In this document: one piece after another, positions 1 through 64,000 of the stretch
Position numbering within the stretch: the first letter of the stretch is position 1
Layout of the letters: the number at the start of each line of letters is the position of its first letter
From: Glandiceps talaboti
Taxonomy: Eukaryota; Hemichordata; Enteropneusta; Spengelidae
DNA length: 64,000 nucleotides
Direction: 5' to 3'
Assembly: GCF_964340395.1 (NCBI RefSeq)
Contig: NC_135561.1
Coordinates: 10,773,232 to 10,837,231 of the forward strand
Notes under the pieces: generated by a model
Told to the model about the DNA's origin: nothing
Seen by the model: the letters and a program-made list of their open reading frames with translations, nothing else
The model's database searches: none
Translations under genes and position numbers: made by a program

Positions 1-111
1 AATGATAAGTACATGTAGTATGACTTCATACAAGTGTACAGTGTGTAGTAGGAATATTAATTATAGCACAAATGATGTGCTCTACACCCGGCAGCAAATA
101 TTGGAAATTTA

Positions 112-215
112 CCTGTCTGTCTGTCTGTGTTTTTCTTTCTGTCAGTGTCAGTGTCAGTGTGAGTGTGTCTGTGTCTGTCTGTGCCTGTGTCTGTCTGTCT
201 GTCTGTCTGTCTGTT
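112..215. repeat. (TGTC/TGTG)n simple repeat
   Basis: Alternating TGTC, TGTCAG and TGTG units form an imperfect microsatellite. The two short overlapping open frames here (Cys/Val/Ser-rich) are by-products of the repeat. Confidence 0.9.
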
Positions 216-2168
216 GATGGAATGGTCTTTAATAAAGCTGTAAGTCTTTCATTTAGATTTATGTTACATACTGTGTGATTGTCGTACCAATTGTGTGTTA
301 GTGTAAATCCAGCTGGGGGTGGGGGGGGGGGGTTAACATTGTTATTTAATATATATTAAATACTACTACCCTAGTATGCATGTGCACCAGTGCAAAAATG
401 TCTGGTACATTTGTACTAATTGTCAATATTTCTGTGGTTTTTGTTTTTGTTAAGGTCAAAGTAGGTATAAATCTGTCTGACACCTTGAGGTATTTACTGG
501 CAGTTCCCCAACAAAGTTACTGTACAAGGCATTGAACTCAATGTATTAGTATGCAAATGCAACCTGATTTACCCCTTAGTTCACTGTTCCCAAACCTTAG
601 TAAAATTACTAATAGTGGACAAAAATCCATTATTGATCATATGGATATCAAAGTTTATCGTTTTAAAAAGATGTTTAGTTTCTTTGTTTTTTCAGTATGA
701 CTTGTGTTAGTGTACAACTATATATTTGAAGTGGGATGTGCTGCTTTATAAATCTATTGTAAAGAAATAACATGTTGTAGGGTTTGTGTTAATGACTTTT
801 CTGGGTTTCTGAAGCATAAAGAAATGCAGTAAAGATAAACCTAACTTTGCCTTTGTTCACCTTTAAAAGTCTTGTAAATATACTATCTCAACTCAATACA
901 TTCCAAAATAATCACCAAACTTTTTTTTAGTTAATTTGCAGATGCATAACAAAACTCCATGACTCATAAGTGCTAGTGTAGATATAAAATTAAGTACTTG
1001 TGCTTGTGGTATTTTCTGTTGCAACATACTTTCACTCACCACATCTCTGGAAATATGGCTGTAGAAAACACTTGTGCAAATACTTTTGAAAATGTCATAC
1101 TCATGCTTCATAACTGGAGGTCAGTGAGATAAATTAGATGTTGTTGAGAATGACATAATTATACCAGTGATATTAATATCAAAGTAAAATTGGGGGGAAA
1201 TATTATAATGGTAATTTTGAACGTTTTGACTCATTTCGAATATAGCAGAGCCAGTGACGTAGACTCATGTTGTTATGACATAGATGTACGTTGTCGTGAA
1301 TGACCAGAGTATACATTCCATAATTTTGGCTTAATATGCATGATGTATTATATTATAATACTCTGTATTGAATGATGGGAAAACTCCCTGTGTCACTGAC
1401 TGCACAGATACTGACTACATAACAATACATTAAATTTTATAAAATGCCCCAAAAAGTTATCAAATTTCATGTCAATATATACCTTTATATACAGTGTTTG
1501 TGGATATAGTTTCTACTCGTATTGCTCTTTGACATTTTTAGAATCAAACTATTGTATATCTAGTAAGGAAACATATTGGCTTGAATGCAGTGTACCACAT
1601 GTACATGCACAAATGTACTGTGCAACAGATTGTCAATTTATCTAACATACACGTCAACATCTGTTACCAAGACTGAGTACCTTTTGTAGCACGGAACAAG
1701 GTTCTCATTTCAAGAGACTTTCTCATCATAATTTTCATTCCATACTTTTATCAATTGCTTTATTTATTTCATCTCAGTTTTGAAATTAAGTACATAAATA
1801 TGCATCATATACCAAGCAAAAAAGATAAAATAGGAGTTGTTATGAGATAAGATAACATCACACAGTAATAGCAAAAAGAGGAGAGAGTTGGGAGAAATAA
1901 AACAGTTACTAGACTATTGGAACTTTGGCGACTATTGATGCCGTTGTGTCTAAAAGATTACTTTGGGCTTTTGGGGTGTGATACAGCTCGTAACACTCAA
2001 CTAAATGATATTTGCATAATTTGCCACTGTGACAATTAATTGTTCACAATATCAATATGAAGGGTGAAAGTGCACTTTTTCGATTGCTTTAATCATCAAC
2101 CCAGTGTCTCTTGATGTTCAATCAGTCTGTAATTTTAGCAGAGCAATTAAGACAAGTAAATAGTCGAT

Positions 2169-2187
2169 GGGGGGGGGGGGGGGGGGG
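2169..2187 (+). repeat. poly-G run
   Basis: An uninterrupted run of about 19 G. Similar runs occur near 20388-20404, 36021-36045 and 61541-61553, and C-runs near 36940, 42850, 49607, 51091 and 54702. They may form quadruplexes and their lengths are probably unreliable. Confidence 0.8.
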
Positions 2188-3635
2188 CAGCTGGCTAAAT
2201 GACTTAGAAACATGGTAGATTGTACAAGGTAACAAAACCACTACATCAGATGTACATTTGAAATCAAGCTACTAGATTGTCATTGGATAACAGTTTTGGT
2301 TGAGTTGGACAAAATTATGAATAGTTCCTAGTCTTTTACTGTAACTGATAACAGCAAGAAGCATATTATGTACATCACTTGATTCAAAGGTTCCTCTTTC
2401 TAAATCTGGCAATGGTTGACAGCTGCCACAAGGTATGAAGTCAAACAATCACATGCCTGTAACAACTGCATATTTGCATTACTATACTATGCTTACAAAA
2501 GCTGTCATTTACATGGCAAGACTTGGGTTTAGACTGAAAGACTGCCACATTTTACTAAACAAAGTCCTTTTATATTCAATTGTGTAGTATTTTGAGATGA
2601 ACGTCACTAGTAGTAATACACATTAAGATGAATTTTGATTCAAAATAGAACAGAATTCGAATTGTGATATTTTTCTTTGCTCAGCTGTAAATTTATTGTA
2701 TGGTATCATACATGTACAGGTGTGTAGAGCTGATTTTCTGTTCTTATTACATTATTTACAGTTAAACTTATTGAACATTTTTACTCAGAAATTGCAAATA
2801 TGAATTCTGTATTATATACATGGATGCATCTGGTATGACACATAAATGTAGATTTGTTAATTTCATCACAACATCTTCTAATTTTATTCTCTAAGAAATA
2901 TTTGATGTCATATTTGGTCAAAATTATAATTCCATATATTGGTCATCAAATTTGACTTTCAAATAACACATAGACTGGTGCATATGGACAATTTTGTTGT
3001 AAAGCTGAGGGTTGGGATGAATTCTATGGGAGTTTATTTTTGGGTATTTTGTCAAACAAAAACAACCACAATTGATGACATTGTGTTTTAACAGCTGTCT
3101 TTGGACATTGTAGAAAAATCTCTCAATTGAAATCAAAGTTATAATAACAATCACTGTTATAGAGGGAATAGGCAGTTAAATGATTTTTTCATTTAGTTGA
3201 TATAATTATCTTTTTTGTTTGAAGATGATCTGCACATTTAACTTTTTTTTAAAAACATTTGGTGTAGAATAGTACAAATGACAATCAAGTGTGTACTTTT
3301 TCAAAAAAAATATCATGAGAACAACTATTTAGTCATGATTGTGCACAATTTTTACTTGTAGTTGATAAAGAGGCTAAAAGAAAGTTCAAAATTTACTATG
3401 TGGACCTGAAGTGATAGGTGAGTGTTGAATGTACAATGCTAACATTATCAGAACAACTATTTCTCCAAGATTGTGCAAAATTTAAAGTAGTCGTATCCTT
3501 TCACCTCATAGAGTTTTAATAAAGATTCAGAGAAAAGTATATATCACATTACCTTGGCTGAGTTACTTTACCTATTTACATATTTAACCAATATTATAGT
3601 ATTTATACTTTTTTATATATGAAAGGAATGCACCA

Positions 3636-3891
3636 AATAGGGAACTTGCAATCCAAACTGAGCATGCTCAGATGCAAAGGACTATGGGATTATCTGTGGT
3701 TATCGTAATAACTTATCTTGAGCTACCAATCAATAAAATAAACCTCCAACACTGGTCAGGGTAAATATGAATTGATTATTGGTGGTTATAAACAATGTAA
3801 CAATATTGTTCACAATAATAATTGATTAGCATTTATTACCATATTTCCCATAATGCAACATTCAACATGGCAGGTTTGTAAGTCCCCTATT
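3636..3891 (+). mobile_element. MITE-like element, GGGAACTTGC family, copy 1
   Basis: A segment of about 255 bp with imperfect terminal inverted repeats: the left end reads AATAGGGAACTTGCAATCC and the right end, inverted, reads CAATAGGGGACTTACAAACC. It has no coding capacity. An inverted, diverged second copy lies at 47600-47838 in ALDH8A1 intron 1; both contain an internal TGAGCRTGCTCA palindrome. Dispersal of a non-coding inverted-repeat unit suggests a non-autonomous DNA transposon; the superfamily is unknown and no clean target-site duplication is seen. Confidence 0.7.
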
Positions 3892-4182
3892 GATCACTTA
3901 CAGAACACACACACACACAAAATAATCATAATACAGAGAGTTCTCAATTTGACAGAGTGTTGGCAACCTTGCTTCGCTATGTTTCATATTTTGTTCTATG
4001 GTAAATCTCAAATTAACTTTTTAGCATTATAAGTATGTAAAAGCTATTTTTCTAACACCCTATATTTATGAATGGACATTTTGCCAATTAAGAATTTAGT
4101 TTAAAAGTATTTGTTAGTTTCAGATGTCATTTTCCAATATTTTATACTTTATTTCATTACTATTATTATGTAGGCCCTGATA

Positions 4183-4567
4183 AGACCTAAAAAATAGTAT
4201 GGTTCCATTTACCCGACCCCCACCTAGTTTTTCACTGCTGGCCCTAAACATGTTTTTTACGTATTCGAGAAAAAAAAGAATAAAATCGCAAAACTTGTGA
4301 AGTCTTGCAAGAAATAGTGGATGCGGAAACTGACACCAACTTAAAAAGACAATACAAAACTGTTCTTCCAGTATGTAATGGCTGTACATCTGATGAGAAG
4401 AAACCAATAACACAGAGAGCATATGGAACATAACGGAAAACATAACTACCTGAACTAGACACTCACACGTGAAAACAAATGTATTTAAAAATAGAATTAA
4501 AAACTCTACCTACCCCACTTCTTCTAAAATTGAGCTTAATTTAGGAACCACACAGTTTTTTAGGTCT
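4183..4567 (+). mobile_element. MITE-like element, AGACCTAAAAAA family, copy 1
   Basis: A 385-bp non-coding element bounded by AGACCTAAAAAA and its inverse TTTTTTAGGTCT, with GGTTCC/GGAACC just inside. Two further copies lie at 5535-5944 and 30368-30733, the latter inside a zinc-transporter intron. All share the interior block around AGTGGATGCGGAAACTGACA. The copies are clearly diverged, so the family is not very young. Weak open frames on the minus strand are probably incidental. Confidence 0.8.
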
Positions 4568-5379
4568 ACAGGGACATGGTATTAAAAAATGATTGGTGGT
4601 TGTTACATATTGAGGTATAAATGAAATACTTCCTTGTATAGCATACAATTACTGAGTAAAAAGAAATTAGTTATTTGTTATTTTTATTGAGTTGCAATTA
4701 CCCTGCTCCTTTTATAAGCAACTTATATGACACCCACATCCAAAATTAAAATACAAAACATATTTAATACAGAAATATATGAATTTTAATAACACAAATA
4801 ATGAAATGTCATACACAACATAATAACTAGGATATAAAAACAAAAATTAGATAATAAGTACAATAACTGTGGAGTGTGAATTAGAAGCTGTAACTTATAC
4901 TTATAGTTTTGTTAAAGGGATGAGGTGTGACAGGAAATACGAAAAGTATTATATAAATAAAATATTGCATAACCATTGTAGGGGTGTGCTAATCCCTCTT
5001 TCAAACACTTAGTTAACATTTTTAAAATGTACATGTATTGTATTAAACCCCACTTCCATAAGTAGAATAATATATGGTAAGATTTAAGGAAACATGCAAT
5101 TTAAAAAAACTAACCTTTATTCTTAACCATATTACATTCATTTGATACTGATTGATAACGCTTCAACTTTGCGAATTCAATGTAGGACTTTTCAATCCTC
5201 TCTGGCATTCAGTAATACTACAGTGAGTTAAAAAAAAAAATACAATTTACAATGTATAATGAACAGCAGGCAGTCAACCCTGTTCAAACTATGGACGTTT
5301 AATCCCCTGAGAAATGTGACTGTTGTCAGACAATATTTCAATTCATTTTCAGAGAAGATATGCTATAATGTTATAATCA

Positions 5380-5534
5380 TCATCGCCATTGCCACCACCA
5401 CCACCACCACCACCATTATCATCATTGTTGTTGCTGTCGTCCTCATCATCATGATCATGATCATCATCATTGCCACCACTACCACCACCACCATCATTGT
5501 CACCGCAATAATCATCATCATCATCATCATCATC
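5380..5534. repeat. (ACC)n/(ATC)n trinucleotide repeat
   Basis: Blocks of CCA and ATC triplets give low-complexity open frames (Thr/Ile on plus, Met/Val on minus). A MITE copy is inserted at its right end. Confidence 0.9.
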
Positions 5535-5944
5535 AGGTCTAAAAAAATTGTTTGGTTCTGGTTACCTGACCCCACCTAGTTTTTCACTGCCGACCCTAAA
5601 AAATTGTTTACCTATTCGTAAAATAATAAAATAAAATCATGAAATTTGTGAAGTCTCGTAAGAAATAGTGGATGCGGAAACTGACATCAATCATAGACCC
5701 TGTTGGTGGAGAGGGTCTATGTATCAACTTAAAAAGACAATACAAAACTGTTCTTCCAGTATGTAATGGTTGTACATATGATGGGAAGAAACCAATAACA
5801 CAGGGACCATTTGGAAAACAACAGAAAACATAACTAGACACTCACACATACAAAGAAAATTTTTAATTTTAAAGAATCTTCAATGTACCTACCCCACCTA
5901 TTCTAAAATTGAGTGTTATCGGAACTATGACATTTTTTTAGGCC
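5535..5944 (+). mobile_element. MITE-like element, AGACCTAAAAAA family, copy 2
   Basis: Second copy of the family at 4183-4567, with ends AGGTCTAAAAAAA and TTTTTTTAGGCCT. It is flanked by CATCATC on both sides, which could be a target-site duplication but is confounded by the ATC repeat it sits in. It carries a short hairpin insertion at about 5690-5723 that the other copies lack. Confidence 0.75.
5692..5721. repeat. short hairpin insertion inside MITE
   Basis: Two 10-bp arms, CATAGACCCT and AGGGTCTATG, are perfectly inverted around a 10-nt loop, and the flanks show ATCA on both sides. Copies at 4183 and 30368 lack this segment, so it was inserted secondarily. Confidence 0.7.
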
Positions 5945-6789
5945 TCATCATCTCTTAACTACTGTTACTAACTTATTAATCTTTTTCTTTCCCCACATAA
6001 ATGAAAATATTTCACAATCCATATTAGATGGCAAATCAATTTCATATTGTCAGTTTATGTCAGGTTTCTTTAGAATGATTCCCATCCCCATTCCCCTTCG
6101 TATTTCTGCTGAATGGTCATGATATGCAAAACATTAATATAACTATATGGGAATTAAAACCTTCTGGTTAGCTAATAATGTGTGCTTATTACAGACTAAA
6201 ATATCACACGTTTGAAGGTATTTGAAGTGATTTTCAGAAAGCTGAAAGTTTCATAAGATAGCTGACATACAACGTACATGTATGTGTTGTGTATAACTTT
6301 ATTAAGAACAACTTCAGATGGATTTAGCCCTATTAACCATATTGTACGAAGGTTGCAAGTTTGCAACATACATACACAAGTTTGTAGACAGCTTGTAGGG
6401 TCTAGTTGAAGAGATAGCATACAGTATAATTTCCTTGAAGAAACAGATGGCTGAAGTTTCCAAAATAAGAAAAGTTTAAGAAAAGTATTTGTCCCAATAA
6501 AAAGTAACAGAGGAAATTTGAGTTTTTCTTGACAATTGCCCCATGATAGTTGACGAATCTCAGAGAGAGTATGAATGTTTCGAAAGTTTCATTAGAGGGA
6601 AGTGAAGCTGATGACAATGGTGCATGACTAATCATGTTTTTACAGCTTTATGACATGCCCCTAAAGGGGTAATAAGTAAAATGACTTGACTACATTAAAC
6701 TTGCATGTGGTCATACTCAATGACTCATGAAAGAGACAAAAAGATGTCTGCATAATTCATACCTAGTTATAATTTCATGGGGTTATAAA

Positions 6790-8070
6790 CCTTATATGTT
6801 ACGATATGAATTGCATACGTAATGGTCTGAACATAACAATTGTTTTTATGCAAGAATGAAAAAGAATTGTAGAAAAAAAATTTTGTAGTAATTTTTAAAA
6901 TAAATGTGATCCATAAAGGAATTAAAAGAATTACGTAAAAATGACATACACATTACTTGATGAATTGCATACATAATGGTCTGAACATAATTGGTTTTTT
7001 GCATGAACAAAAAATGAAAATTTTGGAATATTTTTTTTTGCAATGGATGAATTTTATAAAAATTGTTATTCCTAAAGGAAATGAATGAATAATTATGTAA
7101 ATATAATATACATTATAAACCATACTTGATGAATTGCATACATAATGGTCTGAACATAATTGTTTTTTGAGGAATGAGAAATGAAAATTTTGATAATTTT
7201 TTGCAATGGATAAATAATATGATCCTTATTGTATAAAGGAGATAAAAAAACAATTATGTAAATAAAACACTTTTCCAGCAAATCTTACTATATGAATTGC
7301 ATACATAATGATGAAGATAATATAATATTTAATTAACATTTTTCAGTTATGGATGAATTTTATTTTAAAAAATATCCTTGAAATGAATAAATGAAGAATG
7401 AAGTAATATAACACTTTTTCAGCTAACCTAATTAATATGTGTAATGGACTGAATACTAATATTATACTTATTTTGCAAAGGTGAAATTTTTTGACAATCC
7501 TGATTGTCTTATCTTTAAAGGGAATAAATGAATATTATGTTATGTAACACTTTTCCAGCAAACGTTACTAACCAATATGTGTACCGGAGTGAACATAACT
7601 AAAAAAATTGTTATTTTGCAAGGATGAATTTTTTTTTTACTTTGACAGTCTGCAAATTAAAATTTTCATTAAAAGTTAGTTTCTGTTGATACATAGTGAT
7701 AATATCTACAATGAAATTAACACAATATTGAGTACATGTACATTTTACTGATGTGATGAAGGTTATAAAAACTTAACAGATCCTTAAAGGAAATAAATGA
7801 ATTTATAGAATCACACTTTTCCCACAATTCGTACTTTAGGATATAATATGCATAATAGACTAAACACAACAATACAATAGCTATGTTGTTTCTGTGAATA
7901 CATTAGCAGAATATCGTTTGTGCTATTTTGAATATATTTTACCAATGGATGGAGCTTATAAAAAACTGTTATTCAATCCCAAAATAAATTTCAATTAGTT
8001 TCCCTGATGGATGAAATTAATGAAAAGTGTGATCTTTGAAGAAAAGTTAATTAGTAGATAATATAACACT
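6790..8070. repeat. degenerate tandem array, about 140-170 bp unit (longer in the last interval)
   Basis: A module near TGAATTGCATACATAATGG, followed by an A/T-rich stretch, CCTAAAGGAAATGAATGAA and AACACTTTTCCAGC, recurs starting near 6805, 6959, 7131, 7291, 7435, 7573 and 7842. The copies decay rightward. The very AT-rich short minus-strand frames inside are by-products of the array. Confidence 0.75.
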
Positions 8071-11000
8071 TTTCCAAAAAATATCAAAATTCTTAATTTT
8101 CTTAATAAACTTGATGCAAAATTTGTGTCAGTGGAAAAGTAATATTTGTGTAAATGTAGGTACAGTAACATAGTTATATAAATTATGTAAATCAGTGGTT
8201 TAAAAAAAAGAATTTTCTTGAAATAGGGATGGATAGTCAATGTCCATTTTCTACTATAACTATTTCAAACAGCTTCATTATGTTTTAGATATTACAATGT
8301 TCATATTTGTTGTTCCCAACTGATAGATGTCAATAATAGTTAAAAAGAAATAGTTTCAAAAAAGTGATCATCTAAATATTTAACATTTTTCTCCATGACT
8401 TACACCATCACAGTATTCTTGTAACATACATGGAGGTTTAACATGATTCTTGGTGATTGTGTCAACATCAGCAAGAAGTTGCTGTAACACTTGTGCAGGG
8501 CCATTGAACAAATTTGTATGTCATTATTTGACCCAATACAGACATTTTCTACTTTAATTGAAAAATAGCTCTGTTCTGTGAATCGGTGTTAAAATTATAC
8601 TGTAAAGCTTATGTGCTTTCAAATGAACTTTGAACATTTACATTGTGGTACTTATATATTTGATTCACATCTTATGAATAAAGGGGTGAATGGCCCATAC
8701 TAGAATGCATAAAATGTGACACACAAAATGCCAAAGTTATGACAGGTTAACTCCTGTAAAAGAGTCACCATCTATTAATTAATTAGTAGCAAACATCTCT
8801 CTCTCTCATTCTTTTGCATATGGCAGGACATGAGTGTGTGTTGTACTTTATTTTAATAGGCTAATAACGTCAAAATGTCAGACAACATTGTGTTAGTGTC
8901 TATCCATCTGTCTATCAGTCTGTCTGTCTGTTGGTTTTGTAGTGTATACCCATCAAAAAAGGTGATGATATAGACGGTGAAAGGGCCATTGTGTCCCCCA
9001 TGAGAATACATGGCAATCATAAATAATTGCTATGCTGTTAATGAGGTCAGGACAGTATGAGTGTCGGTGTGCCTCATACCTTTTGATACTTCTTATATTT
9101 ATCATCATTTTACTCATTAACCATCTTCACTTTGTGATCGGAATCATTTGTCATACTTGACAGGGGTACATCTCTTGAATCCTTTACACGCTAAAACATT
9201 TTAAAGTATTCTGTTCATGCCAAATTTTCTTACCTTCCTTACTCATCGTTTTCCCTAAATTCATTAATATTAGATTTGAGGTGTATTTCATCAACTTTTT
9301 CTAGAATTTATCATACTTGATAGAGGTACGTCTCTTGAATCTTTTACATGTTATTTAAAGTATTCTGTTCATGCCAGAGTTTTCCCTAAGTTCATTAATA
9401 TTAAAGTTGAGGTGTATTTTGTCAATTGTTTCTAGAGTTATATTCACCTACGGTTTCATCCTAGAATTCATAAATATGAAACTTTTAATATCATCAAGTT
9501 TTCTGAGTATGCTATATTTGAATCAAGGTATTTCACTCATAATTTATTGAGATAAAAAAAACCTTCAGTTTCTTTTTGGAGACTCTCTGAAAATTATATA
9601 TTCCACATGCTTTTCGAGCTGAAGTTTATTGATATCACATTAATATTAAACATCAGGTACTTCGTTTGAACTTCTTTATAAAACTATAGAAGGCATGCAT
9701 TGACATTAACATCATGATACTAGAAAAGTCTGTATCTTATGTCAGTCTGTGCTACTTTAATATGTCATAATGTAATTTTTTTTCTCGAATTAGTCCAATT
9801 TCTTTCCAGAATTGATTAACCCATAAGCCAATGTACAATATGACAACTCACATTGATTCACATACCTGCTCCAATGGGTAGACATCATGCACTTGTCACA
9901 GTGTTTTTTTTTTTGGTTTTTTTTTATAAAAGTCTATTCCTGAAGAAGGTCTCTTGCGTGAGACTGAAAAGTTGGTGTAAATTCTAATAAAGAATGTAAT
10001 TTATCAGAAACTAGAGCTGATTCCTTCATACCCACTACCATATTGCTCTCAAGTCCTGTTTCTGTATACAACAACTGGTGTTTGTCTGTAGTTGGACTGA
10101 TACTTGTTCTGCTTAAGTTACAAACTCACAAGTTAATATGACTGTAGTGTCTCATCAGAATGCATGAATGTCAAACTTACATCATCAGATGAAACCTGCA
10201 CACCTATAGACATTCATTTAAGATTCACTTAAACAACACGCAGTGATAGAAATATATTAAAATGCAAGACCTGAAATTTTATGTTTTATTGAATACTTTA
10301 CAAGAAATAGATGAAACTAAACACGCCTATAGACATTCATCTAAACACACAGTACTAGAAGTTTTCAAATGAAAATTCATCAGATTGACCTACTTTTAAG
10401 ACATGTGATCTTACGGACACATAGACAGAGGGCGATACAAACTTCAAGCATCGATTATCCCATATTAGACTAGTGTGTCTCTAATATCAGGTGTTCTGAA
10501 TAGTGGGTCAATCTGTTGACAAAGACTGAAGTATGCAGTTGAAAATTTCAGGTACAATATTCAATTTTGTGTTTGGAACAAAAGTTCAATTCAATGCTGC
10601 ACAAGTAGAAGTTATTAAAATGCAAGCCCGGGCCTGAAATGTTATATTTCACATCATCAAATACTACAGGAAATAAATGAAACTGAACACACCTCTAGAC
10701 ATTCATCTAAATTCACTTAAACAACACACGGTTGATGCATGTGTACTTTTTATTGGCATAATGATGAAAGGCTTTGCACTGCTGCGTTACTCTCCTCCCA
10801 CGCGTATCATCCATTGATATTACTCATAGAGTAAACAGTTTACTGCATCACTTGGGAACATCTACAGTAGACAGGATGATCAAACAGATGTTGATAACTG
10901 TAATAAGAAATTTAGGCAAAGGTTAAACCCAGTAATGCATGAAGCAAAACGTCAGTACCTTCATCCAACCCGTCCAACATGATGTATCATCTCACTATAC

Positions 11001-11600
11001 AAATATTGTATCATTTTATTTCATATTTCTAATGGCATAATAATAATGAATGTATAATATCACTATTATTATTATGCCTGGATTACATTCTAATATAGTT
11101 TTAATGTAAATTTTAATATTCATCTATCATATTGGAGAGTATTTAATAATTGAATAGCTGCTGTTGGGAATTGAAGTAAGAATTGGAGATATAAAGCAAG
11201 ATAGATGAGGAATGTAAATGCCTCAAAAATGTTCAAATAGATATTGTTATTTTTATAGTTTTCGTCATCACTACTTCATTCTGTAATAGTGATATGCCAT
11301 GAATAATTTAGATAGAGTAATTATAAAAAAATAATTTCATCAATTTTAAAAACCAATTATGTTTCTTAAAATAAAAAATACTATGGGCTAAGGACGGCAC
11401 AGTAATTATTTCAGTATAAATGTTTAAAATAATTGTAAGAGTTGATAGTCAATATACTTTTGTATTTGAAATTGACATCTTTATGTTATTATACAGTAAA
11501 AATACAATAAATAATAAATAAAAAGTAAAATGATTTGCCCCCAGGAGGGTTTGCCCATTTCCTAGCTAAAATACATATGAAACAAATCGAAAACCGGAAT
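8071..11600. other. Intergenic stretch, repeats only
   Basis: No gene seen. A diverged tandem duplication of about 155 bp lies at 9150-9445, around CATACTTGAYAGRGGTACRT. Diverged repeats of a TAGACATTCAT module occur near 10205, 10327 and 10693. A short TCTGTCTGTC tract lies near 8920. Confidence 0.55.
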
Positions 11601-11619
11601 TAAATATGGACAGTATTAG

Positions 11620-12330
11620 CTTGATAATTTACTGCAAGGTGATAACATTCAAACTCATTGCCCCACAACATGCCTTTGAGTACAATAAAAATGTTAGACT
11701 GGATTCGCTTAAACAGAATTTATTGTTTGCATATCACCACAAGAGTCATTGCCCATTTACAAGAAAAATGATTTTAAAAAACATAAAAGAAAAGTTACAA
11801 ATAATTCACAATAGATTGTTTGTTAGGTTGAAATACATTGTTGTAGGTGGCATGCATGATGATAAAATTCAAACCCGTTGTCCCCACAACTTGCCATCGA
11901 GAACAGTAAAACTGAAATCCATTGTTTGTAGATCATCACTATAGACTCATTGTCTATTTATATGGAAAAACAATTTAACAAAAGCATACATTTGAGATCA
12001 GAGTTATTTATGATAAATAAAAAATGTATGTGAAAATACCTTGTGCGACTAAAGTGGAATGCATGATAATTCATTCAAACTCATTGCCCCCACAACTTGC
12101 CATTAAGAACAGTAAAACAGTTAGACTGAATTTCAATGTTCACCCATAAGACTTATTGTCCATTTGGAAAGAAAAATGATATAACAGAAACATACAAAGA
12201 AAGAAATGAGAGTTGTCCATGCTAAATAAAAAAAAAAAGATTTTGTTAGATTGAAATTTATTGTTCCAACTGGACTACATGATGATAAGATGGTGAATCA
12301 TTGCCCCAAGACTCATCACCTGTACGTATT
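11620..12330. repeat. degenerate tandem array, about 210 bp unit
   Basis: A module ATTCAAACTCATTGCCCC followed by ACAACTTGCC, AACAGTAAAA, a Ca/T-rich part and GAYTCATTGTCYATTTA recurs near 11645, 11863, 12072 and, weakly, 12285. The 112-codon open frame at 11606-11944 runs through two units and shows no protein-like features. Confidence 0.7.
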
Positions 12331-12589
12331 AATACATTTGAATTTAAGCTGAACTTGTTATCACACTAAATTTATAGTTTATATATATCACCCAAAACCC
12401 ATTTATAGAGAACATAATCTAATGAAAGTTTAACTCAATGAGATCAGATTCATTCACTTTGAATAAAAAATGTATGTTAGAGTGAAATATATAATTTTTG
12501 TTCATGCAGTCTAATAAATGTAGTATTTAGAGTCCTTCACTTTGAATGGTCATGACAAGAGTAAAATAACAAATCATAATTTCACTCAC

Positions 12590-12750
12590 ACTGGGTTGTT
12601 AATCTCCCCGGCTAAAACTTTCAGATGTTTGGTTCTGTTTAGATTTAGATGGGCAGTCTTTGCTTCATGATCAAAAGTCACCAACATGTACTCATTCTTT
12701 GCTGTTGTTGAATGAACTGTGGACGATGTCAACGAGGCCAACGTTAACAT
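12590..12750 (-). CDS. Candidate first exon with signal peptide, unknown protein
   Basis: Reading the minus strand from the ATG at 12750 gives 53 codons ending in a strong splice donor (exon ...CCAGT, intron GTGAGTG). The frame starts MLTLASLTSSTVHS, which together with the upstream in-frame hydrophobic residues resembles a secretory signal peptide, followed by a balanced, complex peptide containing EYMLVTFDHE and HLNLNRTKHL with an N-glycosylation-type NRT. Local GC and codon mix are more coding-like than the flanks. The open frame would stop two codons past the donor. I do not recognise the family and found no following exon; it could be a gene extending left, a relic, or chance. Confidence 0.35.
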
Positions 12751-15700
12751 TATCAAGATGGTCCAACAGTGTGACAGGTTCTTAAAACTGTGGTCTGTTA
12801 ACTGCTAATAATTGTGTGAAAACTACATTTCCATAGAAATTCCTTTGTTATTTTTACCCACTTAAGTTGACCCTGCGAAATCTGAGTTTCTAGCATACCC
12901 ATGGGTTGTCAGTGGCAACTACAGTAAAATATATAGACATTGTCGAGAGGGTAGGAAAACTATTTTAACTTACTTAACTTGTAGAGTGCATCCTTATGAG
13001 CACTAAGGTCAAGTCCCAGTGCAAAAATGAAGCAGTAGTGATTTATGTAGTACATGGTTGTTCATTCCGTCTTTAATAAAACTGAGCTCAAGAGGAAAAG
13101 AGTGATTCTTTCTAAGGTGTCTATAATACGCTACATGTACAATGTACTTCAAATGTACACAGACAAAATACTGAAAGGGAAATGGAAAGCTTTTATGGGT
13201 ATAATCAAAATAAGACTGTTTAAGGGAAAGGAGAGTCAGGAAACTTTCAAATTGTTAGTAGTGATGTTTTTATGGATATAATAAAAAATATACAAATGTG
13301 AAGGTGGTGTGAAAGTCGAGAAGCTTTATTAAAAGACTCTTAGTCTTAGAGATATTTTGTAATAGGCTATAGTTACTATATGTGTAGTCATTCTCTATGA
13401 TCTCTTTCCAAGTATAGTCAAACATACAATTCTATCAAAAATCTAGCTAAATCTCCTGCTGGGGAATGTATGAACAATGGTGCATGCCAGCAGTAATCCA
13501 TCACACACACTGACAAGCGGTTGTAATTGGTTACTTTCATTCAGTTTACTATAAACTCAACCACCAGTTTTGAATGTAAGTGATGTGAGGATGCGATAAC
13601 GTCCTCATGTGTCTATCACAACTGCAATAGCTTAAATTTAGCATAAACTTTATAATCACTGTTGGTGGTAAAAACAGAATTCTGCACTTAAGAGAAATCT
13701 ATTTGAATATACGGTGGAGGTGATCGGAACATGTATAGAACTAAACTATTTTGTAATGATATGACTAAATATGATTTGTAGACAAGATATTGTGAACTTC
13801 TTGTGTAATGCCTTAACTTCATATGAATGTATATGAGCAAATTTGCAGCAAAAGGAAACAGGCAGGATAACATTTTCTGTGGTACATATATGTACATGTA
13901 AAGAATGTTTAACTCTATGCTATAGTTGAAATGCAAGAAGGTTTATTAGGCAGTTGAGTTATTTGCAGTAGATTTTTTTCCATACTTGAATGATCGTGAA
14001 TTATGCCAAAATACACCAGTGTATCGAGATAATTGAAGTCTATAATGGAAGTAGTGATAGGAATCATTTTAGTCAAGACAAATGCTGACAAATCATCCAA
14101 ACTAGAAGCCTGTACTGATTGTATTTGTTAGAGATTTCCATGGTTTATCATTCTGACATTTAGGACTTAAAGGCTTAGTGTGGATGTCATATTTCATTTC
14201 CAATGTTATCCCAGACTGACCAGTGTGTCTTTATACACACAGATAAATCTGAACTAAGCCCTGTAATAAATTACAAATACATCTATACTATTGCCATTGT
14301 GTACTTACCGTTAGATGTTATCTACATGTGTTTGCTATATACGCTGTGTGTAGCATGAGAATATGGTAGCATACGTGTATGTGTTCAGCTCATTCATCTT
14401 AATACCCAGCTGCCTTGTGCTTGTATTACAATATGTTCCATTGTAATGTGGCAAGGAAATGTTCACAGGTTGTATAAAGTATTATACTACAGTGACTATA
14501 ACTTTTCATTCATCTTTGTACTATAAAACAAGCCAAAATGTACTTCACAGTAACATTGGCATAAATCTATACGAACATGTTTGGTAAAGGAAAATAAATA
14601 TATGTAATATTATGTTGGAATTACGTCCTTTGCTACAGTATTGGCATGAGTTTGACCATGCATACATATGACAATGGAATATGCTGTTTAGTAGTCAAAC
14701 ATATCATTCATGGCACTCATGTTATATATCATACTTTATCTGATACTTTGAAAATTATAACTCGACATGTTCATTTTGCTCAACTGTGTTCTTTGCTGTA
14801 CTATGTTAGGTTTTCATCAAGCATACACATATGAAAAGCAGATTTAAGTATAAGTGACACTAGTAGAAATGGGGAGTATAATTATCTAGTTAATCCTGTC
14901 CTTCTTTTCATTCACATGGTGTGCTACAGGTTGGTAGTCCATCATGCATGCTTGCATATGGTGAAATGTTTGTCTATCTCATCTCATCAATCTAATTCTT
15001 ATGTCGTGATATAGATGTATGTTGCAAGCTTTGTCATCGTCCATGCATAGTAGCTACAAATATGTTTGTCCACAAGTGATGACATTAACAATTTAGAATG
15101 TATACTTCCTGTTCATTTCTCACATTTGATTTTTACTTATCTTTGATCAACTTATGTTACAAGGTTTTTCATAAGTTATATTTTGATTTCCTGTATATGC
15201 TTTCCTGTTCATCATGCACATTTAAGTACTGTAAATCTGGAAATCTTTCCTAGAGACTTATTTTCACTAATTTTGCTGGAAAACAAAAAATGGAAAAATA
15301 AATACTGAGTAAAGTAATCTTTGAAAACTAGCTGAAGACTATCAAATTGCAAACTTTTGTAGTAGTGAAAATATGTAGGTTTGTTGTGTGTTGCCACTCC
15401 ACTTTCTTTCAACAGGAAGATTTTTTCTTTTTCATCTCACCCATATAGTTCTTGCTATAGTGATATGCTGCAAATCTTTATGTTGATACACAATTTTGTT
15501 TTCTGCTAAAGTTATGGAATCCCAGGAACAGAGAGGGAGAAATCTGGCAAAGCTGTCACATGTAGTTTCTGTACATTGTAAAAAAATTGTGTGTGGGTAC
15601 ACCAGTAAAATTCCAGGAAAAGCAAGCAGATTTCACCTAATAACTGCTCTTAGCAAAACATTGACTCATCTCATATTAAAATATTTAATATTACATATTA

Positions 15701-16430
15701 AAATTTTTCATCATATCTACTAATATTGTTTTTACACCCACTGCATTTGTAACTATAGACAAAATGATTTCCTATTCATCTCGCCCATCTACAGGTAGTT
15801 TATACTGCATTACCATGTGCTTACAAATGATGCATCATGAACATACATTGTACTTTTTCATTATGCCCAAGTGTCATTATTTTTCCAAAAGTCATAAGAT
15901 AGTTGAATTCTTTTAAAAGTACCATATCCTGTTCACCTCACCCACATAATTCTGTCTGCTGTGTATGTTATAAAGTGGTTTATCTTACAAAGGTTATCTA
16001 TACAAATTGTAACAATAGAGACGATGATCATTCATATGTAATCCATAGCTCATTAAATTGTATATGGATTAAATGATAAGTTTGTTTTTATTCACTGTAA
16101 GATGTAAAGATGGCTAATTTCCGTCTTGAGTATGGTTGGACCAATTATCCAGATGGAAGGACGATGATACCAAAGCCAACAACTCATTTATTGAACATTA
16201 TGACAGTGAAATCATGTAAAGATGTAAATCTGTCATACATTATAAATAAGACATCAATATCTTCAGCTTCTAGGAGATCTCGGTGGTTACGTGCTCAGAA
16301 TATGATTTCATATTTCCATTTTTTCCACTCAGTGTGATTTTGATAAGGTTTCATTTCTGGTGGAATAAATCACATCTCAAAACATAATGACTTTGCAGGA
16401 AGTCATTTGCAAGAGAATTACACATTTCTT
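12751..16430. other. Intergenic stretch without recognisable gene
   Basis: Only short open frames of 60-82 codons without homology or paired splice sites. Sequence is AT-rich and apparently unique. Confidence 0.5.
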
Positions 16431-16439
16431 GTGATATTA

Positions 16440-17560
16440 ATTTGGCCTTGAGCAGCAAATAAGCTATGTCTAGGTTTTTGATAATTTAAAGGTATATAGT
16501 TTTCTTATATCTACAAAGTGATCTATCTAGCTTACCTTATATACGGAATTGAATTTACCCATTAAACATCTACCCTATAGTGCACTGCTTATTAGAGCTA
16601 ACTCTCCAGTGGTAATACATTTTGCCTCTAGCAGCAAATAATCTGTAAGTTTTTGACAGATTATATCCTTATTCATCACCTTTGTCCACGTCATGATTGA
16701 TATTGCTGTAAAGTTACATAAAAGATTACCTTTTTGATGAATTTGCTTTATCTATCAAACTTCTGCCCTGTAATGCACTGCTTATAATAACTTTCCAGTG
16801 GTGATAAATTTTGCCTTGAGCAGCAAAGGATTGTTAATTTTTGGCTAATATATCTCCATCCAGATATTGATTGTTCTAAAACTACCTTACAGAAAATAAC
16901 ACCCTTTATGTTGAATTTAGTTTACCTATCAAACTTCTGCCCTGTAATGCACTGCTTATAATAACTTTCCAGTGGTGATAAATTTTGCCTTAAGCAACAA
17001 AGGAGTTGTTAATTTTTGGCTAATGTATCTCCATCCAGATATTGATTGTTCTAAAATTACCTTACAGAAAATAATACCCTTTATGTAGAATTTAATTTAC
17101 CTATCAAACTTATGCCCTGTAATGCACTACTTATTACATCATTTAATCTCCAGTGGTAATAAATTTGCCTTAAGCAGAAAATGACTTTTAATTTTTTTGC
17201 CAAATTATACAATGTATCTTTGTTTATCAACCATGTCCATATACATGTAATGATTAATTGCTCTAAAGTTGCCTTTTACATTGAATTTAATTCACCTATC
17301 AAACTTTTGCCATGTAATGCATTGCTCATTCATAAATCATTTAATCTCTCCAGCAGTGATACATTTGCCTTTAGCAGAAAATGACTTTTTAAGTTTTTGC
17401 CTAATTATCTTTGTTTATCAACTACATTGTGTCATTATGTTCACATAATGATTAACTACTCTAAAGTTGTCTTAATAATTACGTTTTATAGTGAATTTAA
17501 TTTAATTTACCGATCAAACTTCTGCCCACTTATACACTGCATATTAGAATATTAACTCTT
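16440..17560. repeat. degenerate tandem array, about 170-210 bp unit
   Basis: Six units each contain CTTCTGCCCTGTAATGCACT or a close variant (near 16570, 16769, 16938, 17116, 17312, 17521), then CCAGTGGTGATAAATTTTGC, an AGCAGCAAA block and a TTAATTTTTGGCTAAT block. Units two to four are the most similar; the outer units are more diverged, as expected if the array expanded from the middle. Confidence 0.85.
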
Positions 17561-19457
17561 CAATTCCTATCCCCAATGCCATTATTAAGATGTTTGTAAA
17601 GAGGAGTTGATGGAGTTCAGATGATATGCTATCAGGGATGAATTTAAGCTACAGGTTGTCATCTTAGTAGACCTTAACTAATTCTTCTCTCAGTAAATAC
17701 TGGTGCAGTGTAGCTGTTTTATCTATATTTTCAGTATGAGAAAGATATATAATCTACGATTTTTCATATTTTATGAGTCAAAATTACGATTCCTTATATT
17801 CTGTTAAAATCAGTGTGGCATTGTATTGTTCGAACTCTTCCATCCTTTCATGCTCATTCCCAAGTAATAACTTCATTTTCACAAGTTTTTTCCCAACACT
17901 TATGCTTAAAAAACAGGATAAATTCCATGTGAACAATGACAAACTACCTATTCCTATACAGACAGCACATAATAACATACACCACATTGTTACATTTACA
18001 ATTCAAGCCCTTTTCAGCTAAAAGAAATGCAAACTGCACACCCTACACTTGGATGCCCAAATAGTAAACCCCTTTGGGCAGCACACCTATGTAGCTTATC
18101 ATTGCAATGAAACTGAAGCATGTATAGCTTAGATATTCAGCAAATGACGTCTTCACTCGAATTGCTTTGATAGCAATTGGTGTTGTAAAGAATCATTTAC
18201 ATGCTAGGGTGACTCTTCTCTGGCAGTTATGTGACTCAACATGACAGACATGGAAATAGTATGGATAGTAAAACTATTCCTTGTTATGGCCAGTTAACAT
18301 CAGCGATGTAAAGCCCATTCTCTTAAATGAGATGACATGAACAAATTTTACGTTGTATGTAGAATGTGATGTTGACCAACATGAAGACTGTTCTGTAGTC
18401 TGGCCTTAAATATTCAAGACTGAATGGTAGTGTGTGATATTTGTTTTCCAAACTTTACAACATATTTAATTTTGATCAAAACTTTATGCAACGCTGTTCT
18501 AAACGTTGCAGTGATGATTGCCTTTTAATTATAACATTCAAAGATAATGGAAACTTCATGTCATTCACCATTGCCATAATTTCATAATCATATATCAGGC
18601 ATTAGAATTTATTACCATTTGATTGACAGTCACACAAATGAATAAAACATCCGTATATATGACCTTGAAGTAATAGTTCGACACTTGATGGCTGTGTCTT
18701 TGTCATCAGCTTTGACATCATCCAGATCTAATAACTGTTAATGACTTATTTGCCCTGTCTGAAGTGATTTGCTAATTGATATTTTCTCCCCAAAAATGGG
18801 ACAAAAAATCAAACATTTTAAATTTTTTTACAAATTCAGACTTCATTTTGGTGAAAATCTTTGTTTTTGATTCTTGTCTTTTAAATTGATCCAAAATTGA
18901 AATGACAACTTTGACCGAAAAGAAAAAAAATGAAAAGTAATTTTCAAGAGATAAATTTGAATGTTAATGTGAAAGGGTGATCATGGCATAATCACATGGG
19001 ATTCACAAATGGATGATATTCCCTCACGGTACTTGTACTAGAAACACTTGCACATCACAAAGTACTTTGAGTAACTCATGGGAAATGACAAGTGACATGA
19101 CAGAACTAAAGGTGTCATAGACAGTTTTTAACTCACTAGGTGTCATGGTGATTGTTCTTCACTTTACATATTTACTTTGTTGATTGAGTCTCACTTTCTG
19201 CAAACGTCACATTTCATGTATGACATTTTGATGAAAATTCTGAATAATCTCATGTTTTTGTAAATGTTGTAAAAATAACCTTTTTTTGTTTCGAACAGCA
19301 ACTGTCACCATTCCTTAACAGCTATTGAAACATCTCTTCATTCGCTGTGAATCAGTTCTATTAGTTGTTAAAAAGTATGACTGCAGTATAAACTCAAAAT
19401 TTGATATTTGTTCTTTTTGCACCCTAGTGCAATCAATTGTAGCCAGTTTTCTCCACA
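17561..19457. other. Region upstream of the zinc transporter, nothing else recognised
   Basis: No exon or repeat family was recognised. The promoter and 5' UTR of the zinc transporter may lie here or further left. Confidence 0.4.
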
Positions 19458-19501
19458 ATGGCAGAACAACACATAGATGTAGGGTTTCTGCAAAAGGAGA
19501 G
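19458..19501 (+). CDS. SLC30A2: ZnT candidate exon 1 (start codon)
   Basis: CCACAATGG is a good start context. The frame gives [14 protein letters not shown] and ends AG|GTGCAT, a weak donor, leaving two bases that fit the phase of the next exon. It gives a full length (390) typical of the family. The start is inferred; a different upstream first exon is possible. Confidence 0.45.
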
Positions 19502-22500
19502 GTGCATTGTAGGTTTGCATGGGTATTGACTCCCACATTGTGAGATTCCTTGCAATTGTTAAGTATATAGACACAAAAATAGTGTCAGTGGTGAAAAAAG
19601 CCAAAGGTACAGATCTACTTGCAAAGTATAGACTCACTTTGAAAGAGTTCACAATGTGTTTCAATCCCAGGTCATCACATTGTATAACCTTATCAGTGGA
19701 TCCACAAGGATACCACAGGATTACTCTTTTGTTCTAGACCAAATTTTTTTTAGCTCTACCAGAAAACTGTTTTCACACCTAGAGTTTAATCCTAATCGGA
19801 CATTGCCCATCAATTTTTAGCTCTGCTGTCAGTGACAGCTGGGTTGATTCTCTGTTGCCCATTGTCCATCAGTTTCATTTGGGGAAAATAAAGTGTCTGT
19901 AATGAAAGAAGACCCAAACAGAGACTTGTAAGTGCTATAAATGTCTTTATTTTTCTGTTTCAGAATTGTGTCTTTTGGCAGTAAAAATAATTCCAGGCGG
20001 TTTAGTTCCCCAGGCCTTGTAAACAGCGATGAGTTGTCATACGGTACCCTAGATGAAGAGAGTGCCAAAGGTGACCATTGTCACAGTAGTCATGATCTTT
20101 ATAAAGTGGACAAAAAAGCAAGAATTAAACTTATTGTAGCAAGTATATTATGTCTGGCATTTATGACTGCAGAAATTATAGGTAAGTTGTCTTAGTTTTA
20201 TTTACTATATCTTTGCTAGTGTTTTGTCAAGGGTGGTATTAAAGTAGGTAAAATCTACCTGTGAGTTTCATAATTCTATAGTAATTGTTTTTTTTAAACC
20301 AAGTTTCCCTTCAAATTCACAACACAAGGTGTTTCTACTAGATTTCACACTTTCATTACTACCTTTTTAGTCACCTGAAAAAAAAAGGGGGGGGGGGGGG
20401 GGGGACTATTACGATATGTCATTTCTCAAACATGCAATATCTGATTTCTTTCAAACCTGACACAATGTTGACATGTCGTATGGGACTAGGGAACTTCACT
20501 TTGTTTTGCAACATATGCAAATTTGACTGAATGGTGGCCATGTCTGTAGTTAATCAATAATTACTGCATAACTCAAAAAATGTACCAGGTAGAGATCCAT
20601 TCAAGTGGCTTCTTCCCCATATTATCAGGTTCAAGCTTTCATTTGAGACATTGACCCTTGACCTTGACCTTCAGGATCAGTTATCAAAATCAAGCCATTT
20701 CTTGCCTATCACAGACACCTTGTAATATTGATATATTACCAATATCAAGTGCATAGGTAGTATAGAAGAAACGAAATATAGACAAGCAGTTCTTTTGGTG
20801 CTTTATTCACTTTTATTGAATGGCAGCCATATTTGTAGTAAAAAAAATCAATATATTATTACATAACTCAAAAGCTTTAAAGGCTTCATTCAAGTGTCTA
20901 ACCCCATACATGAAAGTTGTCTTGTACTAGACACTGACCTTTGCTCTGTACCTTGACCTTCAGGGTAGACTATCAAAACTTAAGCCATTTCTTACATGCA
21001 TCTTGCAGACACTTTATAGCAATTATGTGTGACCACTGTCTTTTAGATCATGTCTACAGGTAATACAGAACAAGATGAATATACATCATGCATTACCTTT
21101 GGTGCTCGTGTCATATTTTACTGAATGGTGGTCACATTTACAGTGAGCAATCATTATTTACCACATAACTCAAAAACTTTAATACATATAGACTTCAAGT
21201 GTCTACCCCCATATTATCAGGTTTAAACTTTCTTTTGAGATCCTGACTATTGACCTTGACCTTCAGTTATCGAAACCTAGCCATTTCCTGCATTGTCACA
21301 GCCACTAATTGTTATACAATGTATTTATTTTAGTTGCCAACATTTTTTTTTGTAAATCAATCAATAATGTTGGGTTCTTATGTAGTGCTTTCCCACGCAA
21401 TTATTACCCCTGGCTCAGATCAGAATGGCACAACAGCCCGTTTAGTCTTCCTCAACTTCCCGAGGAGCATACAATCCATTGCAGCCGTTTAAGCTCATAG
21501 GATTAAGCCTTCACATTGCAACCGACATCCTACCAGGTCCCCAATTATACAGCTGGGTTGACTGAGGCACAGTCATGGTTCAAATCTTGCCCAAGAACTT
21601 TAGCCACTCGGAAACAAACAGCAGGCAGCGACAGGGCTCAAACCTACAAGCTGTAGATTCCAAGCCGGTCACGCTCACCGTTCATCCATTATGACTCCAC
21701 CTATATGGGCATGATGCAGCAATGGTCTAGCATTAACTTATTCACAGACAGCAGTATTAATGTTGTATCAATGTCTTTACGCTTGATTTATATAATTATT
21801 AATCCTGAAATTCAAGTGTGGTTTCCACGTGGACAGTGACTAAGTGCTTGAATGTTGAAGTAGGGGAAACTAGAAAATCCAGGGGGAAACATGCAAATTT
21901 GTTTGATAGGATCAAACTGATCGTCATCCTTCTTACAAACTGATCTGATTAATTTTTAATCAAACCCAATCGATGCTTGGCTGGTTTGAACTCGGACTAC
22001 TGTTAGTAAGAGACACACAAGGCAGTCTACTCAGCTATTGACAACCCCATATTGGTATATGGGGTTGTACTTTCTGTCATTCTTTTTGGTGAAAATAAAA
22101 TGAATCATATGGTACATGTTGGGTCATCCCAAATCGATGACAGTCTCACTTTTTGATCCAGTATAAGCAACATCTTGTCTCATATAGTCACAGACTCACA
22201 GCTGCATTTAAGTCATAAAAGTGTCATATATTATGTTTATAACTGACTGATTGACTATACAGCAGTCTATTCTAGGAAACATACTTGTAAGTAAATAGTA
22301 ACCTTGCCCTATACTGCACTTACATTTAACACTTTTCGTAATCGATCAGAACACAACGGTATACATCATAGCTTACATGACTGAAATACCAACAATTTTC
22401 TGACAACCATTTGATTTATAGCTTTTTATAACAATGGTAGTGAAATTAAATTCAGAAAAGAAAAGTAACACATGTAGGATTTGAACCCAGTGATGTCCTC

Positions 22501-24765
22501 TAACCCTAGCCTCTAACCAGCTGAGCAAACATGTCAACTGGTGGTAGATTCCATATGCTGTCTTGGTGTGTTGTTTTCTATCCACGGCAAATAGCATATA
22601 TATATATATTATGTAGTGACATGAAAATTAGTTTAAGAATTACTTCCCTTGATTAATTTCATTTTTTGCATAATCCAATCAGAATCTTTTATCCTAAGCA
22701 ATTAGGGTCAAAGGTCATCAGTACCATATTTATCTGTAATCCAAGTCATAATTTTTGAAGTAAAAGGACAGCTTATCCAGGCAAACACTACAAAACAGTT
22801 GTGACAAAACGGAAGTGTAAATAACTTTAATAAGCCATGATAAAAAAAGTGACAATATGTTTAAAATTATTCCTACTTTTATGGGACATATCCACATCTG
22901 AAAGCTTTTCTTTGCTATTTTTGTTTCATAATCATTTAAAATATTATTTGACTTTTTTATTTACTTTGAACAATTATGAATATTGCTTTACTTTCTAAAA
23001 CATTTAAATCATCACTTTTATTCAAGAGATATGTAACATTGTATTTAGGTAAACTGAACAAATAATTCAATAATTTTACCATGTACCAAAAAGTGTAACT
23101 TACATCAGGAGCATACTGCACATGTAATGTACATTTGATATATTTTTGCATCAAAAACACAAAGTTGAACCTTTTACTGTTCTGTTTACTTGTTCAAGCA
23201 AATGCAAACCCGTTCTCAGTTAAGATCAAGGCAAAACATGTGGAGGGGGTTGTCACCGTACAAATCTTTTAAATAGAGGTTGTGCAACATGATGTCAAAA
23301 ATACACTATTTTTTTATTTATTTCAAGATGGCCACCAAAGATTGTGTTAACTATATGTGAAAATAAACAATTGTTGATTTTGATCAAAAATAAGACAGTC
23401 AACTCAAATGTCTTTTGTTATTTCAAAATGACATTCAGACAAGGAACAAACTTTTCATATTGTACAGTTTGGCTAGATTTCAAAAAAAGTTTGATTTTCG
23501 GATAAATTTGTCCCATTCTAACTTAACTGTATTTAATAGTACTTTTTAGTAAAATAATATGGGGTGATTTTTTGTATAAAACAATACAGAAAAATTGTAA
23601 TAATACGTTCTTGTACCACAACTTAGGATTTGTATTACTTACGAGATATGCTACACCTGTTCAGGTCAACAGGCTTTGTCAAACTATCCATTTGCTGGCT
23701 TTACTTCTAGGTGGCAGAAAAATATTCTGATCAGGACTGTGTTTAATCTTTTAGACTTTTCCATTAAAACACAATTACAAGATATTTTATAGCAACAAAG
23801 TATTTTTGTGTGTGTATGTCCCTTTAATGTTACCTTTAAAATATATCGTGTATAGGAGAAAAAAACGTAATTTGTTGAAATCAGACCTTGATAGACCATA
23901 CAGCTGTTATTACTAGACAAATAGAATTGAACAGCTGTGGTTGAAAGAAGAAAATGAAATCTGGCCGTGCAAATTTATTTTTAAAATTACGATTTTTTTA
24001 CAACATGGTTATTTAGAGTAATTTGAGAAGGCTGTCCTGCACTAGTTTCATTAGAAGGATTCTGATTGGAAGCTCCACGGTAACAGATGGTCATCAACCA
24101 ATCAGCAAGTACCATAGATAAATTTAAAAAAAGGTTTAGTTAACATGTAGATGTACATGTCACGTCTTTATGAAATACACAAATATACTATTAATTTCTG
24201 TATTCACATTCAGTGAAATTGTACAAATTCACAAATCCTATTTGACACTAATCTTTGTATAAAGGTGTAAAAATACTGTCTGAATATACCGATGAAAATA
24301 ATAATGAAGGTAATTGATCAATTTGAAAAATAATTACTTTTTATCTATTTTTATGTATGTCATCAGCTCCCAGACATTGTTTGGGATATAAATTATCAGT
24401 CTAAACATTTTGTGAATTGACAATAAAATAAATGACTATATGTGTTGTTGTGTTTCATTCATCACTTTGCTGTCATTTTGCCAACACCTCATGTAGAGTA
24501 AAGAAGACTTTATAATTGACTATTATTTTCAGTGGTGTTTTTTCATAATTAGTAGATTTTTATCTCTCATTGGATAAAGTAAAATGGAGATACAGTTACA
24601 TTGTACATGTATTTATAATACAGCTGTCTGTCTGTCTAGCAATGTTTATGTATGTATGTATGTATGTATGTATGTATGTATGTATGTGTGTGTGTGTGTG
24701 TGCATACATGTATGTACATATGTACGTATGTACGTACGTACGTACGTACGTACGTACGTACGTAC

Positions 24766-24796
<31 letters not shown>

Positions 24797-27700
24797 TGTA
24801 TGTATGTATGTATGTATGCATGCCCAAATGACTGGCATGATCATATAGTGATACAGAATTCTGTATGTCTGTCAGTCCGATTGTCTGTCTCTGGCTATCT
24901 GTTTGTCTGTCTTTGTATGTCCATCAGTTAGTTTGTTGCAAGTGTGCTAACATTACATGTATGTCAAAAAACTATATCCCAGTTTATTGTTGTTATTCAC
25001 TCTACAGGTGGTTACTTATCTGGAAGTTTAGCTATAATGACAGATGCAGCACACATGTTGACAGACTTTGCAAGTTTTCTCATTAGTTTATTTTCAATAT
25101 GGGTGGCATCAAGACCACCTACAAAAAGAATGAACTTTGGATGGCATAGAGCAGGTAAGATTTCATGCAGAGTTTTATTATTTTAATTATATGGAAATTG
25201 ACTTAGAAATCAGTCATGCTCAAAAGTTTGAATGTCACTGTAAAAGATGCCAGGGCTATGACTTCATCACTTTGTGTATTTTCTTTTTTAACCATAATAT
25301 ACAATATAACACTACCAGTCACATCATAGTTATATGCAATGATATCAGGTTAATGACATCATCAGTTTAAGTGTAGTTACAATACAATATCATCAGTTTA
25401 AGTGCATGGAGTTACAATACTATGACATCATCAGTTTAAGTGCATGGAGTTACAATACAGTGACATCATCAGTTTAAGTGTAGTTACAATACAATGATAT
25501 CAGTTTAAGTGTATAAAGTTACAATACAATGACATCATCAGTTTACGTGTATATGGTTACAATTCAATGACATCATCAGTTTAAGTGTATGCGTTACAGT
25601 ACAATGACATCATCAGTTTAAGTGTATATAGTACAATACAATGATGTCATCATAGAAACCTCTATTACTAATGTTCTAGAATGTCTTAACACTAAGTATT
25701 TTTTCAAAAAGATCAATGAGTGTTTTTTTTAGCGATGATTGGTTTAGTTTGTGACAATGAAAATTCAGTTTGACCCCAAAGTATATTAAATAATTTGAAA
25801 AGTTCATCTGAAAACAGAACAAACAGTCGCAGCTGTTCCTGAAATTAAAGAAATTTGACCCTGATAACATTTACTTGGTGTTTCAGAACTGTTTATTCAT
25901 GATAATAACAATTAGGTTACATATTTGTCTGTGATTAATTATAGCAGTAGTTATATTTGGTATGCTAATTTGCATATTGTACTTATCATATGCTATATAT
26001 GATGTGTGAGGGCGCTGTTTAGAGATGCACTGCAAAGAAATTGATCATTGTATTTCCACTCCATTGTTTCTGATACGTCACAACTCTCTCAGGTGGAACC
26101 CAATTATGACATTTTTTTAATGTAATGGATAGGTTGTCGTTATGAATCATTATTTGGCATTGAAGTGTAAACAAAAAGATATTTGTGAAAAGGTTGTAAT
26201 TTGGTTAATTGGAAAATGAAGTCGTGCGGAACGTCAAGATAAATGTCGAAATGACATTTTGATAGCACCTATGTTACTGCCTTGCAAGGACGACAGTATC
26301 GATTTCAATTGCGTCACAAACTGACAAATTAAAAAATTGTACAAGTGGCGGTTTTTGACTGTGCGACTTGATAAAATATACTTTTTGAATAATTAATTGG
26401 AATGGAATACTCAACAAACGCTTCCTTCAACAGACTTTAATACTTCATAGTATTTGCTTAACGTGTGGTTTAGCTGATATGACATGAAATTAATTTCTAG
26501 ATGAAGTATTATCGACATATGTTGTTGACCAAACTTCAAAAATTATGTTTGAAACTTAAGAATGTGGCAACAGGTATAAGAGGACTGCCACTCCAGAAAA
26601 TGAAAAATTTGAGTCCTGGAGAAGCCATTCCATGATTTCACATCACATAGATTTTGCAGGATTGCCAAAAAACACCAAATTGAAACTCTATTTCACCTCT
26701 AGTATTCTTACACTGGTCCACTGTTGCATCATGGGACTTAGCAGACATACATATTTATTATAGATGCATACTGAATATTCATGACTTTTGAGTTCTACCT
26801 TTACATAAATAGTCATGAATATTCAATGTGCATCTAATAAGTATATATATATGTCTGCTTTGTACTCCAGAACCTAAAGTTTATGAAAATGCATCTCTTT
26901 CCTGGAGTGGCGTAGATGGTATGCATTCATATATAGCATTTCTAACTTCTCAGTGACAGTTAGACTACTTAACATTTTTAGATTCACGAAAATATTGCAC
27001 TTCGTGAATCTAAAAATGTTAAGTAGTCTAACTGTCAATTATAAAGACTGAAAATGTACACACTACAGGATATCCTGAATTGACAGTTGAATCTTATGTG
27101 ACACCTAAATTAGAAACAAAAAAATTATGGCAGTCCTGTATGAGTAACACTGACATGATATGCCTACATTACTTGAGAATGATTAGGCGACACTGTCACA
27201 CCAATCTGGGGAATTATTTCAAAATAATCAACAAGTGAAATAATATATAATGTGATAACAGAAAGGTAACTGAAGAGGGAGGCACCATAGACTAGTATGG
27301 TACTAGAAGAAGAATGTAGGAATAACCCAATGTACAATTCTTAACTGTGAGGGCGCTGCGTATGCCCTGCTAGCAATGGAGCGAGGACAATCCACAGGTG
27401 GTTGTGTGTTGGTTCTTTCAGCTTGTTAGCTATCTCTTTAAAAGTATCAAATACACATGGAGTGCTTACTTCCTTTTCAAAAGGGTCATGAATATACATT
27501 GTTCATCTAATAAATATGCATTTTTGCTAAAACCCATTGGGCAATGGTGTACTAAATGCACAGTCAGGACAATAGAGGTGATAATGTTTCAATTTGGTGT
27601 TTCTTAGCAATCGTGCAAAATCGGTGAGATGTGAAATCATGAAACAACTTTCTAGAACCCAAAGTTTATAAAAGATTTCTGTATTTCCTAGAGTGGTGTT

Positions 27701-30700
27701 CACCCTTTCAAAACAAGCCATATATATAGGTATCAAGTCAATGCACACCTTCATTGATGATAAATTAGAAAGGTAATTCTTCAAATAGTTATTATTCAGT
27801 TGTCTTACTCAAAAGTAATATTGATGTGATGTCTTTATCTTTATTTTCATCTTCGAAGAAATTCTTGGAGCTTTGGTCTCTGTTTTACTAATCTGGGTTG
27901 TGACCGGTATTTTAGTTTATCTGGGAATTCATCGAGTTATTGCCAAGGATTATGAAATAGGTGCAGAAATAATGCTTATCACTGCTTCCTGTGGTGTGCT
28001 GGTCAACATTGTGTAAGTATACTGTTTGATAATTTTACCATATTCAGGTTCTGGGAAAAACAAAAGTTTTATATAGTTTGGACACTAGGAGTGCTATTCA
28101 GAAGTGAGGGCCACAGTAGAGGTGTATTTTGAAATGTCGCCATTTCTCAGTATTTCAAGGCTAATGTCAATGGCAAGCTTAGCCAGTGTGAAATGTTCAG
28201 CTTATTTGTTTGTTTAATATTTTTTTCACAATTAACACCTGTTAACCTGTTAACCTGTACCATTTACATATCTGACTAGACTGGCACCATGTACCAGTAC
28301 CTTTTTTTAGTCATAATGTTGAAATGTTTTGCGTTTGTTAATCATTCTTAGTTTTGTGAAGAAAAATGTCTTCAAGTTTTATCAGCTTTTCCCAGTTTAT
28401 TAGTAGTCTCCCAAGGTATACAAGTTCACCTGACTGTTTAGCAATCACTCAGTCTGGTTATCAGTTCACATAAATGAACACAGGAGGTGAATGTATATAC
28501 CTTGGGACTCGGGAGACTACTTGTAACTTTTAAAAATTTTAGAATATTTTTTCATTCACTCAGTCTGGTTATCATATCACACAAAAGAGAAACAGTTCTT
28601 TTTTTTAATAGACAAAGCCCATAAGTTCGTGCAGGGTACAATGTAGATTAATTTGTGACCGGCTGCCCGGGCTGCCTCACAATGATATTGTAGATAGCGC
28701 CCTCCGCGTGGAGAATGCACTTAACATATAGAATGTGCATGCATAGTCAATATGCGCCACAATGCATCCTTGGGTAAAACCACCCCCCCAAAAAATCACA
28801 TAGTATATAGGATGTGCATGCGTATTTGTCATTGAGCCACTACGTGTTTATCTAGACATACACAGTTTAATTGCCAATCATGTCATGTATGTTAATTATT
28901 TCATTGATTGCAGTATTGGAATAGTGTTACATGACTGTGGACATGGACACACACACAGTTTGTCAGGTGGACACAACCATGGTGACAGTGGTAACCATGG
29001 ACACGGTGATTCACATAAAAAAGCACAAAATGTGAATGTCAGGGCGGCATTTATACATGTGTTGGGTGATCTCTTCCAGAGTGTAGGAGTTCTGACGGCA
29101 GCATGTGTCATTTACTTTAAGGTAAGTCAACTATCGGCTAGCTAACACTGACACAGACTATATACTCATGGACATCATACAACAGTGGCAAGTCAACTAT
29201 CGACTAGCTAACACTGACACAGACTATGTTCTTATGGACATCATACAACAGTGGTAAGTCAACTATCGAATAGCTAACACTGACACAGACTATAACATTA
29301 TTGTAACATGTTTCAATAAGCTAGCAACGAACGTTATTGGTGTTATACTCACAGTAGGGTGGCTCACTGTAGTAGTGACTTTTTCTGAATTTTTGGCACA
29401 TTCTGGGACTTTTAATGTTTACACTACCTTGATTACACTAATTTACAGGGTGATTATATCCACATAAACAAAATATTGAATATTGTTACAGAAGTTCAGT
29501 GTTTAATTATCTCATAATCTGTTTTCTCTTTGTTGTTACTTACAGCCAGAATATGCCATAGCAGATCCCATCTGTACGTTTATATTCTCTGGTATTGTAT
29601 TGTTTACAACATTAAACATACTTAGGGATGCTGTCAGTGTACTTATGGAAGGTAAGTTAGGGATGCTATTATTGTACTTATGGTAGGTGAGTTAGAGATG
29701 ATATCAGTGTATTCATGGAAGTTGAGTTAGGGATGCTATCAGTGTATTCATGGAAGTTGAGTTAGGGATGCTATCAGTGTACTTATGGAAGGTGAGTTAG
29801 GGATGCTATCAGTGTACTTATGGAAGGTGAGTTAGGGATGCTATCAGTATACTAATGGACTATAAGAAATCACACAAAATGTTACAACTTTGGCAACGCT
29901 GTCTTGACAAAATAATTCAGTTGTAGTTAAAGTAAAAATTACCCAATATCTACACTCTATTTGAACATGTTCAAATTCTTCATCTCCACAACCAATCTTT
30001 ATACTTCATGTTAAGGTTGAGATACATCTTTGTTGGCTTACCCAATGTTTCACAATAAAGACAAGATCCAACTCTAAGTGCAACATGCTTTTATATGTTG
30101 ACTCTATATTTGAAGTTGTGATTTTGATGAGCACTTTTGACATTCTTGGGAGGGAACTCGTAAAAACACAATTATAATTAATACATTTTCATTTTGTTAA
30201 TGTTCTTGATCTGTTCACAGCTACACCAAAAGGTTTTGATTTCAGTGAAGTAAAGTCATCACTGAGTGCAGTAGATGGTGTCAAATCAATTCATTCATTG
30301 CATATATGGTCTTTAACCATGGGAAGAAATGCCCTATCTGTACATCTTGCTATAGGTAAGTTAGACCTAAAAAAAAATTGTATGTTTCTGGTTACCCAAC
30401 CACACCAAGTTTTCACCCTAAACTTTTTTTTACATATCCGAGAAAAAATAAGATAAAATTGCGATAATTGTGAAGTCTCATGAGAAATAATGGATGTGGA
30501 AACTGACATCAACTTAAAAAGACACTAATTATGAAACTGTTCTTCCAATCTCTAATGGCTTTACATCTGATGAGAAGACACCAATAACACAGAGGCCATT
30601 TGGAAAACAATGGAAAACCTGAACTAGACACTCACACATGAAAAAAAGTATAATAAAATGAAATAAAAAATCTACCTACCCCACCTATTTTAAAATTGAA

Positions 30701-31529
30701 TGTAATCGAAACCACAATTTTTTTTTACTCCTAAGTTAAGAACATATTTTACAAACATTGAAAGTTCACTTCCTTCTTATTTTTGTCCAATCATCATTGG
30801 CCACAAAGTCTCCTCAATCTTCAATTAACCAATATCTCACCTGCCGATTACCCAATAGTATGTCTCCTTCTGAACCATCTGGACAGTGTCACCAATCAGC
30901 ATTCACCACCTAATTTTCAGATTAAAGGTACACTGGCAGTAACTGAAGTACTATATTTTTTCAATCAGACAACCAACAGACATTATACATGTTAGTTAGA
31001 GGTCAATTTTGACCATAAGTACCGTAGTACAGGTTGAAATCGTTCACTTGTTAGGGGCAGTTGATTTTATGGTGTGGACCCAAAATTAATTTGATAGGAT
31101 TTATTGTACCATCATGTGTGTACAGCTACACTTAAATATATTTACTCACAGGTGATTCACTACTCTTGCATGGTGTACGATATTACAAGTAAGACATTAT
31201 ATTTAACAAACAGTTTCAAAAAATGGTCCAGTTGCAGCTAGTGAAGATTTTAAATGGAATTAAATATGACTATTATAAGGTGAATTATTGGAGCTAAGTT
31301 ATTCAGTTTTATCTATTGGTTTGGTTTTCGGTACATTTACCATTTCTTTTCTGTTATCATTGACATAGAATCTCCTACTGAAGAAAAAGAGGTTGATCCA
31401 CAGGCTGTGCTGGAGGAAGCCGCTAGAATACTACGAGAAAGATACGACCTCCACGACACAACAATACAAATTGAAAACTATTGCGAAGGCATGGAAACGT
31501 GTTCACAATGTAAAGAGCCCATGGACTAA
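19458..31529 (+). CDS. SLC30A2: Zinc transporter, ZnT2/3/4/8 clade (cation diffusion facilitator)
   Basis: Proton-coupled zinc exporter that moves cytosolic Zn2+ into vesicles or out of the cell as a homodimer. Exons: 19458-19501 (candidate), 19964-20181, 25008-25154, 27859-28012, 28914-29121, 29546-29651, 30221-30355, 31369-31529. Phases join without a break, giving 390 residues, inside the family range. Features: HCH motif at about 53-55; six membrane helices between about 70 and 285; zinc-site HxxxD pairs H103/D107 (TM2) and H236/D240 (TM5); His-rich loop about 194-222 between TM4 and TM5; cytosolic domain with [10 protein letters not shown]-terminal CSQC at 382-385. The ending ([12 protein letters not shown]) is closest to ZnT2/3, whereas HIWSLTM and GWHRAEILGA recall ZnT8, so the exact vertebrate paralogue is uncertain and this may be pre-duplication. 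Two exons have their donors amplified into intronic repeats. Confidence 0.92.
19964..20181 (+). CDS. SLC30A2: ZnT exon 2: cytosolic N-terminus and TM1
   Basis: Preceded by TTTTTCTGTTTCAG, followed by GTAAGT. It encodes a Ser-rich tail, GDHCHSSH (the HCH zinc-linking motif known in ZnT8) and the first half of TM1 ([18 protein letters not shown]). Confidence 0.9.
20388..20404 (+). repeat. poly-G run in ZnT intron
   Basis: An A-run followed by about 17 G. Length is probably polymorphic or misassembled. Confidence 0.7.
20520..21310. repeat. three diverged units of about 290 bp in ZnT intron
   Basis: Each unit has CTGAATGGTGGYCA, AATCAATAATTA..CATAACTCAAAA, CAAGTGTCT..CCCCATATTATCAGGTT and TTGACCTTGACCTTCAG, then AAGCCATTTCYTGC and a CACAGACAC block. 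Units start near 20527, 20817 and 21118. The TGACCTTGACCTTCA core is a nuclear-receptor-type half-site pair. Confidence 0.75.
21361..21700 (-). mobile_element. tRNA-derived SINE-like element
   Basis: On the minus strand a tRNA-like head is visible: a box-A-like GTGAGCGTGACCGGCTTGG and a box-B-like GGTTTGAGCCC about 45 bp later. It is followed by a core containing CTTGGGCAAGATTTGAACC, CCTCAGTCAACCCAGCTGT and GGGGACCTGGTA, and a tail with AAAGCACTACATAAGAACCC. This resembles conserved-core SINEs of marine invertebrates (possibly the MetaSINE group, from memory). Ends and target-site duplication are not resolved. Confidence 0.65.
22465..22535 (-). repeat. tRNA-like sequence (tRNA pseudogene or SINE head)
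   Basis: On the minus strand, TTGCTCAGCTGGTTAGAGG (box A) and GGGTTCAAATCC (box B) have tRNA spacing, flanked by ACATGT on both sides. D and T stems have mismatches, so a functional tRNA is unlikely. Confidence 0.6.
22540..24640. other. ZnT intron interior, nothing recognised
   Basis: AT-rich intronic DNA between exons 2 and 3. Only short open frames without homology. Confidence 0.5.
24646..24818. repeat. composite (TATG)n-(TG)n-(TACG)n microsatellite
   Basis: TATG units flank a TG block and a self-complementary (ACGT)n block at about 24730-24764. Tyr/Val/Cys/Met frames on both strands are repeat by-products. Confidence 0.95.
25008..25154 (+). CDS. SLC30A2: ZnT exon 3: TM1 end, TM2, HxxxD
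   Basis: Acceptor TTCACTCTACAG, donor GTAAGA. It encodes [20 protein letters not shown], which contains the first zinc-coordinating His/Asp pair, and ends in the conserved NFGWHRA. Confidence 0.95.
25345..25655. repeat. tandem array of about 37 bp with TGACATCATCAGTTTAAGTG
   Basis: About eight units in the ZnT intron carry TGACATCATCAGTTTAAGTG followed by TGGAGTTACAATACAA. Units vary by small indels. The TGACATCA core differs by one base from a CRE (TGACGTCA). Confidence 0.9.
26587..26911. mobile_element. foldback MITE with CCACTCCAG ends
   Basis: The left end GCCACTCCAGAAAATG and the right end, inverted (GCCACTCCAGGAAAGAG), form terminal repeats. Inside, AGACATACATATTTATTATA..GATGCATACTGAATATTCATG is followed by its inverse. 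A related right half recurs at about 27480-27700. Non-coding, within a zinc-transporter intron. Confidence 0.7.
26954..27037. repeat. perfect 37-bp inverted repeat with 10-nt loop
   Basis: Arms at 26954-26990 and 27001-27037 are exact reverse complements (37 of 37) around AATATTGCAC. As RNA in the intron it would form a perfect hairpin. Perfect identity of the arms indicates recent origin or gene conversion. Confidence 0.95.
27480..27700. mobile_element. partial copy of the CCACTCCAG element
   Basis: Shares GGTCATGAATAT..CATCTAATAAATATGCA, AGAACCCAAAGTTTAT and TTTCCTAGAGTGGTG with the right half of 26587-26911, and CACCAAATTGAAAC in inverse with its left half. Diverged. Confidence 0.5.
27859..28012 (+). 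CDS. SLC30A2: ZnT exon 4: TM3 and TM4
   Basis: The acceptor is unusual (CATCTTCGAAG) but the phase and the join [14 protein letters not shown] match the family exactly. Donor GTAAGT. It encodes [11 protein letters not shown] and the loop to TM4. Confidence 0.93.
28402..28522. mobile_element. short inverted-repeat element, AGTAGTCTCCC ends
   Basis: The left end AGTAGTCTCCCAAGGTATA is inverted at the right end as AGTAGTCTCCCGAGTCCCAAGG, with AGGTGAA/TTCACCT inside. About 120 bp, non-coding, in ZnT intron 4. Confidence 0.6.
28914..29121 (+). CDS. SLC30A2: ZnT exon 5: His-rich loop and TM5
   Basis: Acceptor TTGATTGCAG, donor GTAAGT. The exon carries about ten His in CGHGHTHS...GGHNHGD...HGHGDSH, then [18 protein letters not shown] with the second HxxxD. 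Its donor begins a 66-bp tandem repeat. Confidence 0.95.
29122..29295 (+). repeat. 66-bp tandem repeat starting at a splice donor
   Basis: Units begin exactly at the exon 5 donor: GTAAGTCAACTATCG at 29122, GCAAGTCAACTATCG at 29188 and GTAAGTCAACTATCG at 29254, each followed by TAGCTAACACTGACACAGAC. About 2.6 units. Confidence 0.95.
29546..29651 (+). CDS. SLC30A2: ZnT exon 6: TM6
   Basis: Acceptor TTGTTACTTACAG, donor GTAAGT. It encodes [20 protein letters not shown] and [13 protein letters not shown]. The last 30 or so bases of the exon plus the donor are the first unit of a 35-bp tandem repeat that continues into the intron. Confidence 0.95.
29620..29860 (+). repeat. 35-bp tandem repeat copying exon 6 end plus donor
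   Basis: The unit is donor, then TTAGGGATGCTATCAGTGTA and CTTATGGAAG. The genuine exon end is the first unit. Donor-equivalent positions are 29652 GTAAGT (real), 29687 GTGAGT, 29722 TTGAGT, 29757 TTGAGT, 29792 GTGAGT, 29827 GTGAGT. Confidence 0.95.
30221..30355 (+). CDS. SLC30A2: ZnT exon 7: cytosolic domain
   Basis: Acceptor CTGTTCACAG, donor GTAAGT. It encodes [11 protein letters not shown]...[17 protein letters not shown], the conserved start of the C-terminal ferredoxin-like domain. Confidence 0.95.
30368..30733 (+). mobile_element. MITE-like element, AGACCTAAAAAA family, copy 3
   Basis: Inserted 12 bp past the ZnT exon 7 donor. It shares the interior with copies at 4183 and 5535. AAGTT occurs on both flanks (before AGACCT and after ACTCCT), a possible short target-site duplication. 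Confidence 0.75.
31369..31529 (+). CDS. SLC30A2: ZnT exon 8: C-terminus and stop
   Basis: Acceptor ATTGACATAG. It encodes [20 protein letters not shown] and ends CSQCKEPMD then TAA. The C-terminal CxxC matches the zinc-linking Cys pair of the clade. Confidence 0.93.
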
Positions 31530-32190
31530 ACACGACGACAGGAAGTGAAATATCAGATTTGAATATATCCAATAGAATGCAATATTGCCGAAGGTTAATG
31601 ATGTTCAACCATACTAAAAATGGCATCCCGGCTAAATCAATACATATTTTAGTACAATCTGACCACTGGTGGCTCCCTTTACACTACGCTTCACCACTGC
31701 CTCAGTTGGGTCAGCTATAAAGTAATGACCACATGGTTAAAATTCCAATTTAATAAAATTTTTGTCAAAGAATCATTGAACATTCCGAAAGGAAATAGAA
31801 GTGAAGATTTATGAAAGTCATACTAGTGATTTAGAGAAAAGAATTGACAAACTAACTTACATGTATGTTATGGTGGCAACACACAAAAGTCACATTGGTA
31901 AAAAAAAAACTGAAACAAAATGACACCCACATATGCTGAGGTTATGTGTATTAGTGGTGTGTAGTAAAATTGCCAAACTGTTCCAAAGATATAATTGGAT
32001 TGAAGAGCGCCATCAGTGGTCAGAATGTGACATGTCAGTACATTCTGTAAACCCCTTAAGTTACTGTTGTTGTGCATACTTGTCTGAAGCAGTCTATTAC
32101 TGAAGACGAAAGTCAACTAAACCCCTTAGGTTGTTATAGCATTGGTGTTTCTGTCCTTGAAGTCAGTTGAATAAATTAAAATAAATGTTT
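31530..32190 (+). other. SLC30A2: Probable 3' UTR of the zinc transporter
   Basis: Two overlapping-spaced AATAAA signals (about 32170-32175 and 32180-32185) lie some 640 bp past the stop; another AATAAA at about 32741 is possible. The true cleavage site is not visible. Confidence 0.5.
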
Positions 32191-32515
32191 TAGATTGGTT
32201 TAAAAAGCAGTTAAGCTACTTGACTTTCTGGAAAATATCATTTTAATAGTACTTACTGTATATAGCTGCACCTTACTTATGATAACTTCAATTTTAGAGT
32301 TCTTTCAGAGAAGATAGAATGAAGAACGAATTACTTGTAGTAGTTTCCAAGTTTGTCTCACCACAACAGTGGCAAACATTGTTGAAATTTCACTAAAACT
32401 TAGAGATAATATTAGCATTATAAACACCAGGGTGCACACACTTCGTAGTTCAAGTTCTTGTCTGGTAATAGTAGTCTTACAACACAGTATGATATGGTTG
32501 CTACAATAGTAAGTA

Positions 32516-32660
32516 CAGTTGAACCTCGTTAGTACAAACTCGCTTATAATGAAACCCCAGTTACAACAAACATTAGTCGAAGGTACAGTTATAACGAAAT
32601 ACGGATATAACGAACTGAATTCCCTCGTTCTAAGCTATTTGTACAAACGAGGTTTGACTG
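32516..32660. mobile_element. 145-bp Tc1/mariner (pogo/Tigger-like) MITE
   Basis: Terminal repeats CAGTTGAACCTCGTT and, inverted, CAGTCAAACCTCGTT are flanked by TA on both sides. Inside are ATAACGAAATACGGATATAACGA-type motifs typical of pogo/Tigger termini. Too short to encode a transposase. Confidence 0.88.
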
Positions 32661-32662
32661 TA

Positions 32663-35400
32663 ATTATACTATTTATGAGTGCACTCTGGTGTCGTAGTTA
32701 TTTGAAGTTGCAGACATATATATGGACATGTTCAAATGCAAAATAAATGTGCATAGTCTGGAAAACAACCCAGGGAAGAAAAAGCAGAAAACTCTATCTG
32801 ACATGTATTCAATCAGTGAAATGCCTGGATGGTTACATTTAGCTTTCGTGAGGATCACACCAAAATTGATAGTAAAATCTTCACGTTAGTTTTCTCTACC
32901 ATGCAACGAGTGGAGAAAACTTGGAAACTAATACTAGTAATTTCTGAAAATCTGTGTAAATACTTTTATTCATTCTTCTCGTAAAAGAATTGTAAATGAT
33001 TGTGATCATAGATGTGGATTTTATGACACTGTCTCATTCTCATTTTATGACGCTGATAAAGTCAGACATTTTCTTTGCAGTCGTTTTGATTAAAATCAGG
33101 TCTTGTCATTTGATAGGCATGTGATAAACTTACAATTTTGGTACAAATTTTGATTTAAATCTACCAGATTTATCCCTCTTTCAACAACAGATATGCTAGC
33201 TACTTTGTTTATTATCTATATTTCAAGAAAATTCTATGTTTATAATATACATGAAAGTATAACATAGAGGAAAAATTTACGGATTGGTAACTGATTTTTT
33301 GAGGCAAAACAATTTTCATTGTTCTAATTAGTGACCACTCACTAGTCCTCTGTGTATGTTTCGTCGACAGTATCATGTTTTTGTTGCATTCATTTTGAAC
33401 AGCAAACATATTCTGCAGTGAGAAAATACACGCATGTTTGACTTTATTGTTTTTACAAATGGAGAATGGGATGGAAAAATCCTTACAGAAGTGCAGTTTA
33501 AAGTTGGGGTGTTTTGAGAGTATATGGTTCTTAGAATCTGGATAAGGTGTATTTCTTATGTGATTTTCAGAATTAATACCGTGTTTGGCAGCCATTTTGG
33601 ATTCTAAAATAGTTAAATATTGATATAATATTGATATGATTACAAAAAATTACATGGTGACCTTGATTATTTTTCTTTATTTTTTCACTGAAATTGTGTT
33701 TGAGTTTTCTTGAACAAAGTAACTGACAGAAAAAGTGTAAGGTTTGCATTTCACCATGCATATATTACCTTGGCGTGGGGTGGTGGTGGGGGTGGGGGTG
33801 GGGGTGGGGGTATGTTAAATGTTCCTTCCATTGTTGTAAGACCAACAAATTATTGTCTTGCAAGAATGGTATTTTTTCTGTGAGAGCAGAAAAATGGCTA
33901 TAGTTTGCAAAAATGGTACATTTACTGCAAGAGTTGAAAAGGTACCCGTACAATACTATGTAACAGTTCGACACAAACTGTCCATACTTCTAAGTAACAA
34001 ATCATCTCAAAATACTCCACAATATGCTATCCATAACCATAGCCTGTAAGGTATGCCATGTCTGGGCGCCCTCATACATCAGTCAACTTACTTCACCACT
34101 GATAGCGTGACACGAATGTCGTATCTTACAGACTGTCCTAACTACAGAAAACACAGATTATTTATTGGTAAATATATATATATATATGTATATGTAAATT
34201 TAACCAAGGATTTGCACATTTCTGCTTGCATGTATATACAATTGTATGAGAATCAAATAAAGTGTACTACTATTAAAAATGATATCTATACACAAACATA
34301 TCATTGTAAAAGTTACAATTCACACTTAAATTGTAAATATTTGATGGAAAATTACACATTTCTGAAATATTAAGTATGATTAATAATATATAATACTGTA
34401 TGTGTTGTAAAATTAATGCAATATTTTTCACAATATGTGAAGATGACTCAATTGCCTGTAAAGAAATTTTACTTGTGAAGCAATTTGTTCTCTGTACATG
34501 TATGTCGATCTCAATGCTGTAGAAACTTGTCAATTTGTAAAATCACTTATTACTATGTGTGTGTGTATAGAACACTGGTTTAACAGTGTCACAATCTGCA
34601 GCTGTACCTCTAGGACCAATTTTCCTGAAAAACGAAAGTTTGTAAAATATCTCCGATAGGTGGCGCTGTAGTGCACATGCCTTGTCTATGTGTACTGGCA
34701 GCCCCTGAAACAGAGCTCCTGTAAAAAGCTATTTGAAAGTTATTTTGGGGGTGGTTTGTGCCGTATAAGCAGTCCTGAGTGTGTTAAAATGTCCATAGAT
34801 TCTAGCAGACTGGTTTCTGTGAAATAATTCACTGCAATCAAGACGATATCCAGGTTTGAAAGTTTTTTGTTTCTACTTTCCTTACAAAGAAGGGGTCAAC
34901 TTCAAGTTCACAAATTCTACACACCTGTTAGGATGTCTTCATTAGTATACAGCAGAATGGTCCTGTTCAACTTAAACAATGTATGTGAAAAATTCGTCAA
35001 AGAGTGAAAAAAATCATTACTTGGGAGCGAATCACACATTTCTGCTGATGTCTCATCAGCATCGACGGGTGTACTACAATGGGTTGTTGGGCTGCGAGTA
35101 GAAATTTTCATTTAGTATGAAGCCAGAGTCCATGAACATTCATTATTGCATAAACAGTGTAATCATCAACACAGCTTCATTGTCAAGGTTAAGTTCTTTT
35201 AGCAAACACTGAGAACTCTTAATTTATGCCACATATAGAGGCTGACCTTCAGCTGGTAAATACAAACAGAGGCATATACCAATTAATGACTGCACTACTT
35301 AACCCTGGAAAGATGACATATTTTGCTGTCTTTGCCAAGATCAGTCATCTCCAAAAGATTAATAATGAAAGCAGAGCTCAGTCTCTGACATCCAATTATC
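32663..35400. other. Intergenic stretch between convergent genes
   Basis: No gene recognised. A (GGTGGG)n tract lies at about 33778-33811 and an (AT)n tract near 34171. The 127-codon minus-strand frame at 33212-33595 lacks homology and flanking coding signals. Confidence 0.5.
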
Positions 35401-35575
35401 TACTATGAAGTCATAGGTCAAAAAAGTGGACGAATTACAGTCATTGAACTTGTACAATGAATAATATCCAGATTGCTTCAGTGACTGAGACATGGTTTTG
35501 TGATGAACCCACCAAAAGACAAAAATGTTACAGACTGTACCCCTTTCAGCTTTCAGGAGAGGTCTGATTGACTGT
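35401..35575 (+). pseudogene. LINE endonuclease fragment
   Basis: The plus strand reads VKKVDELQSLNLYN, then after a frame break NNIQIASVTETWFCDE. This matches the start of the apurinic-type endonuclease of non-LTR retrotransposons (asp/glu-containing ITETW motif). It is short, frameshifted and ends at a stop, so it is a relic. Confidence 0.55.
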
Positions 35576-36020
35576 ACATTTACTTTGGGTCATCTCTTTA
35601 TAACCTTACACTTCAGTATTTTTTTTTAAACTATTAGTTGACAGATAAAACTAGTACATACATTTCTGTATATCTATATTTTTGTTCATTTGGAAGTAGT
35701 TTTATATGAGCTGTTACCAGATGCAAATCATAGTCTAATGTTATATTATAAACTTACGTATATTTAGAATTCGGTACTCGCAACTGTATTGTAATGATTA
35801 TGTGTCAATTTCATTTTTTTCAAAAGTTTAGAAAGTTGTGGTTCAAGGTATTTTCTTAGGTATTAGGTATATATTTCTTAGGTATTTTCTTTTCAAAGTA
35901 TATTCTTGTCATTGGCAGGTGAGATATTGTCAGAAATATAGCATGTAGTATTGTTTATACTCACAACATTTCTCCACCTGGCAAGGAACTTGTAAATATA
36001 GGCAATATTTGGTGGGTATT

Positions 36021-36045
36021 GGGGGGGGGGGGGGGGGGGGGGGGG
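36021..36045 (+). repeat. poly-G run of about 25
   Basis: Longest homopolymer in the window; true length uncertain. Confidence 0.8.
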
Positions 36046-36168
36046 CATACATCATTGTTTATTGTACTCTATGATCCAAATAAAACTGTACAGCAATCAA
36101 CCTAAAATGTTCAGTGATACACTCATAGACCTTTCCAATATCACTCTACAGGTTAAAATAGTCATTTT

Positions 36169-36382
36169 CAATGACAGCGCCCTCAGTTGGCAAGGTATAA
36201 TTTCAATAATACCACTCAATTTACAATAGCCCTTTCCAATGACAGCACCCTCAGTTAGCAAGGTATAATTTCATTAATACCACTCAATTTACAATAGCCC
36301 TTTCCAATGATAGCCCCCTCAGTTAGCAAGGTATAATTTCATTAATAGCACTCAATTTACAATAGCCCTTTACAATGACAGT
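36169..36382. repeat. 68-bp tandem repeat, three units
   Basis: CAATGACAGCGCCCTCAGTT units start at 36169, 36237 and 36305, with a fourth truncated at 36373. Between them is AAGGTATAATTTCATTAATA. Confidence 0.9.
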
Positions 36383-36854
36383 TTATCCTTACACTGAAGC
36401 TATATAACCCAATCAAAGCTTATGTACCTCATATATTTGAACACTACACCATACATTATTTTCAGTGGAGAAAGTGGTGATGATGTGGCGGCCCGTTTAT
36501 TGCGGTACAGCACATTATAGTCACAAGTAATCTGTCGTTTTTTTAGCAATGTCAAATTAAGTCGGACATTCAGGGCGCCAAATCGAGTTTTATTCTTTTT
36601 CAAATTTCCTGACATAAAATTTCTTGTATGAAAGTAATACCTATGGAAACATAGTAATATAATGTATTGTACTGTATTGTTATGTCTTAATGACTGATTT
36701 GTACAATGTCATCCAATGTCTTTAATACAGCACTTATTTACTACCACTTCAAAAATGTGTATATGTGTGAAGGTCTTTTCAGTGTAAATAAAATTGCAAT
36801 TGAAACATCAAATTAAATTTGTCTTCTCACTATCTTTATCACCAGCATTCGGGT

Positions 36855-37000
36855 AGGGGTGGGATGAGGGTACTCAGATAAATTTTACACAGGTGTGTGC
36901 CCCCCCAGGTTGGGATGAGGGTACTCAGGTGTGTGTGCCCCCCCCCCCCCACCCCCCAGGTTGGGATGAGGGTACTCAGGTGTGTGCCCCCCAGGACCCA
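36855..37000. repeat. GGGATGAGGGTACTCAGG tandem repeat with C-run
   Basis: Three units of GGTTGGGATGAGGGTACTCA followed by GTGTGTGCCCCCC, with an expanded C-run in the middle. Confidence 0.8.
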
Positions 37001-38118
37001 AACAACTACAAATATCTAAGTTTTTCGGCGTGAAACAGACCCATATAAGGTACTCCTAACACTGCAGACCCATGCATAAGGATATTCCCACCGTTGGGGG
37101 TGCCATGTAGGTCCTATCAGCTGTGGACACCTTACTATATGCTTGACAGAGTCACTGCTAGATTGGACACTTCGAAGTGGACACAATGTCTTTGATTTTT
37201 TGAAGGCAAATTTACCTTTTACCTGACAATTGAGAAAATATTAAGTATGAAATAGGTACACGCGTGTCGGCTCCATATTTAGGGATATTTAAGACTAAAT
37301 AGACCCATAGTTAGATATTTAGGTATTTTTGTGAAAGAGGGGCCCATTTGGGCAGTACATTTCAATTCACCTTCTTATAGAAGTACCCCCACCCCCACCC
37401 TCAGCCTGCACTCATCAAAACACACTTCTCCAAATTTGGAATCCTTACTGTTGGGAACCTTTTCATTTGAAAATGAAATGTTTCTGCACTCCTCCTTGCT
37501 TTTAGTATGTGATTGATTGATAGCAGATAGTAGTATATCTTCCACCTATACCTTGCTATATATTCCAGGTTAAACTTTTTGTCTCCGCCAGGAAGGATAA
37601 TCCAAGATTAAAAGGTGTTAAAATAAATTAATGTCTAATGAACAGTGAATGAAAGCAAGGAGAGTCACTTCAGATTAAATTATTCGGCAGAATCATCAAA
37701 CTTTATTGCTTGATTTTAAATATTTTACATTCCTCACCATATCTGACTGCGACCTCATTAAAATCTATAAGCCCCTATCTGTTACTATGACAACACTTGA
37801 AAACTGGCAAGAACTCACTTGAAGGAATCATGACCCAAAATAAAGATATAGATAAAACCATTTTTTTTAAATCTATGAAACTACAGTTACAAAATATTTC
37901 CCATTCATACATAGAATAAAATAAATTAATATTTTTCAAAAAATCTGTTTCATAAACCATAGAAATTACAAAACAGTGGAATTAATATTAACATCCTTGT
38001 TGATTCAGTAAATTACACACCAACATAAAAAGCAATTTCACTGTGTGGTTAGCAATTCACATGATCATTTTAGCAAACTGCCTGCCCAAGTTGAAAGGAG
38101 AATAGCTTCACTAGCTGC
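37001..38118. other. Intergenic, nothing recognised
   Basis: Short unconvincing open frames only. Confidence 0.5.
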
Positions 38119-38400
38119 AAACTCTCTCACAGTCCTTGGCGCTTCGCATTGTTAAAAGGGTTGTTTTGTATGTAAAGATATCAACTGCATAATTGTACTT
38201 TAAATTAATATCCTTGTACTGTGCCCTCATTGGCCACATCAGGCTAACCATTTATTGACGTGTTACTGCGACGATCCATCTTATCGTGAAGCCCCAAGCT
38301 TTGCAGTAACACATCAATAGTACAATTATGTGGTAGAAATCAATACATACAAAACAACCCTTTTCAGCAATATGAAGCTCTTAGGACTGTGAGAGATTCT
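38119..38400. mobile_element. MITE-like element, ACTCTCTCACAGTCCT family, copy 1
   Basis: Ends AACTCTCTCACAGTCCTT and AGGACTGTGAGAGATTCT are inverted repeats. It shares TTGTACTGTGCCCTCAT, GACGTGTTACTGCGA and GCGCTTCGCA-type motifs with the copy at 43406-43605. An internal inverted duplication makes it longer. Confidence 0.75.
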
Positions 38401-39340
38401 ACATTAGCTGCATTAGCTGCAACTTGACCATTTCTTGAAATTGCTTTCAGTCATATAATGACTTACTTCTCAAAATTGTTCACCATGAGGTGTATTAAAT
38501 CACAAACAGGTAAACCAGTGTGTAGCTGTACACATAACACGGCGTGAAAATGTAATGACTTTGTATATTACATAACAGATGCTAAAATTAGTGCCTCCAT
38601 TGAATTTATACACAAAAAATAACCATTCACAGAACACACCATAAAATAATTCATGGCAATCTCTGTGACTGTATAACCTCACTTGTTATTGAATATTCAA
38701 AGACCACTACCATATATAGGTATCAAGACAAGTCAAAACTAACACGAAAAAGATTTAAAACCAGGCTTCTGCTCTAGATTTCAAACTATCACTACACTGT
38801 GTACGGATACCATCAGCCACTAATTAACAGCTATAATGTCTTTCAATATACATTCATCTTTGGTTACTTGATGAAAAAAAAATGTCACAGTTGTAGCCAG
38901 TATCTATTTCATCAGCCTCAACATCTACAGACTAAGTTTTGATTAATTTACACTACATATTGTGTTCTTGGAAATTAGGTATATTAGGCACACACAAAAA
39001 AAGAATTGTTTCTGGTCATCACTTAAAATACCCTTGTGTCAGTCTGTTTTTCGTGTTTGTCCAGCCCATGCTAAGGAGCCTAACTTAAACTTTAACCTAC
39101 CCCTACTACTTAGCTTAATTTAAAAAAAATACACAATTATTAAATATTTCAATGGGGTTTTGTTGAAAATTGAAAGGTGAAGATTTATCACTGGGTTTGA
39201 TAAAAACAAAGTTACTCCACTAAATTTTATTGCATAGTTTGTAAATATAAATTTTAACTTTATTTTGGCAGTCTTTTTGTTTGTATTATTATTCAATGAA
39301 TGAATGAAACAGATACAGTGTATAACTACTATTGGTTCAC
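38401..39340. other. Intergenic, nothing recognised
   Basis: AT-rich; short open frames only. Confidence 0.5.
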
Positions 39341-39345
39341 TACCA

Positions 39346-40615
39346 AACATGTTACTAGGGAGTCAAATCATACTACCAAGCATGCTACTAGGGAGTCAAA
39401 TCATACTACCAAGCATGTTACTAGGGAGTCAAATCATACTACCAAGCATGCTACTAGGGAGTCAAATCATACTACCAAACATGTTACTAGGGAGTCAAAT
39501 CATACTACCAAGCATGCTACTAGGGAGTCAAATCATACTACCAAGTGTGCTACTAGGGAGTCAAATCATACTACCAAGTGTGCTACTAGGGAGTCAAATC
39601 ATACTACTAAACATGTTACTGGGGAGTCAAATCATACTACCAAGCATGCTACTAGGGAATCAAATCATACTACCAAGCATGCTACTAGGGAGTCAAATCA
39701 TACTACCAAGCATGTTACTAGGGAGTCAAATCATACTACCAAGCATGCTACTAGGGAGTCAAATCATACTACCAAACATGTTACTAGGGAGTCAAATCAT
39801 ACTACCAAGCATGCTACTAGGGAGTCAAATCATACTACCAAGTGTGCTACTAGGGAGTCAAATCATACTACCAAGTGTGCTACTAGGGAGTCAAATCATA
39901 CTACCAAGTGTGCTACTAGGGAGTCAAATCATGCTACTAAACATGTTACTAGGGAGTCAAATCATACTACCAAGTGTGCTACTAGGGAGTCAAATCATAC
40001 TACTAAACATGTTACTGGGGAGTCAAATCATACTACCAAGCATGCTACTAGGGAATCAAATCATACTACCAAGCATGCTACTAGGGAGTCAAATCATACT
40101 ACCAAGTGTGCTACTAGAGAGTCAAATCATACTACCAAGTGTGCTACTAGGGAGTCAAATTATACTACCAAGTGTGCTACTAGGGAGTCAAATCACACTA
40201 CCAAACATGTTACTAGGGAGTCAAATCATACTACCAAGCATGCTACTAGGGAGTCAAATCATACTACCAAGTGTGCTACTAGGGAGTCAAATTATGCTAC
40301 CAAGTGTGCTACTAAAGTCAAATCATACTACCAAGTGTGCTACTAGGGAGTCAAATTATACTACCAAGTGTGCTACTAGGGAGTCAAATCATACTACCAA
40401 ACATGTTACTAGGGAGTCAAATCATACTACCAAACATGCTAGTAGAGGGCCAACTCATACTACCAAACATGCTACTAGGGAGTCAAATTATGCTACCAAA
40501 CATTCTAGAGGGCCAAATCATACCAAACATGCTACTAGGGAGTCAAATCCTTCTACCAAACATGCTATTTTAAATCATACTAGGGGGTCAAATCTTAGAA
40601 CATCACAACACAAGT
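39346..40615. repeat. 33-bp minisatellite, about 37 units
   Basis: The unit is ACTAGGGAGTCAAATCATAC followed by TACCAAGCATGCT; variants end CATGCT, CATGTT or GTGTGCT. Because 33 is a multiple of three, two plus-strand frames stay open for 348 and 437 codons, giving TRESNHTTKHA and MLLGSQIILPS repeats. Variant order shows nested duplication: units 3-8 recur as 12-17, and the GGGGAGTC/GGGAATC pair at units 9-10 recurs at 21-22. The last units decay. It lies just past the ALDH8A1 3' end; I regard the frames as non-coding. Confidence 0.95.
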
Positions 40616-40747
40616 AAAATGTCAACAATTCTGTTTTTGCACAAAAGTAGCTTTTTCTCTCTTGATTTACTAAATTAGGAATGTATTTCAGTTTTCTTGA
40701 AGAAAGTGACAGATGTCTAAGATGATTATTTCTAAGGTGCATACTAT

Positions 40748-40753
40748 TTTAAT
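40748..40753 (-). promoter_or_regulatory. ALDH8A1: Candidate polyadenylation signal of ALDH8A1
   Basis: ATTAAA on the minus strand about 60 bp past the stop. Weak evidence; a more distal signal is possible. Confidence 0.3.
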
Positions 40754-40811
40754 CACAATCCCTCTGCGATAAAAGAACTGTGCCATCATGTTCAATCTTT
40801 ATCCATCTAGT

Positions 40812-40959
40812 TCAAGTCTTGATACAGATCACCTTTTCTTCCGTATAGAATTCCATGGAATCTTTGGCCCCTTCCCGGCCTAATCCAGAGGACTTCATTC
40901 CACCAAATGGCATATTGAGATCACGGACAAACCAACAATTTGCCCAAACAGTGCCAGCC
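40812..40959 (-). CDS. ALDH8A1: ALDH8A1 exon 9, frameshifted
   Basis: Acceptor AACTTTAG. The first 13 codons read [13 protein letters not shown]; the homologous continuation [17 protein letters not shown] is in the next frame because of one extra T (plus-strand A) at 40920/40921. As written, the frame instead runs 36 unrelated codons to TAG at 40807-40809; with the extra base ignored it ends IKT-stop at 40812. Exon length 148 is one more than a multiple of three. Confidence 0.9.
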
Positions 40960-40974
40960 TAAAGTTTGCAAAAT

Positions 40975-41036
<62 letters not shown>

Positions 41037-44000
41037 GTATTCACCCTGTCCTGTTATATTTATTTATACATGTATATATTTATAATGCTATTTGTACACT
41101 GAAAGCCATACTGTCGTATTCTACAATATTTGTAGTAGAATACATACTGTCCCTTTCTACAGTATAGCATGGCTATTTGTAGCCTGGCATCCATACTGTC
41201 CTGTACTACAGTGAAAGGATGATAAAAATATCCTTAAAGGATGATAAAAAATATCCTTAAATGCAGAATGTTTCATGTCTACATAGACACGCGATTGAAA
41301 TATGATTTCAATAGCGCCCCCAGTGGCAATCCTACAGCTTCTTTTGTCTTACCGATAAAATGGCCTATGCCATACTGCGACAAACATACCATGCTAGCTA
41401 GCAGATCTGAACATGCTGTTTTTTATTACTGGTCACTTACATGTAAATTCTATGAAGCCACTTTGGTCTATACTTTGGATTGAAAATTTTATTTCAATAG
41501 CGCCCCCAGTGGCAAAACTATAGAATCTTTTATCTTTCCTATAACTGACACAGACAGCACATCTAAAATATGCTCTATTTCATTATTACAGACTTACATG
41601 TAGTTTCTGTGCAACTCTGTGTGTTCTTCCAACATCACTGCTCCACACACAGGCTGCCAATCCATACTTGACATCATTGGCTCTCTGTATTACCTGGGAT
41701 ACAAAGACAAGAAGTTTTACAAATATCACCTTTTTGTAAAATTCTAACACAACTATTTACTTGCTTTACATTGCTAACATTGTTTACAATCTAGTCAATG
41801 ACTATTTACTTACTTTACACTGCTAACATTGTTGACACTCTAGTCAATGACTATTTACTTGCTTTGTACTGCTAACATTGTTTACACTCTAGTCAAAAAC
41901 TATTTACTTACTTTGCACCACTAACATTGTTTACACTCTAGTCAAAAACTATTTACTTACTTTGCACCACTAACATTGTTTACACTCTAGTCAAAAACTA
42001 TTTACTTGCTTTGCACCACTAACATTGTTTACATTCTAGTCAAACATTGTACAAGAGCTGACAAACATACCATATTTAGACATTACATAACTCCCCAATA
42101 AACACTACCTTTATGAGGGACTGTGTTATTGGTTAGAATTCTGTGACTGATTAACAAAGACATGATGTTAATGACTGCATGGGTGGCTGTGGATGAATTT
42201 TAAATTGCATCTCATGCATCTCAGGATTTCTAGAGTAATGACTTTGACTATACGTGAGTGGAGGTGTAAATCATAACAATACCGTACAGCGACTAGACTA
42301 GGTAGAGAGTTAAAATAGAACAAGAAGGTTGACTTATTCTCATGCACACCTTTAGTAATGTGTCGGCAAAGAAATTGAATGATATTTATTTTTATGATGT
42401 GACTGGACGGTAAAATTCTATTTCAGGTAACGAGAATTGAAACAGTATTTTTTTTAAATACTTAATATGAATGTAATATTAAAATGATTGTGGCACACAG
42501 TAGAGTTATATTACTTGAGTGTTTATTACAACCTAGGTATAAGCTTACCTCCTCCTCGGAGTCAAATGGTGTGATGCAAACCACAGGACCAAAGATTTCC
42601 TCCTGCATACAACGTGATTTATCACCCAGGCCTGACACTACAGTTGGTTTCATGAAATAACCCTTGTGGCAAATCAAAGGAAAATAGTTTAAATTCTGAA
42701 ATGTTCTCCCTCTTCCTAAAAAAGTTATTAAACACTATTGGTACTATATTTCATTTAATGTCTAATTCAATTTCCTTATTGTAATTTTGAGGTAGAAAAA
42801 ACAAAAAGATTAAATTGCTACCACTACAACAAACCCCTCCCCCTTCACTCCCCCCCCCCCCACCTCAACCTCACAGGAATTATGTTTACCATGCACCAGT
42901 TTCCATAATTGATGGTCCATTACTTATTGTTGGCCCCTTACCTTACATTCTAACTTCTACTCAACCTAGTTCTAATGGCAAGATACATTCATTTCAATCC
43001 AGTCTCCACATGAATGGTATATAAGAAGTTACTATAATTTGAAAGATCTAAAAAATTAATCTTCAAGTACAACTGTTTTCATACAGAAAACAAAGTTTCA
43101 GTCAGTATGAGAACTTGAATCCAATACCTCTTTGTGTTTTTCTGGTAAGTCTGGCTTTTCATCCACCCTATCACCACAATGGATTGTTCCACCTTCAGTG
43201 ACAGCAATGTTGACATAACCTTTGACCTTTGCCAGGTGTTCTTTGCTGACAAGAGCACCCATATTGGTGGTGTCCTCGTATGGTGCTCCTACTTTCACCT
43301 TTCTGCAAGTACACAGTATGATGACATAACTCAACTCAAGTTGTGGACTAGATCAGAGTAGTGGCAATTCATGATCACGCTAATAATAATAATACCAGCT
43401 AGTTGAGTAGACTCTCTCACAGTCCTAAAGCTAAACGAGTTATTTTGTATGTACTGATATCATATTCTATATAACAGTACTCGAATATCCTTGTACTGTG
43501 CGCCCTCATCGACCACATAGAGATAACGATTTGTCGACGTGTGACTGCGAGGCTCCGTGTTTTCGCGAGTAATGCGAAGCTCTGAGGACTGTGAGAGAGT
43601 CTACTAGTAGACATAAAGTTACCTTCTTTGGAATTTAGTTTGAAGCAACTACACAGTTTTTGTTCAAATTACCAGCTGGCCAAACATCATTATTACAATT
43701 ATATCATTCCCAATATTTTTCTTCATTCAGCCAGAAAATACTCGTGACCTAAGGATTTTGTCAGTAACTCTGGGTTTTTTCGACTTGTAGTGACAAGGCC
43801 CCTTAGGTGAATGTATTTTCCTTAGGTGAACAAAGGATGAATATGGGGGAATAGTATTTGACACATATCACTTCATTGAGTGTGACTTTGATGAATGAAA
43901 TTAACAACTGAGCTGAGATTGGACGGAGATGAAATAGCACCTGGTTAAAATGAACAATATGTCAAGTTGGGGCTCACCTGGCTCCTTCTATGAATTTCTC

Positions 44001-47000
44001 CAAGAATGTATCATAGATACCCTTTTGTACAAAGAGTCTACTGTTGCAGAGACAGATTTCACCTTGGTTGGCAAAGCAAGATTTGACAGTGGTTGCTACA
44101 CACTCGTCCAGTTTGACATCATCAAACACAATACATGGGTTCTTTCCACCAAGCTAAAAAAAATAATTAAAACGTATCTTATCTTGAAAAATGAATTTTT
44201 TACATTCACAGTACTAATAGATTAATAGACCTGTTGCCGTTTTCAAGATGCAATGTTCATCTCTCCATACAACGCCATGTATTCTGTATGTGAAGGGGTT
44301 TTTATACGTACTAGTCATATGGGGCTGATTGTCACCCGACCGTACCCAAGGTCATTACTGGGACAAGCCATTAAAGAAGCAAGTCCACTTGTTATCAAAG
44401 AGTACCAATATTTACACATGTGATGATGGGCTCTTACATAACACAAGTAAACAGTGTAGTTCACAGCGTAAGATCATTTCTAAGGAGTGGGTCAATTGAG
44501 GCAAACCTTATCTCCGTCTTATATCAGTTGTTATCAATTTATTAGGCTATTATAAGTAACACTACAAACAGCTTTAGAGATGCAAACAACTTTTATGACA
44601 CCCGTTTTCGTCAGGCAAGCCCGCGGGTTTGTTGCACTTGGACCATTAATGGCTTGTGAATGTCATGTTTACCAGTAAAAACCTTCTCTGTCATTGATGG
44701 TGTTTAGTCTTGGTTCTATAAAATCACTCACAATTAAAGTCATTTCATGATGAAAATGTTATAATTTCAAATGTCATAAAAGATAAAACAAACCTAAGTA
44801 TAACAACGTAAGTGAAGTGGATTCTCATGCAATGCATCTTGGGAGTGGAAAATTGACTATCGATGATAGGAAATACAAATATAGCAACCTTTTATAATAA
44901 TCATAAATATGTAAAAGTGACATCACAGGTCATCAGCTGCCACAGTTTGTATTGAGTGGTTATAATAAATGATAATATCTAATTATATTCACATGTAAAT
45001 TGATCATCTTACCTCTAAAGACAATTTCTTACAGTAAGGAGCACTATCTTGTCGTATCTTCTCAGCTGTCATTGTACTACCAGTAAAAGAGATCATCGGT
45101 ACATCAGAGTGTTTTACCAAGGCACTACCAGCTCTAGGGCCAGTACCAAATACAATATTAACAACACCTGGTGGTAAACCTGTACAATGCAAAATATAGA
45201 ATCTGAATTTAACAATAGCCAATCCTAGGACCAGTACCAAAGACAATGTTAACAACACCTGGTGGTAAACCTACAAAATGTTAAAATACAGAATCTGAAT
45301 TTAACAATAGCCAATCCTGGGACCCGTACCAAACACAATGTTAACAACACCTGGTGGTAAACCTGTAAAATGCAAAATATGGAATCTGAATTTAACAACA
45401 CCCAATCCTAAGACCCGTACCAAAGACAATGTTAACAACACCTGGTGGTAAACCTGTAAAATGCAAAATATAGAATCTGAATTTAACAATAGCCAATCCT
45501 GGGACCCGTACCAAACACAATGTTAACAACACCTGGTGGTAAACCTACAAAATGTTAAAATACAGAATCTGAATTTAACAACAGCCAATCCTGGGACCAG
45601 TACGAAAGACAATGTTAACACTTGAACACCTGGTGGTAAACCTACAACATGTAAAATATGGAATCTGAATTTATACAACAGCCAATCCTAGGACCCGTAC
45701 CAAAGACACTTAACACTTATCTTTTCAAGGAACACTACGGGGTTGTGGAAATTATATTGTCGTTTTAGCCTTGTAAACTTTGTAATCGTACGTAGTTTCA
45801 TGTAAATTGTTGTCATGTTAGCCTTGTTTACTTTGAAATATTTATCATTTTAGCCATGTAAAGTGTTGTAATTATATTTAACATGCACAAACCAGGTTAA
45901 CCAAAAAATTATGGAATATATACTCTGGTCATTCTACATCACGACAACACGCATCTATGTCACAACAACGCATGTTTATGTCACTGATTCTCCTGTGTTC
46001 GATATGTGAGTCAAAATGTTGAAAATTTCCATTTCTTTCCCTAATTTTTTGTTCATATTACTGGTGATAGTATAATTATATTATTCCCAAATGTTTTTAA
46101 TTCACCTGGAAAAAAACTCATGACCTAAGGGTTGTCACTACTCATCTAGTGACTCGTAGTGACTCGTAGTGACAAGGGTCCCTTAGGTCACCCATATTTT
46201 CATTGGCTGAATGGAAAAAAATATTGGGGAATAATATGTACTTCTCATTTTATCCACGTATCTACATTTTTAGGATTGTAAAGAGCACTAAGACATAGTA
46301 GGTGAACTTTTTAAGAAATTAAATTATTATTTATTATAAATGTGAAACTTTCAATTTTTAATTTTAGCACACTAACCTGCTTCATTGAGTACTTTTCCCA
46401 GCATCCATGCAGTCACTGATGTCATTTCACTAGGTTTACAAACACATGTGTTCCCAGCTGCAATACACGGTGCAATCTTGAAGGTCAATAGATATAGGGG
46501 TAGATTCCATGGACTAATAAGACCTGCTACACCAATTGGTATCTGCATTGTATAGTTCAGGCACCCCCTGTCTTCCATCAGAGTTGAACTAGAAATGTAC
46601 CAATGCAAGAATGTGTGTTCATAGAGTCAGGATTCATAGTTTCAAATGAAAGTTTCTACTCACAGAATAAAAATAAGTGGGAAAGCAAATCTCAAATTTG
46701 TCGCTGATATTGGTAAAGGTTTACTCTAATTTGGGAAAATCTACAATTTCAGACTGATTTTACAATACGCTAAGACCATTGTCACCATTATTTGGAGATG
46801 ACTGTGATCAGATCATTCTGTTATCAATGGTGGACTATTAAAACTGGCTTTGAAAGTGATGAGAACTGTTTTCCTTTTTTCATCAAATTACCATAAATTC
46901 AGTCACATACGAACATATCAAACAGTTTACACCTTACAGAAAGACAGAGGAATGAAATCTAACTTACCAGTTGGTCTTATATAAAATTGATGAAGAAAAG

Positions 47001-50000
47001 AATCTGAAGTTGTACACAGCTCTTGGAATGTCCACTGTCCTGGCCAGTGACACAGGCTTTCCTTGGTCCCGTGATTCTGCCTTGGCAAACTCATCAAGCT
47101 GGGATTCCAATACATCTGCTATTTTGTTCATTATCCGACATCTTTCTGCCGGAGTAGTCACAGACCACCTGAAATTTAAAAAAAGTTGAATATGATAGCT
47201 GGTTCATTCTAACTACATACAATTATGCACAAAAAGAAATCCTTGAAAATATGTTTTGTCATGAAATTCATAGCATACATGACCATCTTCAATTCCAGAG
47301 AGTGACATCTTAGGGTATATGGGGTGGAAGGGGTGGGGGAGGGGTGGGATAGGGGTGGTTAAATTAACTCAATCAACACACTACATTAGTATACTTCATG
47401 CAAAAAAAATCTTTAAAAAATTTTTTGAATAAATTATATAAACTACAAATTACTATTTCTACAATAGCATACAGTGTTCTCACCAGGACATACTAGCATA
47501 ATTTACATATCAATAACATTGTAATTTGCATAATGATCTGCATATAATATGCATGTCTTCAACATTGAAACGATACATACACCTTTATTACACATGGACA
47601 ATTGGGAACTTGCAAACACGCCATGTTTAATGTTGCATCATGGGAAATGTGATAATAAATGCTAATCAGTATTGTAAACAATGTTGATACATACATAATA
47701 ATCAATTCATATTTACCCTGACCAGTGTGGGAGGTTTATTTTATCAGTAGCATGAGATAAGTTATTATGATAATCACACATAATCCCATAGTTCTTTGCA
47801 TCTGAGCGTGCTCAGTCTGGATTGCAGGTTCCCTATTGGGATCAGAGATTTCTCTTTATTTGAAAGTATTATTATAATATTGTCATTCACCAAGGATGGT
47901 AGAACACTTTTGAAGCATGGTAGAAACCTGCCAAGCATGGTGGGTTGGGTGGCAAAGACAGTGTTAACAATATGCTTTGTATATAGTGGGGAGAACACAG
48001 CACGGCAGAAATGTGCCAAGCATGCATGTGTCCTGGGAGGCAAGGACAGTATTAACACCATGCTTTCTTATATAGTGGGGAGAACAGAGCATGGCAGAAA
48101 TGTGCCAAGCATGGTGGCAAGGACGGTGTTAGTATCATGCTTCTCTATAGTGGGGAGAACACAGCATGGCAGAAATGTGCCACGCATAGTGTCCTGGGTG
48201 GCAAGGGTAGCACCGTGCTTTCTCAATAACGGGATGAACAAAGCATATGTGCCAAGCATTGTGTCCTGGATGGCAAGGATGGTGTTAACACTGGCCTGCT
48301 TTCTCTATCATGAGGTAAACACTGACGATATCATGTAATACATTGCCTCTATAGAGGCTAAATAATTGCCAGGTCAATAATTTACACTACTATGGCTAAT
48401 ATTCACGCAGCACAATATGTATAAACATGTGATTGTGTGGGGCATCCACTTACCTTCGACTTTGTCCCATATATTTATGCATGTACGATATCAGGTTTTT
48501 AGTTTTTTTTTTATCAAAGTAGGTCACATGTCCTTGATTGATCTACTTTTAAGTGTGTACCTGAAAACATGCCACTAGCCTATCACAAATCAGCCTCCAA
48601 ATACAATTATCATTTGTATTCTTTCTAGATCCACACACATGGAATCATCTCCCCAACGTTTTTGTACACAAAACAACTCCTGATGCATTCAGAAATGTCA
48701 TCTGTGTCACTATTTAGTATATCTCTTATAGATCTGACTGAGAACTTTCTAACAATGTATATATCGTCGTGTCAGTGCAAGAAGATCATATCTGCTATTG
48801 TATTGTATTGCAGATACAACCTTATTACACTGACACAACAATATACAATTTGTATGTTATGAAACTCTTTACAAAAATAACCAAGATAAATGACAATATT
48901 CACGATCACAGAGTGGAAAAATCATTACGCATTACCACCATCTTTGTACGGAGAGAAAATTGTGTGCAGATAGTAAATTAAACATTGTACAGAGAAATCT
49001 TTGTGTGGAGTAAATTTTTTGATGGTGGGAGCCTCTATGATCGCAGAGAGAAAAAACCATATACTTGCAGCTTGCAGAGCAACTTTGATTGCACAGAGTC
49101 TCTGCAATCATGGCAAGTAAAATATTGATAAAGAACAATTTTTTTATTGTAATAATTATAATCAAGGCAAGCAAAACATTGTGCAGAGCCTCATCCTGAT
49201 TGTGTGATGAAATCTGTATGCAGAGAACAAAACATTGAGCAGAGCACTTAGTCTTGTTGATTGCACAGACCAACTGTGATGGGGGGAGGGGGGAGGGAGC
49301 ACAGGCACAGGGAGCTTAGGCTCAGTTAGTTTTGTTTACAAATACAAACAAACAAGTAAACAAACAAACAAAACACAAATAAATAAACAAGTAAACAAAC
49401 AAACATACACACACAGATAAAAAATTAACATTTAAAACATTGATTCGCAACTTCTAAACTACATCGAGGCCATAAAAAGGCTGATTACACGAGTTTGCGA
49501 ACTATTACACGATTAACCGTAACGTCTGAATACATCCAAGACTTTCTACGTGAGATACCCAGGTCATAAATGTCTGCTTCTACACAAGTCATCCAAGTTG
49601 AGTACCCCCCCCCCCCCACCCAAACAAGCAAAAACATTTTCTTTTAATTTTCTCCTTAGTTGCTTTGATTTCGACTGCTCGAAATGAAACTGACATGACA
49701 TGACACTTGGAAACTTTAATTGCATTATTTCAAAACAATGACTTGTATGGTAAAGCCTACAGTTCAAATTGCAACAAATTATACAAATTGTATAAAACTA
49801 TCTACATTGTCTCCCCATGAAAGAAGTATCCATGGTAACATTAATAAGATTTCAATGAGGGGTTCTAATATTATGCCCAAAATCAATAAATACATCTAGT
49901 AGCATAGCTTTTGGGCCTCACAGTGCAGCGTGTGCACTGCTCGAAATGACGACAGTGTGCACTTTATCATGTGGCTAGGTACATATACTGCATGCCATGT

Positions 50001-50560
50001 TCAGTGGATCAACAGGTACTGATGTGAGTTATTTCCTATTTCATATTGACCACACTCTGCAATATAACACTAGCAATATCCTTACATAAAATCAACATTT
50101 AACTGTTTCAACAATGTGAGAATGAGATATAAGGTGCGAGACCAATATATATTTCAAATCAATGTAGGATGAAAAATTAAATTCTTTTACTTTTGGGGTG
50201 TTTTTTTAGTTGTCTAGTTCTCATCCTACTTTTTAATGGGTCTGTTTGTACACATTTACACTTACACCACTTTAGACAAAACGTCCTTACCAGAAAGTTC
50301 TTTTTTCTGGGTCTTTTTCTGGCCTGCATACCCCAATTAGTATACGCATGGATGTAAATTTATGCGCGCAATTAATTTTACACAACTCACGTTTTGAACG
50401 CTACTTTGGCAGCCTGTACAGCTTCATCAATATCATTTTCTCCGCTGTTCGGTATTTTGGCCCATACCTCACCCGTAGATGGGTCAAAGCTATCGATGTG
50501 CGAAGTCGTTGCTACATATTTACCAGCAATAAAGTTTTCAACAACAACCTCTGTCGTCAT
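40812..50560 (-). CDS. ALDH8A1: Aldehyde dehydrogenase 8A1 (2-aminomuconic semialdehyde dehydrogenase)
   Basis: NAD-dependent oxidation of 2-aminomuconic semialdehyde in the kynurenine route of tryptophan breakdown; older work assigned 9-cis-retinal activity. Cytosolic. Nine exons, minus strand: 50560-50391, 47168-46968, 46588-46377, 45179-45013, 44153-43978, 43302-43128, 42662-42549, 41693-41598, 40959-40812. Phases join cleanly through 437 codons. Seen motifs: ISPWNLP with catalytic Asn about 152, KPSE about 175-178, FTGS about 226-229, general-base Glu at about 250 (SLE|LGGKNP), nucleophile Cys about 284 in [16 protein letters not shown], and [14 protein letters not shown] in the last exon. 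The family-specific GEICLC and NCWFVRD support ALDH8A1 over other ALDHs. One extra base at 40920/40921 shifts the last exon out of frame; corrected length would be about 485 residues versus 487 in human. Confidence 0.95.
40976..41036. repeat. (ATCA)n microsatellite
   Basis: About 15 ATCA units in ALDH8A1 intron 8, just upstream (minus strand) of exon 9. Confidence 0.95.
41598..41693 (-). CDS. ALDH8A1: ALDH8A1 exon 8
   Basis: Acceptor GTATCCCAG, donor GTAAGT. It encodes [20 protein letters not shown] and THRVAQKLH. Confidence 0.95.
41753..42048. repeat. 49-bp tandem repeat, six units
   Basis: The unit holds CTATTTACTTGCTTTRCAYY, CTAACATTGTTTACA and CTCTAGTCAAAAA. In ALDH8A1 intron 7. Confidence 0.93.
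42549..42662 (-). CDS. ALDH8A1: ALDH8A1 exon 7
   Basis: Acceptor GCCACAAG, donor GTAAGC. It encodes [16 protein letters not shown] and [20 protein letters not shown], the conserved cofactor-side EIFGPV block. Confidence 0.95.
43128..43302 (-). CDS. ALDH8A1: ALDH8A1 exon 6
   Basis: Acceptor TACTTGCAG, donor GTATTG (weaker). It encodes [20 protein letters not shown] and [19 protein letters not shown]. Confidence 0.93.
43406..43605. mobile_element. MITE-like element, ACTCTCTCACAGTCCT family, copy 2
   Basis: A 200-bp unit with near-perfect 20-bp terminal inverted repeats AGTAGACTCTCTCACAGTCC. Non-coding; in ALDH8A1 intron 5. More compact and better preserved than the copy at 38119. Confidence 0.85.
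43708..43853. mobile_element. MITE-like element, ATTCCCAA family, copy 1
   Basis: Starts ATTCCCAATATTTTTCTTCA and ends, inverted, CTATTCCCCCATATTCAT. Shares TGACCTAAGG and GTGACAAGG-CCCTTAGGT with 46079-46235. Confidence 0.65.
43978..44153 (-). CDS. ALDH8A1: ALDH8A1 exon 5: catalytic Cys
   Basis: Acceptor TTTTTTTAG, donor GTGAGC. It encodes [12 protein letters not shown] and [20 protein letters not shown] with the active-site Cys. Confidence 0.95.
45013..45179 (-). CDS. ALDH8A1: ALDH8A1 exon 4: FTGS and catalytic Glu
   Basis: Acceptor TTGTACAG, donor GTAAGA. It encodes [27 protein letters not shown] and KKLSLE, the last residue being the general base. Its acceptor and first coding bases are tandemly repeated upstream in the intron (45180-45720). 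Confidence 0.95.
45120..45720 (-). repeat. 91-bp tandem repeat copying ALDH8A1 exon 4 5' end
   Basis: On the minus strand each unit has a TTTTACAG- or TTTGTAG-like acceptor followed by GTTTACCACCAGGTGTTGTT and TTTGGTAC-GGTCC, as in exon 4. AACACCTGGTGGTAAACC (plus) recurs about every 91 bp near 45160, 45251, 45343, 45434, 45525 and 45617, with a decayed seventh unit. The first unit is the real exon. Confidence 0.95.
46079..46235. mobile_element. MITE-like element, ATTCCCAA family, copy 2
   Basis: Left end ATTATTCCCAAATGTTTTT, right end inverted ATTATTCCCCAATATTTTTT. Carries an internal GTGACTCGTA doublet. In ALDH8A1 intron 3. Confidence 0.7.
46377..46588 (-). CDS. ALDH8A1: ALDH8A1 exon 3: NAD-binding core
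   Basis: Acceptor ACATTTCTAG, donor GTTAGT. It encodes [20 protein letters not shown], then [20 protein letters not shown]. Contains the oxyanion-hole Asn of PWN and the cofactor-contacting KPSE. Confidence 0.95.
46968..47168 (-). CDS. ALDH8A1: ALDH8A1 exon 2
   Basis: Acceptor AATTTCAG, donor GTAAGT. It encodes [40 protein letters not shown] and FRFFSSSI, all close to human ALDH8A1. Confidence 0.95.
47600..47838 (-). mobile_element. MITE-like element, GGGAACTTGC family, copy 2
   Basis: Inverted relative to 3636-3891: starts ATTGGGAACTTGCAAAC and ends TTGCAGGTTCCCTATTGG. In ALDH8A1 intron 1. Confidence 0.7.
47905..48325. repeat. about 85-95 bp tandem repeat, five units
   Basis: Units share GTCCTGGGTGGCAAGGACRG, GTTAACACCATGCTTTCT and AGTGGGGAGAACACAGCATG then GCAGAAATGTGCCAAGCAT. 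A 180-codon open frame spans it, with internally repetitive peptides ([14 protein letters not shown]-like). It lies inside ALDH8A1 intron 1 on the opposite strand. Confidence 0.9.
48890..49430. repeat. degenerate repeats (GCAGAG/AAACATTG) and (CAAA)n tract
   Basis: Loosely repeated TTG(T/A)GCAGAG, AAACATTG and TGATTGCACAGA modules from 48950 to 49270, then a G-rich stretch near 49280 and CAAACAAA/CAAGTAAA repeats at 49335-49415. Confidence 0.6.
50391..50560 (-). CDS. ALDH8A1: ALDH8A1 exon 1
   Basis: The start codon at 50560 is preceded by CGATCGAAA. It encodes [19 protein letters not shown] and [20 protein letters not shown]. Donor GTGAGT. The start matches the usual N-terminus of the family (human begins about seven residues earlier). 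Confidence 0.93.
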
Positions 50561-51039
50561 TTTCGATCGCTTCTTAGAACGTACTAGTAGACAACATCAA
50601 ATGTCTGCACTGAATCTAGCACACAGTCGAGTCACCGTCCCGATAACCTTGGGTCACGGGAGTCACAGTCGTATGTTTTCAAACTGCCTCCTTGGTTGTC
50701 TCATCGGAAGCCGAGTCATACATACCCAGACACCTCGTTTTTAATAAGTTACGTCACTTCCCTTTGTCAAGAGGATATACGTGTATGGAATGTCAGTCCC
50801 CAGCCATAAAAACAACAACAAGGGAACATTCAGTGATATTACTAGAGGGAGGGCTGGGAATCAAGCGAGGGCGGTCGCGTGGCCGGAGCCTCCCTGCTTC
50901 CGTCGTTTCAAATATGATCCTGCCGCATGTCTAAAATATTTCAACAACATGCTGTTTAGAAATGTGGAGGGACCCGATTGTGAGACTAGCCAAGGCAATT
51001 TTGGGTCTGACAGGATTGAAAGGTAAAAAGTGTGGTAAG

Positions 51040-51560
51040 ATCGATATTGGTGATCATGCGGTATTGTACAGTGGGGATGTTGACCCCAGTCCCCCCCCCC
51101 CGTCCCGACAATTACATGTGATATCAATCGTCTTTGAGCGGTCTGGCCTTCTTTTAGCTATGGCAATTATAGCCACACACAGGAATAAATTAATACAGGT
51201 GCAAGTCTCCCCTTATACTTCCATATGTATTAAGTTTACGCACATTCACTGTGTAGTGGTGGGAAACAACCAATGCCGTGTCAGGCCTGTGGTGGCAGCG
51301 GCGGTGGGTCCTTGCCATTGAGTCACCGGCCCGGACTTGTGTCCCTTTTCTCATCTAACAGCATTTTAATAACCCAGTGATATGTTTTTGAAACATATAA
51401 ACATGTGGGAGGGTCATGTTGTAGAGAGGCGATCACTTTTTAAATAAAGTAATCGTGAGAGGGTCGCATAAATACGCAATATAATTTGGCTTAATTTCCC
51501 CTGGCAATTACCCAATTGTGATTACTGTGAAAGCTCCCTAAACTTCGAATGTACATGGAC
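51040..51560 (+). repeat. local duplication, copy 1
   Basis: Shares TGGTGATCATG, CAGTCCCGACAATT-like, GGAAACAACCAATGCC, GTGGTGGCAGCGG, CCTTACCATTGA and CTTGTGTYCTTTTTC blocks, in the same order, with 53738-54260. Strongly diverged. Confidence 0.7.
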
Positions 51561-52074
51561 AAACAATTACATATACATGTAAATTACTTTAGATTGATAA
51601 ACAAGTTAGTCTGATGTTCCTTACTTATACGGTACAGCGATATATATATATATATATATGGCGAAGGCAATAATGTCAAAACCACAAAACATTGTAATTA
51701 AAAGTTAGATATTAAAATGAGTTGGGTACATGTGACTCACCCTCAAAATCATTTTCTCTAAAATTGTGGCTCTCCACCGAAAAATTGACGCACGCCAATT
51801 CTCTCCCTCCCCATCCATAAATGCTGGTGACTCCCTATTTGTAAAGCGAGGGAGGGATGGGGTGTTAAACTATCATGGTCGGTTCTTTATATCGAATCAT
51901 GAAACTTATCAACTTCTCGTTCATCATTGTTATTAAAATGACATTTAAGAAAAAAAATCTTAGTGGTTATATAACGATGTATTGAATTTATTATTGTACG
52001 AATAACATGAATAGGCCTTTCCAGTTTGCATGATCATTACTTTCCCATGGAACACATCCAATATGATATACTAA

Positions 52075-52165
52075 ATGTCACTTCGATTTTCAATATATAG
52101 TTATTATTTTTATACATAAATTAGTAACTATATATTATCAAATCGAAATGACACTTTGATACTGA
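52075..52165. repeat. inverted repeat of about 30 bp arms
   Basis: AATGTCACTTCGATTTTCAA and TATATAGTTA on the left are answered by TAACTATATA and TCAAATCGAAATGACAC on the right, with an AT-rich loop. Confidence 0.75.
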
Positions 52166-52627
52166 AGTAAAGTTATAATCATATATGAATATATCGTTTG
52201 TAATTTGCATTGATTTTAATTTATGGAGGTAATCGTCAACGACAAATAATTGACATATTAATGCTGAACCAATTCAATTGTTGATGAACAAGTCATGACA
52301 GATCGCATGCCGTTAGATATAAATGAATGAATGAATGGCGTGTTTACACCTCATCATGATCAGTTCACAGGTTTGTTCGGCGCGGTGACATCAACTCGAC
52401 CCAGTTTTCGTGTTAAATCGCAACGTAGCCCCGGAGGTATACCCGGTCATTTCATTATCATCAATCTGAGTTCAGTGTCATTCACTCGTTTAGGTAGTTG
52501 TGATTCTGGTCTATATCGTGTTTAACAGGATAGTATTGTGCTAAGATCTGCTGGATGGATAGTACAATAATATGGGTGGCGACTGTTCTAGTCCGTGGGC
52601 CGACCCCTGAAAAACCCTATACAAATA

Positions 52628-52691
52628 GCAGATATTATTTGTATATAGTATGCTAATACCAAATTTAAAAAGTTCTACAAATAATATCTGC
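52628..52691. repeat. 16-bp perfect inverted repeat
   Basis: GCAGATATTATTTGTA at 52628-52643 and TACAAATAATATCTGC at 52676-52691 around a 32-nt loop. Immediately precedes the LINE fragment. Confidence 0.85.
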
Positions 52692-52699
52692 AAAGATCT

Positions 52700-53165
52700 T
52701 GTAGTCACCAAGATCCCCTACAACGCTTAGAAATTCCCAGTATGTCGTACAGAAGGATGAGGGGCGATATGATAGAAGTATGGAAGTATCTTCATGGTAA
52801 ATACTCTGCGAACCAGCATTTTTTCCAATGCGAAATACCCACTGAAACTTAATTCGGAAGTCTTTGTGTCAGAAGTCAACTCGCGCCAACTTTTTTCCAA
52901 ACCGGATCATCAATGCATGGAATAAACTGCCAACAAAAATTGTTACAGCGAATACTAGCAACTCTTTCAAAAACACTCTAGACAGTCACTGGGCTGAATA
53001 CAAATACATCATTAACATAAACTTGGATAGTGTTTGATTTATATATATGTTACTATTCGTGGAACTTTGGACTATGGACTGTTGAACATTTGATTTTTTT
53101 TACGTTTGATCGGCTCATAGGCTTTTAGCCTTCAAAGCTGTACATAATATGATATGATATGATAA
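52700..53165 (+). pseudogene. LINE (CR1/L2-like) 3' end, degraded
   Basis: From 52742 the plus strand reads YRRMRGDMIEVWKYLHGKYS to a stop; after a frame change it reads RANFFPNRIINAWNKLP and NSFKNTLDSHW. These are the C-terminal motifs that follow reverse transcriptase in CR1/L2/Rex-type non-LTR retrotransposons. The 3' end has GCTGTACATAATATGATATG, typical of the short repeat tail of this group. 5'-truncated, with stops and frame breaks; not active. Confidence 0.8.
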
Positions 53166-53737
53166 CGAAGTGACAGAAAGTTAGGATGGTCGACCCACGG
53201 ACTATTCACCTATAAGTCCACTCAGCTCGTTTTTCACCGGAAAAAAAGGCCACTTGAAAATGTACATGTATATGTTTCTGGTACACGATATTTATAGTCA
53301 AATCTATTTGAATAATAGAATCACGTTCGTGATCGATATAACTTTTCTTCAAAGAGAATTCAAAGAGAAATACAAAAAAAATTGTACATTTTAATACGTG
53401 TCGATCATTGCCCGGCAAGGTCTTTTCGCCAGTCTGTATGACGTCAGTCTGTGACGTCATTACTTTTCGCCTGGCCAACATTTGTGAGTCTTTTGATACC
53501 GGGTCTTTTGTTAGTGTGACAGCAAAGGGCACAAGATTAATCACTTCCTTGCGTTAGCAAATATTTTTATACTAAAGTACATCAGGCCATCAGTGATACA
53601 TTAGATGTATTAACTATTATGATAGCTGGAGTCAGTGACTGGCGTCAAAGGTTGCATCACGATGCAAAAAAAAATCAAAACAAGCTCAGCATCCAAAATT
53701 GATAATATTAACCTCTTTTTGAATAACGAGTTTTATT

Positions 53738-54260
53738 TATTGGTGATCATGTGGAGTGGGGGTGGTGACCTCAGTCCCGACAATTTATTGTCGATAGTCG
53801 TTGAGAGTTCAAAGCCTTCATATATCCAAACACAGAAATGATTTCATACAGCGCCCTCACACATATTTACTGTGGTGGTAGTAATGGAAACAACCAATGC
53901 CTTTAAAATTGTCGATGTGGTGGCAGCGGTGGGAACCAGTCCTTACCATTGATTCCAGCCCGTAGACTTGTGTTCTTTTTCACATCTGACAGTATTTTGA
54001 TATAACCTAACGTGGTTTTTAAAAAAAACACATTTCAACAGGGGCTGGTCATGTATTAAAGGAAATGCACTTGGGGAGAGAGTCACATTTTACCCGATAG
54101 ATCAGGTTTGATTTCCCATGATCCTCACCCTTGTGATTACTTTGAATAACGAGTACTAATTAATTACATGTAATTTGTACATTCTTTTGGTTGTTTGGCA
54201 GTGTTCATTTTTAACCCCCAAGAGGCAGAGGATTCTCTCCCCCCCCCATTTGGTGCTTTC
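53738..54260 (+). repeat. local duplication, copy 2
   Basis: Direct-orientation counterpart of 51040-51560 about 2.7 kb downstream. Confidence 0.7.
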
Positions 54261-54808
54261 CGGTGACCCCCTAAAATAATAATTAAAACGAATTGAACAA
54301 CGTCAAGTTCGAATTTTTGTTTGAATTATTAGATACCTAATAATCTTCATAAAGAAAATTATGTAACAAAAATACGACTTGGAAAATGAGTTAGTTAAAT
54401 CGCAAATATTGACCACATTACACATATGTCCACTATATATATGTACTGCAACTTACTAGTATATTGTATTGAACCAAGCATTGATACCATGCATACCAAT
54501 GAATCTTAAACCCAGGGTGGTAAACAAATTTAATTTTTTTTCGAACATTAGGTGGTATGGTCGCCTGACCAGTGACTGAAAAAAGGTTTGTTTTTCTTTA
54601 ACCTGACTGTTACAGACAATCTTAAGCAAGGACTCTGACTACGTGTACATTAAAAACAGGTTTTGACACAGGAGTCGAACACTCGGAATGTTCAGTCACC
54701 CCCCCCCCCCCATTGCATTCCTCGAGCCCTTTTATTTTTTCTTGGTCCGTTGGACAAACAAATAAGATTGACCCCCGGACACAGTTCGGACAACAGTATT
54801 CGCTCACC

Positions 54809-54966
54809 TTGTCTCGCTGCCAGACTCGTGACTATCGTCCCTAATAATCTGTTTATGTATGCCGAGCGGCCCAGCCGCGAGAAGAGAGGGACTTGACTCG
54901 CGGCTGCGTCGCTCCGCATACATAAACAGATTAGGGACGATAGTCACGAGTCTGGCAGCGAGACTA
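54809..54966. mobile_element. 158-bp foldback element with 9-bp target-site duplication
   Basis: Arms of about 55-60 bp are nearly perfect inverted repeats (ends TTGTCTCGCTGCCAGAC and TAGTCTCGCTGCCAGAC; left arm has three extra bases). The loop holds a second hairpin, AGCCGCGAG/CTCGCGGCT. TCGCTCACC flanks it at 54800-54808 and 54967-54975. The 9-bp duplication fits Mutator-like (MULE) MITEs. Confidence 0.88.
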
Positions 54967-55767
54967 TCGCTCACCCTACAAGTTTGAAAACAGGCTGTAT
55001 ACCAGAGGTATATATCGGAACGTATATTTAGAATAATTCCACTCTTCTCATGCAAGTTGTCTAATTTATCCCATCACGATACAATTATATATATTGAACA
55101 TATATGCAGAGACTCAACTTGGCCAACAAAGGATGATTGATATTCATATTTACTAGCGGTAATGACGGAAGTTTGTCAAGAAAAACTAAAACAGTAAAAC
55201 AAAGTACTGTCGATTTATTTTTGTTGGGGGCGCTGTCTATCAAATATTGTTCGATATCCACTAGGTGGACCCATTCCGTGTACGTATGTATATTTGCGTG
55301 TGTGTTTATATGTCCAAGAGAACATATAAATTAATACATGTTTTAAATAATAAGATAACAATTTTGAAAAAAGGTGAGAAATTATTCGTTTTCATTTCCA
55401 TTTATTCCTTCTTATGCCATGCGACAAATACTGTCCGGTGTGTATAAGCGTATGTATACAGTATATTCTTGTGTGTTTATACATCCAAAAAGAACATATC
55501 ATAATTCCCAACAGTCTGACATATTACAAAAAGTGTCTTGAGATTTACATTTAACCGAATAGTTTTGTGTAGACTGAGCCTTATTTATTTACCACTTGTA
55601 GCCTATATATATGTAAATTTTCTATATGTGCATCCCTTATATCTTGTTTGTCATGCCGTTGTTCTACCATAGTGTGACGTAATCGGATCAAAATTGATGT
55701 CACAATGGTAAATACGGATCAATATCTTTATTTACCTCTCTTTCCTTCGTTTACTGTTTTTTTTTTC

Positions 55768-55815
55768 AATTTTGTTGTGTCGGGAGTGAAGGCGCTCACT
55801 CCCGGAACAACAAAC
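55768..55815. repeat. GC-rich hairpin in intergenic DNA
   Basis: CGGGAGTGA and TCACTCCCG pair around AGGCGC, extended by TTGTTG/CAACAA. Flanking T-rich and A-rich stretches extend the fold loosely. Confidence 0.7.
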
Positions 55816-56399
55816 AAAAAAGGAGGGAAAAAAGCCCATCGTTATATATAATCTTTTTCTAATCCCCCCGTAGAGGGCAGCAATTTAAATAACAAAACAA
55901 ATATAGAGTTGGTCGGATCATATGAAACATAGACAGAAAAAAAATATTACCGACAATACATTTTCTATCATCATAACATTACAATTGGTCTTAAAAATTG
56001 ATTTTTGTTAAAGAATTTAAAGTTACCTTACTTTATGAATCAAATCAATTAATTAATTAATAAAAATGTTATCATGCGATCAATTTTGTGCCAATGACAT
56101 TATCATGATGAGTACGTGATGAAATAATAGCAGCCATCTCACCTACAAGTATTGGACAGGATGGAGACTGACTTAATTGCGCACAGATGGTGCAATTTTA
56201 TTTATTTTCTACTGCTCAGTGCTGTTCGAGTCGTTGTTTGTAGCTGTATATTTTCAAGTCAAGAATAGCCCTTTTTATTTGCTGCACTTTATTAAAACTC
56301 AGTGGACTTCTCTTTTATATGTCAATCTACAAATTTAATGCTATTTATTACATATTATAAATTCTCCGCATGTACTTTTCGCAGTTCGGAGTCTGAACT

Positions 56400-56500
56400 C
56401 TCTACCAATCAAATTTCAGTTCTGGCAGTGCTCTCGATCCCTTCCCCGTAAACCAATAAGAACAATTGTTGTAGTTTGTCAAGGGGAAATTCAAGATGGC
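56400..56500 (+). promoter_or_regulatory. UBR5: Probable UBR5 promoter/TSS region
   Basis: Two CCAAT boxes (ACCAATC near 56405, ACCAATAAG near 56452) precede CAAGATGGCGTCGCC at about 56492, a strong YY1-type motif that in animals often sits just downstream of transcription starts of housekeeping genes. Confidence 0.5.
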
Positions 56501-56525
56501 GTCGCCGACAAAGCTCGCTCAGTAA
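56496..56525 (+). CDS. Upstream ORF in UBR5 leader
   Basis: ATGGCGTCGCCGACAAAG... encodes MASPTKLAQ and stops at TAA, 80 nt before the UBR5 start, in good start context (CAAGATGG). It would exist in the mRNA only if transcription begins upstream of it; the same bases form the YY1 motif. Confidence 0.35.
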   Translation: MASPTKLAQ

Positions 56526-56605
56526 TTTCTTACATTTCACCAGTATTTTACCAGGACTATCTACACAAACATCACAAATTGACAGTTTAACATTTTTACA
56601 AGATT

Positions 56606-56667
56606 ATGACATCCATTCATTTTGTAGTGCACCCTCTTCCGGGAACTGAAGACCAGTTGAACGATAG
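56606..56667 (+). CDS. UBR5: UBR5 exon 1
   Basis: Start codon through QLND plus two bases; donor GTAAGG. A 2.85-kb intron with microsatellites follows. Confidence 0.95.
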
Positions 56668-57798
56668 GTAAGGTTCTGGCGTGGTCTGTCGCGTCATGCG
56701 TTTTCAATCATGTCGAATATCCCATCAGCTGGACATTTGATGCTAGTTTTCTGCACGGGCGATATTATCTCTTCTCGCTCTTCAAATGAAGCAGTAAGCA
56801 GTGCTTATGATGTCAATCATTTTGACTCACATCATGCATTTTGATTTGTTACGGAAAACGGCATAAAAATGAAGTTTATCTAACGAGAACGGTTCTTGTT
56901 TCGAAATTTTCATTAATTTTCCCAATATGGCGACTTTCATTGTTGTGTGTGATGTCGATGCATTTCAACCGGTTGGTTCATAATGTGTATATAAAATATG
57001 TAAGACCAGCAAATTATACCCTATACATAATAAGGTATGCTACGATTGCACGAAATAGTTAATGATACCAAGCGGTTAACTATAGAAACGAGGAGTTGCC
57101 GGTTATGTGCTCCTCTTGTCAACCTAACCTTGATGACAAGATGGTGCGGATCATTTTCACCATTCTATGAGAATGAGATGCTAATCCAACACAAACTTAT
57201 TGAAAATTGTGTTTATTTCCAAGTTTTAACAAATTAGCCGTAGTGAATATTCAACAGAGACAACTTACATTTGGATGTTGCATCTGTTGCTTATTATTAT
57301 CCCGACTATTCTGATGGCCAAGTTCTCAACCTCAAAATTTAGAAGATGTACTCAATTCAACAATTGAATATGAATTTTAAAAATCTGACACATTTATCAG
57401 AAATCGAAACAAGGACTTCAGTCTTCTACAGCAGGCAGGTTGCAGACTTGTGAATACAGTAACTCTGAGTTTCTAGACATTTTGGCATCAAATCCATTCG
57501 GTCCCAGACATCTTGGCACTGCTCTTCTAATCCCAAAACATTTTGGCACCAGTACCCAAGATGTTTCTTTTACTGTAAAATTATTTTTGCCAAATCATCT
57601 CAGGTGATGATGCCAAAATGATAATGGTAGCTGAAGTTACCAGGGTCTAATTGTTTCTGTGCCGTGGAACTTACCATTCCCCATGTTCCTTAATATGCAT
57701 CACACATGATACTAGTAAATGAATGCCAACTTCAGTTTTGATTCAATGAAATAGCCATCAAGATTGACCATAAAAACAGACAACGTAATTTTGATATA

Positions 57799-57839
<41 letters not shown>

Positions 57840-59241
57840 TGTATGTATGTATGTATGTATGTATGTATGTGTGTGTGTGCAAGCACGTGTGTGTGTGTGT
57901 GTGTGTGTACATGTATGTGTAAGAATGGTCTTGTAAGTACAAATGTAGGATAGCTTGCCCTCATAATGATTTTCATAATATATGAGTTTACCCATGAATC
58001 TCATGTAATCTTAATTTATTTTAGTATTAGAGATTATGTTACCACTACCTCACAAATTTAAAGTAGTGAACCCTGATAAGGAAAAAAAGGAACTCAGGTA
58101 CCAGCTTTTACCTTCTTAGCACTTTCTGCCTTTGACAAAGAAAACTGATTATGAATTCAATGTGCCCTCTAATAATAGCCAAATTTTGTTGTTGTGAGTC
58201 AAAATGATAAAAAATGGCATTTCTTGTGAGTCACCACACAGTAAGAGATAGGGGCACACCAAATTTTGGTGCGGGGCACACCAAATTTTGGTGCGTCACC
58301 AGATATTGTGTGCGTCACTGGCATGTCAAATTTGCTTAGAGGACACACTGATTATGATCTCTTTTGGCATTTTGGGGCACATACTGTACTACAGTTTAAT
58401 GCAAATGTGGCAGTAGGAATTCAAGTTCAAGTTCAGACGAGCAATGCAGTGGATTTGTTTTGTCTGCTAAAATGTTGAGACATGTTATTCAAATTCTTTG
58501 GTCTGTTAGACCAAGGCCATTAGATTTTAGTCCATGTACTTAGTAGATTATCATGGCTGTATTAATTACTCTTTGATAAATCAACCTGTGTTTTGACAAA
58601 ATTGAAACAGGAACTACATTTTTTTTATAAATTGTCAACTATGTGAGTTACATTTTTTGTATCAGCCACCCCCTTCCCTGGCAACCAAAGTGGCAGACCA
58701 GAACAGGAGTTTGGTTAAAGTGTATATAGTATATATTAGTTGTGTATATGTGTATATTCCTTTCCAAATTTATTTGTAATGGGTATTTATATATATTTGT
58801 GTATGTCATATTTTGAAATTTAATCTGTATGTACATTTGTAGAAAGTCTGAAGCTACAGCCATATAACCCAGTTGAGGGTCAATTTTAACTTCACTAACA
58901 CTGTAACAGGACTGAGGTTTACTTACCAGCTGGGTAGAGACGAGAGCAATGAGTATGAATGTATGTGTGTGAGTGTTTGATTTTAGGTGCATGTATGTAA
59001 CAGTGTACACAAACAAATACATGTATGTGTGTGTATCTGCGTGCATGCACGTACATGTACGCACATACATATGTACATACATACACACGTATATATGTAA
59101 TTTATGTATGTATGTATGTATGTATGTATGTATGTATGTATGTATGTATGTATGTATGTATGTATGTATGTATGTATGTATGTATGTATGTATGTATGTA
59201 TGTATGTATGTATGTATGTATGTATGTATGTATCCATACAT

Positions 59242-59288
<47 letters not shown>

Positions 59289-62200
59289 TTGGTATATATG
59301 TTTTATAGTATACATGTACATTTGTATACATTTTGTGTGTTTAAATTATGATGATCTTTTTGGGTGGTTTTTTCAGTAATAGTTCATAATAGTTTAATAG
59401 TGGGTCCAGACATGTGCTGTACATTTATGGTAGATGATGTACAAATGTAAGTGTATAGAATGGTGTGTAACCAATCAAAAACTAAACTGTTTCCTTACAT
59501 TTTTTTTGGTATCATAGACTCCGAGAGGTTGCTGACAAGATTAACAGACAGGGTGTGGCAAGGTAAGAATGCCGAGTCACAGAAGTGAAACATATACTCT
59601 GACATGTTTTGTGTGGTGACTGAAACTTGTTTTAATTAGGTTTTGTTCGAATTTGTATATGAGGGACTAGTAATGTGAAGTCAAGTGATTAATCTGCCCT
59701 TTTTTGTTAAAATGTCACTTTAAATGTGTGGGTGTAGCATATGTTGGCAAGACAAAGCCTCTGGACAACTGTTGATTCATTATATCACATTCCTGTGCCC
59801 TTTTCAAACTCTCAACCCTCTCCATGAGTTGCAGTTTTTGCATGGATCCTATCACCCAAAAACTGCAAGGTTCTACATCTTGTATTAGTCTAGGGGCTAT
59901 CTGTGGCCTCCAATCTCAAGATTTCTATTCACCTGGTCTAGGTCAACAAGAAATCATGAACCAAAAGTTGTTTATGCAAATGAGTAATCCCCCACCTGTT
60001 AGAATGATGTGTACATAGCATCCTGATAAGACAAATATACTGATTTCGACATTATGTACGTACCTGCTCACAATAAATGCTAACTTTTTATTGAGCAGAA
60101 TTCTGTGATTGATTAACAAGACATAATGTTTTACTGTGTGGGTAGTTTTGTTTGAATTAAACATTTCATCTCAGCGCCTCATTGTGCTAGACATGAAAAC
60201 AGATTCAAAACCACAGCTAGCCTCTAGACTACACTTGTATGTATAGAGTGAAATTGTTGATGTGTGTTCACTTCAAATTTTGTCACAGTGTGGAATTAAT
60301 TGTAAGTGTCTTGTGTTGTCATTTTCACAGTACTTCACTTCCTGCACTAAAGAGTCAAGCCATCAAGGAAATCGCTGTCGGTCCAAACCATGTAGCTTTT
60401 CTTCTTGAGGTAAGTTACAAATATCCACTGTTTTCAGTTATGTGTATATTTGTTGAAGGCTCATGGTTCAATCCAAGGTTCTTGAATTTGTTGCTGTGTC
60501 TTGTCACTGGAACCATACAGCTTAGATGTGACCATTCATTTGTACAGGACCGGTGTTTGTTATAGCTCTGCCAGACAGCTGTGTTTCTCAACCCAGTGTG
60601 AATTCTTATCCGACATGGCCCCTTTAAATCAGTGTGATCATAAAGGAGGACAAATAAATGTTATAACAGGAATACATACAGACCAGCAACAGTGTTTTTG
60701 CTAAGGGTGGTGGTATGTAGGTAAAATCTACCACAGTTCCCAAGTTGTTTTACCAAGTTACCAAACAGTTATGGCAGATTCTATTAGAAACGACCACTTT
60801 ATCCTTTTCCTTATATCTTTCACTCTGGGGTTCGCCAACATTAGCACAAACACGGAGCAAAAAGTGTTAACATCGATTAATGATTCCTATTGTCATGTAT
60901 TTTCAGGATGGTCGTATTTGTAGAGTCAGCTATGCTATTAGTGTAGAAAAGTTGGATCTGACAAAGGCAGAAGTCAATAAAGGGTGAGTATAAAACATTA
61001 CATGTACTATGGAGGGGGCAAGTTTAAAACATCATGGGTATTGACGGTGATGATCAGATGTATAGGGTTCTAAGTAATGACTTTTTTAAGTTCTACTCGT
61101 CTCAAACAAGTGTAGTGATTTGAAACCTTGGGCCATTGGTTTTAAAAAGTACTTGTTCCAAGGGACAAGTAGAATTTCTCATAGTTACCAATCAGAGATC
61201 GCTGTATAATATGGTGGATGGTTCTGGCTCCATTCACTTCTGAAGATAGAGGCAAAACATTTCATTATCTGCCAAAAACTTTCAAAGTGATATTTTTTTA
61301 AATGTAAATAAGTGAAGTGATTTGAAGCCTTGGGCCAGTGGTTTTAAAAGTACTTGTTTCATGGGACAAGTAGCATTTCTCCTGATTATTAAACAGAGAT
61401 TAGGCCATTGGCTATATAATGTATTTAATGGATCTGGCTCCATCCACTACTCCTCAAGAATAGCTGCAACTTTTGTTTATCTGCCAAAACTTTCAAAGTG
61501 ATATTTTTTTAGATGTAAATAAATTTGTGTGTGTGTGTGGGGGGGGGGGGGGGAATTGATTGCCCAATCTTGACTGATTTATGAAAAAAAAGTACATAGT
61601 AAGCGTTTAATCAAACAAAATTGTGTTTGTTTATGATGTTGTGTTTTTTTCTTATTTATTTCAGTTCAAAAGGCAAAGGTCCCAATGCTAGTCGTGTACT
61701 ATGGCGGTCAAGTTCTAGAAGTGGTGAAAGTCCATGGCTGTTACTTGGATCAGAAGGGTCTGGAAATTTAGGTTCTACTCTAGGGTAAGTAACAAGTAGT
61801 ATACAGTTTGGTAATGCTTTGTGTTGTATTATGTCCAATATTAATGTTATGCCTATAACATGATGATACCACTCGTTGCATGTTAGCATTCGCTGGCTGT
61901 GATACAGCCATACAGAAACTAGTAAGAAACTGCACATTTTACACTTCAAGATACAGGTTAGTGTGTGGGAACCCTTGTGTAACTAGTCATGATCATGATC
62001 ACAGTTTTGTGCTACATGTTATCTAACTGAAGTATACTATTTAATGTACTACAACAAGATGCAGACACGTGGGTGCCAACATTTTGATGTCTATGTGGGT
62101 ATGTTAGCTTGTTAGCTCATTTCATGTAGACAAAATGTCACAAAAAGCCAGTCTTAAAGTATGGCCTGTGCAGTTTCTTAATGGTTTTCTATGTTCTTGT

Positions 62201-63994
62201 ATCAAAGCCAGTGAACACTAACATGAAATGGGCAGTAATTGAACCTATTGTTGGTTTGTATTGCTTTGTAATGTATTACCGTAAAAGCAGAACAAAGCTC
62301 AATTATCAATTTATGTTACAAGGTCCTACGAAAACATGTATTTTTGAAAAGTATACAGAGAAATAAAACAGTAGATTTGTTTGAAACTGGTACTAGATAT
62401 GTTTTGTGTATGCAAATACTGAATACTCCATTTATCTGTATATGTTAATAGGCGATGGGGTTCAGGCAGTGGAGCATGTACATCTCGTACCAATGCCAGC
62501 AGCTCAAGGACGCCAGCACGGAACAGAGGTCGCGTGGTGCGAGCACAGACCAGAGGGCGTGGTGGTGTGATAGTGGGAACCAGACCTCCAGTACATGCAG
62601 CAGCTGTACCTGAGGAACTAGTAGCCCAAGCACAGAGTGTGTTACAGGGAAAGAGTCGAGCTGCTATAATCAGAGAATTACAGAGAACTGTGAGTACATT
62701 AATCTCTTTGTCTCAGAACTTTTTGATAGATACATCATCAGAATTTACGAAGAACAAGTTGATGAGTTTATTTGTCTGCATTGGGTTTCTAGGATCTAAG
62801 ATGCTATTATCACATACCCTGACCTGACTGAAGTCAAGGTTTGTATATTAAATATTTGGTAGTGATTGCATAGGAAGTGTGCAGACCAATCGTAGTAACA
62901 CAAGTACTGTTTTTTTTTTGTCATCAGAATCTAGACGTCAACATGGCAGTCAATAACTTGTTGAACAGAGATGATGAGGACGGTGATAATGATGATGAAA
63001 ATGAAAGTTACATGTCTGGAGGAGGTAGGACAAAATAAATTTTATTGAAAATCTACCAAGTTTGGTAATGACTTAATAAGAAATTATAGTTACATGTACT
63101 TTCCAAATCTGTTTGGAGTAAAATTGTCCCGAAAATCTAACCAAGATGTAAAAATTTGGGTCATGCAGTTTGTGTATCATCTTTAAATTTAAACATTTCT
63201 GTTCTTCATCACTAGAGGGTGCACTGTACTACTCCAGTAATGTGTTTTTGTTTTTGAACGTTAGTAATGAATACTTTTTTTCGTACTAGATGATTTGATG
63301 TCCCTGTTAGATGCTGGCATTCATAATGACCATCCCAGCGTTATCATAGATGCAGATGCTATGTTCTCAGAAGATATGTTTGTCTATGGTTCCAGGAACA
63401 GGCCAAGTAGCAGGGGTGCTCTTGGAAGATCTGGTGAGCCTTATTGTTACCTATTGAGATAAGGGGTCCATACTGATTATACTCATTGTGTCATAGATAG
63501 GGGTCCCTGGCTATGTGGTGATTGAAAGCAGGAAATGTCTCTACAATTAATATCATGAAACTTGAAACAATATATCCTCCAACTAACTCAAAATTGAGTG
63601 TTTGGTCAGTTTAAAGTGAAGTTTCATTGGAATTTGAGAGATTTTCTGTGTCAATCTGTGAATTTATCTTAATTGTTAGTGACTGCAGATAATTTCTAGT
63701 AGTTATGATGAGGGCCTTGTTGTATTCCTCAATAAGTTGTAATGGAACTGCTGTCAAGCAGTGCCAATTCTGCTCTTGTCTACAGAGAGAGACCGAGATT
63801 CCAATGAGAGGGACCGTGATCCAGTATTTCGTGTACGTGATCGCCGTTGGTTGGATGCTGGTCTACGTGATGGAACTCCTGGTGGCAGCAAAGCAGCCGG
63901 ACAAGACGGAGCCAGTTCAGATGCCAAGAAGTCATCCCAACCAACTCCAAACCCTTTGCAATTAGGAGAAGATGTAGAATGGTGGCCAGATAAG
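56606..63994 (+). CDS. UBR5: UBR5 E3 ubiquitin ligase, N-terminal 357 codons (continues beyond window)
   Basis: UBR5 is a very large (about 2,800 residues in human) nuclear/cytoplasmic HECT-type E3 ligase that extends and branches K48 ubiquitin chains and recognises N-degrons through a UBR box. Exons in window: 56606-56667, 59518-59562, 60331-60409, 60907-60983, 61665-61784, 62452-62689, 62928-63024, 63290-63433, 63786-63994; all phases agree. The start [20 protein letters not shown] is nearly identical to human. Visible: first propeller strands [20 protein letters not shown]; Arg/Gly-rich linker; UBA domain about 180-222 ([19 protein letters not shown] then [14 protein letters not shown]); acidic stretch; [17 protein letters not shown]-rich segment; [11 protein letters not shown] resuming the propeller. 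UBR box, PABC-like and HECT domains must lie to the right. Confidence 0.97.
57801..57912. repeat. (TG)n-(TATG)n-(TG)n microsatellite
   Basis: In UBR5 intron 1; produces His/Thr frames on the minus strand. Confidence 0.95.
58250..58296. repeat. duplicated near-palindrome CACCAAATTTTGGTG
   Basis: Two units of GGGGCACACCAAATTTTGGT in tandem in UBR5 intron 1. Confidence 0.8.
59104..59286. repeat. (TATG)n-(TG)n microsatellite
   Basis: About 32 TATG units then about 19 TG units, in UBR5 intron 1. Long Tyr/Val/Cys/Met and Thr/Tyr/Ile/His frames on both strands are artefacts. Confidence 0.97.
59518..59562 (+). CDS. UBR5: UBR5 exon 2 (45 bp)
   Basis: Acceptor TTTTTTTGGTATCATAG, donor GTAAGA. It encodes [14 protein letters not shown], matching human LREVSEKLNK. 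Confidence 0.92.
60331..60409 (+). CDS. UBR5: UBR5 exon 3
   Basis: Acceptor ATTTTCACAG, donor GTAAGT. It encodes [18 protein letters not shown]. Confidence 0.95.
60907..60983 (+). CDS. UBR5: UBR5 exon 4
   Basis: Acceptor ATTTTCAG, donor GTGAGT. It encodes [20 protein letters not shown]. Confidence 0.94.
61110..61522 (+). repeat. direct repeat of about 205 bp, two units, in UBR5 intron 4
   Basis: Units near 61110 and 61316 share GTGATTTGAARCCTTGGGCC, GTACTTGTT-C--GGGACAAGTAG, TGGCTCCATYCACT and CTTTCAAAGTGATATTTTTT. Confidence 0.85.
61665..61784 (+). CDS. UBR5: UBR5 exon 5
   Basis: Acceptor TTATTTCAG, donor GTAAGT. It encodes a Ser/Gly-rich stretch with [20 protein letters not shown], aligned to human SDSPWFLSGSETLG. 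Confidence 0.94.
62452..62689 (+). CDS. UBR5: UBR5 exon 6: RG-rich linker and UBA start
   Basis: Acceptor GTTAATAG (short pyrimidine tract), donor GTGAGT. It encodes [16 protein letters not shown] and the first two UBA helices. Confidence 0.94.
62928..63024 (+). CDS. UBR5: UBR5 exon 7: UBA end and acidic run
   Basis: Acceptor TTTTTTTTTGTCATCAG, donor GTAGGA. It encodes [20 protein letters not shown], almost identical to human. Confidence 0.95.
63290..63433 (+). CDS. UBR5: UBR5 exon 8
   Basis: Acceptor TTTTTCGTACTAG, donor GTGAGC. It encodes [14 protein letters not shown] and [16 protein letters not shown]. Confidence 0.95.
63786..63994 (+). CDS. UBR5: UBR5 exon 9 (last in window)
   Basis: Acceptor CTTGTCTACAG, donor GTAAAC at the window edge. 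It encodes [29 protein letters not shown], a Ser/Pro linker and [13 protein letters not shown]. Confidence 0.94.
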
Positions 63995-64000
63995 GTAAAC

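Follow-up and report, generated by a model that had tools for sequence, protein, structure and literature searches.

Arrays termed mirages have been described at the 5' and 3' boundaries of amphioxus globins, following earlier work on Adh3 (PMC3087553). In the globins, the interior of these arrays is homogenised and their edges have diverged, and the Adh3 data together with globin RT-PCR suggest that regular splicing is not disturbed by them (PMC3087553). A further paper adds PGBD5 to the amphioxus mirages and cites troponin C (PMC3902484). Work on competing pairs of splice sites holds that intron definition favours the intron-proximal site, as Reed and Maniatis found, and that exon definition favours the sites closest across the exon (PMC9225289).

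We analysed a window of 64,000 nucleotides (the whole stretch of DNA under study) from a source assembly of 590 Mb in 47 contigs. Its plus strand carries a zinc transporter (ZnT) gene, seven exons of which join in a spliced model into one continuous open frame, the start of the first exon being uncertain. The parts of the gene are as follows.

19941-20181, plus strand: ZnT exon 1 found, open-frame spliced model, start uncertain
25008-25154, plus strand: ZnT exon 2 found, open-frame spliced model
27859-28012, plus strand: ZnT exon 3 found, open-frame spliced model
28914-29121, plus strand: ZnT exon 4 found, open-frame spliced model
29124-29294, plus strand: 66-bp array of 2.6 copies, starting directly past the donor GT (29122-29123) of the preceding exon
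29546-29651, plus strand: ZnT exon 5 found, 106 nt in the spliced model, its last 30 nt being unit 1 of the 35-bp array
29652-30220, plus strand: ZnT intron with decoy donors, 569 nt, the next exon starting at 30221
30221-30355, plus strand: ZnT exon 6 found, open-frame spliced model
31369-31530, plus strand: ZnT exon 7 found, open-frame spliced model

The predicted product of 383 residues matches Pfam Cation_efflux (E 3.3e-47) and ZT_dimer (E 2.7e-16), and its best PDB match is ZnT8 (7y5g, E 2.3e-108), followed by SLC30A3 and SLC30A4. The presence of both domains and this ranking place it among the SLC30 zinc transporters, in a subgroup that we take to be ZnT2/3/4/8. In the alignment with ZnT8 (7y5g), the join 29651|30221 is gap-free at this junction. 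The introns of the gene hold other repeats as well. The third copy of the 66-bp array carries a second GTAAGT at 29254, which is 132 nt downstream, a multiple of three. This array was rejected as a strict mirage: it is without exon sequence, begins past the GT and merely adjoins the junction. An inverted repeat lies at 26947-27044 (44-nt arms, 93% complementary, 10-nt spacer), and four weaker inverted pairs within 26628-27644, in the same ZnT intron region, may mark a small mobile element.

Read directly, the array consists of seven units, each exactly 35 bp long and in register, at 29622-29866, with starts at 29622, 29657, 29692, 29727, 29762, 29797 and 29832. TRF reports it at 29622-29859, with period 35, 6.8 copies, 90% matches and a score of 371. 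Exon sequence makes up 30 of the 35 nt of the unit; unit 1 is exonic apart from its final GTAAG, and units 2 to 7 are intronic.

29622-29656, plus strand: unit 1, 30 nt of exon and GTAAG, with the frame-keeping donor (GT at 29652)
29657-29691, plus strand: unit 2, with decoy GTGAGT at 29687 and the in-frame TAG common to all decoy isoforms
29692-29761, plus strand: units 3 and 4, each with a mutated donor core, TTGAGT (29722 and 29757)
29762-29831, plus strand: units 5 and 6, intact decoys GTGAGT at 29792 and 29827, mutually identical
29832-29866, plus strand: unit 7, the edge copy, donor lost (CTATAAG), with 6-9 differences from the other units

Two differences separate unit 3 from unit 4, and units 5 and 6 each differ from the exonic unit at 2 of 35 positions. 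The GT core is intact in three of the six intronic units (2, 5 and 6). The original prediction had described the end of an exon and its donor in this gene as amplified in tandem in 35-bp units, with about six repeats reaching into the intron, and both the architecture and the donor cores that it named (GTAAGT at 29652, GTGAGT at 29687, 29792 and 29827, TTGAGT at the other two positions) agree with our reading; unit 7, which it had not singled out, is likewise without a donor. It had placed the array on exon 6, and in our spliced model, where the start of the first exon is uncertain, the coding exon concerned is number five out of seven.

As a null model, we made 20 dinucleotide shuffles of the whole window and counted TRF arrays with a period of at least 12 and a score of at least 50. 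The shuffled windows gave 0-2 arrays each, with a top score of 65, against 23 rows, some of them overlapping, in the real window. A chance origin of the ZnT array is thereby rejected, and the existence of the array is confirmed. The assembly holds this region once and so presents one haplotype only.

Use of a decoy would lengthen the exon by 35, 140 or 175 nt, none of which, as had been predicted, is divisible by three. The early TAG that had also been foreseen lies upstream of the first decoy donor, and hence all three decoy isoforms of the spliced model end at the same codon, after 11 extra residues. Frame and homology point to the first donor (29652) as the one in use. The predicted pairing with the U1 end is -10.1 kcal/mol for this donor and -10.1, -10.2 and -10.2 kcal/mol for the intact decoys, whereas the mutated donors reach -3.5, -3.5 and -1.4 kcal/mol. 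With a donor weight matrix built on vertebrate frequencies, the first donor scores 11.8, and the intact decoys score 11.0, 12.5 and 12.5. The first donor had been proposed to be the best match to consensus; it does match at 8 of nine letters against 7 of nine for the decoys, but its pairing with U1 is equal and two of the three decoys score higher by the matrix. Strength as the protector of splicing is thus rejected for the intact decoys, and of the two safeguards put forward earlier, order or strength, order was the better half of the idea. Position and exon context, rather than strength, should protect ZnT splicing. Overall, the earlier interpretation is partly supported, being right on anatomy and frame and wrong on strength.

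The ZnT array is not the only one of its kind in the window. A second one lies at an acceptor.

45134-45708, minus strand: acceptor-side mirage of 91-bp units, each made of an intron 3' end and an exon 5' end, in an ALDH8A1-like gene

We take this minus-strand ALDH gene to be ALDH8A1-like; the best PDB match of its hand-joined exons is 2-aminomuconate 6-semialdehyde dehydrogenase (E 4.8e-100). Its frame-keeping acceptor (AG at 45181-45180) is in the last copy, and the five upstream decoys all keep their AG, two scoring higher than the frame-keeping site and three lower. Elsewhere in the window, a 33-bp array at 39339-40567 (37.5 copies) lies inside a 437-residue open frame as an 11-residue repeat; with a period divisible by three, the frame may have stayed open by chance.

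For an estimate beyond the window, we used 72 loci chosen regardless of repeats, best-scoring first: all 12 ALDH matches, 30 of 85 ABC matches and 30 of 78 myosin matches. Three loci were dropped: L057, whose match has six stops, and L019 with L020, which form a single open frame of 1330 residues. Of the 138 edges that remained, 21 were removed for a score below 5 or lack of a site. The remaining 117 boundaries (57 donors and 60 acceptors) come from a sample that holds some overlapping or paralogous loci. An array was counted as a mirage if its terminal unit contained exon sequence (8-61 bp in the cases found) and it continued into the intron; the exon edge was taken as the exon-proximal copy and was placed by family match and open frame, without full gene models. 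Seven boundaries carry mirages, five of them donors (L014, L048, L058, L072 and L076) and two acceptors (L055 and L067); one lies on an ABC exon and the rest on exons of ALDH and myosin genes.

When these seven are taken together with the ZnT and ALDH8A1-like arrays, 45 of 48 decoys keep their GT or AG, 47 decoys having been scored with the matrix and ZnT unit 7 having been read directly. In L014, an ALDH exon end where 61 of the 68 bp of the repeat unit are exonic, all eight scored decoys equal the authentic donor at each of its nine letters and show 0-4 differences in the 30 letters around it. The authentic site is clearly stronger (8.9 versus 6.3) in L067 alone among the nine mirages; in the other eight, at least one decoy equals or beats the authentic site by the weight matrix. 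One of the nine has 22 scored decoys. Two ABC exons on contig C2, L042 and L048, about 84 kb apart, have identical donor sequence and, at that donor, a 51-bp array of about 4 and about 22 copies, which may be older than the duplication of the gene; for want of enough exon sequence, L042 stands outside the mirage count.

We consider it highly probable that the ZnT array is a mirage-type minisatellite, tolerated as a by-product of frequent minisatellites. A 35-bp segment across the exon/intron boundary would have been tandemly duplicated, and slippage or unequal exchange would then have extended the array into the intron. Coding constraint would preserve the copy in the exon, with turnover confined to those in the intron; the identity of units 5 and 6 and the strong divergence of the edge unit are as array turnover predicts. 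The array would have no special function, being one of many in minisatellite-rich introns, some of which lie across splice junctions. Exon definition and intron definition are divided by an intron length limit of about 250 nt. The introns flanking the ZnT exon at 29546-29651 measure 424 and 569 nt by the model coordinates, which is above this limit and should be long enough for exon definition. Normal splicing would then be kept by exon definition, as the exon-proximal donor is the nearest to the exon's acceptor across the exon. Transcripts spliced at a decoy would carry a truncated frame and would probably be removed by nonsense-mediated decay.

The process need not be blind to junctions, and the alternative that survives best, possible though doubtful in our judgement, is that splice junctions are preferred minisatellite seeds, owing to replication- or transcription-linked breakage or to the AG/GT signals, and that mirages arise from that bias. 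In favour of it, the terminal unit crosses the junction in 7 cases, where pseudo-junctions within the same flanks lead to an expectation of 2.58, a ratio of 2.7 with a Poisson P of 0.017 if boundaries are independent, as all our P values for crossings assume. A wholly indifferent process does not predict this excess, which in that respect also counts against the by-product reading. The direction is the same in all six threshold and locus settings (7 versus 1.7-2.9 expected, P 0.0019-0.029) and after removal of seven overlapping or paralogous loci (7 of 104 versus 2.24 expected). However, the sample is small and drawn from three gene families, the bootstrap interval of the ratio is 0.97-5.40, and detection may favour arrays that hold a constrained copy. 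Minisatellite coverage (period at least 12) in the flanks of the sampled exons is 12-14.5% at 100-1300 nt outside the boundary and then falls gradually, without a spike, through 7% at +3 and 6% at -3 to 1% at a depth of 60 nt in the exon. An enrichment at junctions in total array coverage is therefore rejected, coverage there being about half of the intronic plateau.

A genome-wide search for three AGGTAAGT at 30-60 nt spacing gave 3097 matches, and the reversed pattern gave 1054, which also speaks for junctions as seeds, but it counts units and not arrays, so that one array yields many matches, and the single motif is commoner too (30 versus 16 reversed in the 300,529 gene-rich bases of the window and the loci). 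Among the places listed for the triple motif, all on contig C1, we inspected five arrays, which stand outside every mirage count: L082 looks like a mirage at an exon end, L080 and L083 may be mirages, and L079 and L081 are ambiguous. Taken together, the genome has active minisatellites, and junctions are hit and tolerated; an extra bias toward them is possible but unproved. We would put forward only tentatively the wider proposition that, in this hemichordate-like genome, minisatellites are seeded at junctions nearly three times as often as at neighbouring intronic sites, that about one in 17 boundaries thereby carries near-identical decoys, and that accurate expression is maintained by exon-definition proximity and not by strength.

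It appears improbable that the decoys are a maintained switch to truncated, decay-prone ZnT forms, for example in response to zinc. Such regulated unproductive splicing would agree with the predicted U1 pairing of three decoys, which matches that of the first donor, and with the early stop shared by every decoy isoform, but three of the six ZnT decoys are dead. In addition, the same structure occurs at ALDH, myosin and one ABC exon, at donors and at acceptors, and a genome-wide mutational process fits this better than gene-specific regulation does.

Even less probable, in our view, is that the array is creating or remodelling an intron, with junction copies supplying new splice sites that shift or create them. 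A model of this kind has been put forward for the amphioxus globin introns (PMC3087553), and intron gain through exon segments with AGGT that are duplicated in tandem is described as demonstrated (PMC3443670). In the ZnT gene, however, the intronic copies lie inside one intron, the unit holds a donor only, and a new intron is absent from the model. Least credible of all is that the copies were made by misassembly: assembly is well known to go wrong at tandem repeats, and the repeat number differs between two lancelet sequence versions (PMC3902484), but any two ZnT units differ at 0-9 of their 35 letters and some substitutions are private, arrays are present at many loci and have many different periods, and an assembly of 47 contigs, one reaching at least 36 Mb, suggests long reads.

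Contig C40 bears on the host lineage. In its 51,222 bases, a mitochondrial genome of 15,435 bp is repeated about 3.3 times as a concatemer; this genome is C-rich with 53% G+C. In seven genes, some with read-over ends and with COII missed by its motif, AAA occurs twice and AGG four times; ATA stands at positions of conserved Ile, and the loop of tRNA-Lys is CTCTTAA. In Table 3 of PMC3121625, Balanoglossus has ATA as Ile, no AAA, no AGG and a tRNA-Lys with CUU, while Cephalochordata have ATA as Met. CYTB lies between ATP6 and COIII in C40, an order unlike the nd5-cob neighbourhood of two hemichordates (PMC2697986), which speaks against a close match to those two. If C40 belongs to the host, its traits appear hemichordate-like, as in Balanoglossus and unlike Cephalochordata. 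A cephalochordate host, as in the mirage reports cited, thus disagrees with the mitochondrial traits; host lineage is no structural requirement of mirages.

In structure, the ZnT array fits the amphioxus mirages of Adh3, the globins BflGb6 and BflGb9, troponin C and PGBD5 (PMC3087553; PMC3902484). The array extends across an exon/intron boundary and 30 of the 35 nt of its unit are exonic, many but not all copies carry the splice signal (GTGAGT in three of six), and the copies are homogenised with the exception of the edge, as units 5 and 6 are identical and units 3 and 4 differ twice while unit 7 differs six to nine times. The unit, at 35 bp, is shorter than the 150-160 bp of the amphioxus globins and falls within the 10-72 bp of Adh3 (PMC3087553). 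Furthermore, the amphioxus work had RT-PCR, whereas the ZnT array is read here from genomic sequence. Intron gain by tandem genomic duplication (PMC3443670) likewise duplicates a segment with a splice signal, but there a new intron is bounded by the duplicated signals, and the ZnT copies remain inside an existing intron. As in the study of competing duplicated splice sites (PMC9225289), near-identical sites stand in cis, here as natural multi-copy arrays, and the presumed winner is the exon-proximal site, as the exon-centric and not the intron-centric proximity rule predicts.

If the sample holds, such arrays are natural experiments in which near-identical splice sites stand in series within one transcript. 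With them, the two proximity rules, intron-centric and exon-centric, could be told apart with no need for engineered constructs, and new introns would have in them a source of raw material that can be measured. A literature search, with many subscription papers outside its reach, found no report of a hemichordate mirage. A study in C. elegans reportedly concerns intronic minisatellites and alternative splicing (PMC4039745). In a hemichordate genome paper, the main text is without the term 'tandem repeat' (PMC11175523). In summary, the ZnT array is a fresh instance of the known mirage class, and its interest lies mainly in the host lineage and the apparent frequency: the mirages in the papers cited come from a handful of amphioxus genes (PMC3087553; PMC3902484) and, if the sample holds, such arrays are routine in a second deuterostome lineage.
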